From: an uncultured Neglectibacter sp.
GTDB lineage: Bacteria; Bacillota; Clostridia; Oscillospirales; Acutalibacteraceae
Assembly: GCA_904419785.1 (NCBI GenBank)
Contig: CAJFSY010000008.1
Span: forward strand, 1-64,000
Length of the DNA stretch: 64,000 nucleotides
Reading direction: 5' to 3'
Of this stretch, positions 1 to 64,000 are shown piece after piece. The notes under the pieces are model-generated. The model was not told the DNA's origin. It searched no databases and saw only the letters and a program-made list of their open reading frames with translations. Within the stretch, counting starts at the first letter, position 1. Each line of letters begins with the position of its first letter. The translations under genes and the position numbers were made by a program.

Positions 1-50
1 ATTTTCAAGGTCCTTATCGCTCTCAAGTTTTTTCTCTCAAGCGCTTAACT

Positions 51-79
51 ATCTTACCACATTCGGTTTTGTTTGTCAA
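51..79 (-). promoter_or_regulatory. sigma-A type promoter P2-like (TTGACA-N17-TAAGAT) pointing off the left edge
   Basis: Reverse complement reads TTGACA AACAAAACCGAATGTGG TAAGAT; near-copy of the promoter at 200-228. Confidence 0.75.
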
Positions 80-199
80 GCCCTTTTTTCAAGTTTTTTT
101 GAAGCCTTTCGACTTCAAATTCCAAACCTGTTCGTTACTCGCCTGAGTCGATCTCCAGGTTTTCTTTACTTGTTTGAGCTCTCTCTCGAGCGCTTAGAT

Positions 200-228
200 A
201 TGATACCACATGGAATTCTAAATGTCAA
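200..228 (-). promoter_or_regulatory. sigma-A type promoter P1-like (TTGACA-N17-TATCAT) pointing off the left edge
   Basis: Reverse complement reads TTGACA TTTAGAATTCCATGTGG TATCAT followed by AAGCGCTCGAGAG, as in the 51-79 copy. Confidence 0.75.
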
Positions 229-434
229 CGCTTTTTTACAATTTTTTTCAATTTTCTTTTCCTCCACCTTTTATAGTCCTTTTACTCTTATATAACCACA
301 AGAAATGCCTTGTTTCTACACTGCTTCTTTCCAGCCTCAGCAGATTTTGCCGGGAGACTTTTTCATGGTTCCGGAAAGAGTAATGCATAGAATTGGATTT
401 CTTTCTTTATATATGGGACAAAGGAGGCTTGTTT

Positions 435-566
435 ATGCGTTGGTTATTACAAGATCAAAGAAATAAAAGATTGCTTCACACTTTATGGCGTATGTTTATC
501 GTGGCTCTCGTAAACGTAATGGTTTTCTTAATGCTGTCTGCCGGGACATCTCAGCCGCTTTTTTAG
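435..566 (+). CDS. small hydrophobic protein, 43 aa (MRWLLQDQRNKRLLHTLWRMFIVALVNVMVFLMLSAGTSQPLF)
   Basis: ATG with AAGGAGG RBS 6 nt upstream, one predicted TM segment, followed by an intrinsic terminator at 599-635. Below the ORF-track size cut-off. Confidence 0.5.
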   Translation: MRWLLQDQRNKRLLHTLWRMFIVALVNVMVFLMLSAGTSQPLF

Positions 567-598
567 TTTGAGCTTCTATATAATATATATAAGTAGAA

Positions 599-635
599 AA
601 AGACTGCTCCCTGTTTTAAGAGAGCAGTCTTTTTT
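599..635 (+). terminator. intrinsic terminator
   Basis: AGACTGCTC...GAGCAGTCT stem followed by a T-run. Confidence 0.7.
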
Positions 636-638
636 AGG

Positions 639-2036
639 TCAATCCATATCCGCGGCCATACCGCCTGCACGGGCAATGGCTCTCTTTCGAATAAAGTAGA
701 AACACACCACCTCAATCAGCCCAGTAACAAGCCAAGTCACCGGGTAAGAGAGGAACAGCATAAAGAAGGTACGGTCCAGAGGGAATACAGTGTAAATCCA
801 CACCACCCGCAGCACACACACACCAAAGACGGATGCCATCATAGGCGTCAGGGACGAGCCCAGGCCACGCATAGCGCCCACCATAACGTTCATAATGCCA
901 CAGATAGCGTAAGGCGCACAGACCAAGAGCATCCGCTCCAAGCCGTAGGAGATAACCTCCGGATCGGTGGAGTAGATTTGCAGCAGCCAGGGTCCTGTCA
1001 AATAGGCGCCAATGCCTAGCACCAGGCCCACCAGAGTCACCAGGGCCAAGTTATACCACACCACTTTGGTGATGCGGTGGAACTTTTTGGCGCCGAAATT
1101 CTGGCCGGTAAAGCTGAGGGTAGACTGGGTAAAGGCATCCATAGCGGTCCACACAAAGCCCTCAATATTGCTGGCAGCAGTGGAACCTGCCATGGCGATG
1201 GAGCCAAAGGAGTTGATGGAGGACTGAATCAGCACGTTGGAGACGGAGAAGGTGGCGCCCTGGATTCCGGCGGGGATACCGATCTTTGTCATTTGCAGTA
1301 ATTTGTCTTTATGGATCTTAAGCTGCTTCAATTCTACTTTATATATAGTATCGCTTCGCACCAAGCACAACAATACCAGCCCGGCGGAGATGCACTGGGA
1401 GATCACCGTGGCGGTGGCAACGCCTGCCACGCCCATGTGCAGCACGATGACAAAAAACAAATTCAAGATCACGTTGACCACACCGGCGATCAACAGGAAA
1501 TACAAAGGCCGCTGGGTATCCCCTACTGCCCGCAGGATAGCCGCGCCGAAATTGTAGAGCATCATCACAGGCATGCCCACAAAATAGATGCACATATAAA
1601 GCACCGACTGGTCGATGACATCTTCTGGGGTAGCCATCAGCTCCAGCAGGGTCCGGGCCAGGAGAATGCCGATAAACACCAGCACCACACCGCTGATGAT
1701 GCTGATAAGCACCGCCGTATGTACTGTCTCGTGCAGGTCCTTGCGGTTGCCCGCTCCGTAATAACGGGCCACCAGCACATTGACGCCGATGGACAACCCG
1801 ATGAACAAGTTGACGATCAGGTTGATGAGGGCGCTGGTAGAGCCCACTGCCGCCAAAGCCTGGGACCCGGCGAACCGACCCGCCACAATAATATCGGCGG
1901 CGTTGAACAGCAGCTGCAAAATACCGGAAAGCGCCAACGGGATGGCGAACCGGATGATCTTGCCCACCAAGGGGCCGTTGGTCATATCGATCTCAAAGGA
2001 GTTCCGGTGGGCACCGGGACGAAAAGGAAATTTCAC
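639..2036 (-). CDS. MATE family efflux transporter
   Basis: Multi-TM protein with MATE-type N-terminus (MTNGPLVGKIIRFAIPLALSGILQLLFNAADIIVAGRF). Confidence 0.9.
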   Translation of the reverse strand: MKFPFRPGAHRNSFEIDMTNGPLVGKIIRFAIPLALSGILQLLFNAADIIVAGRFAGSQALAAVGSTSALINLIVNLFIGLSIGVNVLVARYYGAGNRKDLHETVHTAVLISIISGVVLVFIGILLARTLLELMATPEDVIDQSVLYMCIYFVGMPVMMLYNFGAAILRAVGDTQRPLYFLLIAGVVNVILNLFFVIVLHMGVAGVATATVISQCISAGLVLLCLVRSDTIYKVELKQLKIHKDKLLQMTKIGIPAGIQGATFSVSNVLIQSSINSFGSIAMAGSTAASNIEGFVWTAMDAFTQSTLSFTGQNFGAKKFHRITKVVWYNLALVTLVGLVLGIGAYLTGPWLLQIYSTDPEVISYGLERMLLVCAPYAICGIMNVMVGAMRGLGSSLTPMMASVFGVCVLRVVWIYTVFPLDRTFFMLFLSYPVTWLVTGLIEVVCFYFIRKRAIARAGGMAADMD

Positions 2037-2076
2037 AGCGTCATTCCTCCAAACAGATTTTCAAAGTTCCGCTTTC

Positions 2077-3519
2077 TTATAATTCAGCAGCTTCCTCCGC
2101 CAAGCGCCGCTTTTTGACCACGCGGGCCCGCACCGCAAAGAAGCAGATGGCCTCGAACAAGGCGGCCAATCCCCAGGTAATGGGATAAGAAGCATACAGC
2201 ACGCTCAAAGTAGGCCACCAGGCAAACACCGTAAACAGCCAGACGATCCGGAAGCCGCACACAAAGCTGATGGTGATCACCATGGGCACAAAAGAAGCGC
2301 CCAATCCGCGCAGAGTGCCTACCAGCACGCCCATCATGCCGCCGATGCATTGCAGGATGCACACGATCTCCATACGCTGCAAGCCATAAGAGATCACTTC
2401 CGCCTCGGTGGAATAAATGCTTAAAAGCTGGGCGCCCAGCAGGTAGCAGCCGATCCCCATCACCAGCCCTGTGCCGGTAACCAGCAGCAGGCACAAAATG
2501 AGGATGCGGTTCACCCGCTTGATCTTACCGGCGCCTATATTCTGGCCGGTAAAACTCAGGGCCGCTTGGGAAAAAGCATCCATAGCCGTGGAGACAAACC
2601 CTTCGATATTAGAAGCCGCTGTATTGCCCGCCATAGCGATGGAGCCGAAAGAGTTGATCGAGGACTGGATCAGCACGTTGGAAATGGAAAAAGACGCGCC
2701 CTGGATACCGGCAGGCAAACCGATCTTCGCCATACCCAAAAGCTTATCCTTTTTCACCCGCAGTTCACGCAGCCGCACTTGATATGGAGCGTGGCTGCGC
2801 ACCAGGCACAGAAGCACCAGGCTGGCTGACATGCACTGGGAAATCACCGTGGCGATGGCTACACCGGCCACGTCCAAGCCGCACACGATGACAAAAAACA
2901 AATTCAAAACTACATTGACCACACCGGCCAACAACAAGAAATACAAGGGCCGCTGGGTATCCCCCACCGCCCGCAGGATGGCCGCGCCAAAGTTATAGAG
3001 CATAGAAGCAGGTATACCGATAAAGTAAAGCCGCATATACAAGCAGGCCTGACCCAGCACTTCCTCGGGGGTGCCCATCAGCTCCAGCATGGGGGCCGCC
3101 AGGGAAATACCTATCACAAGCAGGATGCCGCCGAAGATCAAGCTGCTTAAAATAGAAGTATGTACCGTCTCCTCCAGGTCCTTATGATTGCCCCCTCCGT
3201 AATATTGGGCCACCAGCACGTTGGTGCCCACCGAAAGGCCAATGAACAAGTTGACGATCAAATTGATCAGCGCGCTGGTAGAGCCTACCGCCGCCAAAGC
3301 TCCGGGGCCGGAAAACCTTCCCACCACGATGATATCCGCCGCGTTGAACAGCAGCTGCAAAATACCCGAGATAGCCAGAGGAATGGCGAAACGGATAATC
3401 TTTCCCAGCAAGGGGCCGTTGGTCATGTCGATCTCATAAGAGCCCCGCAATCCCTTCCCCAATTTTAAAAACCGTATGATTTCAATCAAACTCCCTTCGT
3501 TCCGCGGGGACTTTCCCAA
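2077..3519 (-). CDS. MATE family efflux transporter (tandem paralog)
   Basis: Same family and very similar N-terminal half to 639-2036. Confidence 0.9.
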   Translation of the reverse strand: MGKSPRNEGSLIEIIRFLKLGKGLRGSYEIDMTNGPLLGKIIRFAIPLAISGILQLLFNAADIIVVGRFSGPGALAAVGSTSALINLIVNLFIGLSVGTNVLVAQYYGGGNHKDLEETVHTSILSSLIFGGILLVIGISLAAPMLELMGTPEEVLGQACLYMRLYFIGIPASMLYNFGAAILRAVGDTQRPLYFLLLAGVVNVVLNLFFVIVCGLDVAGVAIATVISQCMSASLVLLCLVRSHAPYQVRLRELRVKKDKLLGMAKIGLPAGIQGASFSISNVLIQSSINSFGSIAMAGNTAASNIEGFVSTAMDAFSQAALSFTGQNIGAGKIKRVNRILILCLLLVTGTGLVMGIGCYLLGAQLLSIYSTEAEVISYGLQRMEIVCILQCIGGMMGVLVGTLRGLGASFVPMVITISFVCGFRIVWLFTVFAWWPTLSVLYASYPITWGLAALFEAICFFAVRARVVKKRRLAEEAAEL

Positions 3520-3563
3520 TCAAAATGAAAAAGAGTTGCCCGCTGTTTCTGGGAGGTGTTGGG

Positions 3564-4211
3564 TCAATAGCCCAGCTCTTCCCCTACCAATATCACACGA
3601 ATGCGGTCGGTACGCTGATAGCCCGTGACCACATACTGACAGCACATGCGCTTTTCCGAGGCACAGCCTGCCGTCATGGAGCCGTCCCACGCAGCGCAGC
3701 GTCCTATACGGGAACAAGGCGTGTGCGTTTCCAGCCGCACGCCATTGGCTGGGGCTGCCATACATTTTACCCGCAGAACAGCTTCATCCAGGTCACGCAC
3801 GATCTTATTCACGCCCGCTACCACGATCACCCGTTTCGGCCCAAAGATCAGGGCCGCTACCCGGTTGCCGTTGCCGTCCACATTATAGAGCTCTCCCTCT
3901 TCTGTGATAGCGTTGCTGCTGGTGAGGAACACGTCTGCGGAAAACGTCTTTCGGTAAGCTTCCTGAGGGTCCATAGACTCCCTATCCAAAAACTCATATT
4001 CCCCGCTTTTCAGCAGATCACGCACACCGGTTTCCGCCAGGGTCATGGAACCCCCGCAGCTTACCACTTCCCCGGGATGGAGCATTTCTTTTACAGCTTT
4101 CACAGCCTCTTCCCGGTTAGCCACATACATCGCCGGTATCCTGTTTTTTGCCAGGGCTTTCAACGTGCGTTCCACTTGGGCTTGCCGCACGAACCCCACA
4201 TTTCCGTCCAT
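3564..4211 (-). CDS. LUD domain (LutC/YkgG-like, DUF162) protein
   Basis: Start at ATG 4211 with GGGAGG RBS; motifs VSCGGSMTLAETG, SSNAITEEGELYNVDGNGNRVAALIFGPKRVIVVAGVNKIV. Confidence 0.85.
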   Translation of the reverse strand: MDGNVGFVRQAQVERTLKALAKNRIPAMYVANREEAVKAVKEMLHPGEVVSCGGSMTLAETGVRDLLKSGEYEFLDRESMDPQEAYRKTFSADVFLTSSNAITEEGELYNVDGNGNRVAALIFGPKRVIVVAGVNKIVRDLDEAVLRVKCMAAPANGVRLETHTPCSRIGRCAAWDGSMTAGCASEKRMCCQYVVTGYQRTDRIRVILVGEELGY

Positions 4212-4387
4212 AATCAATCCTCCCAAAAGTTCTAGTCTCACAGGGAAACTCCCAATGCTTCCCCGTCCCATGGCTCGGGTTTTTGATTCTCCCCGAAGAC
4301 GATGGTTGCTTCTGCGACTATTGTACCGCAGCGGCTAAGTGAAATCAAGGGCTGGGGAAAAAAGACTTCCCAACCTGACAAGTTAAA

Positions 4388-4425
4388 AAAGAAAAAGGCT
4401 CTGGGCAGCTGCCCAAAGCCTTAAA
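4388..4425 (-). terminator. intrinsic terminator
   Basis: AAGGCTTTGGGCAGCTGCCCAGAGCCTT stem plus T-rich run on the minus strand. Confidence 0.7.
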
Positions 4426-4432
4426 ATTCAAT

Positions 4433-5014
4433 TTACGCCTTGAAGCCCAAGAACAAGTCCATCACACGCTCTTTCTGGGACACGTTAGCTTCATTGGTGC
4501 TGGTGTCGGTATAGATCATCATATATTTACCATTCTCGTTCAATGTAGCGGGAATCTCTTTGTCCAGCAAAGTGAAGAAACCTTGGGATTTCACACTATC
4601 CCAACAAGCCTGGCCCTGCTCGTCCAGATTCTCCACATCATATTCGTAAACCTCTACCTGAACCGTGCTTCCATTCAAATGGAACCGATAACGAAAACCG
4701 CCTACAGCGCCGATGGTTTCATAGGCCATTTCCGTGGGCTCGCCAGTGACCCCTCGGTTAGCTTCCAAATACTGGCAAAGGCCATCCAGGGTATCGTCAA
4801 AATCCTTGTCCGACACAGGATCGGGCTGAGCTGCTTCAGGCTGGCTTTCAGTGCCGCTTTCCACACCGCTGGAAACGCCGCTTTCCCCGCCGGATACAGC
4901 GGAGGACGATGTGCCCAGGTCCAACGTGGGAAGCTGCTCGACCGTACCGGTACAGGCTGTAAGGGTCAAGGCCAGGGCCAGAGCGGCGGCCGCAGCCAAT
5001 AACTTTTTCATCAT
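4433..5014 (-). CDS. putative lipoprotein, unknown function
   Basis: Signal peptide with lipobox-like LTLTACTG; start near 5011-5014. Confidence 0.75.
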   Translation of the reverse strand: MMKKLLAAAAALALALTLTACTGTVEQLPTLDLGTSSSAVSGGESGVSSGVESGTESQPEAAQPDPVSDKDFDDTLDGLCQYLEANRGVTGEPTEMAYETIGAVGGFRYRFHLNGSTVQVEVYEYDVENLDEQGQACWDSVKSQGFFTLLDKEIPATLNENGKYMMIYTDTSTNEANVSQKERVMDLFLGFKA

Positions 5015-5032
5015 GAGGGTTCCTCCAAAAAC

Positions 5033-5070
5033 GCAAAAAAATGAAAAATGCCGGACCCTAAGGGTCCGGC
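5033..5070 (-). terminator. intrinsic terminator of the tRNA unit
   Basis: GCCGGACCC TTA GGGTCCGGC followed by T-rich run on the minus strand. Confidence 0.75.
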
Positions 5071-5075
5071 GCTTG

Positions 5076-5150
5076 TGGTGACCCGGACGAGAATCGAACT
5101 CGTGTTACCGCCGTGAAAGGGCGGTGTCTTAACCGCTTGACCACCGGGCC
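5076..5150 (-). tRNA. tRNA-Glu (anticodon TTC)
   Basis: Cloverleaf from reverse complement GGCCCGGTGGTCAAGCGGTTAAGACACCGCCCTTTCACGGCGGTAACACGAGTTCGATTCTCGTCCGGGTCACCA; CCA encoded. Confidence 0.95.
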
Positions 5151-5154
5151 ATAT

Positions 5155-5231
5155 TGGTAGCGGCAAATGGATTTGAACCATCGACACTTCGGGTATGAAC
5201 CGAATGCTCTAGCCAACTGAGCTATGCCGCC
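5155..5231 (-). tRNA. tRNA-Met (anticodon CAT)
   Basis: Cloverleaf from reverse complement GGCGGCATAGCTCAGTTGGCTAGAGCATTCGGTTCATACCCGAAGTGTCGATGGTTCAAATCCATTTGCCGCTACCA; anticodon loop TTCATAC; CCA encoded. Confidence 0.95.
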
Positions 5232-5355
5232 ATATCTGCGCTCCACCTTTCACGGATGGAGCGCTACCAATTATAATCGAACTTTTATGATTTGTCAAGA
5301 GCTTTTTCCCGGTTTTTTTTGGAAATCCGAAAAAAATCTTTTAAACCGTCAATCC

Positions 5356-6858
<1,503 letters not shown>

Positions 6859-6951
6859 TCATCTATTAAGTGATTATTATACCATTCGTTTTCTAGTTTT
6901 GCAAGGATTTTTCCCCATCCTTCTTCTTATGTTTTATTTTTCTCAAACCCA

Positions 6952-6980
6952 TTGACAAGTTTCCTGTTTTGCTCTATGTT
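6952..6980 (+). promoter_or_regulatory. sigma-A promoter of the MFS gene (TTGACA-N17-TATGTT)
   Basis: Consensus -35, 17-bp spacer, -10 upstream of ATG 7035. Confidence 0.65.
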
Positions 6981-7034
6981 TAGTTCGATACCCACCTTTA
7001 TGTTTCTGCTATTTTAAAACGAGGGGCTTTTTTT

Positions 7035-8228
7035 ATGATACGTTATTTTTCCCGTCTTTCTGATACCGGCAAGCAGGCCATCATCCTTACCGGCGGCAAC
7101 AGTTTATTCTGGTTTGCCTGGGCTGTGGGGTCTTATCAGGCCGTTTACTTGCAGCAAGTGGGGTTTTCCGCTTCGCAGCTAGGACTTTTAAACGCTTTGA
7201 CATCTGCTGTTACCATTGCATCCCTGGCGTTTTGGGGCATGGTCAGCGACCGCATCGGTTCCCTGCGGCGAGTGCTTTTTACCCTTCTTGTGACCAGCTT
7301 CGCTTTTTACGCCCTGATCCCTGTCATCCCTACCGGGCTTCCTTATTCCTCTATCCTCTTTCTTACCCTGGTGCCCATCATCTATTTCTTTCGAGGGTCT
7401 GTTTCTACTTACGCGGAAAATATTCTGGTGCGCAACTCTAATGAGCTCCATCTGAACTACGGCGCCTTACGCTGTGTGGGTTCTCTGCTGTTTACCATCA
7501 GCGGCCTGTTGATCTCTTTGCTGCTGCCTTTTGTGGGCGTGCCCGCTACGTTCTGGCTTTCCGCGGTTTTGATCATCCCCGTATTGGTGCTCACCATCAA
7601 ATCAAGAGAACCGAACGCCCGGCCTGTGAAGAAAAAGGAAAAGCTAGACCTCTCTTCCCTCTTTAAAAACAAAGCCTACATTTCCCTTCTCTTTTTCGGC
7701 TTCTTATTTTATATTGCCGTCAACTGCGAAAACTCCTTTCTGCCCTACTTTCTGAACAGCAACAACATTTCCTCCGACCTTTATGTGCTGGTGCTGGCTT
7801 ACCGCGCCTTGCTGGAAGTCCCCTTCCTGGTGCTGATGGTGCGTTTGCGCCGCAAATTTCCGCTGGGCCTGCTGGTGGCTGTGTCCGCTGTGCTGATGGC
7901 TGTGGAATGCCTTTGCTTGGGATTTTTCGCTAACTCCCTGCTTTCCGTTATTATCTGCGCCACCTTTTTCGGGTTGGGCAACGGCCTTTATATCGGTTCT
8001 TCTTTAAACTATGTCTACGAACTGGCCCCTGCCAATCTGAAAGCCAGCGCCCAAGCCTTCTTTTCCGCTGTCTCTTCCGTGGCCGGAATCCTGGGCAACC
8101 TGGGCGGCGGCCTTGTATTTGACGCCATCGGCGCCAATCCCTTTTATCTGGCTGTGGCGGGAGTGTTCCTCTTGAGCGTGGCTTTGTTCCTGTTTACACA
8201 GCGCAAGACACTGCTTGTGAAAAGTTGA
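7035..8228 (+). CDS. MFS transporter
   Basis: About 12 TM segments; MFS-type loop FWGMVSDRIGSLRRVLF. Confidence 0.88.
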   Translation: MIRYFSRLSDTGKQAIILTGGNSLFWFAWAVGSYQAVYLQQVGFSASQLGLLNALTSAVTIASLAFWGMVSDRIGSLRRVLFTLLVTSFAFYALIPVIPTGLPYSSILFLTLVPIIYFFRGSVSTYAENILVRNSNELHLNYGALRCVGSLLFTISGLLISLLLPFVGVPATFWLSAVLIIPVLVLTIKSREPNARPVKKKEKLDLSSLFKNKAYISLLFFGFLFYIAVNCENSFLPYFLNSNNISSDLYVLVLAYRALLEVPFLVLMVRLRRKFPLGLLVAVSAVLMAVECLCLGFFANSLLSVIICATFFGLGNGLYIGSSLNYVYELAPANLKASAQAFFSAVSSVAGILGNLGGGLVFDAIGANPFYLAVAGVFLLSVALFLFTQRKTLLVKS

Positions 8229-8251
8229 TCTCTTTTCTTTGCCATAACGCA

Positions 8252-8284
8252 AAAAAGGACGTGTTTTCCACACGTCCTTTTTTA
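8252..8284. terminator. bidirectional intrinsic terminator
   Basis: AAAAAAGGACGTGT TTTCC ACACGTCCTTTTTT between convergent genes. Confidence 0.85.
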
Positions 8285-8317
8285 TTTCTTGAAAACTTTT
8301 CCGATGCAGGTCCTTCT

Positions 8318-9595
8318 TTACCGGATAGCGTCCTTGCCGCCCATATACATGCGCAGGGGCTCGGGGATTTTGATGCTGCCGTCGGCTTGGAGATTGTTCT
8401 CCAAAAACGCGATGAGCATCCGGGGCGGGGCCACCACGGTGTTGTTCAAGGTGTGGGCAAAGTAATTGCCTTCCTTACCCTTGATGCGGATACCCAGCCG
8501 CCGGGCCTGGGCGTCTCCCAGGTTAGAGCAGCTTCCCACTTCGAAATATTTCTTCTGCCGGGGAGACCATGCTTCCACGTCGATGCTCTTCACTTTCAAA
8601 TCGGCCAGGTCACCAGAGCAGCATTCCAAAGTGCGCACCGGAATCTCCATAGAACGGAACAGTTCTACAGTATAGCTGTAAAGTTTATGGAACCAGTCCA
8701 TGCTTTCCTCGGGCTTGCAGACTACGATCATTTCCTGCTTCTCAAACTGGTGGATACGGTATACGCCCCGCTCCTCAATGCCGTGCGCGCCCACTTCTTT
8801 CCGGAAGCAGGGGGAATAACTGGTAAGGGTTTGGGGCAAAGATTCTTCAGGCAAAATGGTATCGATGAATTTGCCGATCATAGAGTGTTCGCTGGTACCG
8901 ATCAGGTACAGGTCCTCCCCTTCGATCTTATACATCATGTTTTCCATTTCGGCAAAGCTCATAACGCCGGTGACCACATCGCTGCGGATCATGAAAGGAG
9001 GCACGCAATAGGTAAAGCCCTTGTCGATCATGAAATCCCGGGCATAGGACAAAATGCCGGAATGGAGCCGGGCAATATCGCCCATCAGATAATAGAAGCC
9101 ATTGCCGCTGGTCTTGCGGGCGCTGTCCAGGTCAATGCCGTTAAAGCGCTCCATAATATCGGTATGATAAGGCACCTCATACTCCGGCACAGCAGGCTCG
9201 CCGAAACGCTGCACTTCCACATTCTCGCTGTCATCTTTGCCGATGGGCACAGAATCGTCGATGATGTTGGGGATGACCAGCATCCGCTTGCGGATTTCCT
9301 GGGTCATCTCGTTTTCTTTGCGCTCCATTTCTTCCAGTTCCCCGGCGATGGCGGCTACTTTCTTCTTGGTTTCTTCCGCCTCGTCTTTTTTGCCCTGGCT
9401 CATCAGCTTGCCGATCTCTTTGCTGATGGTGTTCCGCTGCTGCCGCAGCTCGTCGCCCCGAGCCTTGGAAGCACGGAACTGAGCGTCCAATTCCAGGACT
9501 TCATCCACCAAAGGAAGCTTTTCATCCTGGAATTTCTTTTTGATGTTTTCCTTTACCAGTTCCGGATTCGACCGGACAAGTTTCATATCAAGCAT
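8318..9595 (-). CDS. serS: serine--tRNA ligase
   Basis: MLDMKLVRSNPELVKENIKKKF N-terminus, class II aaRS motifs (SPCFRKEVGAHG, GEEDLYLIGTSEHS-like core). Confidence 0.97.
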   Translation of the reverse strand: MLDMKLVRSNPELVKENIKKKFQDEKLPLVDEVLELDAQFRASKARGDELRQQRNTISKEIGKLMSQGKKDEAEETKKKVAAIAGELEEMERKENEMTQEIRKRMLVIPNIIDDSVPIGKDDSENVEVQRFGEPAVPEYEVPYHTDIMERFNGIDLDSARKTSGNGFYYLMGDIARLHSGILSYARDFMIDKGFTYCVPPFMIRSDVVTGVMSFAEMENMMYKIEGEDLYLIGTSEHSMIGKFIDTILPEESLPQTLTSYSPCFRKEVGAHGIEERGVYRIHQFEKQEMIVVCKPEESMDWFHKLYSYTVELFRSMEIPVRTLECCSGDLADLKVKSIDVEAWSPRQKKYFEVGSCSNLGDAQARRLGIRIKGKEGNYFAHTLNNTVVAPPRMLIAFLENNLQADGSIKIPEPLRMYMGGKDAIR

Positions 9596-9697
9596 GATAA
9601 ACCCTCCTAGTCCCTGTAGGACATAAGTTTTTTAATATAGAAAATGGAACGCCGAAAGCGCGTAAGAATTCCACAGCTTTTTCGTTTCTCGTGGATT

Positions 9698-10540
9698 TTA
9701 TCCCATATGCAGATCATGGAGCAGGTTCTGCAAGTCCTCTTCTCCATAAAACTCGATCTGTAAAGTGCCTTTTTTCTTGGTACCAGCCACTTTTACCTTG
9801 CGGTTCAAGTATTCCCCTACCGCAAGCTGGGCTTCCTCGAAATACTGGTTCTTTTTCGGATTCTTGGCCAACGCTTCTTTTTGCTCGTTCATACGTTTGG
9901 CCAAGGCTTCCAGCTCTCGGACGGATGCCCCTTCTTTGGCTTTTTTGGCCCCCAGGCGCATTCCTTCCTCTGTTTTAAAGCTGAGAAGCGTCCGAGCATG
10001 TCCGGCGGTGATCTCCCCATTCTCCAGCATTTGCTGGATATCTTCCGGCAGGTTCAAAAGCCGCAGGGCGTTTGTGATGGCCGGACGGGATTTTCCCACT
10101 GCCTGGGAAACTTCTTCCTGCGTGAAATCCTGGGCCTCGATCAAGGTGCGGTAACCTCTGGCCTCTTCCAAGGGGGTCAAGTCCTCCCGCTGCAAGTTCT
10201 CGATCAAGGCGAAGAGCATTTCTTCTGTATCGCTCATTTCCCGAATCACCGCGGGCACTTCCGTCAGGCCAGCCATACGGGCAGCCCGCCAGCGCCGCTC
10301 ACCTGCCACGATCCGGTAGCCTCCCGTTATCATGGGCCGCAGCAGCAAGGGCTGGAGCACCCCATGCTGGGAAATGGAATCCGCCAGTTCCGAAAGGGCT
10401 TCGCTGTCAAACTCCTTTCGGGGCTGGTCCCGGTTGGGCTCGATCTCGCTGACCCGCACACTGACAGCGCCTTCGGTGCTCTCCGCAGTATTTTCCGCGA
10501 AAATCGCGTCCAATCCTTTGCCAAGTCCTCGTTTTTTCAA
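9698..10540 (-). CDS. parB: chromosome-partitioning protein ParB/Spo0J
   Basis: KKRGLGKGLDAIF start, VAGERRWRAARMAGL, HTH GKSRPAITNALRLLNLP...AGHARTLL; directly downstream of soj. Confidence 0.95.
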   Translation of the reverse strand: MKKRGLGKGLDAIFAENTAESTEGAVSVRVSEIEPNRDQPRKEFDSEALSELADSISQHGVLQPLLLRPMITGGYRIVAGERRWRAARMAGLTEVPAVIREMSDTEEMLFALIENLQREDLTPLEEARGYRTLIEAQDFTQEEVSQAVGKSRPAITNALRLLNLPEDIQQMLENGEITAGHARTLLSFKTEEGMRLGAKKAKEGASVRELEALAKRMNEQKEALAKNPKKNQYFEEAQLAVGEYLNRKVKVAGTKKKGTLQIEFYGEEDLQNLLHDLHMG

Positions 10541-10553
10541 TGGACCTCCCCCT

Positions 10554-11318
10554 TTACCGGTTATTCTTTAAGATTTCCTGCGCCAGTTCCCCATAAGACT
10601 GCGCCCCCCGGGATGCCCGGTCATAATAGAGCACAGGTTGTCCAAAGCCAGGCGCTTCAGAAAGGCGCACTGTGCGGGGAATGACGGTTTTGAACACTTT
10701 CCGGGGGAAGTATTTCTTTACTTCCTCCACCACCTGCTGTGTCAGGTTCAGCCGGCCGTCATACATGGTCAGAAGCACTCCCTCGATATCCAGCAAGTCG
10801 TTATACTGCCGCTTGACCCGCCGCACGGTGTTCATCAGCTGAGAAAGCCCTTCCAAGGCGTAATACTCGCACTGGATAGGAATCAAGATCGTATCCGCGG
10901 CGGTCAAGGCGTTGGTGGTGATCAATCCCAGGGAAGGCGGGCAATCGATGAATATATAGTCATAGTCTCCACGGATAGGCGCCAAGGCGTTTTTCAGCAT
11001 TGTCTCCCGGTTTTCCAGGTTGACCAGCTCGATCTCAGCGGCGGCCAAGTCCATATGAGAGGGCAAAAGGGACAAGTTCTTGAACTCTGTTTTCAGTAAA
11101 GCGTCTTTCGCCTTAGCCCCGCCGATCAGCACTTCATACACGCTGATCTTGCATTGGCGCCGGTCCACTCCCACGCCGGAAGTGGTATTGCCCTGGGGAT
11201 CAGTATCGGCCAGCAGCACCCGCTTGCCTTTATCCCCCAGTGCGGCGGCCAAATTGACAGCAGTAGTCGTTTTCCCCACGCCGCCCTTTTGGTTGGCTAC
11301 GGCAATGATTTTTCCCAT
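10554..11318 (-). CDS. soj: ParA family ATPase Soj
   Basis: MGKIIAVANQKGGVGKTTTAVNLAAALG deviant Walker A. Confidence 0.96.
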   Translation of the reverse strand: MGKIIAVANQKGGVGKTTTAVNLAAALGDKGKRVLLADTDPQGNTTSGVGVDRRQCKISVYEVLIGGAKAKDALLKTEFKNLSLLPSHMDLAAAEIELVNLENRETMLKNALAPIRGDYDYIFIDCPPSLGLITTNALTAADTILIPIQCEYYALEGLSQLMNTVRRVKRQYNDLLDIEGVLLTMYDGRLNLTQQVVEEVKKYFPRKVFKTVIPRTVRLSEAPGFGQPVLYYDRASRGAQSYGELAQEILKNNR

Positions 11319-11334
11319 TTAGCTCCCCCTCCCA

Positions 11335-11482
11335 AGCTGCGCCTGGACGCAAGTCGCGTTTTTCCCAGCTGAGTTTGACGTCTAATACTCCGCCGCGCCG
11401 TTACATCGGCAACCAGACTATCTCTTTCGCCGTTCTTAGCTGCACCTGGACGCATGTCGCGTTTTTCCAGCTGAGTTTGACG
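11335..11482. repeat. two imperfect ~46-bp direct repeats in the soj-parB leader (11335-11380 and 11438-11482)
   Basis: agctgcgcctggacgcaagtcgcgtttttcccagctgagtttgacg versus agctgcacctggacgcatgtcgcgtttttccagctgagtttgacg. Confidence 0.9.
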
Positions 11483-11522
11483 CCTTGTTGTGATCGTTTT
11501 GAACAAACCGGCGATTGGCGCT

Positions 11523-11531
11523 ATTATACCA
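11523..11531 (-). promoter_or_regulatory. extended -10 promoter element for soj-parB (TGGTATAAT)
   Basis: Reverse complement ATGTGGTATAATAGCG about 200 nt upstream of soj; no strong -35 seen. Confidence 0.5.
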
Positions 11532-11644
11532 CATTTTTTCCCTAAATAAAAGAGCAAGAAGCCTTTGGCGCCGTAAAAGTTTCTCGTTTCTCACTTTTTG
11601 GGAAGCTTGTCCCCCACTCCCTGTTTTGTTTTCCACAGCGGTCA

Positions 11645-11660
11645 TGTTTCATGTGAAACA
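11645..11660. promoter_or_regulatory. degenerate parS-like site TGTTTCATGTGAAACA
   Basis: One mismatch from the 16-bp parS consensus TGTTNCACGTGAAACA. Confidence 0.6.
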
Positions 11661-11680
11661 TTCCTTTTAAACTAGGCAAA

Positions 11681-11722
11681 CGAGAAAAGACGGCCTGGGC
11701 TTTCGCCTGGCCGCCTTCTCTG
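11681..11722 (-). terminator. intrinsic terminator downstream of noc
   Basis: AGAAAAGACGGCCTGGGCTTTCGCCTGGCCGCCTTCTCT hairpin. Confidence 0.6.
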
Positions 11723-11745
11723 TGGGAAATGAATAAGGGAATGGG

Positions 11746-12546
11746 TTAAACTTGTACTCTGTGTAATTTGGGAATGCGCACCGTGCACTCGATATATTCC
11801 TCAGTCTCCTTTTTCTCTGACTGGGCTTGGATGCCTGCGGTTTTCATAGCATCCACGGCGTGGTCGATGGTGTTGATAAACAACCGGATATCCTTCGCCA
11901 CAAAGGTGCGCTTTGGTTTGGCTCCTGTCCGTTTGGGCTGGAGCACTGCTGTTACCAGCTCTTCTGTTTGGGAAACATTCAAATGCTTTTCTCCCGCCTG
12001 CCGCAGGACTTTCTGGCGCAGTGTCATATCGTCAATGCGCAGCAGCGCCCGGGCATGGCGTTCGGTAAGCTTGTACTCTAAAATTTCGGTTTGCTCTTCG
12101 TCTGAGAGCTTTAACAGCCTCAGCTTATTTGCCAAATAAGATTGGCTGATCCCCAGCCGCTTGGCTGCCTCTTCCTGGGTGATCTGCCACTCTCGCAGCA
12201 AATTAACCAGGGCGTTTGCCTGTTCGAACATTTGCAGGTCTTTCCGCTGGATGTTTTCCAGCAAAGCCAGCACCGCGCTGTCCTCTGGGGGACAATCCGC
12301 CAAGAGGGCCGGGATTTCCTTGAGCCCCGCCAGCTTGCACGCCCGAAGCCTCCGTTCCCCGGCAATGAGATAATAGGTGCCGTTTTCTCTGCGCACCGTC
12401 ACCGGTTGAAGCAAACCGTTCTCCCGGATGCTCTGTGCCAGGGCTTCCAGCTCTTCTTGCCGAAAAACTTTCCGGGGCTGGGATGGATTGGGCAGGATAC
12501 GGCTTACCGGCAGCTTGACCAATTTTAGCTTGTCCTTAAAAAACAT
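11746..12546 (-). CDS. noc: Noc-type ParB paralog (nucleoid occlusion protein)
   Basis: ParB fold (IAGERRLRACKLAGL) with Noc-like HTH block ANKLRLLKL...TERHARALL; located next to rsmG as in Bacillus. Confidence 0.85.
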   Translation of the reverse strand: MFFKDKLKLVKLPVSRILPNPSQPRKVFRQEELEALAQSIRENGLLQPVTVRRENGTYYLIAGERRLRACKLAGLKEIPALLADCPPEDSAVLALLENIQRKDLQMFEQANALVNLLREWQITQEEAAKRLGISQSYLANKLRLLKLSDEEQTEILEYKLTERHARALLRIDDMTLRQKVLRQAGEKHLNVSQTEELVTAVLQPKRTGAKPKRTFVAKDIRLFINTIDHAVDAMKTAGIQAQSEKKETEEYIECTVRIPKLHRVQV

Positions 12547-12627
12547 ATGCCGCACCTCCCTTTCGTGGAATATTCTACCACGGGGGAGCTACGGCATTTG
12601 TTGTATCCTGTCGGCTGTATGAAATAT

Positions 12628-13068
12628 TTACAGATATTTTTTGAAGCCTTTCGCTTCGATAAATCCCAATGCTTTGTAGAACTGATGGGCTCCTGTGCGG
12701 TTCATGCCGGAAACCAGGATTTCATAATGGCAATCCCACACATTCTTGCCCCAGGCCTCGATGGATTCAAACATCTTCCGTCCTACGCCTTTGCCTTGGT
12801 AGCTTTCCAGCACAGCTACATTCTCCACAAGCAGTATCGGCCGGCAGCTGTCGCAGATATCCTCGAACACCACGCCGAACAAGCTTCCGCAAATAGCGCC
12901 TGTATCCCGGTCCTCAGCCACCATCAAATACTTTTGAGGGTCGCTGTCGATCTTTTTCAAAAGCTTCTTCACTGTCTCACGGTCCCCGGCCTTATCGCTG
13001 ATCACCAGCATTACCTGGTCCAAACCGTCCAAGTCTTTTTCTTCCGCTTTGCGAAGTATCAATTCCAT
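12628..13068 (-). CDS. GNAT family N-acetyltransferase
   Basis: VLESYQGKGVGRKMFESIE acetyl-CoA binding motif. Confidence 0.88.
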   Translation of the reverse strand: MELILRKAEEKDLDGLDQVMLVISDKAGDRETVKKLLKKIDSDPQKYLMVAEDRDTGAICGSLFGVVFEDICDSCRPILLVENVAVLESYQGKGVGRKMFESIEAWGKNVWDCHYEILVSGMNRTGAHQFYKALGFIEAKGFKKYL

Positions 13069-13080
13069 AGTTATCTCTCC

Positions 13081-13794
13081 TTATAAGGGATGCTTCAAGA
13101 TCGTTCCACCGTGGCGGGGATAGCCTTTTGGAGTAAACCTCAGCTTTTGCACGATGACCAAGTTCCGCTCTTCCCCACCGGGCAAAGTGACCGGCAGCAC
13201 TTCCGGTTCCCCTGCTCCCAAAATATCCAGGGCGTTTTCTGCTTCTTCCAATTCCTGAGCGGCGCCAGGGCCTTTCATGGCGATAAAATAACCCTTCATC
13301 TTTACCAAAGGCATACAGTATTCTGAAAGCACATTTAAAGAAGCCACTGCCCGAGCGGTGGCAACATCATACCGTTCCCGCATGGTTTTATCAAGACCAG
13401 CTTCCTCTGCCCGTTTATGTACCCGGTTGGCGGAGAGCTTCAACGCCTTGCACGCTTCCCCCAGGAAATTCAAACGCTTCATTGTGCCGTCCAGCAAGGT
13501 AAGCTCAATATCCGGCCGGAGTATCTTCAAAGGGATACCAGGAAAACCAGCCCCCGTCCCTACGTCAATGACTTTGGCCCCTTGTTTCAGCTTTTTCCAG
13601 AGCAGCAAAGTCAAGCTATCCAGAAAATGCTTCTCCGCCACTTCTTCGGGCTCGGTAATGGATGTAAGGTTCATTTTCTCATTCCATTCCAGCAAAAGCT
13701 CCATATAGGTCTGGAATTGTTCCGCCTGTTCTGGAGTAACTTTCACTCCCAGCGCTTTTGACTTCTCTATTAAACTTTCCCGGATATCCGTCAT
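13081..13794 (-). CDS. rsmG: 16S rRNA (guanine527-N7)-methyltransferase RsmG
   Basis: KVIDVGTGAGFPGIPLKI motif and synteny downstream of mnmG. Confidence 0.95.
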   Translation of the reverse strand: MTDIRESLIEKSKALGVKVTPEQAEQFQTYMELLLEWNEKMNLTSITEPEEVAEKHFLDSLTLLLWKKLKQGAKVIDVGTGAGFPGIPLKILRPDIELTLLDGTMKRLNFLGEACKALKLSANRVHKRAEEAGLDKTMRERYDVATARAVASLNVLSEYCMPLVKMKGYFIAMKGPGAAQELEEAENALDILGAGEPEVLPVTLPGGEERNLVIVQKLRFTPKGYPRHGGTILKHPL

Positions 13795-15692
13795 GTTGGT
13801 TCCCCTCCCTTTTCTTTCCGCAGTTCTCGTTCTTTAGCCGCCAGCCAAATCAGCAGCACAGAGATATCCGCAGGGCTTACTCCTGAGATTCTTCCGGCTT
13901 GGCCGATATTTTCCGGTTTTACCTTATTCAGCTTTTCCCCGGCTTCCAAGCGCAGCCCCTTGATTTGAGAATAATCCACATCTTCCGGAAGCCGTTTCCG
14001 CTCCAGCCGCCGGGCTTCTTCTATATCTGCCAGCTGCCGTTTGATATATCCCTCATATTTCAATTCGATCTCTACGTTCTCAAACACCGCCGAAGGATAT
14101 TCCGGCCTGTCGCGGTCTACCGGGGTCAAATCTTTATAAGTGATTTGCGGGCGCTTTAACAAATCCGAAAGTTTCGCGCCGGTGGACAAAGGAGATGTTC
14201 CACGTGAAACAAGTATCTGGTTCAGCTCCTCAGAAGGAGGCAAATTGGTGGATTGCACACGTTTCAACTCCGCGGCCATTTGCTCCTGCTTGCGTTGGAA
14301 CTTCTCCCACCTCTGGTCCGAGATCAAGCCGAGCTTTCTTCCCAAGGGAGTCAGCCGCTGATCGGCATTGTCCTGCCGCAGCACCAAACGGTATTCCGAG
14401 CGGGAAGTCATCATGCGGTAAGGGTCGTTGGCGCCTTTGGTGATCAGATCGTCAATTAGAGTGCCAATATAGGAGCTGGCCCGGTCCAGCACGAAACGTT
14501 CCTTGCCTTGAACTTTCAAAGCCGCATTGATCCCCGCAATCAATCCTTGGGCGGCGGCTTCTTCGTAACCGGAACTGCCGTTGAATTGCCCCGCTCCATA
14601 AAGGCCCGGCCAATCTCGAAACTCAAGGGTCGCGGAAAGCTGCAAGGGGTCGCAGCAATCGTATTCGATAGCATATGCAGTCCGCATGATCTCCACATGT
14701 TCCAAACCAGGAATGGTATGATAAAAAGCCAGCTGCACATCTTCCGGCAGAGAAGAGCTCATGCCTTGCAAATACATCTCTTCTGTATCCAGTCCACAAG
14801 GCTCGATAAACAACTGATGCCGTGGTTTTTCCGGGAAGCGCACCACTTTATCCTCAATGCTGGGGCAGTAACGGGGACCGATACCCTCGATTTGGCCGCT
14901 GTACAACGGAGAACGGTGGATATTCTCTAAAATGACTTGCTTTGTGGAGTCGTTGGTCCAGCTTACATGGCATACAGATTTATTTTCCAAAGGCTCTTCC
15001 GTATCATAAGAGAAGGGCGCAACGGGTTCGTCCCCCTGCTGTACTTCTAACCCGGAAAAATCGATGGAGGATTTCAGCACACGGGCTGGGGTGCCGGTTT
15101 TGAACCTCCGCAAGGAAATGCCCAGCTGTTCCAAAGAATCGGGCAAAAACGCCGCCGGGAACATGCCGTCGGGCCCGCTCTCATAAGAAACATCCCCCAC
15201 GAAAATCTTGCCGCCCAAAAAAGTACCGGTGGCCAAGATAACCGTTTTAGCGTGGTATACAGCTTCCAGCCGGGATGTCAGCAGCCATTCCCCCTCACCC
15301 TGTTCCAGCTTGACGATCTCCCCTTGCCGCAAGGTCAGGTTGGGACAAAGTTCCAGCTTATGTTTCATCACACGGGCATATTGGTTCCGGTCGATCTGCG
15401 CCCGAAGAGAATGAACAGCAGGTCCTTTGCCAAGGTTCAGCATCCTGCTTTGGATGGTGCATTCATCGGCGGTTTTTCCCATCTCCCCGCCCAGAGCGTC
15501 GATCTCCCTGACCAGATGGCCTTTGGCAGTGCCGCCAATGCTGGGATTGCACGGACAGTTGCCCACAGCGTCCAGGTTGATGGTAAACACAATGGTAGAA
15601 CAGCCCAGCCGGGCAGAAGCCAGGGCTGCCTCAATCCCAGCGTGACCAGCGCCTATTACAGCCACATCATAAGAAGCAGCGTTATAAATCAT
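13791..15692 (-). CDS. mnmG: tRNA uridine-5-carboxymethylaminomethyl modification enzyme MnmG
   Basis: MIYNAASYDVAVIGAGHAGIEAALASARLG; start moved from 15779 to 15692. Confidence 0.96.
   Translation of the reverse strand: MIYNAASYDVAVIGAGHAGIEAALASARLGCSTIVFTINLDAVGNCPCNPSIGGTAKGHLVREIDALGGEMGKTADECTIQSRMLNLGKGPAVHSLRAQIDRNQYARVMKHKLELCPNLTLRQGEIVKLEQGEGEWLLTSRLEAVYHAKTVILATGTFLGGKIFVGDVSYESGPDGMFPAAFLPDSLEQLGISLRRFKTGTPARVLKSSIDFSGLEVQQGDEPVAPFSYDTEEPLENKSVCHVSWTNDSTKQVILENIHRSPLYSGQIEGIGPRYCPSIEDKVVRFPEKPRHQLFIEPCGLDTEEMYLQGMSSSLPEDVQLAFYHTIPGLEHVEIMRTAYAIEYDCCDPLQLSATLEFRDWPGLYGAGQFNGSSGYEEAAAQGLIAGINAALKVQGKERFVLDRASSYIGTLIDDLITKGANDPYRMMTSRSEYRLVLRQDNADQRLTPLGRKLGLISDQRWEKFQRKQEQMAAELKRVQSTNLPPSEELNQILVSRGTSPLSTGAKLSDLLKRPQITYKDLTPVDRDRPEYPSAVFENVEIELKYEGYIKRQLADIEEARRLERKRLPEDVDYSQIKGLRLEAGEKLNKVKPENIGQAGRISGVSPADISVLLIWLAAKERELRKEKGGEPT
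14196..14211. promoter_or_regulatory. parS: perfect parS site TGTTCCACGTGAAACA inside mnmG
   Basis: Exact match to the Spo0J/ParB consensus. Confidence 0.92.
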
Positions 15693-15877
15693 AGAAGAAC
15701 CTCCAAAACGCCGAAGGCGCGTAAAGTTTTCGCACAAGCCTTTTACAAAAGGCTTGCAGGGTTTGGAGCAACGCCCCAAGGTCTAAAAAAACTACATAGC
15801 ACTAACAAATACCGAAGAACAGCCAAGCGCTTTCTCCGGTGGGTAACATAGCAAGGCCATAACCCACAGCTTCACAA

Positions 15878-17245
15878 TCACTTACCTACACAGAATTCCT
15901 CAAAGACCTGGTCGATGATCTCTTCGCTTACATGTTCCCCAGTCAAAGCGGACAAAGCATTCAATGCGTCCTCTACACAAACGGTCACAGCGTCCCAGGT
16001 CATGCCACCAAGCAGGGCGTTCTCACCTTCCGCTAAGCTTTCCAAAGCCCGTTGAGCGTCGGACCTTTGCCGTTGGGTAAACAGCACGCCTTCCTCCGGA
16101 TGGAAATCTTTAGTGTCCAATATTTCGGACACTGCTTGTTCCAGCTCCGGAAGCCCTTCCCCATTGGCGGCAGAAAGAAACACTGTTTTCTCGAAACGGG
16201 AGTGAATCTCTTCCACGTCGATCTCCGTAGGCAGATCTGTTTTATTCACAATAGCGATGGAGGGAACATCCCCTAAAGAGTCCATCAATTCCCGGTCCTC
16301 TTTTGTCAGGCTTTGGGAAGAATCGAACACAGCCAGCACCAGCTGGGCGGTTTCCAGCCGTTTCCGAGCGGCCTGCACACCGATGCTTTCCACCGGGTCC
16401 TCTGTTTCACGAATCCCGGCAGTATCCGCCAGCCGCAAAGGCACTCCCGCCAAGAGCACCGTCTCTTCCACCACGTCCCGGGTGGTGCCCGCATATTGGG
16501 TAACGATAGACCGTTCACACCCGGAAAGCAAGTTCATCAACGTGGACTTTCCAGCGTTAGGCCTTCCCGCGATCACCGTAGCGAGACCTTCCCGGTACAT
16601 CCTGCCCCGGTCGAATCCGCGAAGCAGTTCTATTAACGCTTCCTTACCCCGGCGGATTCCGGAAAGGAGTTCTTCTTCCTCCACCTCGGGCACGTCCTCC
16701 TCGGGAAAATCCGCCCATGCCGCCAAATGGCTGGCCTGCGTCATCAGCCCATCTTTCACCTCTTGTATCTTTCGGGACAACAGCCCGGAACTGCCTGCTT
16801 CGGCGGCTTTCATAGCCTGTTCCCCGCTGGCGCCGATGATGCCCATCACCGCTTCGGCCTGGGCCAGGTCCAGCTTGCCGTTGAGGAAGGCCCGCCGGGT
16901 GAATTCCCCAGGCCCCGCAGGAGAAGCGCCAGCGTCAAGGGTCACTTGCAGCAAACGCTTCGTCACATAAAGCCCGCCGTGACAGGAAAGCTCCACTACA
17001 TCTTCGCCGGTATAGCTTTTTGGCCCCCGGAACACAAGGGCCACAACATCATCCAGTTTTTCCCCGGCGGCAGTATACGCTCCTCCCAGTTGGGCGGTAT
17101 AGCCTTTCATCTCGCAAATAGCTTTCCCGCTTACTCCCCGGAACACACGGTCGGCAACGGTAAAAGCCTCTTTTCCCGATATGCGCACAATGCCGATCCC
17201 TCCCGGCGCCGGAGCGGTAGAGATAGCGGCGATGGTTTTTTCCAT
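15878..17245 (-). CDS. mnmE: tRNA modification GTPase MnmE
   Basis: MEKTIAAISTAPAPGGIGIVRISG, GRPNAGKSTLMN, C-terminal FCVGK. Confidence 0.96.
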   Translation of the reverse strand: MEKTIAAISTAPAPGGIGIVRISGKEAFTVADRVFRGVSGKAICEMKGYTAQLGGAYTAAGEKLDDVVALVFRGPKSYTGEDVVELSCHGGLYVTKRLLQVTLDAGASPAGPGEFTRRAFLNGKLDLAQAEAVMGIIGASGEQAMKAAEAGSSGLLSRKIQEVKDGLMTQASHLAAWADFPEEDVPEVEEEELLSGIRRGKEALIELLRGFDRGRMYREGLATVIAGRPNAGKSTLMNLLSGCERSIVTQYAGTTRDVVEETVLLAGVPLRLADTAGIRETEDPVESIGVQAARKRLETAQLVLAVFDSSQSLTKEDRELMDSLGDVPSIAIVNKTDLPTEIDVEEIHSRFEKTVFLSAANGEGLPELEQAVSEILDTKDFHPEEGVLFTQRQRSDAQRALESLAEGENALLGGMTWDAVTVCVEDALNALSALTGEHVSEEIIDQVFEEFCVGK

Positions 17246-17320
17246 AAGCTTCCCCCTTTCAAAAGGTAGAAAAAAGCGTGCAAAAATGGGGCCGCCAAAT
17301 TGGCCGCCCCATCTGGATGT

Positions 17321-18142
17321 TTATTTCTTTTCGATCCGCCCATAAATAGGGGTGTTGGGATCGTCGGCTTTAGGACCTTCCGCCCTGGGCGCAGGACTCA
17401 TCCGGTTCCGGTCGTTACGGGGACGGCGGTTCCGGTCGTTGAAGCCGCCATGTCCGCCGCGGCCTCGATTGCCGCCGCGCCGGTCGTTACGCCGGGGCTG
17501 GGGACGTTCCCCGCCTTCGGGCCCAATCACCACATGGCGTCCTTGATCCACGCCCTCGCTCCAAGACTTGGCGCCTTCCACAGTCTGCACCGCTGTATGG
17601 ATAATACGGCGCTCATAAGGATTCATGGGCTCTAAAGAAGAGTTGCGGCCAGTCTTAACAGCACGGGCAGCCATCTTTTTGCCCAGGGCTTCCAAGGTCT
17701 CCTTGCGCTTCTCACGGTAGTTGCCCACATCCAAAGTAATGCGGAAATAAGAGCCGTCCACATGATTGGCCACCAAAGAAGCCAAGTACTGCAAAGCGTC
17801 CAGCGTTTCGCCCCGGTGCCCGATGATGAACCCGATATCTTCCCCAGAAAGGATCAGCGCGGCGCCCGCTTCTTCCTCATGGATCTCCACGGTAGCCTGG
17901 GGCAAGCCCATTTCGCGCAGAACATTTTTCAAATAGTCAGCGGCCTCCTGCGCGGGGCTGTCCTTCTCCTGCACATAAGCCCGCACTTTCGCGGGACTGC
18001 CGCCGAATAAACCGAAGGTCTTTTTCTGGGGCATCTCCAAAATCTCAAATTCCGCTTCCAAAGTGTCAACGCCCAATTCCCGGCATGCGTTGGCAAAAGC
18101 GATTTCCACGGTTTCGCCCTTGGCAATAGCTTCTCTCAACAT
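17321..18142 (-). CDS. jag: RNA-binding protein Jag/KhpB (KH + R3H)
   Basis: Jag-N domain, IGHRGETLDALQYLASLVAN KH motif, R3H NPYERRIIHTAVQ. Confidence 0.93.
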   Translation of the reverse strand: MLREAIAKGETVEIAFANACRELGVDTLEAEFEILEMPQKKTFGLFGGSPAKVRAYVQEKDSPAQEAADYLKNVLREMGLPQATVEIHEEEAGAALILSGEDIGFIIGHRGETLDALQYLASLVANHVDGSYFRITLDVGNYREKRKETLEALGKKMAARAVKTGRNSSLEPMNPYERRIIHTAVQTVEGAKSWSEGVDQGRHVVIGPEGGERPQPRRNDRRGGNRGRGGHGGFNDRNRRPRNDRNRMSPAPRAEGPKADDPNTPIYGRIEKK

Positions 18143-18162
18143 AACGCAAACTTCCTTTCGGT

Positions 18163-19251
18163 TCACTTTTTCGTGCCCATATAGTCGCTGGAATTTCCAG
18201 AATTACCCGAACCGTTTTTCTTCTTTTTAGCCCCCTGCTTTTTGCCGGAGTTTTTATCCTGCTTCTGCTGCTGGGGAGCGGCTGCCAACCGTTCCGCGAT
18301 CTCCTTTTGAGCCGCGGCGGGAAGAGGTTTTACGTTGGCCTCAGCCAGTTCCAAAGTGACGGCCCGCTGGGCTTCCACCTTGGCGATCATATGATTGACG
18401 CTGAAATATTTGTTCGTGACAAGGGTCTGGAGAAAACTGGTAACAGAAGAAATAACCCAGTAAAGACCCACGGCGGTAGGCATGACCCATGCCCAGTAAA
18501 CGCTGATCAAGGGCAGAACGTACATCATGCCTTTCATGCAGCCGGGCTGGTTCTGGCCGATAGTCATCTTTTGAGTGTGAGTCATATAAAATTGCAGGCC
18601 AAAGCTGGTGATCAAAGACAAAGCAGGAATCACCCACAGGAACGTCAGGAAATCAGAACCTTGAGGAGTGGCCAGCAAATCCAATCCGAAAAACTTAAAA
18701 CCGCTGGAAAAAGAACCGATTTTATCAAGATCCTCGGGAGTGAACATGGTCAAATGGTTCCGCAGGGCGTCAAAATTCCGAATGATGTCCATCTCGGAAT
18801 AAATGCCGCCGGAAGTAGCGGAAGAAACCATGCCGGGAATACGGTTGATAAAATCCGTAGCGGCCTGAATCCGGTCAGAAGCAATGTGCAGGGTGTTGGA
18901 AAGAGGCATGATAACCGAATAGTAAATGCCCAGCATAATGGGCAAAGGCAGCAAAGCGGTCAAACAGCCGCCGCCGGGGTTTACTCCCTCTTTCTCATAG
19001 AGCTTCATCAGCTCTTCGTTATACTTCTGCTTGTTGTCGCCATAGCGTTTTTGCAGTTCTTTCTGTTTTTCCGAAAGCTTCGACTGGGAGGCCATGCTCC
19101 TCTGCTGCTTAATGGAAAAGGGAAACAGAACCGCTTTGACGATAATGGTAAAGAAAATGATGGCTACACCGTAGTTTTGAAAAATAGAATATAAAAACCA
19201 CAGCAAATAGCCCAGGATGCTTCCAAAGAAATTGAAAATCGCCATCAACAT
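18163..19251 (-). CDS. yidC: membrane insertase YidC
   Basis: YidC core (FTIIVKAVLFPFSIKQQRSMASQSKLSEKQKELQKRYG). Confidence 0.95.
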   Translation of the reverse strand: MLMAIFNFFGSILGYLLWFLYSIFQNYGVAIIFFTIIVKAVLFPFSIKQQRSMASQSKLSEKQKELQKRYGDNKQKYNEELMKLYEKEGVNPGGGCLTALLPLPIMLGIYYSVIMPLSNTLHIASDRIQAATDFINRIPGMVSSATSGGIYSEMDIIRNFDALRNHLTMFTPEDLDKIGSFSSGFKFFGLDLLATPQGSDFLTFLWVIPALSLITSFGLQFYMTHTQKMTIGQNQPGCMKGMMYVLPLISVYWAWVMPTAVGLYWVISSVTSFLQTLVTNKYFSVNHMIAKVEAQRAVTLELAEANVKPLPAAAQKEIAERLAAAPQQQKQDKNSGKKQGAKKKKNGSGNSGNSSDYMGTKK

Positions 19252-19272
19252 ATCAAATGTTACGCTCCTCTT

Positions 19273-19512
19273 TTAGCCCAGCTTATTCTTCTTTTCCTTT
19301 TTTTCGGGGACCGGGTCGTAACCGCCCCGGCTCCAGGGGTTGCAGCGCAAAATGCGCCAAAGGGTCAAAATTCCCCCTTTAAACGCCCCAAATCGTTCAA
19401 TAGCCTCCAGACCATACTGGGAGCAGGTGGGGATATATTTGCACATAGCGGGTTTTCGCGGCGAGATGGCGCTTCGATAAAAACGGATAAGCCACAAAAA
19501 AATCTGTTTCAA
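19273..19512 (-). CDS. yidD: membrane protein insertion efficiency factor YidD
   Basis: [58 protein letters not shown]. Confidence 0.96.
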
Positions 19513-19910
19513 GGCATATCCTCCCCCAAAATCCCCGCAGCTGAAAGCTGACGCACCATTTGGAGCGCCACGTCGGTGCTTTTCACATAAGGGGTCTTGC
19601 CACGGGCCACAAATACCAGGTCAAACCCAGGACGCACCCTGCCGGCCAAGCCGCGGAAAGCTTCCCGGATCACCCGGCGGGACCGGTTGCGCAGCACAGC
19701 GTTGCCGATCTTTTTGCTTGTGGTGATGCCCACCCGCACGTTTTTGGTGCGGTTTTTCATCACATAGACCACTACAAGGGGAGTGACATAGCTTTTTCCT
19801 CTGGCGTAAAGCCGCCGGAAATCGCTGTTTCTGCAAAGCGGCACAAACTGATCCATCGAAAAAAGCCACCACCCTTCCGCGCCAGGTCCTTCATAAAAAA
19901 ACACAAACAA
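19509..19910 (-). CDS. rnpA: ribonuclease P protein component
   Basis: [28 protein letters not shown]; real start probably about 19 codons in. Confidence 0.94.
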
Positions 19911-19945
19911 AGAAAGGCCACGCTAAGGTGACCTTTGAAGCGTCA

Positions 19946-20080
19946 TCAATAAGTAAGACGCGCTCTGCCTTTTGCCCTGCGGCGTGCAAGTACCTTGCGA
20001 CCGTTTCTGTCAGACATTCTCTTCCGGAACCCATGCTCCTTCTTTCTGTGGAGCTTCTTGGGCTGATACGTTCTCAGCAT
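19946..20080 (-). CDS. rpmH: 50S ribosomal protein L34 (44 aa)
   Basis: My translation: [44 protein letters not shown]; absent from the ORF track because of its size. Confidence 0.97.
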
Positions 20081-20327
20081 ATAAAAAACCCTCCTTTCGA
20101 GGTTCTATCCCTTGCGAGAAAACATTATACCTTAAAGCCTGCGCTTATGTCAACACCATTTTTACAAGGTTTTTCGGGCAAAAGAAAGATTTTTTTCCGA
20201 CCCCTTTCTAAAAAGTTGTTCTTTAAAGGGCAACAAACAGCAGATTTTCAAGGATTAATGAAAAACACCACAAGGTCTTGTGCTTTTTTATGAGAGGTGT
20301 AAGACCTGGAAAAAGGGGGAAAAAAAT

Positions 20328-20356
20328 TTGAAAAAAATCGGGAACTATGATATACT
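20328..20356 (+). promoter_or_regulatory. dnaA promoter (TTGAAA-N17-TATACT)
   Basis: Near-consensus sigma-A promoter 106 nt upstream of the proposed TTG start. Confidence 0.7.
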
Positions 20357-20462
20357 TTCAGCTGAGTATCGTCCTTTTGAGAGAATGCCCCAAAAGGACG
20401 AAGTTTGGGAAATGAAGCGGGACAGCCCGCAAAAGATTGCGTTTACTTGGAGGGGAATCAAT

Positions 20463-21785
20463 TTGGATTCATTCGATCAGGCTTGGGAGCTCATCTGCCA
20501 GTTTTGCAAATCAAATATCACGGAGGTGGCCTACAACACCTGGTTCAGCCGTTTGAAACCGGTAAGTCTGGATTTTGACCGGGCTACGGCCATCATCGAG
20601 GCCCCCAACGAGTTTCACAAGCAAACGCTTCTGCGGTGTTACAGCGACCTTTTGCGGGAGGCTTTCGAAAATGTGTTCGGCGGCGGGATCTCCTTTCAGA
20701 TCTGCGTCCACGAAGAACTAAAAGTCCAACAGCAGCAACAGCCCCAGGAAGACACCATGGACCAGGACGACTATGAGCTGAACTTCGACACGTTCGTGGT
20801 AGGACCTTCCAACCGGTTTGCCCACGCGGCCTGCCAGGCCGTGGCGGCCAAGCCTGCCTTGCTGTATAACCCGCTGTTTATCTATGGAAGCTCGGGATTG
20901 GGAAAGACACACTTGCTCAACGCTGTGGCCAAGGAGTTCAAAAAGAATTTTCCAGACCGCTCCGTGATCTACATCAAGTGCGAAGATTTTACAAACGAGA
21001 TCATTGAGGCCATCTCCCGGGGTACTACAGCGGCCTTCCGGGAAAAATACCGCAGAGCCGACTTGTTCCTGGTGGACGATATCCAGTTTATCGCCGGAAA
21101 GAACTCCACCCAGGAAGAGTTCTTCCATACCTTTAATACGCTTTACGAAGCAAAAAAGCAGATCGTGCTCACATCAGACCGTCCGCCCCGTGACATCGCC
21201 ACGCTGGAGGACCGTTTGAAAACACGGTTTGAATGGGGCCTTACCGCCGATGTGCAAGCTCCCGATTTTGAGACGCGCATCGCCATCATCGCCCGGAAAG
21301 CCGAGAGCCTGCATCTGGACATCCCAGAATCGGTGTGCGAATATATCGCAAACAAATTAAAGAGCAACATCCGCCAGCTGGAAGGCGCCGTGAAAAAACT
21401 GCGGGCCTACCATCTGCTGGAAAACAAGCCCATCAACATTGCCACAGCCCAGGCGGCTATCAGCGATATCATCAACAACAGCCAGCCTACTCCCGTTACC
21501 GTGGACAAGATCATTGAGGAAGTGGCCCGCACCTATGGGGGCATCACTCCCGACGATATCCGCTCGCAAAAGCGCAACGCCAATATCTCCAAAGCGCGGC
21601 AGGTCTCCATGTACATCGTGCGGGAGATCACTCAAATGTCCATGGTGGAGATCGGCCAGACTTTCGGCGGGCGGGACCACTCTACAGTGGTATACGCCGT
21701 GCGCCAGGTGGAGAAGGACCTGAAAAAGGACCCCCACACCAAAGCCATGGTGGACGATATCATTAAGAACATCCGGGACCGTTGA
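20463..21785 (+). CDS. dnaA: chromosomal replication initiator DnaA
   Basis: Domain I (LDSFDQAWELICQFCKSNITEVAYNTWFSRL), AAA+ GSSGLGKTHLLNA, domain IV GGRDHSTVVYA; TTG start with GGAGGGGA RBS. Confidence 0.95.
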   Translation: MDSFDQAWELICQFCKSNITEVAYNTWFSRLKPVSLDFDRATAIIEAPNEFHKQTLLRCYSDLLREAFENVFGGGISFQICVHEELKVQQQQQPQEDTMDQDDYELNFDTFVVGPSNRFAHAACQAVAAKPALLYNPLFIYGSSGLGKTHLLNAVAKEFKKNFPDRSVIYIKCEDFTNEIIEAISRGTTAAFREKYRRADLFLVDDIQFIAGKNSTQEEFFHTFNTLYEAKKQIVLTSDRPPRDIATLEDRLKTRFEWGLTADVQAPDFETRIAIIARKAESLHLDIPESVCEYIANKLKSNIRQLEGAVKKLRAYHLLENKPINIATAQAAISDIINNSQPTPVTVDKIIEEVARTYGGITPDDIRSQKRNANISKARQVSMYIVREITQMSMVEIGQTFGGRDHSTVVYAVRQVEKDLKKDPHTKAMVDDIIKNIRDR

Positions 21786-21831
21786 GTCCCCAGCTTTTTG
21801 GAACCTGAAAAGGATTGGAACAGTCGGCGGT

Positions 21832-21878
21832 TCCCCCGCTGGTCTCCCCCGCAGCTTCGGGAGGGGGCCGGCGGGGGA
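21832..21878 (+). terminator. GC-rich hairpin terminator downstream of dnaA
   Basis: TCCCCCGCTGG-TCT-CCCCC / GGGGG-CCG-GCGGGGGA stem; T-run follows shortly after. Confidence 0.65.
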
Positions 21879-21954
21879 TTCCGGGAGCTTTTTTCCCTTT
21901 TTCCGGGCCATGTATTTTGGTCCGGAACGCTCTGTTCCATATTTTTTTTAGCCA

Positions 21955-22155
21955 AAAAGTTTTCCACACTTTCTTTCACATTCCCTCCACATGAATTCAC
22001 ACGCTGTTGAATGTGAAAAACTTTTTTCTCCGCCTCCACGGTTTCTCCACAGGAGGTTTTGAAAAACTTTCCAGGCAAAAAATCAAGCCGGCTGTGGGTT
22101 TCCAAAACTTTTCCACAAATTCACAGCCCCTACTACTACTTCTAAATCTAAGATA
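21955..22155 (+). other. oriC: oriC: DnaA-box cluster plus DnaA-trio-like unwinding element
   Basis: TTTTCCACA at 21960-21968 and 22109-22117, TTCTCCACA 22043-22051, CCCTCCACA 21983-21991, inverted TGTGGGTTT 22093-22101 and TGTGAAAAA 22012-22020, then CTACTACTACTTCTA 22130-22144. Confidence 0.85.
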
Positions 22156-22218
22156 TAAAAGAAAGGATAAAAAGGCCGGGCTCGGTTCTAGCCCTCCCCC
22201 GGCCGGAAAGGGATCCCT

Positions 22219-23322
22219 ATGAAATTCACAGTGAACAAAAGCGACATTACCGAAGCCGTTGGGAATATCCAGCGGGCCGTTTCCACAAAAACATCCATCC
22301 CGGCTTTGGAAGGCATCCTTCTGGGGGCTGGTGACCAAGGTTTAGAGCTGTGCGCTTACGATCTAGAATTAGGGATCACCACTGTGATCCCCGCCCAAGT
22401 GGCTGAACCGGGCAAAGCTGTGCTGAGCGCCAAGATATTCTCCGATATCGTCCGGAGAACTCCCGCTGAGACCATCACCATCACAGTGGATGAGAAAAAT
22501 ATGGCCAGTTTAGAGAGCGGTTACAGCCGGTTCTCTATTATCGGCATTCCCGCGGAAGAATTTCCCGAACTGCCCAAACTGACAGATTCCACCCAGTTTT
22601 CCATGGCATCCAGCGTGCTGAAAAGCATGATCCGCCAAACTTTGTTCGCCATAGCTGAAAGCGACGCAAAACCCATCCATCAGGGAAGCTTATTCAACTT
22701 GGAAAACGGTGTGCTGGACGTGGTCAGTGTAGACGGTTACCGTTTGGCCAAACGCAGCGAGCCTTTGAACTTCCAGGAAGATCTGAATTTCGTGGTGCCC
22801 GGCAAAACGCTCAGCGAGATTTTAAAGCTTTTGAAAGACAGCGATGACCCGGTAGAAATTTCCGCCGGGAGAAGGCATATCCTTTTTAAGATCGATAACT
22901 ACACTGTGATTTCCAGCCTGCTGGAAGGGGAATTCCTCAATTATAAGGCGGCCATCCCCCCGGACAGCCAGACGGAAGTAGTTTTAAAGACCCGGGAAGC
23001 CATCGACAGCGTAGAACGGGTGTCTCTGCTGATCACCGACCGGCTGAAAAGCCCTGTGCGGTGTGTTTTTTCCGATAACGAAGTGAAAATGAACTGCACC
23101 ACTTCCATGGGACGGGCAAGCGACCAGATCGATGTGGAAATGATCGGGCAGGATGTAGAGATCGGCTTTAACAACCGCTATCTGCTGGAAGCCTTGCGGA
23201 ATACCGAGTGCGACGAGGTAAAAATCCAGCTGGGCGGACCTTTGAGCCCCATGAAAGTTGTGCCGAAAGAAGGAGACAGCTTCCTGTTTTTGGTACTGCC
23301 CGTGCGGTTGAAGAGCGAATAA
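22219..23322 (+). CDS. dnaN: DNA polymerase III subunit beta
   Basis: MKFTVNKSDITEAVGNIQRAVSTKTSIPALEGILL; C-terminal LVLPVRL. Confidence 0.97.
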   Translation: MKFTVNKSDITEAVGNIQRAVSTKTSIPALEGILLGAGDQGLELCAYDLELGITTVIPAQVAEPGKAVLSAKIFSDIVRRTPAETITITVDEKNMASLESGYSRFSIIGIPAEEFPELPKLTDSTQFSMASSVLKSMIRQTLFAIAESDAKPIHQGSLFNLENGVLDVVSVDGYRLAKRSEPLNFQEDLNFVVPGKTLSEILKLLKDSDDPVEISAGRRHILFKIDNYTVISSLLEGEFLNYKAAIPPDSQTEVVLKTREAIDSVERVSLLITDRLKSPVRCVFSDNEVKMNCTTSMGRASDQIDVEMIGQDVEIGFNNRYLLEALRNTECDEVKIQLGGPLSPMKVVPKEGDSFLFLVLPVRLKSE

Positions 23323-23332
23323 GGAGCGGCTT

Positions 23333-23548
23333 ATGGAACAAATACCCATTACAACAGAATTTATTCGGCTGGATTCTTTTCTTAAACTTACCGGCATGGT
23401 GGACACCGGCGGCCAGGCAAAAGTGATGATCCAGGAAGGCCAGGTCAAAGTCAACGGGGAAGTCTGCACCATGCGGGGCAAAAAGCTTTATCCCGGCGAC
23501 AAAGCCTCCCTGCTGGGAAAAGAATTCCAAACAGTCCAAGGAAAGTAA
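23333..23548 (+). CDS. S4 domain RNA-binding protein YaaA/RlbA
   Basis: IRLDSFLKLTGMVDTGGQAKVMIQEGQVKVNGEVCTMRGKKL; between dnaN and recF. Confidence 0.92.
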   Translation: MEQIPITTEFIRLDSFLKLTGMVDTGGQAKVMIQEGQVKVNGEVCTMRGKKLYPGDKASLLGKEFQTVQGK

Positions 23549-23558
23549 GGGTCGCGCC

Positions 23559-24695
23559 ATGATCGTCACCCGCCTGGCCTACGAGGGCTTTCGGAATTTG
23601 AAAGACAACGCCATACAGCCCTGTGAGGGCGTCAATGTGATCTACGGCGACAATGCCCAGGGCAAAACCAACCTTTTGGAAGGTCTTTGGCTCTTTACGG
23701 GAGGCCACTCTTTCAGGGGAGCGAAAGACACAGAACTGCCCCGGCTGGACCCAGCTACCGGAGAAAACAGCCCCATCGCTTCCCTTTCCCTGGATTTTTT
23801 CAGTGAAGGAAGGGAACAAACCGCTGTGCTGCGCCTGGAAAACGGCCGTCGCAGCTCGGTGATCAACGGGGTGAAGAAAAAAACAGGCTCTGCCTTGGTG
23901 GGCAAAGTCTGCGCGGTGATCTTTTCCCCGGAGCACCTGCTTTTGATAAAGCAAGGGCCTTCCCGTCGAAGGGGATTTTTGGATGGCGCTTTGTGCCAGC
24001 TGCGCCCCACCTATGCTTCCACCCTGCATGTGTATCACCGGGCGCTGGCCCAGCGAAACGCTTTGCTGAAAGATATCGGCCGTTTCCCGGAACTCCACGA
24101 CACTTTGGAAGTTTGGGACGCCAGGCTTTCAAAGCTTGGGGTAGCCGTTATGGAAGAACGGCGGCGGTACGTAGAGAATGTAGCTCCCAGAGCGGCGGAA
24201 GTGTACCAAGGCATTTCCCGGGGAAAGGAAGCTTTGTCCCTAACTTACGCTCCCTCTCCCAAACCTCCGGCAGCAGAGTGCTCTACCGAAGAATGGGAGG
24301 AAGCGTTCCGGGAAGAACTGCGCCGAGCTGAAAAAAGCGATATCCGGTCGGGGTTCACTTCTGTAGGGCCTCACCGGGACGATCTGGAAATTTCCCTTTC
24401 CGGCTTGTCCGCCAGGATGTACGGTTCCCAGGGACAGCAGCGCAGCACCGTGTTGGCTTTGAAACTGGCAGAAGCCCAGACGCTTTCAGAACTTTCCGGG
24501 GAAACACCCATCGTTCTGCTGGACGATGTGATGAGTGAACTGGACCAAAGCCGGCAGGATTATTTGCTGAACCATCTTCATGGACGGCAGGTGTTCGTCA
24601 CTTGCTGCAGCCCGGAAACAGTCAGTTTGCAAGAAACAGGGAAACGGTTCCGTGTAGAAGCCGGAGAAGTGTTCGAGGAAACTGTGGGAGAGTGA
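23559..24695 (+). CDS. recF: DNA replication/repair protein RecF
   Basis: YEGFRNLKD, YGDNAQGKTNLLEGLWLFTGGHSFR. Confidence 0.96.
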   Translation: MIVTRLAYEGFRNLKDNAIQPCEGVNVIYGDNAQGKTNLLEGLWLFTGGHSFRGAKDTELPRLDPATGENSPIASLSLDFFSEGREQTAVLRLENGRRSSVINGVKKKTGSALVGKVCAVIFSPEHLLLIKQGPSRRRGFLDGALCQLRPTYASTLHVYHRALAQRNALLKDIGRFPELHDTLEVWDARLSKLGVAVMEERRRYVENVAPRAAEVYQGISRGKEALSLTYAPSPKPPAAECSTEEWEEAFREELRRAEKSDIRSGFTSVGPHRDDLEISLSGLSARMYGSQGQQRSTVLALKLAEAQTLSELSGETPIVLLDDVMSELDQSRQDYLLNHLHGRQVFVTCCSPETVSLQETGKRFRVEAGEVFEETVGE

Positions 24696-24747
24696 TCGTA
24701 ACAAAAACGCCCCTCGCCGGAAAAATTTGAGGGCTTTGGAGGTTATC

Positions 24748-25023
24748 ATGTACTTGCACTTGGGACAAGATACCATTGTGAACGAACGGGAGATCATAGG
24801 CGTGTTCGATATGGACAATTCTACGATCTCCCGGCACACCCGGGAGTTTCTTTCCAAGGCCCAACGGGAAGGACGGGTAGTAAACGTTTCGATGGAACTG
24901 CCAAAGTCTTTTATCGTGTGCCGATCAAACGGACGGGAGACCGTTTATATCTCCCAGATCTCCACCGCTACCCTGCTGCGCCGGGCATCCGGCAAGCCGG
25001 GGGCTGTTTTGGGCGGTTGGTGA
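24748..25023 (+). CDS. remB: RemA/RemB family (DUF370) regulator
   Basis: MYLHLGQDTIVNEREIIGVFDMDNSTISRHTREFL; between recF and gyrB. Confidence 0.85.
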   Translation: MYLHLGQDTIVNEREIIGVFDMDNSTISRHTREFLSKAQREGRVVNVSMELPKSFIVCRSNGRETVYISQISTATLLRRASGKPGAVLGGW

Positions 25024-25036
25024 GTTTTTTAGATTT

Positions 25037-26041
25037 ATGGGAAAGGCTGGTATCGTTATGCAGTATTTTGGAGTACCCACATGCCCCTATTGCAAAAAAA
25101 GGGTCAATTTGATCCGCACCTGGTCTTTAAAGCGCCAGGGCGAGTATCAATGCCCCCGGTGCGGCGGCATTTCCAACATCTTTTTGTCCCCGCTGGTGTA
25201 TGTGTTCGCTTTGTTGGCGGTATTTTCCGGCGGCGCGGTGTATTTCTTCCACAAGTTCATTTTGGATGACGTAGGGCTTACCACCTGTTTGCAGGTGCTT
25301 ATCCCCTTTGTGTTGTTTTTCCTGCTGAGCTTGTTCATGGTTTATTTGGCCAAACCTGTCATCAAACGCGTATCACGGGAAGAGAACGGCAAGAAAAAGC
25401 AGGGCCGCCCCACAGGAGTGGAAGGCCGCCGCTCTTCGGGCAGTTCAGGGCAGACCGGGCAAATTTACGTCGATCAGGAGGACTATCTGCCTCAAAAGGA
25501 TTACCGCACAGGGCCTTTGCCCCAAAGCAGGCCTGTGAACGCTCCCGCGCCACAGGCGGTAAGGGGGAACGTCCAGCCTACAGCGGTGCTTCCTCAGGAG
25601 CCCCGGCGGAATCCCGCTTCTTCTGTTCAGCGGCGGCAGTCATTGCAAAATACCGCCCAGCAGAGACCGGTGCGCCAGCCCGCCTCCTCGCAGAATCCCC
25701 AGGCTCAGGGACGTGTGCCCGCAGCCCGGCAGCAAGCTGCCTCACCGGCCCAGCCAGCCAGGTCTGTTTCCCGGGCCTCTCAGCAGGCGACATCCTCTCC
25801 TGCTATGTCCCAGCGCCAGTCCCCGGCGGCTTGGCCCCAAGTCCAGCAGCCTGTTTCCCGCCAGCCCATGCCCAGCGCTCATGGAGGTTCTACCCAGGAG
25901 CCCCGGCGGGCGTCTCATGTGGTCAGCAGCGTAGAGTTCCCCAGAGTGGACAGCGACTTTTTCGCCAAATACGACGACCCCTCTTATGTGGAGCGCCGTT
26001 TGAAAGAGCTTCAGTCTAAGGATGGGAACGATTCCAAATAA
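25037..26041 (+). CDS. hypothetical membrane protein: N-terminal zinc ribbon, two TM segments, long P/Q/R/S-rich tail
   Basis: CPYCKKRVN...CPRCGGIS four-Cys motif, two hydrophobic segments, low-complexity C-terminal half ending in a short charged motif. Confidence 0.7.
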   Translation: MGKAGIVMQYFGVPTCPYCKKRVNLIRTWSLKRQGEYQCPRCGGISNIFLSPLVYVFALLAVFSGGAVYFFHKFILDDVGLTTCLQVLIPFVLFFLLSLFMVYLAKPVIKRVSREENGKKKQGRPTGVEGRRSSGSSGQTGQIYVDQEDYLPQKDYRTGPLPQSRPVNAPAPQAVRGNVQPTAVLPQEPRRNPASSVQRRQSLQNTAQQRPVRQPASSQNPQAQGRVPAARQQAASPAQPARSVSRASQQATSSPAMSQRQSPAAWPQVQQPVSRQPMPSAHGGSTQEPRRASHVVSSVEFPRVDSDFFAKYDDPSYVERRLKELQSKDGNDSK

Positions 26042-26066
26042 GGGCAGCCAAAAGCCAGCTTTCCGC

Positions 26067-26105
26067 CCGGAAAACCTCGAAAAAGCGGGGTTTCCGGGTT
26101 TTCTT
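26067..26105 (+). terminator. intrinsic terminator upstream of gyrB
   Basis: CCCGGAAAACC...GGGGTTTCCGGG followed by TTTTCTTTT. Confidence 0.7.
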
Positions 26106-26131
26106 TTCCAAGGTTTTCGAAGCTTTTTATG

Positions 26132-26160
26132 TTTACAACAAACGGAAAATCTGATATACT
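26132..26160 (+). promoter_or_regulatory. gyrB promoter (TTTACA-N17-TATACT)
   Basis: Near-consensus sigma-A promoter 121 nt upstream of the gyrB start. Confidence 0.75.
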
Positions 26161-26268
26161 AATAAATAGCTATAAATTGATTTTTTTATGTCAGTGCAGG
26201 GTAATTCACAAGCCCCCAAGCCCCCTAGGATCGTCCCTTTCGGGTGTGGGGGCGGGCGTTTCCTTTAG

Positions 26269-28266
<1,998 letters not shown>

Positions 28267-28357
28267 CCGCCCCAACCGGGAGGTTCTCCACGGATTTTGA
28301 AAAGCCTGTGGAAATGTCTCCACCCAGTTTAAGATTACATTCGCAAAGGAAATTCCT

Positions 28358-28864
28358 ATGGCATCCTTTCAATTTTCCTATACGTTGACACAGCAGGAAG
28401 TCTACGACGGCCTGCGGCTCTCTGGGGTGTATAAGCAGAGCGGCAAACGGGCTATCATCGAATCCGTGCTGCTGGGCGTGTTTTTCCTGTTTTTCCTCGT
28501 TTCTTTCCTGCTGGAATGGGACGCTTTCGATTTGGGCATGACACTGGTCGCCGGCGTGGTGATTCTAGTGCTGAACCTGGTGCCCAGGCTGGATATGAAG
28601 CGCAAAGCGAAACAGGGGCTGCGTGACGTGAAACTGCGGCTTTACGCCAAAAAAGCGTATATCGATACAAAAGCCGGAAGCCAGTCCATCGATTTGGACG
28701 GCTCAGCCGCCATCAAAGCGGTAAAAGGCAAGGAAGGCCAGCTGGTCACAGCCCTGCTGCCGGAAGGCGGGCTGCTCATCATCCCTGTGCGGGCCATTCC
28801 AAAAGAGATACGGGGCCAGGTGCTGAACCTTCTGCTTCAGTCCGGCCGAAACGATTCTGAATAA
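28358..28864 (+). CDS. YcxB-like membrane protein
   Basis: Two TM segments then a YcxB-type C-terminal domain (LVTALLPEGGLLIIPVRAIPKE). Confidence 0.65.
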   Translation: MASFQFSYTLTQQEVYDGLRLSGVYKQSGKRAIIESVLLGVFFLFFLVSFLLEWDAFDLGMTLVAGVVILVLNLVPRLDMKRKAKQGLRDVKLRLYAKKAYIDTKAGSQSIDLDGSAAIKAVKGKEGQLVTALLPEGGLLIIPVRAIPKEIRGQVLNLLLQSGRNDSE

Positions 28865-28920
28865 ACCAAAGCAACTTAGGCTATCAGTTTGCCCCTGGGG
28901 CAAGAAAGGCAGTATGACCC

Positions 28921-31488
28921 ATGGACCATGAAAATTCCGAGATCATAAAGGAAGAAGCCGGCGGGCGCGTTATCGACGTGAGCCTGCGCAAAGAGATGGA
29001 GAAATCCTTTTTGGATTATTCCATGTCTGTTATCGTGCAGCGTGCCCTGCCCGACGTGCGGGACGGCTTGAAGCCAGTTCACCGGCGTATCCTCTACACC
29101 ATGTATGAAAAGACCCTGTGGCCCGAAAAGCCCTACCGCAAGTGCGCCGATACGGTGGGCGCGGTACTGGGGCAGTATCACCCCCACGGCGACGCCTCTG
29201 TTTACGACGCCATGGTGCGCCTGGCCCAGGATTTCTCCATGCGCTATATGCTGGTGGACGGCCACGGCAACTTCGGCTCTATCGACGGCGACCCCCCTGC
29301 CGCCTACCGTTACACCGAGGCCCGTATGAACAAGCTCTCGGTGGAGATGCTGCAGGATATCGATAAAGACACGGTGGATTTCATCCCCAACTACGATGAC
29401 CGCTTGAAAGAGCCCACTGTGCTGCCCAGCCATTTCCCCAACATCCTGGTGAACGGCTCCACAGGTATCGCCGTGGGCATGGCTACCAATATCCCTCCCC
29501 ACAACATGGGAGAGGTCATCGATGGCATGTGCGCCTATATTGACAATCCCGATGCCACACTGGAAGAGCTGATGGAGCACATCAAAGGGCCGGACTTCCC
29601 CACCGGCGGCATCGTTATGGGCCGCAGCGGTATCCGGGCGGCTTACGCCACCGGCCGGGGACGCATCACTGTCCGCGCCCGGGCGGAGATCGAAGAAAAC
29701 GAGAAAACCGGGCGCAGTAAGATCATCGTCACCGAGCTGCCCTATCAGGTGAACAAAGCCCGTTTGATCGAAAGCATCGCCGATTTGGTAAAAGATAAGC
29801 GCATCGAGGGCATCTCCAACATCGACGACCACTCCGACCGGAACGGTATGCATATCGTCATCGACATAAAGCGTGACGCTTCTGCCCAGATCGTTTTGAA
29901 CCATCTGTTTTCTTATACCCAGCTGCAAACCACCTTTGGCGTCATCATGCTTGCCATCGTAGACGGCGAGCCCAAGATGCTGAACCTGAAGCAGATTTTG
30001 GAAGAATATGTGAAGTTTCAGCTGGAAGTTGTTACCCGCCGCACCCAGTACGATTTGAAAAAGGCCCAGGACCGCGCCCATATCCTGGAAGGCTTGAAAA
30101 AGGCCATCGATATCGTGGACGAGATCATCGCCACCATCCGGGCATGCAAAGGCGGCCGGCCCGAAGCCAAGCTGGCTTTGATGGAGCATTTCGGCTTTGA
30201 CGATTTGCAAGCCGACGCCATCTGCAAGTTCCAGTTGGGCCAGCTTGCCGGGCTGGAGATTTTGAAGATCGAGAGCGAACTGGACCAGCTCCACGCCCAC
30301 ATCGCCGACCTGAACGAGATCCTGGCCAGCGAGGGACGCCGTCTCGCCATCGTCAAGGACGAAGCTTTGGAAATGAAGCGGAAGTTCTCTGACGAGCGCC
30401 GCACCGAGATCGCCGCCATCAGCGGAGAAGTGGATATCGAGGATTTAATTCCCCAGGAAGAGTGTGTGCTGACCATGACCAACTTCGGTTACGTCAAGCG
30501 CCAGAAAACCGACGATTATCACCAGCAGAAGCGGGGTGGCCGGGGTGTCAACGGTATGAACCGCCGGGAAGAGGACGTGGCCACCGAGATATTCGTCACC
30601 GGCAGCCACGATTATGTGATGTTCTTCTCTACCCTGGGCCGTGTGTATAAGCTGAAATGCTACGAAGTGCCGGAAGGCTCCCGCACCAGCCGGGGCATGA
30701 ACATCAAGAACCTGCTGCCTCTCCAGCCGGAAGAGCGCATCAGTTCCATGATCCGGGTGACAGACTTTGACGAGGACAAGTACCTGGTGATGGTCACCAC
30801 CAACGGCGTGATCAAGCGCACCAAGCTTTCCGCTTATGATACCGCCCGCAAAGGCGGCCTGATCGCCATCGACCTGGACGAAGGGGATTCCCTGTGCTGG
30901 GTGCGTGTCACCAGCGGCAGCGACGATTTGATCGTGGCAACCAAAAAGGGTATGGCTATCCGGTTCCACGAGACAGAGGTCCGGGAGCTTTCCCGTACTG
31001 CCCGAGGCGTGCGGGTGATGAAGCTGGATGAAGGCGACTGCATTGTTGGCATGTCCATCCTGCGCGAGGGCGGTTTGGTGCTCACCGTGACTGAGACCGG
31101 CTTCGGACGGCTTTCCGCTCCGGAGAATTACCGTGTCCAGAAACGCGGCGGCAAGGGCCTTTTGAACTATCACACTGAGAAGTTCGGTGATGTGGCCGCC
31201 ATCAAGGTGGTGGATATGGACGACGACGTGATCCTCATTTCCGAGGACGGCGTGATCATCCGCATCGCCGCCAGTTCCATTCGTGTGTGCGCCCGTCCCA
31301 GCAAAGGCGTGCGGGTGATGAAGCTTGCGGAAGGCAGCAAAGTGGTCACCCTGGCCCGCGTGCCTCACGAAGAGGGCGAAGTAGACCAGGTGGATATCGA
31401 GGACGACGGCACCGCCGACGAGGGCGGCGACACTCCCGACTTGCCGGAGGAAGAGTCTGAGGATATGCCCCAGGAGACAGAAGAATAA
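28921..31488 (+). CDS. gyrA: DNA gyrase subunit A
   Basis: [30 protein letters not shown]; GyrA box QKRGGRG. Confidence 0.97.
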
Positions 31489-31515
31489 AAAAGGCCCCCT
31501 TTCGGGAGCCGGTGA

Positions 31516-31552
31516 CAAGAGCGTTTTCCAAACAAGGAGACGCTCTTTTTTA
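31516..31552. terminator. intrinsic terminator between gyrA and the HTH gene
   Basis: AAGAGCGT...ACGCTCTTTTTT. Confidence 0.75.
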
Positions 31553-31753
31553 TTCCTCCGTAAAACGAAACAGCTGGTTGGGAGTACACTCCAGGAGTTG
31601 GCACAGGGCCTCAATATTCTCATAGCGAATAGATTTTGTTTCGTTGTTGACCATCCGGTTAAAGTTCTGATAACTCATGCCAAGCTGTTTGTAAAGCCAG
31701 TATTTTGTTTTTCCCCGCTGTTCTAACAAACGGAGCACATCTAGTGTAATCAT
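31550..31753 (-). CDS. small XRE/Cro-type HTH regulator (67 aa)
   Basis: YKQLGMSYQNFNRMVNNETKSIRYENIEALCQLLECTPNQLF. Confidence 0.85.
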   Translation of the reverse strand: MITLDVLRLLEQRGKTKYWLYKQLGMSYQNFNRMVNNETKSIRYENIEALCQLLECTPNQLFRFTEE

Positions 31754-31863
31754 ATGTTATTTCTCCATCCCTTATGGTTTTATGAGATAATCTCACAGTT
31801 TTCCCCTTTACATGTAGATTATTGCATTATATAATGCAAATATGCTATAAATGGTGATGGAGA

Positions 31864-32091
31864 ATGTGTATGATCCAAGATATAACCGGGTTGGAATTAA
31901 TCCCAGGAGACTGTGGAACGTATTGCCCCGGCAACGGGCAGCATCAGGACTTTGAGGGGGTAATGCTGGAATGCTGTTGCGAAGAATGCGATTACTTTAT
32001 GTGTTGCGGAGAAAGCCTTCCGAAGCTGGAGTGTAAAACGTGCAGAGACCCCTATTGCCCATATGGACAAGGGAGCGGCTGTTCTAAATGA
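31864..32091 (+). CDS. small Cys-rich protein (75 aa, 13 Cys), unknown function
   Basis: MCMIQDITGLELIPGDCGTYCPGNGQHQDFEGVMLECCCEECDYFMCCGESLPKLECKTCRDPYCPYGQGSGCSK. Confidence 0.65.
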   Translation: MCMIQDITGLELIPGDCGTYCPGNGQHQDFEGVMLECCCEECDYFMCCGESLPKLECKTCRDPYCPYGQGSGCSK

Positions 32092-32097
32092 GAGAAT

Positions 32098-32149
32098 AAA
32101 AAAACTGGCCTATGGGGTAAAGCGTTCAAACCCCAAGGCCAGTTTTTTC
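32098..32149. terminator. intrinsic terminator
   Basis: AAAAACTGGCC...GGCCAGTTTTTT. Confidence 0.8.
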
Positions 32150-32176
32150 ACAGCCTTGCGAAAAGCTGTGGAAAAT

Positions 32177-32620
32177 TTAATTTTCGTTTCGGTCGTCCAA
32201 TTTTTCTTGTTGTTCTGAAATCTGCTGGGATTTCAACTCCCGCACTTCTTTGTTTAAATTGGCTTCGGCTTCCGCCTCTTCGTTCTTGATCTCCCAGTGC
32301 AGCAGGAAAGTAAGAGCGGCCCGCAGCAGGATGATAGCCCCCACAATGGCGATCTCGCTTAAATCACGCACAATGACCGTGCGCAAAATCTCGCTGCCCA
32401 GCTTGAATTCCAAACAAAGGGCCATACCTTTGGCTAAATTCAGGCGGACCATAGGGTCGTGTTTGATATAATTTATCACGCCTCTTATGCCGGCCACGAT
32501 CAGCACTATTACGCCCACCAGCTCGAAAAGATGAATGGCGTTGGATACAAGCAGGTTCAATAGCTCTTCCATAAAATTTTCGAAGGTCTCTACGGCGGAA
32601 ACAGACGACATGGCGTTCAA
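32177..32620 (-). CDS. DUF1622 family membrane protein
   Basis: Three hydrophobic segments, VRLNLAKGMALCLEFKLGSEILRTVIVRDLSEIAIVGAIILLRAALTFLLHWEI. Confidence 0.8.
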   Translation of the reverse strand: MNAMSSVSAVETFENFMEELLNLLVSNAIHLFELVGVIVLIVAGIRGVINYIKHDPMVRLNLAKGMALCLEFKLGSEILRTVIVRDLSEIAIVGAIILLRAALTFLLHWEIKNEEAEAEANLNKEVRELKSQQISEQQEKLDDRNEN

Positions 32621-32830
32621 CTCCCTTAAAAATGCTGAAAACGGAATGGCTCACAAAGCCGGGCAGCGTAAAACGAAAGTTTTAAACAACCGCTGAAAAA
32701 ACCGTGGAATCAAACGTAGTATACCAGATAGAGCTGTGCTTTACAACGGCGACTATGGGAAAAAGAAATATCCCCCGGAACCCCGGAGGATATTCGCTGA
32801 AAATATAATCTTGTGTTTAAAGTGTGGGGG

Positions 32831-33442
32831 TCATCCCACGGCTTCCCCATCGGTAGAGGGGAATTCCGGCATTTCTCCCGAAGCCTCATAAGCCGCTTCA
32901 CACAGGACTTTGGCCCGGTCCCGGTAATATTCCACCACCAGCTTGGCGGCGGTCATGGAATCTTCACTGTTCTCGTCCCGGATCGATTGCAGCTGGCTGT
33001 CAAGATCGTTCTCCCAGGCTTCCTGCTCTTCTTGAAGCTTGGCCAGGCTGTCGCCGGTCATAGATGCCTGGGCGTCGGCGTAAGCCGTGTTGATGACGGT
33101 TTCCCAGCGGCTTGCGGCGGAGTTATAGGCTTGAAGGATCAGCGTGTTGGAAGAAGCCAGCAACAGGTCATCTTCCATTTTGGCGTCAATGGGGTTTTTG
33201 GAAAACTCTTCCTCAAAATCGCCCGTGGGCACGACGCTGACCTCAGAGCTGGCCTCCGGCGTGGGAGACGGGCTGGGAGTAGGTGTGGGTGTAGGCGTAG
33301 GAGAGGCTTTGCTTTCCACAACGCTGACAGAAGGTGTGGAAACTTGGGAGGAAGTTTCTTCTCCCAGCTGGGAGCACGCCCCAGCGGCTAACAGCAGTCC
33401 GGCGCAAATGGCCAGAGATAAAAATCTTTGGAATCCTTTCAT
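32831..33442 (-). CDS. putative lipoprotein with S/T-P linker
   Basis: Lipobox LLAAGACSQ, SPTPTPTPTPSPSPTPE linker. Confidence 0.7.
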   Translation of the reverse strand: MKGFQRFLSLAICAGLLLAAGACSQLGEETSSQVSTPSVSVVESKASPTPTPTPTPSPSPTPEASSEVSVVPTGDFEEEFSKNPIDAKMEDDLLLASSNTLILQAYNSAASRWETVINTAYADAQASMTGDSLAKLQEEQEAWENDLDSQLQSIRDENSEDSMTAAKLVVEYYRDRAKVLCEAAYEASGEMPEFPSTDGEAVG

Positions 33443-33483
33443 GATAGGCTCCTTTCTCCATCAGGACAATCCGCCGTGAGGTG

Positions 33484-34026
33484 TTACAGCAGCCCTTTTT
33501 CCACCAGAGCGGCGGTCTTTAAAATCCCCACTTGGGTTTTGCTGTCGGGGATTTCGTTATTTAACACCATTTCCACAGCTTTGTCAAGAGGGATGCGCAG
33601 GTTTTGCAGGAACTCGTCCGGGTCCAGGTCCAGTTCGCCGGTCTCTTTATCTACCCGGCAGGCCCACAGGCGGATGGTCTCCCCGCAATAGCCGGGAGTG
33701 GGATACAGGTTGCCCAGGGACACATAGTTTTTCCCGGTGGTGCCGGTCTCTTCCCGCTGTTCCCGTTTCATGGCCTCAAAGGGGTCCTCCCCCGGCTCCA
33801 GCTTGCCGGCGGGCAGCTCTAACAGCACTTCTTTATAGGGACAGCGGAACTGCTTGACGAAGATCAGTTCGTTTTTCTCGGTGAGGATGGCTACGCTCAC
33901 CCCGCCGGGATGGTCCACGATCTCGCGCTTGGCAAGAGTGCCGTTTTCCAGCTCTACGTCGTCCAGGTGCACCCGGATCAAATGGCCGTCGAAAACTGTG
34001 GTATCTTTCAAAGTTTTCTCATTCAT
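33484..34026 (-). CDS. NUDIX hydrolase (ADP-ribose pyrophosphatase-like)
   Basis: LPAGKLEPGEDPFEAMKREQREETG Nudix box. Confidence 0.92.
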   Translation of the reverse strand: MNEKTLKDTTVFDGHLIRVHLDDVELENGTLAKREIVDHPGGVSVAILTEKNELIFVKQFRCPYKEVLLELPAGKLEPGEDPFEAMKREQREETGTTGKNYVSLGNLYPTPGYCGETIRLWACRVDKETGELDLDPDEFLQNLRIPLDKAVEMVLNNEIPDSKTQVGILKTAALVEKGLL

Positions 34027-34084
34027 AAGGATTCCTCCTAAAACAGCAGTAGTTGTGGTTCAAAATGGGATACCGCCCGGGCGG

Positions 34085-35371
34085 TCAATCCCTTAAGGAA
34101 TTCATCACCAAGCCGGTGATGAGCTTGGGGTAAAAATAGGTGGACTTCTGGGGCATCTTTTCCCCGTTTTGGGCAACCTGGCCGATCTCTTCCACCCGTG
34201 TGGGATTTAACAGGAAGCAGCACTGGCTCTCCCCTTTTTCCACCGAGGCTTCCGCCTCTTCCGCCGAGCGGGTGTAGGTCAGGTTCTTTTGGCTTGCCAT
34301 GTTCTCTTTATCAATGCCCAAAAGCTTTTCCAGCACCAGGCTGTGCAGGATGGAAACATCCAGCAAACGGTATGCCGGGCTTTTTTCCGGCAAAAGCTTC
34401 TCCATTACGACTGGGTCTTTTAACACGAGCACTGTCCAAGCGGCGCCGTCGAACAGGGCGAAAGCGTGTTTGCCTTCTCCGTAGAAGTTCTCCAGCGCTT
34501 CTTCGCTTTCCCGCCGGCCCGGCTGGGGCAGAAGGTCAAATTCTTCCCGGCAGGCTTCCAGCAGGGCGGCAGAGTCAAAGTGCCCCAGCCCCCGGACCAG
34601 CCTGTGGGTGGGGAACACTGTGAGCCCCGGGTCAGCCATATCGGTCAAAGTCATCATGATATACTGGCTGCCCGGCAGGTAGGCGCCCTGTTCCCGCAAA
34701 GCGTCACGGTAGCGCAGGCCAGTTTCATAGCGGTGATGGCCGTCGGCGATGTAAAGTTTCCGGCCGGCGAAATCCTGGCGCAGGGCTTCTATGGCTACGG
34801 GGTCGTTAATGACCCATAGCCGGTGAGTCACCAGGCCGTCGGAGAACTCATACCGGGGCGGGCAGGATTTGGCCAGGTTCTCAAGGCGCTGGGAAGTGAC
34901 GTGGTTCTCATCGTGATAAAGGGAATAGATAGAACTGAAATTGCACTGTGTGGCGGAAAGCAGCTGGAACCGGTCCTCTTTGGCCTTGCTGAGGGTTTCC
35001 TCGTGGGGCAGCACCACCCCGTTCTCAAAATCCTCCAGCCGCACCCGGCACACCAGGCCCCGCACCTTTCTTGTGTCGCCCTGGTCCACTTTGGAAAAGA
35101 ACTCCTCTTCGTAAAGATAGAAGCCCTCATCCATATCGTGGCGCAAGGAGCCTTCTTCCTGCCACTGTTCCAGTGTGCGGGCCGCTTCCTCATAAGGGTT
35201 CTGCCCCTCTTTGGGAAGTTCCAGCCGGATGATGTTCCGGCTGTTGCGGGAAAGATATTCCCGGCGCTGTTCCTCGCTGATGATGTCATAGGGCGGGCAG
35301 GTCAGGTCAGCGATGTCCCCCGCCTTCCCAAGGTCGTAACGCAATGCCCGAAAGGGCCGGATATCTGCCAT
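34085..35371 (-). CDS. DUF1015 family protein
   Basis: MADIRPFRALRYDLGKAGDIADLTCPPYDIISEEQRREYL; start moved to 35371. Confidence 0.9.
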   Translation of the reverse strand: MADIRPFRALRYDLGKAGDIADLTCPPYDIISEEQRREYLSRNSRNIIRLELPKEGQNPYEEAARTLEQWQEEGSLRHDMDEGFYLYEEEFFSKVDQGDTRKVRGLVCRVRLEDFENGVVLPHEETLSKAKEDRFQLLSATQCNFSSIYSLYHDENHVTSQRLENLAKSCPPRYEFSDGLVTHRLWVINDPVAIEALRQDFAGRKLYIADGHHRYETGLRYRDALREQGAYLPGSQYIMMTLTDMADPGLTVFPTHRLVRGLGHFDSAALLEACREEFDLLPQPGRRESEEALENFYGEGKHAFALFDGAAWTVLVLKDPVVMEKLLPEKSPAYRLLDVSILHSLVLEKLLGIDKENMASQKNLTYTRSAEEAEASVEKGESQCCFLLNPTRVEEIGQVAQNGEKMPQKSTYFYPKLITGLVMNSLRD

Positions 35372-35563
35372 GGAGTCCCCATCCTTTCTATGTCGGGTGT
35401 AAAATATTCCATCCTCATTATTGTAGCCCCTTCCCCATCCCCCGTCAACCGAAATCAAGGGAAACAAGTTTTTCTGGGAGGGCGATATTTCGCCTTCCCT
35501 TCACGCAAACTTCACAAAAGAAGGATAAAATAAGGAAAACTGTAGTGCCAATGGGGAAAACTC

Positions 35564-35592
35564 TTGCAAACAAGGCCGTTTTGAGGTACTAT
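35564..35592 (+). promoter_or_regulatory. promoter of the Gld-like ABC operon (TTGCAA-N17-TACTAT)
   Basis: 17-bp spacer; overlaps the ORF-track start and supports the downstream start. Confidence 0.6.
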
Positions 35593-35668
35593 GGTAAAGT
35601 TACAAACGTCCGGGAAAGCTGCCGAGGAGGCGCCGGATGAAAAGACGGAAACAGGAGGAATCACGGAC

Positions 35669-36724
35669 ATGATAGAGGTCAAGAACCTCACCAAGCGCTA
35701 TGGCCAGAACCTGGCGCTGGATCGCGTGAGTTTTAAAGTCGAGGAGGGCACCATCGTAGGGTTCTTGGGACCCAACGGCGCTGGCAAATCCACCACGATG
35801 AACATCATCACGGGCTATCTTTCGGCCACTTCCGGCGAAGTGACTGTTTCAGGGAAAAACACCCTGGATGAGCCCAACGAGGTAAAAAGGCAAATCGGCT
35901 ATCTGCCGGAACAGCCGCCCCTTTACATGGACATGACGGTTAAGGAATACTTAAACTTCATGTACGACTTGAAAAAGACGAAGCTCCCCCGGGAGCAGCA
36001 CTTGAAGGAGATCTGCCAGCTGGTGAAGATCGAGAACGTGTATACCCGGCTGATCGGCAACCTTTCCAAAGGCTACAAGCAGCGTGTGGGCATTGCCCAG
36101 GCGCTGATCGGCAACCCCCCTGTGCTGATCCTGGACGAGCCCACCGTGGGCCTGGACCCCAAGCAGATCATTGAGATCCGCACCCTGATCAAGAACCTGG
36201 GCCGCAACCATACGGTGATTTTGAGCTCTCACATCCTGCCGGAGGTGCAGGCTGTGTGCGAGCGGATCATCGTCATCAACAACGGCCGTGTGGTAGCCGA
36301 CGGCGCCACCGATACCCTGGCTCACGACCTTTCTCCCGACCACCGGCTGATCCTGCGGGCGGAAGGCCCCGAGCGGGATATGGTCCACGCTTTGCAGGGT
36401 GTGCCCGGCGTAGTGATGGCCTATTCTATGGGCGAAAAAGAAAGAGGCGTTTATGAGCTGAGCGTGGAATCTACACCCGATAAGGATATCCGCCGGGACG
36501 TGTTCGCGTTGATGGCCCGGAAAGGCTGGCCCATGCTGGCTTTGAGGAACACCGACCTGACTTTGGAAGACCTGTTCTTGCAGCTGACCAGTTCCGACGC
36601 CAGCTTGAATGACCATGAGGGACCCGATCTGGACCCTGAGAAGGATTTGGAGTTTGAGGCAGCCGGGGAAAAGGAAGAAAAAACCGGCGAAGATGAGAAA
36701 ACAGAGGAAGGAGATGGGGAGTAA
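35669..36724 (+). CDS. ABC transporter ATP-binding protein (GldA-like)
   Basis: MIEVKNLTKRYGQNLALDRVSFKVEEGTIVGFLGPNGAGKSTTMNIITG; AGGAGGA RBS. Confidence 0.94.
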   Translation: MIEVKNLTKRYGQNLALDRVSFKVEEGTIVGFLGPNGAGKSTTMNIITGYLSATSGEVTVSGKNTLDEPNEVKRQIGYLPEQPPLYMDMTVKEYLNFMYDLKKTKLPREQHLKEICQLVKIENVYTRLIGNLSKGYKQRVGIAQALIGNPPVLILDEPTVGLDPKQIIEIRTLIKNLGRNHTVILSSHILPEVQAVCERIIVINNGRVVADGATDTLAHDLSPDHRLILRAEGPERDMVHALQGVPGVVMAYSMGEKERGVYELSVESTPDKDIRRDVFALMARKGWPMLALRNTDLTLEDLFLQLTSSDASLNDHEGPDLDPEKDLEFEAAGEKEEKTGEDEKTEEGDGE

Positions 36725-37431
36725 TGAAAGCGATCTTTAAGCGCGAAGTACGTTCTTATTTCAGTTCCCCTGTGGGCTATGTGTGCGTGGCCGCCTTGAT
36801 GGCATTGTATGGCTTCTACTATTATCAGGCCATGCTGTCAAGCTCTTCCAGCTATATTTCGGCGGTGTTTTCCACCATGTTCACGTTCAGCATGATGATC
36901 ATCCCCATCATCACCATGCGCAGCATGACCGATGACCAGAAAAATAAAACAGACCAGGCGCTCTTGACCGCCCCTGTGGGGGTCACCTCCATTGTGCTGG
37001 GCAAGTTTTTCGCCTGCTGCTGTGTGTATTTTATCGCCACCACTTTGGGCGGCATCCTGCCCGCCCTGGCTATGAGCACTTTCTCCAGCCCCGCCTGGGG
37101 GGAGATCATCGGCACGTATATCGGCGCTTTGCTCTATGGCGCCGCCATGATCTCCATCGGCGTGTTCATTTCCAGCTTGACGGTAAGCCAGATCATCGCG
37201 GCTATCGGCACCTTTATCATCTCTGTGGTGCTGATGTTCGTGGACAGCTTGGCTTCCGCTATTTCCAACGAATTTGTCAGCAAAATTGTCCAGTGGCTTT
37301 CCTTTAACGAACGTTACAGCACCTTTACCCAGGGCATGTTCAGCACTTCCAGCGTGCTGTTTTTTGTCAGCGTGGCCGCTGTGTTTGTCTTTCTCACCGC
37401 CCGTAAGGTGGAAAGCCGCCGCTGGAGCTAA
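36724..37431 (+). CDS. ABC-2 type permease (GldF-like)
   Basis: Six TM segments, overlaps the stop of the ATPase gene. Confidence 0.88.
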   Translation: MKAIFKREVRSYFSSPVGYVCVAALMALYGFYYYQAMLSSSSSYISAVFSTMFTFSMMIIPIITMRSMTDDQKNKTDQALLTAPVGVTSIVLGKFFACCCVYFIATTLGGILPALAMSTFSSPAWGEIIGTYIGALLYGAAMISIGVFISSLTVSQIIAAIGTFIISVVLMFVDSLASAISNEFVSKIVQWLSFNERYSTFTQGMFSTSSVLFFVSVAAVFVFLTARKVESRRWS

Positions 37432-37445
37432 GGAGGGCACGGAAC

Positions 37446-39005
37446 ATGGAAACGAAACAGACTGAAGTAAAGCAGACGGAGCCTCAGCAGGCACAGCCCC
37501 AAAAGGCTCCTAAAAAGCCCAGGAAAAACCCTTTCCGCTCTAACAAATTCAAGCGGGGCGGCATGGCTACCCTGATGACCGTGGTGTTTATCGCCATTGT
37601 AGTGGTTTTGAACGTGGTGGTCTCGGCTTTGACCGAACGGTTCCCCTCGATGGATATCGACCTGACCGCCCAGGGATTGAACACCTTGTCCGAGCAGGCG
37701 TTGGAAATCGCCAAAGGTGTGGAGCAAGATACCACCATCTATCTCATCGGCAGCGAGGACGCCTATGAGAACAACCAGATCTATTCCTCTTACGGTTTGG
37801 AATACAGCCAGGTGGCAAACCTGGCCAAGCGTCTGGCCGAGGCCAATTCCAAGATCAAAGTGGAATTTGTGGACCCGGATACCAACCCCACCTTTATCAG
37901 CGAGTATGCCGAGGATAACCTTGCCACCGGTAAGGTGCTGGTAAAGACCGAGAAACGCCACCGTGTGCTGGGTGTGGCGGATCTGTTCAGCCTGGAGCAG
38001 GACCAGACCACCGGCGCTTACAATTCTTATTCTCTGGTAGACAGCGCTTTGGCCGCCGCTTTGGAAGTGGTAAACCTGGATGAAGTGCCGGTATTCACCA
38101 TTGCCACCGGTCATGGTGAAATGCTCACCAGCGACAATATGGGCAGCTTCCTTTCGATGATGGAAGACCAGAACTTCGAGGTGAAGGAAATCGACCTGCT
38201 TACCGAGGAAATTCCCGAGGGCACTCAGGTATTGATGCTGCCCACCCCCACTACTGACTATTCCCCCGAAGAAGTGAATAAGCTGCGGGCATATCTGGAT
38301 GATACTTCCCATTCCGATCCGGTCACTTTGCTGGCCACCTGCTATCCTTCTCAGACCAGCCTCCCCAATTACGCAGCCTTTTTGGAAGAGTGGGGCGTGA
38401 AGGTGGAAAGCGGCGTGGTAGCCGAGACCGACACCAGCCGTATGGCTGTGGCGGATGCCAGCGGCGTGATCGTAGACCCCTCGGCGGATTATCTTTCCGA
38501 CAACAGCTATGAGCGCCTGGTTTCCTACTACAGCGCTCCTTTGAGCCTGCTTTTCAAAGGCAATAACGACATCAGTACCGCAGCCCTGTGGACCACCGCG
38601 GATTCCGCCTATGTGGTCACCGAGGATATCACCGAAGAAGAAGCCCAGAATCCCGATACCAGCGCCCAAACGCTGGCCACCCTGTCCAGCAAGATTGTGC
38701 AGGTAGACGGTTCTTCCATCACCCACAGCATGGTGGTGTTTGGTTCTTCCAACGTGTTTACCGATACCTTTATGGGTACTTCCGCCTTTGGAGACAGCAG
38801 CTATATTACCGACCTGCTGCTTTATCTCACCGGAAACGACGGCAGCAATGTTTCTGTGCTGACCGAGCGGGTGCAGACCAATGTGACCGACGTTAGCGCC
38901 AGCCGTGGCACCATCGATATGCTGGGCTGGTTGTTCGGCGCCATTATCCCTGTAGCCATTCTGGCAGTTGGGCTTGTTATCTTCCTGAAGAGGAGGCACC
39001 TGTAA
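37446..39005 (+). CDS. GldG-like ABC-associated protein
   Basis: N-terminal TM, large extracytoplasmic domain, C-terminal TM; directly downstream of the permease. Confidence 0.85.
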   Translation: METKQTEVKQTEPQQAQPQKAPKKPRKNPFRSNKFKRGGMATLMTVVFIAIVVVLNVVVSALTERFPSMDIDLTAQGLNTLSEQALEIAKGVEQDTTIYLIGSEDAYENNQIYSSYGLEYSQVANLAKRLAEANSKIKVEFVDPDTNPTFISEYAEDNLATGKVLVKTEKRHRVLGVADLFSLEQDQTTGAYNSYSLVDSALAAALEVVNLDEVPVFTIATGHGEMLTSDNMGSFLSMMEDQNFEVKEIDLLTEEIPEGTQVLMLPTPTTDYSPEEVNKLRAYLDDTSHSDPVTLLATCYPSQTSLPNYAAFLEEWGVKVESGVVAETDTSRMAVADASGVIVDPSADYLSDNSYERLVSYYSAPLSLLFKGNNDISTAALWTTADSAYVVTEDITEEEAQNPDTSAQTLATLSSKIVQVDGSSITHSMVVFGSSNVFTDTFMGTSAFGDSSYITDLLLYLTGNDGSNVSVLTERVQTNVTDVSASRGTIDMLGWLFGAIIPVAILAVGLVIFLKRRHL

Positions 39006-39009
39006 GCCC

Positions 39010-40527
39010 ATGAAGAAAAACCTACGCTACCTGATCATTATGCTGGCGGTGCTGGTGGTTTTGGGCGGCGGCGCGGCCGCGCTGCTTCTTACCCAGCCCC
39101 AGGAGGAAACAGAAGAAGTTTCCTCTGCCTCTTCCGCCGTTATGGAGCCTGTGATTGACAGGGAGAGCAGCGAAGTTTCTTCCATCCAGGTGAAAAACTC
39201 CAAGGCGGATTTCCAGCTGCTTCCTTTAGAGCAGGAAACTACTACCTCTTCGGAAGAGGAAAGCTCTTCCTCCTCTGTCACTTCGGTGCAGTTTACCATC
39301 GATGGTTACCAGGGCTTTGACCTGGATACCGCCCAGATAACCGGCGCCGCTAACACAGTAACCGCAATCAACGCTTCCAAGAACCTGGGAGAGCAGGAAG
39401 ACCTGGAGCAATTCGGCCTTACCGGAGATTCCGCCACGGAAGTGACGGTAAACTATACCGATGGGACCAGCGATACTTTCACAGTGGGCAATGAGGCTGG
39501 GGAATCTGCCGGCCGGTATATTCTCAAAGACGGAGTGGTGTATATCTCCTCTTCCTTCTCCGGCGCTTTGCTGGGTACGCCCCTGGACTTTATCAAGACC
39601 GATATCTACACGGTGGCTAACCGGGTGGAAGAAACTGTGGACAGCGAAGGTTCCAGTTCTCAGACAACGCTGAACGACGTGCTCTATCACATGGAGCTTT
39701 CCGGCACCCATTTGGATAAGCCCATTGTCATCGATTATGACGAGAGCAAAGTCAGCAGTTATTTGATCAAAGAGCCTGTTATCGCGGAATCCGGCACCAA
39801 CCAGTTCACGGAGATCATTACCGCTTTGAAGAGCCTTTCCGCCTCTTCTGTAGCTGCGGTGGGCCGCACCCAGGAAAACCTGGAAAAATATGGCCTGGCT
39901 GAGCCTTACACAAAGGTGGTCTTTAACATGAACGGCGAGGACCATACTTTGGCGGTCAGCGATACGAATGACGAGGGCAACCGTTATCTCATCGCCGATG
40001 ATGACGACGTGATCTATGTGGTGGCCGCGGATACTGTGGCGTCTTGGGCGGAAGCCGAGCTGATGGATTTGCGCATGAGCTATGTGTGGCTGCCCAATAT
40101 TGACAGTGTCAGCGCCGTAACCTTGACGGTGGAAGGCGATATGACGTATCGTTTTGAAGCCACACGGGTGGTCAACGAGGAAAAATCTACTGAGGACCAG
40201 ACCAAATATGATCTGACCATCACCAACGCTGACGGCAACTCGGTAGATTATGAAAATTATCAGGATTTGTACCAGGCGGCCCTTTCCATGGCGGTGCTCT
40301 CTACCGATGAGGCCACTTATGACCAAGGAACTCCCACCCTGGAAATCACCTACGAATACTTTGACGGCAGCGAGCCGGATGTAATCACTTACTGCGCCGT
40401 GGAAGGCCAAGACGAGCGCTGCGCGGCCCTGCTCAACGGAGGTTACAGCGGCTTGGTGCGCCGCAGCGAAGTGAACAACCTGATCGAGAATTTGAAGGCT
40501 GTTTATAACAACGAAGCGATTTCTTAA
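39010..40527 (+). CDS. DUF4340 domain protein
   Basis: N-terminal TM anchor and repeated ...VTVNYTDGTSDTFTVGNEAGESAGRYILKDGVVYISS type domain. Confidence 0.85.
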   Translation: MKKNLRYLIIMLAVLVVLGGGAAALLLTQPQEETEEVSSASSAVMEPVIDRESSEVSSIQVKNSKADFQLLPLEQETTTSSEEESSSSSVTSVQFTIDGYQGFDLDTAQITGAANTVTAINASKNLGEQEDLEQFGLTGDSATEVTVNYTDGTSDTFTVGNEAGESAGRYILKDGVVYISSSFSGALLGTPLDFIKTDIYTVANRVEETVDSEGSSSQTTLNDVLYHMELSGTHLDKPIVIDYDESKVSSYLIKEPVIAESGTNQFTEIITALKSLSASSVAAVGRTQENLEKYGLAEPYTKVVFNMNGEDHTLAVSDTNDEGNRYLIADDDDVIYVVAADTVASWAEAELMDLRMSYVWLPNIDSVSAVTLTVEGDMTYRFEATRVVNEEKSTEDQTKYDLTITNADGNSVDYENYQDLYQAALSMAVLSTDEATYDQGTPTLEITYEYFDGSEPDVITYCAVEGQDERCAALLNGGYSGLVRRSEVNNLIENLKAVYNNEAIS

Positions 40528-40534
40528 CCCCCAC

Positions 40535-40563
40535 TTGACAAAGGGGGCGGCGTGTGATTTAAT
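40535..40563 (+). promoter_or_regulatory. sigma-A promoter TTGACA-N17-TTTAAT upstream of the TrpX-like gene
   Basis: Perfect -35, 17-bp spacer, one-mismatch -10. Confidence 0.75.
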
Positions 40564-40569
40564 GGAACA

Positions 40570-40687
40570 ACCAGAGGATGGGACCAGCCTTCACTTGGAA
40601 GGCGTCCCCCGGCGGTTGGGACAGTGCCGCGAATGAAAATGTCCCTGCGACCCTTTTTCTTGGGCCGCAGGGATTTTGCTTTTTTTG
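40570..40687 (+). ncRNA. structured cis-regulatory leader with alternative antiterminator/terminator
   Basis: Stem 40580-40608; antiterminator GGGACA 40618-40623 with TGTCCC 40640-40645; terminator CCCTGCG 40643-40649 with CGCAGGG 40666-40672 plus T-run. Confidence 0.65.
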
Positions 40688-40725
40688 AACAGGACGAAAA
40701 GAAAGCCGTGAAATGGGGTAAGGAC

Positions 40726-41742
40726 ATGAAGAAACTGCTATGTGTTTTGCTGGGGCTTATTTTTTGCGCCAGCGCGTTGGCGGGCTGCGCCAATGGGGAG
40801 AACTCTTCCCTCTCCCCCAGCCCTTCGCCAGAGACAAACGAAACAGAGAACGCGGTCTATAAGATCGGGCTGGTGCAATATAAAGAGCATACCGCACTGG
40901 ATGCTTTGCGGGAAGCTTTTATGGGCCGGCTGGAAGAGTGGGGCTGCGACGAGACCCAGGTGGAGATCGACTACCAAAACGCCGGAGGAGACCCGGCAAA
41001 GGCGGTGGAAATCTGCGGGGGCTTTGTGGAAGATGAAGTGGATATGATCGTGGCCATCGCCACACCGGCTGCTCAGGCGGCGATCTCCGCCGTGGCGGGC
41101 ACAGATGTAACGGTGGTGTTCACAGGGGTCAGCGATGCGGGCGTTTTGGGCCTGGACCAGGGCGAAGCGCCTTCCAGTAAGATCACCGGGGTGGTCTCCC
41201 CCACGCCTGTCACAGAGCTGCTGGGTCTGGCGGCGCAGGCCAGCCCCATAGCAAAGCTAGGCGTGCTTTATGACCCAGAGGAACCCAACTCCCAGGCAGA
41301 GGTCCAGCAGGTGAAATCGTATTGCTCTGAGCAGGGCATAGAAGTGGTAGAGGCCACGGTGACCGATGAGGAGGCCGTCGCCCAGTCTGCCACCGACCTT
41401 TGCGGCAAAGTGGACGCTGTATTCACCCCGGCGGATAATACGGTGATCGGCAAAGCAGCGGAGGTGGCGGAAGCCGCCAAAGCAGCGGGAGTGCCTTGGT
41501 ACACTGGGTCAGAAACCATGGTGCAGGCCGGGGCGCTGGCCTCTATGGGCGTCACTTCCCGTGAAATGGGCGTGCAGGCCGCTGATATGGCCGTACGGCT
41601 GATGAAGGGCCAGAACATTGCCGACGTGCCGGTGTATACCTTTTCCGACAACAAAACTTATGTAAATCAAACCACCTTAAAGGCTTTGGAAAAAGTCACC
41701 TTCCCTCAAGAAACGCTGAAAGGCGCGTTTGTTTACCCATAA
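40726..41742 (+). CDS. TrpX-like ABC transporter substrate-binding lipoprotein
   Basis: Lipobox SALAGCAN; KIGLVQYKEHTALDALREAFMGRLEEWG...VDMIVAIATPAAQAA typical of the PF04392 family. Confidence 0.88.
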   Translation: MKKLLCVLLGLIFCASALAGCANGENSSLSPSPSPETNETENAVYKIGLVQYKEHTALDALREAFMGRLEEWGCDETQVEIDYQNAGGDPAKAVEICGGFVEDEVDMIVAIATPAAQAAISAVAGTDVTVVFTGVSDAGVLGLDQGEAPSSKITGVVSPTPVTELLGLAAQASPIAKLGVLYDPEEPNSQAEVQQVKSYCSEQGIEVVEATVTDEEAVAQSATDLCGKVDAVFTPADNTVIGKAAEVAEAAKAAGVPWYTGSETMVQAGALASMGVTSREMGVQAADMAVRLMKGQNIADVPVYTFSDNKTYVNQTTLKALEKVTFPQETLKGAFVYP

Positions 41743-41758
41743 TTTCGAGCCATGATTT

Positions 41759-41800
41759 GGGGCTGCCGTGGATTTCCCGGCAGTCCCTTTTTATTTTAGC
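41759..41800 (+). terminator. intrinsic terminator after the TrpX-like gene
   Basis: GGGGCTGCCG...CGGCAGTCCC TTTTTATTTT. Confidence 0.75.
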
Positions 41801-41887
41801 GGTTGATTTTTACGGATGTCTTACAGCTTAAAAGGTATGATGTTTTTGCAACCATTCTTAAAGGATGCGAAGGAAAAGACAGCTCCT

Positions 41888-41905
41888 GTTGAAAAAAAGT
41901 TGAAC
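41888..41905 (+). repeat. 18-bp direct repeat, left copy (gttgaaaaaaagttgaac)
   Basis: 17/18 identical to 43462-43479, on the other side of the recombinase gene. Confidence 0.8.
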
Positions 41906-42012
41906 AAATTCCAAAGGCTTTTTCTCCATTTGACACCGCCCATATCCCTGGCCTATCCTAAAGGAATAATTTAAAAATGCGGTGAAAATCATCCGCGGGA
42001 AGGAGTAAGAAA

Positions 42013-43455
42013 ATGGCATATTTACAACCGAGAAAAAACAAACATGGCGAAGTGGTATCCTACAGCATACGGGTGTATAAAGGCCGGGACCCCCGTACTG
42101 GAAAACAGCTGACGCCATACACCATGACGTGGAATGTACCGCCGGGATGGAGTGGAAAACGTGCTAAAAAAGAGGCTGAAAAACAAGCGGCTGTATTTGA
42201 AAAACAATGCCGGGAAGGTTCTTTTTCTGACTGCCGGCAGACTTTTGCCCAATATGCCGAATATGTTCTGGAATTGAAAGAGCGTATGGGAATCAAGCAT
42301 TTGACGCTTATCCATTACCGGCAGGGTTTGAAACGGGTTCTTCCCTTTTTGGGTCACATGCGTTTGGGAGAAATTCGTCCCCAGCACTTGAATTGTGTGT
42401 ATCAGCAGCTTTCCCTGCCCAAAGCCCGTGAAGATAATGAAAAGGCGTTGGCGCGTCCCGCCTTGTGGCAGGCCATAGAACAAAAAGGTATAGGCACTTG
42501 TGTAACCGGAAAGGACGGCAGACGCATCAGCCTGGAAAGGCTGCGGGAAGGGAAAGCGGTAAAACCGGCTACGGCCAGACGCATTGCCGAAGCGTTAGAT
42601 ATGCCCTATTCCCTGCTGTTTTCCACCAGTTGGGATACTCGATGCCTGAGTGGGCGAACCATTATGAATTGCCATTTGGTAATTTCCATTATTTTAGGAC
42701 AGGCGGAAAAAGAGATGCAGATCCCGCTCAATCCGGCTCACAGGGCAACGCCTCCTAAAAAAGCAGCTTCCGACCCCAACTATTTTCAAATGGAAGAAGT
42801 TGCCCAAATTCTGCAAGCGGCAGACAAAGAACCTATTAAATGGAGGACAGCGGTTAATGTGCTTTTTGTCTCTGGGTGCCGCCGGGGAGAACTTCTGGGA
42901 TTAAAGTGGGACCATGTGGATTGGGAAAACAGCCAGATCCGTATAGATTGCACGTTGGTTTATGCCAGAGACAAAGGGGTTTATGAAGCCACACCTAAAA
43001 CAAAAGGTTCAGTGCGCAGCATTAAGCTTCCGGAGGAAACTATGAAACTTTTACGGGAATATCAGCTCTGGCAGGATTCCCAACGACTCCAGCAAGGTGA
43101 ACGGTGGAGGGATTCCCCCTATGTTTTCCCAGGGGAGCGAGGAGGGCGAATGAATCCAAGCCAGCTGGGGAATTGGCTGATTCGTTTTGAGCGCAGGCAC
43201 CATCTTCCCCATTTAAATCCTCACGCGTTCCGTCATACAATGACCAGTATGCTGTTTTTTCACGGTGTGGACAGTGTAAGTATCAGCCATAGACTAGGGC
43301 ATTCCAGTGTTTCCACTACTACCAGTATTTACAGCCATGTAATGCAGCAAGCAGAAAGCCGTATTAGCGATTGTATGTCCAGTGTTCTTTTGATGACTCG
43401 AAGAGCTTCCCAGGAAGATACTCTTCTCGATATAGAAGCAGTAGAAGAAAAATAA
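42013..43455 (+). CDS. tyrosine recombinase/integrase with internal XRE-like HTH insert
   Basis: Catalytic motifs GCRRGELLGLKW, HAFRHT, LGHSS, Y in IYSHV; insert SLERLREGKAVKPATARRIAEALDMPYSLLF. Confidence 0.92.
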   Translation: MAYLQPRKNKHGEVVSYSIRVYKGRDPRTGKQLTPYTMTWNVPPGWSGKRAKKEAEKQAAVFEKQCREGSFSDCRQTFAQYAEYVLELKERMGIKHLTLIHYRQGLKRVLPFLGHMRLGEIRPQHLNCVYQQLSLPKAREDNEKALARPALWQAIEQKGIGTCVTGKDGRRISLERLREGKAVKPATARRIAEALDMPYSLLFSTSWDTRCLSGRTIMNCHLVISIILGQAEKEMQIPLNPAHRATPPKKAASDPNYFQMEEVAQILQAADKEPIKWRTAVNVLFVSGCRRGELLGLKWDHVDWENSQIRIDCTLVYARDKGVYEATPKTKGSVRSIKLPEETMKLLREYQLWQDSQRLQQGERWRDSPYVFPGERGGRMNPSQLGNWLIRFERRHHLPHLNPHAFRHTMTSMLFFHGVDSVSISHRLGHSSVSTTTSIYSHVMQQAESRISDCMSSVLLMTRRASQEDTLLDIEAVEEK

Positions 43456-43461
43456 CAAAGA

Positions 43462-43479
43462 GTTGAACAAAAGTTGAAC
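43462..43479 (+). repeat. 18-bp direct repeat, right copy (gttgaacaaaagttgaac)
   Basis: 17/18 identical to 41888-41905. Confidence 0.8.
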
Positions 43480-43620
43480 GGGTATAGCTATAAACAGCCC
43501 ATTTCAGTTTAAAATATGGTGATTTCTGTCATTTCCTCTTAAAAATGTTGGAGTGTATAGATAACTTCAACTCACAAGGGAAAGCCCTGTGAGAATCTAA
43601 AATTTAAGAGGGTTGAAATT

Positions 43621-46600
43621 ATGAAGAAAAGCAAGTTTCTGAAGAAATCACTTGCGATGCTTCTGGCACTCATGCTAATTTGCCTGACCTCTCCACGCTG
43701 ACCATCAATGGCAGCACGGTTGCGGTTGAGGCAGATGGCCAGACCTTCAAAGCCGAGATCGACGAATCGGCTGACAAGGTAAATCTGGCTGCTACTGTCA
43801 GCGAAAACGCAAAACTGACCATTGCTAAAAATGGTTCAGTTACCTCCGAAGAGGTTGGCGCCGCTAAGGATTTCCTGTTCAAGGATTATGCCAGCGAGGC
43901 CGACGGCGTGGTTACTTTGACCATGACCTTGACTTCTGAGGATGGCACCAACACCAAGACCTACAAAGTGGAGCTCACCCGCGTGGCCAAGTCTGACTTG
44001 ACCAACCTGGAGAGCGTAACTCCCGGCGACAAGGTTTTGGCTGCTACTTTCGACAACAACGCTAAAGAAGTTACTGTAACCGTTCCTTATGGTTATGCCG
44101 ATGATGGTGCTATCACCGTTAAGGCTGCTGATGATGCCACTGTAAGCACCCCCATCACTGTAGCCGATGGTGCTTCTTTCACTGTGACTTCTGCTTCCAC
44201 CGATGTTACCGCTAATTGGACCATCAAAGTGAACAAGGTCAGCCCCATCTCTGCTTTCAGCATTGACGGTGTAGACGGCGTTTTCTCCGATGAGGATGGC
44301 AACGGCGAGGAAGAGACCTTGAAGGTAACTCTGGATCCCAAGCAGATTCAGGACGAGTATGGCAACGACAAGACCAATCCTAAGCTGGCTGTTGCTTACA
44401 CTGTTCTGGCTGAGACCACTGTTGAGTGGGACGTAAATGCTAGCGAAGAGCTGACCAACGGCAACTCTTATGCTTTGACTGGCATTTCCAGCACTGCTGA
44501 CGTGACCGGCAAAACTCTGACCGTTACCTGCAAGGGCAACGTGAAGACTTATGCTCTGAGCGTTGTGGTTTCCAAGGCTTCTGACAAAGAGATTACTTAT
44601 GCTCAGCTGAATAGCAAGATTGCTACCATCAACGGCAACAGCATCAGCGCTGTTCTGCCCGCTGCTAATACTGACCTGACCAAGGTTGGCCTGACCTTCC
44701 GTACTGCTAAGTCTGTTAGCGACGTGAAAGTTGGCTCTGCTTCTATGAGCAAGGACGGTTCCAATTCTGCTTACAACGAGTGGACTTCCACCGATGTGAA
44801 CATCGAAAAGGGCGTGACTGTTACTGTTACCGCTCAGGATGGCACCACCAAGCAGTATATTGTAACCGCTTCTAAGTCTACCGAAGCTACCGACGCAAAA
44901 GTAACTGACGTTACTTTGAAGAATGGCGACACCACTTATACTGGTTCCATTTCCGGCAACGTGGTTACCTTCACTGTGCCTTACATGACCACTTCTGCCG
45001 ACATGCGTACTTGGAAGCTGTATGTTACCGCCAATGGCGAAGCAACTGCTTACAAGGCAGATAGCCAAGGCAACGCCGACACTCCTTTGATCAACGGCAC
45101 CAGCACTGCTGCTGATCTTGGCACTTTGACTCCTGTTGATACCGCTGCCAGCACTCCCTTCACTCTGAAGAATGCTATCGTGGTTACCAACGACAACAAC
45201 AACAAGATTACTGCTAAGTACGATGTTGTGATTAAGCTGGAGAACGCTCAGACTGGCAAGACTCTCAGCTCTCTGAACACCACCGCTACTTCTTTGACCA
45301 GCAACGATCAGGCGATCGTTCGCGACATCAAGGACAGCAACACCTTCAAGGCTACTGTGGATAACTCCGCTAAGAAGGTTTCCATCACCAAGGCTTTCTC
45401 CTTGGATCTTGCTAAGCTGTATCCCATCGACTTCACCACTGCTACCGGCGGTGTGGCTTTCGTAGGCACCAAGAGCGGCGATAACTACACTTCTGTGGCT
45501 TCTTTGACCGTTCTGGATGCTGACAATAACACCAGCGTTGCTGCTAGCGAATTGACCAATGGTTCTAACATCATTGTTCTCCCTGAGGAGATCGCTAAGC
45601 AGGTTACCGGCGGCACTATTACCAAGACTCAGGCTTCTTATGGCACCGTTTACACTGTAGAAGTTAAGACTGCTGCTGCTTCTAACAAGGCTGCTCTGTC
45701 TGCTTTGACTGTAAAGGATACCAAGCTGACCGTTTCCGGCCAGAACATTACTGGTACTGTACCTTACAGCCTGACTGTTGACTCCAGTGCAACTCTCACC
45801 GAAGACAACACATTCTTCCTGGACTTCACTGCTTCCGATTATGCTGTTCTGGGCGATGGCGCTGCTAACACCTTCCTGGTAAAGGGTATTCCCGCTGGTC
45901 AGGAAGAGGCTGGTACTGCTTCCCCTACCAACGCTAAGGTTGCTTTTGTCCGCGATACTGACAACAAGGTTATCGTTAAGGTTTGGAATGGCTCCACTGG
46001 TACTGCCGCTACTGCTCTGACTCTGACTGCTGAAGATGGCAAGACCAAGGGCGTTTACACCTTCAAGGATATGAAGTATGCTAACGCTAACACTGGCGCT
46101 GATATCACCAGCTTCCGCGTTGCTAACTCCAATGGTGTGATCAACGGCCGTACCATCACTGTGGCGGTTCCCTTTGGTACCGACCTGATGGGCCTGATTC
46201 CCACCTTCACCACTTCTGAGGGTGCTACTGTTGCTCTGAATGGTTCCAAGATCGAGAGCGGCAAGACCGCTATCAACTTCAGCAACGATGTTACTCTGAT
46301 GGTAACTTCTGAAGATGGCAAGAACACTGTTGCTTACACTGTGAAAGTGACCACTGCCGCTCAGTTCACCGACGTTAACGAAGGTGACTGGTTCTATGCC
46401 AACGTGATGCGCGCTGTTGAGCTGGGCATCCTGAAGGGCAAGGGCGAAGGCATTTTTGCTCCCTATGATAACATCACCCGCCGCGATTTCGCAATCATGC
46501 TGGCTCAGTCCTTGGGCAACAGCAACGATGGCGAGGCTACTTCTCCCTTCAAGGATGTGGCTGATAACGACTACGGTGTAGTTTCTATCGCTTACCTGTA

Positions 46601-46886
46601 CGAGAAGGGCATCGTAACTGGCGATGATAAGGGCAACTTCAATCCTGACAGCAACATCACTCGTCAGGAAGCTGCAATCATGCTGGCTAAGGCATTTGAG
46701 GCTACCGGAACTACTTCCGATCTGTTCACCGATGATGCTTCCATTGCTAGCTGGGCAAAGAGCTTTGTGTACGCTGCTAAGGCTGCTGGCCTGATGAACG
46801 GCGATACCAATGGCGCTTTCCGTCCCACTTCCACGATTACAAGAGCTGAGGCCGCGTCCGCTATGGTCAACGCAATCGATAAATAA
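43621..46886 (+). pseudogene. SLH-domain surface protein with interrupted signal-peptide reading frame
   Basis: MKKSKFLKKSLAMLLALMLICLTSPR* from ATG 43621, while the rest of the protein (43680-46886) is in another frame; three C-terminal SLH repeats from FTDVNEGDWFYANVMRAVELGI onward. Confidence 0.7.
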
Positions 46887-46928
46887 GGTTTCAACTCTAC
46901 TTAATTTTATGATTACCCCATAGGCGAG

Positions 46929-46955
46929 AGGGACAGCGTTTGCTGTCCCTTTTGT
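46929..46955 (+). terminator. intrinsic terminator after the SLH gene
   Basis: AGGGACAGC GTTT GCTGTCCCT TTTG. Confidence 0.75.
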
Positions 46956-47002
46956 CTTGCCTGTTACACCTGTTAAAAAGCATGTAAAATATGGTAAAAA
47001 AA

Positions 47003-47032
47003 CTCCCCTGCGAAAAAAGCAGGGGAGTTTTT
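47003..47032. terminator. intrinsic terminator downstream of xylB
   Basis: AAAAAACTCCCCTGC GAAAAAA GCAGGGGAGTTTTT. Confidence 0.8.
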
Positions 47033-47094
47033 GATTATACTATTGTTCTTGCTGGCTCAAACCGGCTCATAAAAAATGAGCAGTAAAAGAAAAC

Positions 47095-48621
47095 TTATTC
47101 CGCCTGAGACAGTAACTTGAAGTTTTCTTTCATAGCAGGATATAGGCTCTTGTATATTTGATAGAACTTTTCGTATTTAGGTACATTTTCAGAAATTGGA
47201 GGCTGAGGCTCATTGGTCTGAATCATGGCGTCACAGGCTTCCTGTACAGAAGGATACAGCCCAGCGCCTACACCTGCCAGAATTGCTACGCCCAAGGCAG
47301 GGCCTTCTTTGGATTTCACCGTTTTAACGGGGCAGTTATATGCGTCAGCCAGCATCTGGCGCCACAGAGAAGAACTGCCGCCGCCACCGCAAGCCAGCAT
47401 TTCGCCGATCTCTACGCCCATACCCCGAAGTATCTCAATGCAGTCCCGCAAAGAATATGTCACGCCTTCCATCACCGCGCGAAGCATGTCCCACTTGGTG
47501 TGCATGGCGGAAAGTCCGAAAAATACGCCGCGGCAGTCAGGATCAAGATGAGGGGTGCGCTCGCCCATCAGATAGGGCAGATAGATGAGTCGGTTGCAGC
47601 CAATGGGGGAACGATCTGCTTCTTTGTCCATTAGATAATAAGGGTCAACGCCCATGCCCAAAGCGGTCTCCTTTTCCGCGGAGCAGAAATTGTCCCGGAA
47701 CCACTTCAAAGAAAGGCCGGCGCCTTGAGTTACGCCCATCACATGCCAGGCTCCCGGTACGGCGCAGCAGAAAGTATGTACACGGCCTTTTGGATCGATG
47801 GAAATGCTGTCGGTATGAGCGAACACCACGCCAGAAGTGCCAATGGTGGTGAAAGCCTTGCCATCCCGAACAACACCGGTGCCTACGGCAGCCGCAGCGT
47901 TGTCGCCCGCGCCTCCCACAACGGGAGTACCTGCCTTCAAGCCGGTAAGAGCGGCTGCTTGGGATGTGATCATACCGGTGACCTCTGGAGATTCGTACAC
48001 TTTAGCCAGCAGTGAAGGATCGATATCCAGCTTTTCCAAAACCTCCTGGCTCCAGCAGCGGTTGGGTACATCCAGCAGCTGCATGCCGGAAGCGTCCGAT
48101 ACCTCTGTAGCAAATTCGCCGGTGAGCATATAGCGGACATAATCTTTGGGCAGCAGGATATGGGCGCACTTGGCATAAATTTCCGGTTGATGGTTGCGGA
48201 CCCACAAGATCTTAGACGCGGTAAAACCAGTAAGGGCAGGGTTTGCGGTGATCTCGATCAGCCGCTGGGCTCCTACCTTCTGGGTGATCTCTTCACACTC
48301 GGCGGCAGTGCGCTGGTCGCACCAGATGATGGAACGGCGCAGCACATTGCCTTCTTTGTCCAGCATGACCAAGCCGTGCATCTGGCCGGAAATGCCTACG
48401 CCTTTAATGTCGCCGCTGTCCACGCCGCTCTTTTCGATGACAGCTTTGATGGTGCGGCAGGAAGCGTCCCACCAGTCGGCGGGCTCTTGCTCGGCCCAGC
48501 CGTTTCTCTCTTGATACAGCGGATATTCTACAGTAGCACTGGCCATTACATGACCTTCACGGTCAAAAAGCACTGTTTTGGTGCCGCTGGTTCCCAGGTC
48601 AATGCCAATTAAATACTCCAT
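47095..48621 (-). CDS. xylB: xylulokinase (FGGY family)
   Basis: MEYLIGIDLGTSGTKTVLFD, GISGQMHGLVMLD; start moved to 48621. Confidence 0.93.
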   Translation of the reverse strand: MEYLIGIDLGTSGTKTVLFDREGHVMASATVEYPLYQERNGWAEQEPADWWDASCRTIKAVIEKSGVDSGDIKGVGISGQMHGLVMLDKEGNVLRRSIIWCDQRTAAECEEITQKVGAQRLIEITANPALTGFTASKILWVRNHQPEIYAKCAHILLPKDYVRYMLTGEFATEVSDASGMQLLDVPNRCWSQEVLEKLDIDPSLLAKVYESPEVTGMITSQAAALTGLKAGTPVVGGAGDNAAAAVGTGVVRDGKAFTTIGTSGVVFAHTDSISIDPKGRVHTFCCAVPGAWHVMGVTQGAGLSLKWFRDNFCSAEKETALGMGVDPYYLMDKEADRSPIGCNRLIYLPYLMGERTPHLDPDCRGVFFGLSAMHTKWDMLRAVMEGVTYSLRDCIEILRGMGVEIGEMLACGGGGSSSLWRQMLADAYNCPVKTVKSKEGPALGVAILAGVGAGLYPSVQEACDAMIQTNEPQPPISENVPKYEKFYQIYKSLYPAMKENFKLLSQAE

Positions 48622-48845
48622 ACGACTCGTGTCCTTTCTCTTTTCCCAAGGTGGGAATTTGTCTGTACAATCTTTTCTTATTTTCCCCGATTTTTGAAAG
48701 GCTGTCAAGGGAAACCACACTCTTTCTCACGATTTCTTTCCTTGCGGTATGGCATGGTTTGTGCTATCCTAATAACAGCGGCAGATTGCCGGATGCCGGA
48801 GGAAATCCGGAAGAATTTACACGAGGAAATTGGGGCGGTGAAAGA

Positions 48846-50282
48846 ATGGAACGCTATGACGTGATCATCGTGGGAGCCGGCGCGGTTGGTTCCGCGGTGG
48901 CAAGGGAGCTTTCCCGCAAAAAGGGAAAGTTTCTGGTGGTAGAGAAAGCCCTGGATGTGTGCGAAGGCACCAGCAAGGCTAATTCGGCCATCATCCATGC
49001 TGGGTTTGATGCGGAACCCGGCACTATGAAAGCGAAAATGAATGTAAAAGGCAACCAAATGATGGATAAGCTCTCAGAAGAGCTGGATATCCCCTTTAAA
49101 CGGGTGGGGGCCTTTGTGGTCTGTTTTGCGGAAGAAGAGCTTCCCAAATTGCAGGAACTATACGACCGGGGCGTGAAAAACGGGGTAACAGGTATGAAAC
49201 TCCTGACAGGTGACCAGGCCCGGGAGTTAGAGCCCAATCTTTCGCAGGAAGTGGCGGGAGCGCTGCTGGCTGAGACCTCCGGCATCGTGTGCCCCTTTGA
49301 GCTGACGCTGGGCATGGCGGAAAGCGCCGCGAAAAACGGCGTGGCGTTCTGGTTCGACACGGAAGTCACCGGCATTAGCCGCCAAGAGGAAGGCTGGCTT
49401 CTGCATACATCCCAAGGGGATTTAGAGACACGGGTGGTGGTCAACGCCGCCGGGGTACACTCTGATGAGGTGCACAACTGGGTGAGTGAGAAGAAATTGC
49501 ACATCACACCACGCCGGGGCGAATACTGCCTGTTAGACCGCACAGCTGGGAAGCATGTGTCCCATACGGTGTTCCAGCTGCCGGGCAAATACGGCAAAGG
49601 CGTGCTGGTCAGCCCCACTGTCCACGGGAACCTGTTATTAGGCCCCACGGCCCGTGATATCGACGGGAAAGAGGATACCTCCACCACAGCGGCAGGGCTT
49701 GCCGAAGTGCTGGAGAAATCCGCCCTGGGGGTGAAAAACATCCCCACCCGGCAGGTGATCACATCGTTTTCCGGCCTGCGGGCCCACGAGGATGGGGACG
49801 ACTTTGTGCTGGAAGAATCGGCGGAAGGCTTTTTCGATGCGGCAGGCATTGAGTCTCCGGGACTTACCAGCGCTCCGGCCATTGGAGAATACCTGGCGGG
49901 ACTGATCGGGGACAAGCTTTCGCTGGAAGGGAACCCGGATTTTGACCCCATCCGGAAGGGCGTGCCCAAGCTCAAAGAGATGGAGCCGGAGCGCCGGGCG
50001 GAGATGATCCGCCAGAACCCCGCTTACGGCCAGATCATCTGCCGGTGCGAGGAAGTTTCCCAAGGGGAGATTTTGGACGCCATTCACGGCATCTTGGGAG
50101 CCAAGACCTTAGACGGTGTCAAACGCCGCACCAGGGCCGGTATGGGCCGCTGCCAAAGCGGATTCTGCTCGCCCAGGGTGATGGACCTGCTGGCACGGGA
50201 GCGTTCCATGGATTTGACCCAGGTGCGCAAAAGCGGCAAAGAGTCCCAGATCGTTTTGGAAAAGACTCGGGGGGAGGATTGA
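48846..50282 (+). CDS. FAD-dependent oxidoreductase, GlpA-like with C-terminal BFD-like [2Fe-2S] domain
   Basis: MERYDVIIVGAGAVGSAVARELSRKKG; IICRCEEVSQGEI...RRTRAGMGRCQSGFC. Confidence 0.9.
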   Translation: MERYDVIIVGAGAVGSAVARELSRKKGKFLVVEKALDVCEGTSKANSAIIHAGFDAEPGTMKAKMNVKGNQMMDKLSEELDIPFKRVGAFVVCFAEEELPKLQELYDRGVKNGVTGMKLLTGDQARELEPNLSQEVAGALLAETSGIVCPFELTLGMAESAAKNGVAFWFDTEVTGISRQEEGWLLHTSQGDLETRVVVNAAGVHSDEVHNWVSEKKLHITPRRGEYCLLDRTAGKHVSHTVFQLPGKYGKGVLVSPTVHGNLLLGPTARDIDGKEDTSTTAAGLAEVLEKSALGVKNIPTRQVITSFSGLRAHEDGDDFVLEESAEGFFDAAGIESPGLTSAPAIGEYLAGLIGDKLSLEGNPDFDPIRKGVPKLKEMEPERRAEMIRQNPAYGQIICRCEEVSQGEILDAIHGILGAKTLDGVKRRTRAGMGRCQSGFCSPRVMDLLARERSMDLTQVRKSGKESQIVLEKTRGED

Positions 50283-50285
50283 GCC

Positions 50286-51560
50286 ATGAAACATGACATT
50301 GTAATCATCGGCGGCGGACCGGCGGGTTTGGCCGCGGCTATCTCAGCCCGGGAAAGCGGAGCCCAGGATGTGTTGATCTTAGAGCGCGAGCCGGAACTGG
50401 GAGGCATTTTGAACCAGTGCATCCACAACGGGTTTGGGCTTCATACATTTAAAGAGGAATTGACCGGCCCGGAATATGCCGCCCGGTTTATTGAGAAAGC
50501 AGAAAAAATGGAGATTCCCCATTGGCTTTCCACCACGGTGGTAGATTTGCAGCGCCAGGGGGACAGCCTGTTTATCACCTGTGTCAGCCGGGAGCGTGGC
50601 TTGCAGGTGATAGAAGCCGGGGCCGTGGTGTTGGCCATGGGCTGCCGGGAACGTCCCAGAGGGGCGCTCAATATCCCCGGCACTCGTCCCGCGGGGATTT
50701 TCTCCGCAGGTACCGCTCAGCGCCTGGTGAACCTGGAAGGCTATCTGCCCGGCCGGGAAGTGGTCATTCTTGGCAGCGGCGACATCGGCCTCATCATGGC
50801 CCGCCGCATGACCCTGGAAGGGGCCAAAGTAAAGTGCGTGGCGGAACTGATGCCCTATTCCGGGGGACTCAAACGGAATATCGTCCAGTGTTTGAACGAC
50901 TATGGCATCCCCCTGAAACTGAGCCATACGGTCATCGATATTCAAGGAAAAGAGCGTGTCACCGGCGTCACCATCGCCCAGGTGGACGACCATTCCAAAC
51001 CTATCCCCGGCACAGAGGAGCACATCCCCTGTGATACCCTGCTCCTCTCTGTGGGCCTGATCCCGGAGAACGAGCTTTCTAAGGCGGTGGGGGTAGAGCT
51101 TTCTCCCGTGACAAACGGCCCCAAAGTCAACGAGAGCTTGGAAACCAGCATCCCCGGCGTGTTTGCCTGCGGCAATGTGCTCCATGTCCACGACCTGGTG
51201 GACTATGTTTCCGAGGAAGCGGAACAGGCCGGACGTCATGCCGCGGCGTTTGTGGCGGCAGGAGGCCGGGAGCAAGCTGTAGAAGAGATCCCCGTAAAAC
51301 CGGAAGGCGCCGCCCGTTATACCGTGCCTGTGGCAATCAGCCCCCAGCGCATGGAGGACCAGGTGGTCATCCGGTTCCGGGTGGGCAGGAATATCCGCAA
51401 AGGCGTTGTGAAGGTCTATGGCGGCGGCAAGCTGCTCTATCAGCGGAAACGGCCCGTGATGGCGCCTGGCGAAATGGAACAAGTGGTATTTCAAAAAGAG
51501 TGGCTCACCGGCGGCGAGGACGTGATCCGCGTGGTGGCCGAGGAAGAGGAGGCGCAGTGA
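50286..51560 (+). CDS. FAD/NAD(P)-dependent oxidoreductase
   Basis: MKHDIVIIGGGPAGLAAAISARESGAQDVLILERE. Confidence 0.92.
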   Translation: MKHDIVIIGGGPAGLAAAISARESGAQDVLILEREPELGGILNQCIHNGFGLHTFKEELTGPEYAARFIEKAEKMEIPHWLSTTVVDLQRQGDSLFITCVSRERGLQVIEAGAVVLAMGCRERPRGALNIPGTRPAGIFSAGTAQRLVNLEGYLPGREVVILGSGDIGLIMARRMTLEGAKVKCVAELMPYSGGLKRNIVQCLNDYGIPLKLSHTVIDIQGKERVTGVTIAQVDDHSKPIPGTEEHIPCDTLLLSVGLIPENELSKAVGVELSPVTNGPKVNESLETSIPGVFACGNVLHVHDLVDYVSEEAEQAGRHAAAFVAAGGREQAVEEIPVKPEGAARYTVPVAISPQRMEDQVVIRFRVGRNIRKGVVKVYGGGKLLYQRKRPVMAPGEMEQVVFQKEWLTGGEDVIRVVAEEEEAQ

Positions 51561-51561
51561 C

Positions 51562-51924
51562 ATGGCGGTAATCGAACTTACCTGCATCAGCTGCCCCCTG
51601 GGTTGCCCGCTCAAGGTGGAAACCGATGAGAACGGCCAGGTGGTAGGTGTAACGGGCAATACCTGCAAACGGGGAGAAATCTATGGCAGAAAGGAAGTCA
51701 CCGCCCCAGAGCGCACCGTGACCTCTACCGTGAAGGTGGAAGGCGGCGAAGGGGTCTTGGTACCCGTGCGCACCCGGGGGGATATCCCCAAAGGGAAAAT
51801 ATGGGAATGTATGGCGGCGATCCGTCAGGCTAAGGTGAAAGCGCCGGTGAAGCTGGGGGACGTAGTGATCCCCAACGTGGCGGGCACCGGCGTAGATGTC
51901 GTGGCAAGTAAGACGGTTTTATAA
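51562..51924 (+). CDS. DUF1667 domain protein
   Basis: LTCISCPLGCPLKVE...VTGNTCKRGEIYGRKEVTAPERTVTSTV. Confidence 0.92.
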   Translation: MAVIELTCISCPLGCPLKVETDENGQVVGVTGNTCKRGEIYGRKEVTAPERTVTSTVKVEGGEGVLVPVRTRGDIPKGKIWECMAAIRQAKVKAPVKLGDVVIPNVAGTGVDVVASKTVL

Positions 51925-51950
51925 ACTGTTTCAGGCACAGGGAGGAAATT

Positions 51951-52667
51951 ATGCTGGAACCACAGATCACAACGGTGCTGTTCGATTTGGACGGCACCTT
52001 GCTGCCCATGGATACGGAGGGATTCACCAAAGCGTATTTTGCGTTGCTGGCCAAGAAAGCGGCGCCCTACGGCTATCAGCCGGAGCCGCTGGTGGCGGCG
52101 GTGTGGAAGGGCACGAAGGCCATGGTGAAAAACGACGGCACCCAGCCCAACGACGCCCGGTTTTGGGATACCTTTGCCGGAGAACTGGGGGAGGACGTAA
52201 AACGCCTGCGCCCGGAGTTTGACAGCTTTTACGCCAATGAGTTCCATGGGGCCAAAACTGCCTGCGGAGAGAATCCCTGGGCCAAGAAAGCGGTGGACGG
52301 TTTGAAAGCCCGTGGTTATGATGTGATCTTGGCCACAAACCCGATTTTCCCCTTGGTGGGGGTCAGGACCAGGCTTTCTTGGATTGGGCTTGCACCGGAA
52401 GATTTTTCCCATGTCACAGCCTATGAGAATTACACCACCTGCAAACCAAACCCGGAGTATTATGGGGAGATTTTGCGAAATACGGGGAAACGTCCAGAAG
52501 AATGCCTGATGGTCGGTAACGACGCTTTAGAGGATACCGCCGCTTTGCAGAAAGGCATTGGGGTATACCTCGTTACCGATTGTTTGCTAAATCCCACAGG
52601 CCGGGATATCAGCCAGGTGTCCCAGGGAAGTTTTCAGGACTTTTTGGCGATGGCGGGATTGGCGTAA
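51951..52667 (+). CDS. HAD family hydrolase
   Basis: VLFDLDGTLLPMD, MVGNDALEDTAA. Confidence 0.9.
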   Translation: MLEPQITTVLFDLDGTLLPMDTEGFTKAYFALLAKKAAPYGYQPEPLVAAVWKGTKAMVKNDGTQPNDARFWDTFAGELGEDVKRLRPEFDSFYANEFHGAKTACGENPWAKKAVDGLKARGYDVILATNPIFPLVGVRTRLSWIGLAPEDFSHVTAYENYTTCKPNPEYYGEILRNTGKRPEECLMVGNDALEDTAALQKGIGVYLVTDCLLNPTGRDISQVSQGSFQDFLAMAGLA

Positions 52668-52783
52668 TAAAAAAATTTTTGCAGTTGTGGCATTTGCAAC
52701 AGCGAAAAGCTTTCCTTTGGGGTATCATAAAGGCACAGGCAAGATAATACCCTAGAATGAAACACAGGAAAGGATGATACGAT

Positions 52784-53095
52784 ATGGCAGTTCTTACCAT
52801 TACCAAAAATAATTTTCAGCAAGAGGTCCTCAATTCCGATATCCCCGTACTGGTGGATTTCTGGGCAAGCTGGTGCGGCCCCTGCAAAATGTTCTCTCCC
52901 ATCGTGGATGAGTTTGCTGAAGAGAACGAGGGCAAAGTGAAGGTGGGCAAGATCAATATCGACGAAGAGCCGGATTTGGCTGCCCAGTTCCGTGTGATGA
53001 GCATTCCCACAGCTATGTTGTTTGAAAACGGCAAGGCAAAGGAAGCTCTGGTGGGCGTACAGTCCAAAGCACGGCTGGAAGCTTTGCTGAAGTGA
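52784..53095 (+). CDS. trxA: thioredoxin
   Basis: VDFWASWCGPCKMFSP. Confidence 0.96.
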   Translation: MAVLTITKNNFQQEVLNSDIPVLVDFWASWCGPCKMFSPIVDEFAEENEGKVKVGKINIDEEPDLAAQFRVMSIPTAMLFENGKAKEALVGVQSKARLEALLK

Positions 53096-53099
53096 GCTG

Positions 53100-54038
53100 A
53101 TGGATATGGCGGAAAACCTTTATGACGTTATCGTCATCGGCGGCGGGCCCGGCGGCTATACCGCGGCTCTTTATGCCGCCCGTGCCAATCTGAGCGTGCT
53201 GGTGCTGGAGAAACTTACCCCCGGCGGCCAGATGGGCACCACGGAGATCATCGAGAATTACCCTGGCTTTCCCGAAGGTATCGGGGGGTTCGAACTGGGT
53301 ATGCAGATGAAGGAAGGTGCCGAGCGCTTTGGCGCGGTGACCAAGCTTAGCGAAGTGGTGAGCGTAGAGCTTTCCGGCGCGGTGAAACAAGTGCACACTC
53401 AAGACGGCGATTACCAGTCCCACACAGTGGTGCTGGCGAGCGGCGCCCATCCCCGGGAGCTGGGCTTGCCGGGAGAACGGGAGCTGCGGGGCCGTGGGGT
53501 ATCCTACTGCGCCACTTGCGACGGTATGTTCTACCGGGGCAAAACCGTGGTGGTGGTAGGAGGCGGCAACACGGCGGTAGCCGATGTGCTGTATCTTTCA
53601 CGGTTGTGCAAAAAAGTGTATCTGGTCCACCGGCGGGATGAGCTCAGAGCTTCCAAGGTGTACCTGGACCCGCTGCAAAAAGCGGAGAACGTAGAGTTTG
53701 TTTGGGATAGCGAGGTCAAAGAACTGCTCTATGGGGAAACGGTCACCGGGGTGCGGGTGAAGAACAAAAAAACCGGCGAGGACCGGGAACTTTCCTGCGA
53801 CGGTGTATTCGTTGCCGTGGGTTATATACCCAATTCGGATTTGTTCAAGGGCCAGGTGGACCTGGACGAAAGCGGCTATGTGCTGGCGGGTGAATCCACA
53901 AAGACCAACCTGCCCGGTGTGTTCGCCGTGGGGGACCTGCGGAAAAAGCCGTTGCGTCAAGTAGTCACTGCCGCCTCAGATGGGGCTGTAGCGGCCCACT
54001 TTATCGAAGAATACTTTACCACCAGCATCGGTGGATAA
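53100..54038 (+). CDS. trxB: thioredoxin-disulfide reductase
   Basis: VIGGGPGGYTAALYAARANLSVLVLE, CATCDGMFYRGK. Confidence 0.95.
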   Translation: MDMAENLYDVIVIGGGPGGYTAALYAARANLSVLVLEKLTPGGQMGTTEIIENYPGFPEGIGGFELGMQMKEGAERFGAVTKLSEVVSVELSGAVKQVHTQDGDYQSHTVVLASGAHPRELGLPGERELRGRGVSYCATCDGMFYRGKTVVVVGGGNTAVADVLYLSRLCKKVYLVHRRDELRASKVYLDPLQKAENVEFVWDSEVKELLYGETVTGVRVKNKKTGEDRELSCDGVFVAVGYIPNSDLFKGQVDLDESGYVLAGESTKTNLPGVFAVGDLRKKPLRQVVTAASDGAVAAHFIEEYFTTSIGG

Positions 54039-54049
54039 GGGCAAATAGA

Positions 54050-54080
54050 AACGCCAGGGAGCATTCCCTGGCGTTCTTTA
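54050..54080 (+). terminator. intrinsic terminator after trxB
   Basis: AACGCCAGGGA GCAT TCCCTGGCGTT CTTTATTT. Confidence 0.8.
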
Positions 54081-54084
54081 TTTA

Positions 54085-54818
54085 TCATGCGTTTTGCAGG
54101 TCGTCTTTCTTTTCACGAAGAAGGACGAAAGGTGTCATCTCTTTCCCGTTTCCGGCGGGGTTGTCTTTCAAGAGCTTTTGCAGCAGCGGCTTCTCAAAGG
54201 GGGAATGGGGCGATATTGCCAGCACGACTCCACCAAAGTCGTTGATATCCGCTACACAGCAGTGGATTCCAGTCTCCTCTTCCACCTTGGCTACAGCCTT
54301 GTCCGGATTTTTGGGAGTCATAATGCCAAACTGTTTGTATTCCGGGAAGTAGGTGCTGTAAAAACCATCCAGGCCAGCCACTTGGGGCCCAGTAATCTCA
54401 TAAAATACACCCCGCTTGCCGAAGATACGGCCTACACCAGCGGCCAGGGCTGCATACATCACCTTGGGGGCGCCGCACAGCATAATGGCCACCTGCATCT
54501 TGTATACGTTGTGTACGCCGATGCCGGCAGAATCGTTGGTGCTGGCAAAGCGGGAGAGGAATTTTGCCAGTTTGGAAATTTTCAGAGATTCTTTGGGGAT
54601 GATGTCCTTCTGGCAAAGGGAGACGATTTTCTCGCTGATGTATACCACATCGCCTTCACAAAAATAAGGCGATACATACTGGCGCATCAATTCTGCGAGA
54701 TTTTCGCCGGGCTTGATAAAGTGGGTGTGAATGGGGCATCGGTAATACTTTTTTCGTTTACCGTTAGAAGCAGGGGCTTTTCTGGATTTGTAATGGATAT
54801 TTCATCAATGGAACGCAT
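54085..54818 (-). pseudogene. CofE-like (F420 gamma-glutamyl ligase superfamily) protein, frameshifted in an A6 tract
   Basis: ATG 54818 with AGGTGG RBS gives MRSIDEISITNPEKPLLLTVNEK, then the frame breaks; +1 frame continues KYYRCPIHTHFIKPGENLAELMRQYVSPYFCEGDVVYISEK into the 54085-54690 ORF. Confidence 0.75.
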
Positions 54819-55211
54819 AAAAAACCACCTTTCAGTTCATTCGCACCTTACGCCTCAATAGTAAAAAAGAGCGTATTGCCGTTAGCTTTTATCAAAACTA
54901 ACGGCCTCCCATGAATATATTATAGCATATATTTGTCAGATTTCATGTGCTTTTTTCGAAAAAATCAGGTCGTGATTTTACTGAAAAATTTTTGTTGAAA
55001 AAAAGTAGATGATTTATGCAAAAAGTTTCTGTTTGAACAAAGGTTTAGGGTATAAAAATACACAAAAGCAAGTTGGCCTATTGTGAAAAATACCTAAAAA
55101 ACTAACGAATATCCTGGATGTTTCTACATTGCAAATGTTTAGAACTGAGTGATTTCATAAAAGCTGGTTGCATATAGGTGGAAGTGGAAATAGAAAGAAG
55201 GGAGGGGTCCG

Positions 55212-55646
55212 GTGGCCTATTCCGATGTGGAGCTTTTGGCGCGGATTATCGAGTGCGAGGCCGGAGGTGAAGGTGATACCGGCATGAGGGCAGTAGCCTG
55301 CGTGGTAATGAACCGGGTGCAGGTGGATTATGGCGAATATGGCCGGCTTCACACCATTCGGGAGGTGGTATATCAAAAAGGGCAGTTTACATGCGCCATG
55401 GAGACGGTGGGTGGACAGTATAATATACAGAATATCTACAACATGCGGCCCACCCAGGTGCACTATGACATTGCTAACTGGGCGATTGCGGGCAACCGTT
55501 TGACCAACTTGGGATTTGCCTTGTGGTTTTACAATCCATTTTCGGTCACATGCCGGGATAATTTCCCCTCGGCGGTGGGAAGGCTGGTCATCCGCTTGGG
55601 CGACCATTGCTTTTATGATCCTACCGACGCGTATGCTCTAACCTGA
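55212..55646 (+). CDS. cwlJ: cell wall hydrolase (SleB/CwlJ type)
   Basis: LLARIIECEAGGEGDTGMRAVACVVMNRV; GTG start; adjacent to a gerQ-like gene. Confidence 0.85.
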   Translation: MAYSDVELLARIIECEAGGEGDTGMRAVACVVMNRVQVDYGEYGRLHTIREVVYQKGQFTCAMETVGGQYNIQNIYNMRPTQVHYDIANWAIAGNRLTNLGFALWFYNPFSVTCRDNFPSAVGRLVIRLGDHCFYDPTDAYALT

Positions 55647-55662
55647 ACAAAGGAGGGACCTT

Positions 55663-56100
55663 ATGGAAGAACGAAGAAAGAACCAGCCGGAAACATGCCA
55701 TAGCCAGATGGACCGGCTGCGGAACCGCAGCGATTTTGAAGAGCTTTCCGATGGCAGCCACCGCATGGACAATTTCAATACCCCGCCCCAGCCTGTGTTC
55801 GATTCGGAAGAGATGCGGGGTTCCATGCAGGCGATTTTGAGCCAGAACATTGGGGCTTATGTGGTGATCGAGTTTCTCATCGGCACCGAACAGATGATCC
55901 GCAAGCAGGGGATGCTGTACTTTGTGGGGAGAAGTTTCGTCACCCTATACGACGAGAGCGTAAACAATTTTATTGTGTGCGATATTTTCTCGGTAAAGTT
56001 TGTGTATTTCTACATGCCCGGAGACCGTCCCCGGTACAATTACAATCTGTTGCCGCCGGTCAGCGGCGAGCCTGGTATGGGCGGGGGAAGGATGAGGTAA
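55663..56100 (+). CDS. gerQ: GerQ-like spore coat/germination protein
   Basis: GSMQAILSQNIGAYVVIEFLIGTEQMIRKQGMLYFVGRSFVTLYDESVNNFIVCDIFSVKFVYFY. Confidence 0.75.
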   Translation: MEERRKNQPETCHSQMDRLRNRSDFEELSDGSHRMDNFNTPPQPVFDSEEMRGSMQAILSQNIGAYVVIEFLIGTEQMIRKQGMLYFVGRSFVTLYDESVNNFIVCDIFSVKFVYFYMPGDRPRYNYNLLPPVSGEPGMGGGRMR

Positions 56101-56130
56101 GCTGCGGCCCTCTTACACCTAGCAATGGAA

Positions 56131-56166
56131 AAGGACACCCAAGTTTAAAACCTGGGTGTCCTTTTT
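56131..56166 (+). terminator. intrinsic terminator
   Basis: AAGGACACCCAAGTTTAAAACCTGGGTGTCCTTTTT. Confidence 0.8.
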
Positions 56167-56311
56167 GCAGCTGGACGAAATGAAAACGCTGCCCAATCCT
56201 ATCACCTTATAGGTGCGTGGGGATTGGGCAGCTGATTTTTCTTGTGGCTTACGCTTATTAAGGCCCAGGGCTCTGCCCGGCAAACCAAAAACTTTTACGA
56301 GCCTTCGGCGT

Positions 56312-56869
56312 TTAGCCTTTTATCACATCAATGTTGTCCTTGATATAAATCACACCGGAAATAACGGTGAAGATCGTAGCGATGACGATCAACACATGGC
56401 CGATGATGACAGCCGGTGTTTGGAAAGCAGGGACGAAAGTGGCGATATACTGGAACAGCAAGATGGCGATGATCGCCACCATTTGGGAGATGGTTTTCAG
56501 CTTGCCCCAGTTGTTGGCCGCAATGACCCGGCCTTGTTCCACCGCCAGCAGACGGATAGAGGTGATGGCGAATTCCCGGATCATGATCAAGATCACGCAG
56601 ACCGTAAAGGCCAGATCCAACTTCACCAGACAGATCAGCGCCGAGATCACAAGGATCTTGTCCGCCAAGGGGTCCATCAGCTTGCCGAAATTGGTGATCA
56701 GGTTGTCGCGCCGGGCGATCTTGCCGTCAAGATGGTCTGTGTAAGATGCCCCGCAAAATAAGATCAAAGCGAACAAATACCGGTGAGGTACAAACTCCGC
56801 CAGCATAAAGAACACGAAAAAGGGTACGATGCAGATGCGCAGTACCGTTAGCTTGTTGGGTAGATTCAT
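56312..56869 (-). CDS. pgsA: CDP-diacylglycerol--glycerol-3-phosphate 3-phosphatidyltransferase
   Basis: MNLPNKLTVLRICIVPFFVFF; DHLDGKIARRDNLITNFGKLMDPLADK. Confidence 0.95.
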   Translation of the reverse strand: MNLPNKLTVLRICIVPFFVFFMLAEFVPHRYLFALILFCGASYTDHLDGKIARRDNLITNFGKLMDPLADKILVISALICLVKLDLAFTVCVILIMIREFAITSIRLLAVEQGRVIAANNWGKLKTISQMVAIIAILLFQYIATFVPAFQTPAVIIGHVLIVIATIFTVISGVIYIKDNIDVIKG

Positions 56870-56885
56870 GTTGCCGTCCCCTTTC

Positions 56886-58220
56886 TCAGTCCGCCAGTTC
56901 GCCGGTAAGGTCGCAGTCCATGCATTCGGTGATCTGCACCTTTACAAAGCTGCCAAGCTGGGGCCGTTTCCCGTTGGTGGTGAAAAACACCTTGCCGTCG
57001 ATATCCGGCGCGTCACGATAAGAACGGCCGAACCAGCATTCGGCGTAACGGTCGAAACCTTCCACCAGCACCTCCAAGGTCTGGCCAATGAGCTCCTGGC
57101 CCTGGGCGTCCATAATGTCCATCTGGTCCCCCATTAGAATCTCCGCCCGGTGTTCTTTCACTTCCTCGTCCACCTGGTTCGGCAGTTCCGCCGCGGGAGT
57201 ATCTTCCTCCTGGGAGTAGGCGAAACAGCCCAAACGCTCAAAGCGCACGTCTTTCACAAATTCCGCCAGCTCTGTGAAATCTTCCTCTGTCTCCCCGGGG
57301 AACCCGGTGATCAGGGTGGTGCGCAGGACCACGCCCGGCACCTTCTCCCGAATCTTGTTCATCAGGGTGGTAAGGCTCTGACGGTCGCCCCGGCGGTTCA
57401 TGGCCTTTAAAATGGGACCGGAAGCGTGCTGCAAGGGGATGTCCATATACTTGACGATCTTTTCTTCCCGGGCCATCACGTCCAACAGTTCGTCGGTGAT
57501 GGAATCGGGATAGCAGTAGAGCACCCGCAGCCAGTGGAGCCCGTCGATCTTGCACAGCCGTTCCATCAGGGCAGCCAGGGAGTATTTTCCGTACAGGTCG
57601 ATGCCGTACCGAGTGGTGTCCTGGGCGATGAGGATCAGCTCTTTGGCCCCGTTTTCCACCAGGTTCCGGCATTCTTCCTCGATGCTCTCCATGGGCCGGC
57701 TGCGGTAGCCGCCACGGATCAGGGGGATGGCGCAATAAGAGCACCGGTTGTCACAGCCCTCGGCGATCTTTACATAGGCGAAGTAGCTGGGGGTCGTCAG
57801 TTCCCGGTCGCCGCACAGGGGCATTTGTCCTTTCTCTGGGAAAGATTCCACAAAAGAGTTTTCTTCCATCATCTTTTTCAAGTTCTCGGCGATGTTTCCG
57901 TTGGCGCCGATGCCCAGCACCGCGTCCAATTCGGGCAGCTCTTTGTGCATCTCCTGCTGATAGCGTTCCGCCAGGCAGCCGGTGACCACCAGCTTTTTGA
58001 TCTTGCCTTCTTTTTTCAGCTGGGCCAGTTCCAAAATCTCCTCAATGGATTCTTTTTTGGCGCTTTCGATAAAGCCGCAGGTGTTCACAATGGCGATGTC
58101 CGCCATGGCAGCGTCGTCCACCGTTTCGAACCCGGCGTTTTTCAGGGACGCCATCAGTACTTCCCCGTCCACTTGGTTTTTGGCGCAGCCCAGGCTGACC
58201 ATGCCTACTTTTATTGCCAT
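56886..58220 (-). CDS. rimO: 30S ribosomal protein S12 methylthiotransferase
   Basis: KVGMVSLGCAKNQVDGEVLM; EGCDNRCSYCAIPLIRGGYRSRP radical SAM. Confidence 0.95.
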   Translation of the reverse strand: MAIKVGMVSLGCAKNQVDGEVLMASLKNAGFETVDDAAMADIAIVNTCGFIESAKKESIEEILELAQLKKEGKIKKLVVTGCLAERYQQEMHKELPELDAVLGIGANGNIAENLKKMMEENSFVESFPEKGQMPLCGDRELTTPSYFAYVKIAEGCDNRCSYCAIPLIRGGYRSRPMESIEEECRNLVENGAKELILIAQDTTRYGIDLYGKYSLAALMERLCKIDGLHWLRVLYCYPDSITDELLDVMAREEKIVKYMDIPLQHASGPILKAMNRRGDRQSLTTLMNKIREKVPGVVLRTTLITGFPGETEEDFTELAEFVKDVRFERLGCFAYSQEEDTPAAELPNQVDEEVKEHRAEILMGDQMDIMDAQGQELIGQTLEVLVEGFDRYAECWFGRSYRDAPDIDGKVFFTTNGKRPQLGSFVKVQITECMDCDLTGELAD

Positions 58221-58241
58221 GAATCTCTTCCTTCCTAATTT

Positions 58242-58769
58242 TTAAGAAAATTGCCGTCGGCCTTGCAGATACTCTTCCAGCCTTCGGTAAAACTCCTGTT
58301 CATCACCAGCAGGGCACAAGAAAGGGGCTACTTTCCCTGCTACGGCTTCCCAGTCTTTCAAGGGCATCCACCGGGCGGCGTCGGTCTCTTCCGGCTGAAA
58401 TTGGATATCTTCGATCTTAACATCCCGGGTCAGGGCAAAAATGTCGAAATGACAGTCTGTGCGCCGGTCCTCCCGCAAAAGCAGGGTGAATTCTTCCGGT
58501 TTTGCAACGAGCCCTGTTTCTTCCCGCAGTTCCCGCTGGATGGCCTGCAAAGGGGTCTCTCCAGAGCGGGCCGCGCCGCCGGTATTTTCCCAGTAACCGG
58601 GGCAGGCAGCCTTTTCCTTGGCCCGGCGGGTGAGGAGCACTTCCCCGTGGCTGTTCAAAATGACCACGATCACCGCCAGATGGTAGGTGCCTTCCGGCAA
58701 GGGTTCGCCCCGTGGGTGGGTGCGGCCCAGGGGGATTCGGTTTTCATCGTATAGATCCCAAAGTTCCAT
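58242..58769 (-). CDS. NUDIX hydrolase
   Basis: MELWDLYDENRIPLGRTHPRGEPLPEGTYHLAV; GAARSGETPLQAIQRELREETG. Confidence 0.92.
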   Translation of the reverse strand: MELWDLYDENRIPLGRTHPRGEPLPEGTYHLAVIVVILNSHGEVLLTRRAKEKAACPGYWENTGGAARSGETPLQAIQRELREETGLVAKPEEFTLLLREDRRTDCHFDIFALTRDVKIEDIQFQPEETDAARWMPLKDWEAVAGKVAPFLCPAGDEQEFYRRLEEYLQGRRQFS

Positions 58770-58935
58770 GGGCAGTTCCTCTTTTCAGGGAGAAAGAACA
58801 GCGTTTCCAGCTCCCGATAAATTTAACTATAATTAAACCATAAAACGCAAAAAACCGCAAGCCTTACGCCTGCGGTTCCCGTTTCCATATATTAGACGCT
58901 GCAACTCTGGAAACGTTACACCTTTCTGAAAAAAT

Positions 58936-59358
58936 TTACTCTTCTTTCAACAATTCTTCCGCGGCCAGCACGGCCAGCCGGACATATTCCCCCAAAGGAA
59001 GCTGGGTGACGCCCACCACAGTGACCGAGCAGCGGTTTACCGGGATCAGCAGTTTTTGAGCGGGGCTTTCAGACACAGCCGCCGCCATGGCAGGGGTGAT
59101 CTCCCCTAAAAGGGCGTTGGCGGTGAGGATGCCCATAGGCCCGGTAATGATATCCGCTGTGGGGGCGTTGACCACCACGGGGTTTTCTCCAGTGGCGGCA
59201 GCATCGGCCCCGGCTTTCAGCATGGCGGCGGTAGCTGCGGAATTTGCCCCTATGGCAATGATCTCAGCAGGCAGAGCGGCTGCTTTGCATTGGGCCACCA
59301 AAGCTGCGCCCATCCGTCCACCCTGGCCGTCGATCACCAAAATTCGTTTTTGCTTCAT
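58936..59358 (-). CDS. DUF3842 family protein
   Basis: KRILVIDGQGGRMGAALVAQCKAAALPAEIIAIGANSAATAAMLKAGADAAATGENPVVVN. Confidence 0.88.
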   Translation of the reverse strand: MKQKRILVIDGQGGRMGAALVAQCKAAALPAEIIAIGANSAATAAMLKAGADAAATGENPVVVNAPTADIITGPMGILTANALLGEITPAMAAAVSESPAQKLLIPVNRCSVTVVGVTQLPLGEYVRLAVLAAEELLKEE

Positions 59359-59379
59359 AGGAAAAACCTCATCTTTCTG

Positions 59380-60621
59380 TTAAGGCGCCCGGTAATCCGT
59401 CTCCACGGTGCGGGTGACAGGAAGTTCCTGGCCTAAAAAATCTTGGGCGGTATGGCCTTCTACCGTCAGTTCTTCTCCACCGCAGCGGAAAAACAATTCA
59501 TCGGGATGGCAATAGGCTTCAAAGGTGGCAACCATAGCTTGCAGCATACGAAGGCCCTCCTCTCCCGAAAGGGAGGATGCTTGCTCTGAAAATTCCACAG
59601 TCAGGGTAAGGGTGTCCCCGTGGGTGTAAGTGACTGTGCTCCCTTCCTGGGACTCCGTGCCATGGTCGTCTATGTTTACATAAAGCAGAGAAGTCCCTGC
59701 CGGTGCGCCGCCCAACAGCACCATTTGCCGCAAGATCTGTTCCAGGTCGCCGGGGGTGTTATGGACGATATACTCCATAAAGCCTTCCTCCTCCGGGACG
59801 AACACGGACACATCTCCCACCCACTGGGCAGGTTCCTGCTGAGAGGCGTTGCCATAGATCTCCGAAGCTACCACGCCTTCTATGGGTTGAGTGGGTTCAT
59901 AAGGGGCGCCGCTGAACCAGCCGTATTCCACCCCAAAATAAGCTGCAACGGCAATGGCCACCACGCCTAAAGCCAGGAAGGGGATGAGGGTATCCATCAC
60001 CCGGCGGGTGCGGCGGTAGCGCTGGCGCAGGACGAATCCGGCCCCGCTTTGCTGGGTGAGGAATTCTGCCCACACTTTTCCCAAAGTATCCTCCCCAGGC
60101 GTGATGGCTTCTAAATTGGTCCGGGCCTGAGCGGCGGTGATACCCGCTTTTTTCAGGGCGGTATCCGCCAAACGCTGGGCCCGCGTGGGGGAGGTGCCCA
60201 GCACACGGGCAGTCTCTTCCGGCGAAAGCCCCATCCGTTCCCGGCAGAACAAAGCACTGCGCAGCGGAAGCCGCAGGCGCAGCATAGCCCGCAGAGGGTC
60301 CGTTAAAGAAAAGGAAAGCACCGCCCGGGGGCTTTCCTCCTGGGAAGGGGATTTCTTCCGCTTTTTCCGTTTGGGCCGGTGAAGGGAATCGTCCCCGCAG
60401 GTCTGATACCCTGCCCGGAGAAGTCCCTCTTTCCCGGCGGAAACCATTTCCCACAACCGAGGGGAAGAAGCGATGTCGCACAGGGCGGATACCATCAAAT
60501 CCGCAGCATGGGCGGGGCGTCCCGCCTGTAAGTAGCACAGGGCGAACAAGTCCGCCCCGAATTGGTCGTAAAGTTCCTTGAGCCGGTGAAGGTCCGGTGA
60601 GAAAGTTGCCAAAAGGCTCAC
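59380..60621 (-). CDS. sigma-70-like (region 2/4-like) protein fused to TM and GerMN-like extracytoplasmic domain
   Basis: LKELYDQFGADLFALCYLQAGRPAHAADLMVSAL; LPLRSALFCRERMGLSPEETARVLGTSPTRAQRLADTALKKA; TM LIPFLALGVVAIAVAAYFGV; C-terminal YVNIDDHG...LTLTVEFSEQ. Confidence 0.7.
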   Translation of the reverse strand: MSLLATFSPDLHRLKELYDQFGADLFALCYLQAGRPAHAADLMVSALCDIASSPRLWEMVSAGKEGLLRAGYQTCGDDSLHRPKRKKRKKSPSQEESPRAVLSFSLTDPLRAMLRLRLPLRSALFCRERMGLSPEETARVLGTSPTRAQRLADTALKKAGITAAQARTNLEAITPGEDTLGKVWAEFLTQQSGAGFVLRQRYRRTRRVMDTLIPFLALGVVAIAVAAYFGVEYGWFSGAPYEPTQPIEGVVASEIYGNASQQEPAQWVGDVSVFVPEEEGFMEYIVHNTPGDLEQILRQMVLLGGAPAGTSLLYVNIDDHGTESQEGSTVTYTHGDTLTLTVEFSEQASSLSGEEGLRMLQAMVATFEAYCHPDELFFRCGGEELTVEGHTAQDFLGQELPVTRTVETDYRAP

Positions 60622-61523
60622 TCCTTCTTAATGGGTCTCCCGGGAGAACGCTTGCCGCGTTCCCGGCGTTTGCGCTGGCGGCGCTTTTTTAGTTTTTTCC
60701 CTAAATTGTGCAGGTCTGTGCCGATGCCGCTGGTTTCCAGCCACATGCTCACTTCCGCCCCCAAAAACATGATATACATGCAAAAGAACAGCCAAAACAT
60801 CAGGATGACCAAGGTGGCAAGGCTGCCGTAAATGGAGAAATCCGAAAAGTTCTCCACAAAAATAGAAAAGAAGTAGGAGAACAAGACCCATCCCGCGGCG
60901 CTGAAAGCGGCGCCTGCCACATTGTGCAGAAACTTGGCCCGGCGGCGGGGCACCCCGCTGTAAAGCAGGATGAAAAACAAAAACAGCATGATGAAGCCCG
61001 CCAGGGATTTGAAGTTGATAAGAATGGAAGCTACAAACGTGGAAGACTTGGAAAGCAGAAAGCGATAAATCGTGGTGCCAAACACCAGCAGCGCCGCCGC
61101 CACAATCAGTACTGCAGCGAAGGCGAACACATACAGCACGGCAATTATCCGCAAGTGGATATAGCCCCGTGTCTCAGGGGTTTCAAAAATCTGGTCCAGG
61201 CCCTTGATGATGGCCAGCATCCCCATGGAAGAGGACCACACCGCCGCGATCACCGCTACAGGCAGCACACCGCTGGAATGAAGGGGGTCCGGCAGCAGGG
61301 AGCTGAGATAGGCCGCCACACTGTCGGGAAAGACTCCCAAGGCTGCTTCGATCAGCGTTACGCCGTCGGAAAAGTGGATTTGCTGCATCAGCGTTAAAAG
61401 GAACGCCACAAAGGGCAGGAAGGAGATCAGCAGGAAAAAAGCCCCGTGGGCGGCGGTGGAATCCAGCCGGTCCCGTTCGACACGGCTCAGGAACCAGCCC
61501 ACATGCTTTTTTAAAAGCTTCAT
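60618..61523 (-). CDS. YihY/BrkB family membrane protein
   Basis: TAAHGAFFLLISFLPFVAFLL; SSMGMLAIIKGLDQIFE; ATGA overlap with the downstream gene. Confidence 0.92.
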   Translation of the reverse strand: MKLLKKHVGWFLSRVERDRLDSTAAHGAFFLLISFLPFVAFLLTLMQQIHFSDGVTLIEAALGVFPDSVAAYLSSLLPDPLHSSGVLPVAVIAAVWSSSMGMLAIIKGLDQIFETPETRGYIHLRIIAVLYVFAFAAVLIVAAALLVFGTTIYRFLLSKSSTFVASILINFKSLAGFIMLFLFFILLYSGVPRRRAKFLHNVAGAAFSAAGWVLFSYFFSIFVENFSDFSIYGSLATLVILMFWLFFCMYIMFLGAEVSMWLETSGIGTDLHNLGKKLKKRRQRKRRERGKRSPGRPIKKE

Positions 61524-61621
61524 GGACTTCCTCCTTTATATAATAGGATGAAAAAGTGAGAGGGACCGCTTTTTCTTATCTTACCACAAATAGGGGTGGT
61601 TTACCAGAGTGAGACACAAGG

Positions 61622-61915
61622 AATAACGATCCCATGACCTTCCTGGATCTGTGGGTGACCGGTGGCGGCAACAACCAGACCGGCTGGGGCAACGAGGAGT
61701 ATGACTCCCTCATTGAGCAAGCCACAAACGAGTTGGATGTAGAAGCCCGTCAGGAAATGTTCTACCGCTGCGAAGAAATCCTTTTTGAGGAATATCCCAT
61801 CCTCCCCACTTATTGGAGAGCCGATTCTTATTCCTATAACACCGATAAGATTGTGGGCGGCGAACGGATCACCACCTTCCAGACCAAGTTCTTCTGGGCT
61901 GAAGTGGCCGGATAA
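61622..61915 (+). pseudogene. C-terminal remnant of an OppA-like substrate-binding protein (SBP_bac_5)
   Basis: In-frame NNDPMTFLDLWVTGGGNNQTGWGNEEYDSLIEQA... matches only the last part of the family; stop codon just upstream at 61610-61612. Confidence 0.85.
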
Positions 61916-62129
61916 TGTAAGTTCGCTGTAAGAAAAAAGTCTTTCACCGCAAATACGCAGGCGAGGGCGCTTTGTGTCCTCGCTTGCGAGCATTTTAGAG
62001 GTTCTTCTCTGGGAAGGTCCCAAGGGAATGGGGAACGCGCTCCTTTCCCAACGCGGCGTGGGCGTTTTCACCAAAGCACGCGATAAGGAATTTGAATAAA
62101 ACGATTGTTGGAAAGGAGGAATCCGCCGT

Positions 62130-63068
62130 ATGTTCAAGTATGTGTTAAAACGTGTGGGGTATGCCGTGGTCACTTTGTTCGTGCTGGTCACCCTTACGTT
62201 CTTTATGCAGAGATTGTTACCCGGCGATCCTTTTGTGGGCGATAAAAACCTGCCCGAGGCCACCATGGAGGCGCTTCGCGCCAAATATGGGTTGGATCAA
62301 CCGGTGTGGGTGCAATACTTGATGTATCTCGGCAACTGCCTGCATGGAGATTTAGGCATTTCCCTGCAAAATAACCGTCCTGTCACAGCTATTATTAGCG
62401 AGTCCTTTGTGGTCTCCTTTGATGTGGGTATGCGGGCGATTATCTTCGCGTTTATCCTGGGCGTGCTTTTGGGCACGGTGGCCGCTATCAAACGGGGCCG
62501 TCCCGTGGATACCATCTGCATGTTCGTGGCCTTGATCGGCGTTTCAGTGCCCAGCTTTATTGTGGGTTCTATCCTCCAATATTTCCTTGGTTTGCAGCTG
62601 ACCCGTGCGGCAGGTACGGCTATTTTCGCCACCACCGGCTGGGGGGCTATGAATTCCAAGATTTTGCCGGTGTTTGCTTTGGGCTTCGGCTCTTTGGCGC
62701 AGATCTCCCGGTTGACCCGTACTTCTATGTTGGACGTACTGGGCCAGGATTACATCAAAACGGCTAAAGCAAAAGGGCTTTCCCAGCCCGCCATTATTTG
62801 GAAGCATGCTTTGCGCAACGCTATTATGCCTGTGGTCACGGTGCTTGGTCCCATCACCGCCGGCGTTTTGACCGGCGCCTTTGTGGTGGAGAACATCTTC
62901 GCCATCCCGGGCCTGGGCCGCTATTTCGTGCAGAGCATTCAAAACCTGGATTACACCATGATTTCCGGCACCACCATTTTCTACGGGGCGTTTTTGATCC
63001 TGGCCAACCTGGTGGTGGACCTGGTATATGGCGTCATCGATCCGAGAGTCAAGCTGCAGGAGGGATAA
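62130..63068 (+). CDS. oppB: oligopeptide ABC transporter permease OppB
   Basis: MFKYVLKRVGYAVVTLFVLVTLTFFMQRLLPGDPF; EAA-type loop RTSMLDVLGQDYIKTAKAKGL. Confidence 0.94.
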   Translation: MFKYVLKRVGYAVVTLFVLVTLTFFMQRLLPGDPFVGDKNLPEATMEALRAKYGLDQPVWVQYLMYLGNCLHGDLGISLQNNRPVTAIISESFVVSFDVGMRAIIFAFILGVLLGTVAAIKRGRPVDTICMFVALIGVSVPSFIVGSILQYFLGLQLTRAAGTAIFATTGWGAMNSKILPVFALGFGSLAQISRLTRTSMLDVLGQDYIKTAKAKGLSQPAIIWKHALRNAIMPVVTVLGPITAGVLTGAFVVENIFAIPGLGRYFVQSIQNLDYTMISGTTIFYGAFLILANLVVDLVYGVIDPRVKLQEG

Positions 63069-63072
63069 CCAC

Positions 63073-64000
63073 ATGGAAAAAATCGATAAGAGCAGGTTTG
63101 CCTGGGTGGGTTCCGACCCAGACCGGCGGGAAGGTATCGCCCGCCCCAGCGTGACTTATTGGAAAGATGCCATGGGCCGTTTGTTCCGCAACCCTGTGGC
63201 GGTGGTCTGTTTGGTGATTATCCTTTTGCTGATCCTCTCCTGCGTGGTGGTGCCGTTCCTCACGCCCTTTGAGAGCCGTGAGCAGCACCTTTCTGAAACA
63301 AATGTGGGATTTTTCAGCGCCTGCACCGACGAACGCTATGCAGGCCAGAACGCGATGCATATTTTCGGCACCGACCGTTTGGGCCGTGACCTTCTGGCCC
63401 GTACCTTCGAGGGCGGCCGGGTGTCTTTGATGATCGCTTTCGCGGCAGTGTTTATCAACCTTATCATCGGTATGATCTACGGCGGAATCTCCGGCTATTT
63501 CGGCGGCATCGTGGATAACATCATGATGCGTATCGTGGAAGTGGTCAATGGTATCCCTTATTTGATCGTGGTGGTGCTGTTGATGATGGTGCTGCCCAAA
63601 GGCATATTCACCATGGTTGTGGCTTACGCCACAGTGGGCTGGACCGGTATGGCCCGGCTGGTGCGAGGCCAGTGTCTGGCTTTGAAGAACCAGGAATTCG
63701 TGGTGGCTTCGGAAGCCATGGGCGCGAAAGCTTCCCGGATCATTGGAAAGCATCTTCTGCCCAACACCTTGTCGGTCATCATAATCAACGTGACCTTGCA
63801 GGTGCCCAGCGCCATCTTTACCGAGGCGTTCCTTTCCTACATCGGTATGGGCGTGCCCGTGCCCCAGCCCTCTTGGGGCATGTTGGCCCAGGAAGGCGCC
63901 AGCGTGTTCCAGCTGTATCCCTTCCAGTTGTGGATTCCCGCCATCGCCATCAGCTTGACCATGCTTTCGTTCAACCTGTTAGGCGACGGCTTGCGGGATG
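63073..64000 (+). CDS. oppC: oligopeptide ABC transporter permease OppC (truncated by window edge)
   Basis: ATG 63073: MEKIDKSRFAWVGSDPDRREGIARPSVTYWKDAMGRLFRNPVAVVCLVIILLLIL...FGTDRLGRDLLARTFEGGRVSL; no stop before 64000, so absent from the ORF track. Confidence 0.93.
   Translation, partial: MEKIDKSRFAWVGSDPDRREGIARPSVTYWKDAMGRLFRNPVAVVCLVIILLLILSCVVVPFLTPFESREQHLSETNVGFFSACTDERYAGQNAMHIFGTDRLGRDLLARTFEGGRVSLMIAFAAVFINLIIGMIYGGISGYFGGIVDNIMMRIVEVVNGIPYLIVVVLLMMVLPKGIFTMVVAYATVGWTGMARLVRGQCLALKNQEFVVASEAMGAKASRIIGKHLLPNTLSVIIINVTLQVPSAIFTEAFLSYIGMGVPVPQPSWGMLAQEGASVFQLYPFQLWIPAIAISLTMLSFNLLGDGLRD

Follow-up and report, generated by a model that had tools for sequence, protein, structure and literature searches.

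The closest described counterpart of the element reported here is the basal unwinding system (BUS) of the Bacillus subtilis oriC (incC, boxes 6/7 plus DnaA-trios), which lies between dnaA and dnaN and combines tandem co-oriented DnaA boxes, a short GC spacer and 3'-GAT-5' trios followed by an AT-rich element. A BUS is defined by a box with at most two mismatches to TTATCCACA and at least three trios within 16 bp, with a published peak of the box-to-trio spacing at 10-13 bp, and is common although not obligatory, being present in 1755 of 2070 surveyed origins (85%; PMC8287927). The trios are consecutive 3'-NAN-5' triplets, with GAT favoured near the box, and a tandem co-oriented box pair is the commonest arrangement (57%), although optional. 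Opposite the trios runs the DnaD recognition element (DRE), 5'-TnnT-3' (PMC10201434). An additional box cluster upstream of dnaA makes the origins of B. subtilis and Clostridioides difficile bipartite. In C. difficile and other clostridia oriC1 lies between rpmH and dnaA and contains 9-19 boxes, and oriC2 lies between dnaA and dnaN; every clostridial origin analysed had both halves, and in C. difficile both were needed for unwinding in vitro (PMC7561715). For Campylobacter jejuni, a monopartite origin is described in a group that has relatives with bipartite origins (PMC6052347); this one-locus architecture is the sole comparable feature, as C. jejuni belongs to another phylum and epsilonproteobacterial boxes differ. 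In the literature searched, we found no description of the origins of the uncultured-rich gut order studied here and no paper on the DnaA boxes of the Faecalibacterium oriC.

The DNA analysed is a stretch of 64,000 nucleotides (the window) from an uncultured Neglectibacter sp., part of a 133-kb contig in a 2.23-Mb, 98%-complete draft genome of 38 contigs (G000). On its + strand the window carries dnaA, dnaN, recF, a RemB-like gene, gyrB and gyrA in this order, with rpmH, rnpA and yidC divergent (Table 1). The dnaA product matches TIGR00362 at 505.7 bits in a profile search, and among PDB entries B. subtilis DnaA scores best against it (8BTG, E 6.8e-112). A 334-aa open reading frame between the RemB-like gene and gyrB (25037-26041, +) has no match in Pfam or NCBIfam, and upstream of rpmH a perfect sigma-70 consensus, TTGACA-18-TATAAT, is present at 20124-20153 (-). 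Gene context, skew minimum, box clustering, BUS geometry, duplex instability, conservation and intact DnaA residues all agree in identifying the dnaA-dnaN gap as an oriC with a DnaA-trio element, as the initial annotation had proposed. We put the probability that this gap is the chromosomal origin, a single-locus oriC with the BUS as its active core, at roughly 0.94. It would be an ordinary and well-preserved origin of a known kind, to which a one-piece architecture extending over the order and a short motif, AAATC, are modest additions. This gives base-level positions for the origin and its opening element in a gut order rich in uncultured members, and the gap provides a 433-bp test piece.

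Table 1. Features of the dnaA region (positions in the window;. = no strand assigned)
Feature	Position	Strand	Basis
rpmH	19946-20080	-	ORF; rnpA and yidC likewise on - strand
rpmH-dnaA intergenic region, without DnaA-box cluster (oriC1 position of bipartite origins)	20081-20462	.	box scan
Probable dnaA promoter, TTGAAA-17-TATACT	20328-20356	+	consensus scan
dnaA, replication initiator, TTG start	20463-21785	+	Pfam Bac_DnaA, Bac_DnaA_C, DnaA_N
dnaA-dnaN intergenic region, very probable oriC, 433 bp	21786-22218	.	box enrichment, skew minimum
DnaA box TTTTCCACA, exact TTWTNCACA	21960-21968	+	pattern scan
One-mismatch DnaA site	21972-21980	+	pattern scan
DnaA box TTTTTCACA, exact, inverted	22012-22020	-	pattern scan
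Weak DnaA box TTCTCCACA, one mismatch	22043-22051	+	pattern scan
One-mismatch DnaA site	22058-22066	-	pattern scan
BUS box 1, TTTTCCACA, exact TTWTNCACA	22109-22117	+	scan; position conserved in genus alignment
BUS box 2, AAATTCACA, weak, overlaps box 1	22117-22125	+	genus alignment columns -13 to -5; core T[C/T]CACA conserved
GC spacer GCCC	22126-22129	+	sequence, genus alignment
DnaA-trios CTA CTA CTA CTT CTA (+), 3'-GAT GAT GAT GAA GAT-5' (-)	22130-22144	-	pattern search, genus alignment
Probable DNA unwinding element, least stable 40 bp of 20-23 kb	22133-22172	.	nearest-neighbour energy
AAATC, near-invariant in genus, directly 3' of trios	22144-22148	+	genus alignment
dnaN, sliding clamp	22219-23322	+	Pfam DNA_pol3_beta domains

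When DnaA boxes were searched as TTWTNCACA, with 2000 dinucleotide shuffles of the gap as the null, the dnaA-dnaN gap was found to contain three exact boxes (0.034 in shuffles) and six sites with at most one mismatch (1.12 in shuffles; p below 0.0005 in both cases), which makes it the densest box cluster in the window. Most of the boxes reported in the initial annotation were recovered at their positions, with the exception of CCCTCCACA (21983-21991) and TGTGGGTTT (22093-22101), which have three mismatches each and are not boxes. A box pair at 32144-32175 was considered as a second cluster and rejected, being an inverted repeat directly after a GC-rich hairpin that resembles a terminator region more. 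The T at position 3 of TTTTCCACA, correctly noted in the annotation, does not make this box unusual because it falls within the classical TTWTNCACA consensus, and T is the usual base in the order (158 T to 60 A downstream of dnaA, vs 36 T to 82 A outside the order). Domain IV of DnaA reads ARQ in the genus and PRQ in most genomes outside it, the variable residue corresponding to number 406 in E. coli. Control of base 3 by this one residue was rejected, since T is also favoured downstream by PRQ genomes within the order (30 T to 16 A) and A is found in some genomes with ARQ; base 3 is thus a lineage trait and not the product of a simple determinant.

The arrangement at the dnaN-proximal end of the cluster matches the B. 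subtilis BUS in position, short GC spacer and 3'-GAT-5' trios leading into an AT-rich element, and may match it in its tandem co-oriented boxes. Box 1 has one mismatch to TTATCCACA and lies 12 bp from the first of five trios, four of which are GAT, including the three nearest the box. This combination of box, spacer and at least five trios occurs once in the 64-kb window. The Bacillus-type layout proposed at first stands in its box, trios and AT-rich element, but its register was off by one, the + strand triplets being CTA and not TAC/TAG. Likewise, what had been taken for a GC-rich spacer contains the weak box 2, AAATTCACA, so that the true spacer is the shorter GCCC. Box 2 has three mismatches to TTATCCACA, yet within the genus its core is kept at the same place. 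The locus differs from the B. subtilis BUS in having TTTTCCACA as box 1, a weak box 2, AAATC after the fifth trio and no upstream half. A DRE calls for a DnaD homologue and for two or more TnnT on the + strand. By inspection, the + strand CTACTACTACTTCTA opposite the trios holds four TnnT in register, and a 325-aa protein carrying two DnaB_2 (DnaD-type) domains is encoded in the genome (about 310500-312500 of contig C1, L100). Directly after this gene lies that of a 329-aa AAA+ protein, named by eye as resembling a DnaC/DnaI-type helicase loader. A YabA-family initiation regulator was not found in the 98%-complete genome. Between 20 and 23 kb, the least stable 40 bp start within the trios: the stretch 22133-22172 has a nearest-neighbour energy of -42.0 kcal/mol, compared with a window median of -58.3 kcal/mol, and the 40-mer starting at 22130 is within the top 0.04% of the window for instability.

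The clearest departure from the clostridial bipartite origin, with which the locus shares gene order, oriC2 layout and a trio preceding the unwinding region, is that neither this genome nor, with few exceptions, the other members of the order that were sampled have the oriC1 cluster. Upstream of dnaA (20071-20462) there are no exact boxes and one one-mismatch site, where 0.05 and 1.39 are expected, and this one site is the -35 region of the probable dnaA promoter; no second cluster of the kind found in B. subtilis or C. difficile is present, in agreement with the earlier reading of a single origin. When exact TTWTNCACA boxes were counted within 500 bp either side of dnaA in 166 genomes, at least two upstream boxes were found in 9 of 119 genomes of the order (genus 1/21, family 3/16, order 5/82) vs 34 of 47 outside it (class 19/26, phylum 15/21). 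The order as a whole hence lacks the upstream half that bipartite clostridial origins have, and because the order forms one clade on the DnaA tree, this is largely a single inherited difference instead of many independent losses. Downstream of dnaA, all groups have boxes at about the same frequency, so the search pattern is not at fault. A joint evolution of upstream-cluster loss and T-type boxes was rejected, as independent pairs on the DnaA tree show no association. A normal bipartite oriC whose upstream boxes are too degenerate to be detected by TTWTNCACA is the alternative that survives best, although we consider it unlikely. In the genus, the region upstream of dnaA is somewhat richer in one-mismatch sites than expected (63 vs 25), and a few relatives (G011, G005 and G027) keep one or two exact upstream boxes; however, 16 of these 63 sites are one and the same promoter -35 sequence, TTTTTCAAA, and the pattern readily finds the downstream boxes of the same genomes. 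In a one-piece origin, one half would have to suffice for what requires both in C. difficile in vitro, and the order-wide absence of the other provides a natural test of the purpose of the second half in bipartite clostridial origins.

The element is conserved well beyond this genome. Almost all genus relatives that have a usable gap share the BUS arrangement, which is also recognisable across the family and much of the order. When the genus is aligned, the flanks look nearly random, whereas conservation is evident in the boxes, in the spacer and at the middle T of each trio; one trio is broken in several relatives (G004, G014 and G017). By a strict trio score, the region downstream of dnaA was positive in 12/21 genus, 3/16 family, 23/82 order, 8/26 class and 12/21 phylum genomes of the same comparison, and none of the upstream or shuffled downstream regions was. 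In named genomes, exact pattern matches come mostly from Acutalibacter, Neglecta/Neglectibacter and uncultured Oscillospiraceae, in keeping with a genus in the vicinity of Acutalibacter. An extended 21-mer, in turn, is not widespread, occurring with at most two mismatches in only 7 of 399 phylum genomes, the window's own included. Box variants exist within the genus: in G022, G010 and G018 (L018/L024/L025), BUS box 1 is TTATCCACA/TTATTCACA and box 2 is TTTTAACA, and domain IV of DnaA has SRQ in place of ARQ; in G005, TTAACA is found in each of the two BUS boxes.

GC skew, which the initial annotation had put forward as a check, shows the minimum and strand switch that characterise a chromosomal oriC: the cumulative minimum of the window lies at 21-23 kb, coinciding with the dnaA-dnaN gap, and the curve rises afterwards, a signal that is local because the genome is a draft of 38 contigs. 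In the single-contig congener G022, the sign changes at dnaA: apart from local exceptions, the skew is mostly positive for about 1.6 Mb after this gene and mostly negative before it. Regulation of its own operon by DnaA is common, and a cluster between dnaA and dnaN might mainly control transcription of these two genes, with the trio tract being incidental. We regard this as very improbable, in view of the coincidence of the skew minimum with the gap, the strong conservation of the trios, which few other parts of the gap equal in the genus, the lack of a box at the dnaA promoter and the absence of promoter-like sites from the gap in a consensus scan. Boxes for DnaA are short, and the window as a whole contains 143 sites that deviate from the pattern by no more than one base, but a chance resemblance of AT-rich repeats to boxes and trios is next to inconceivable, as the box-plus-trio pattern appeared in none of 2000 gap shuffles or 150 whole-window shuffles and the element is kept in relatives whose flanking DNA has diverged.

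How DnaA would bind and unwind such an oriC, which strand it would choose and how helicase would be loaded can be proposed by analogy with B. subtilis and its relatives. An oligomer nucleated by DnaA-ATP at box 1, with weaker binding at box 2, would extend onto the 3'-GAT-5' trios of the - strand and capture their bases, upon which the AT-rich duplex would open at about 22130-22172, while the outer boxes (21960, 22012 and 22043) may raise the local DnaA concentration. Helicase loading would come next, and the DnaD-like protein and the AAA+ loader-like protein encoded beside it probably take part in this step. The DnaA of this bacterium has the same trio-capture residues as that of B. subtilis: by residue count in the 8BTG alignment, the equivalents of N187, I190, I193, R202, E228 and R264, which function in trio capture and oligomerisation, R264 being the arginine finger (PMC10721633, PMC8287927), are all identical.

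Past the trios, AAATC is shared by nearly all members of an alignment of 26 genus genomes (the alignment of G024 being doubtful); three of its bases are invariant, above most trio bases, and conservation fades about three bases beyond. The motif is not general in relatives from the family or order. Neither a sixth or seventh trio nor a continuation of TnnT accounts for AAATC, since register and invariant bases do not fit. A speculative and rather doubtful scenario is that the ancestor of the order lost the upstream half, leaving a one-piece oriC, and that in the genus AAATC is read by the leading DnaA subunit or by the DnaD-like or loader proteins, setting the placement of the first helicase. 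The actinobacterium Corynebacterium dentalis (NZ_OCTS01000004.1, L076:2105-2131) carries CACAGCCCCTATTACTACTTCTAAATC, AAATC stretch included, in its own dnaA-dnaN gap, and this sequence agrees with the pattern of the Clostridia genus at all specified positions, a match that may stem from convergence or transfer.
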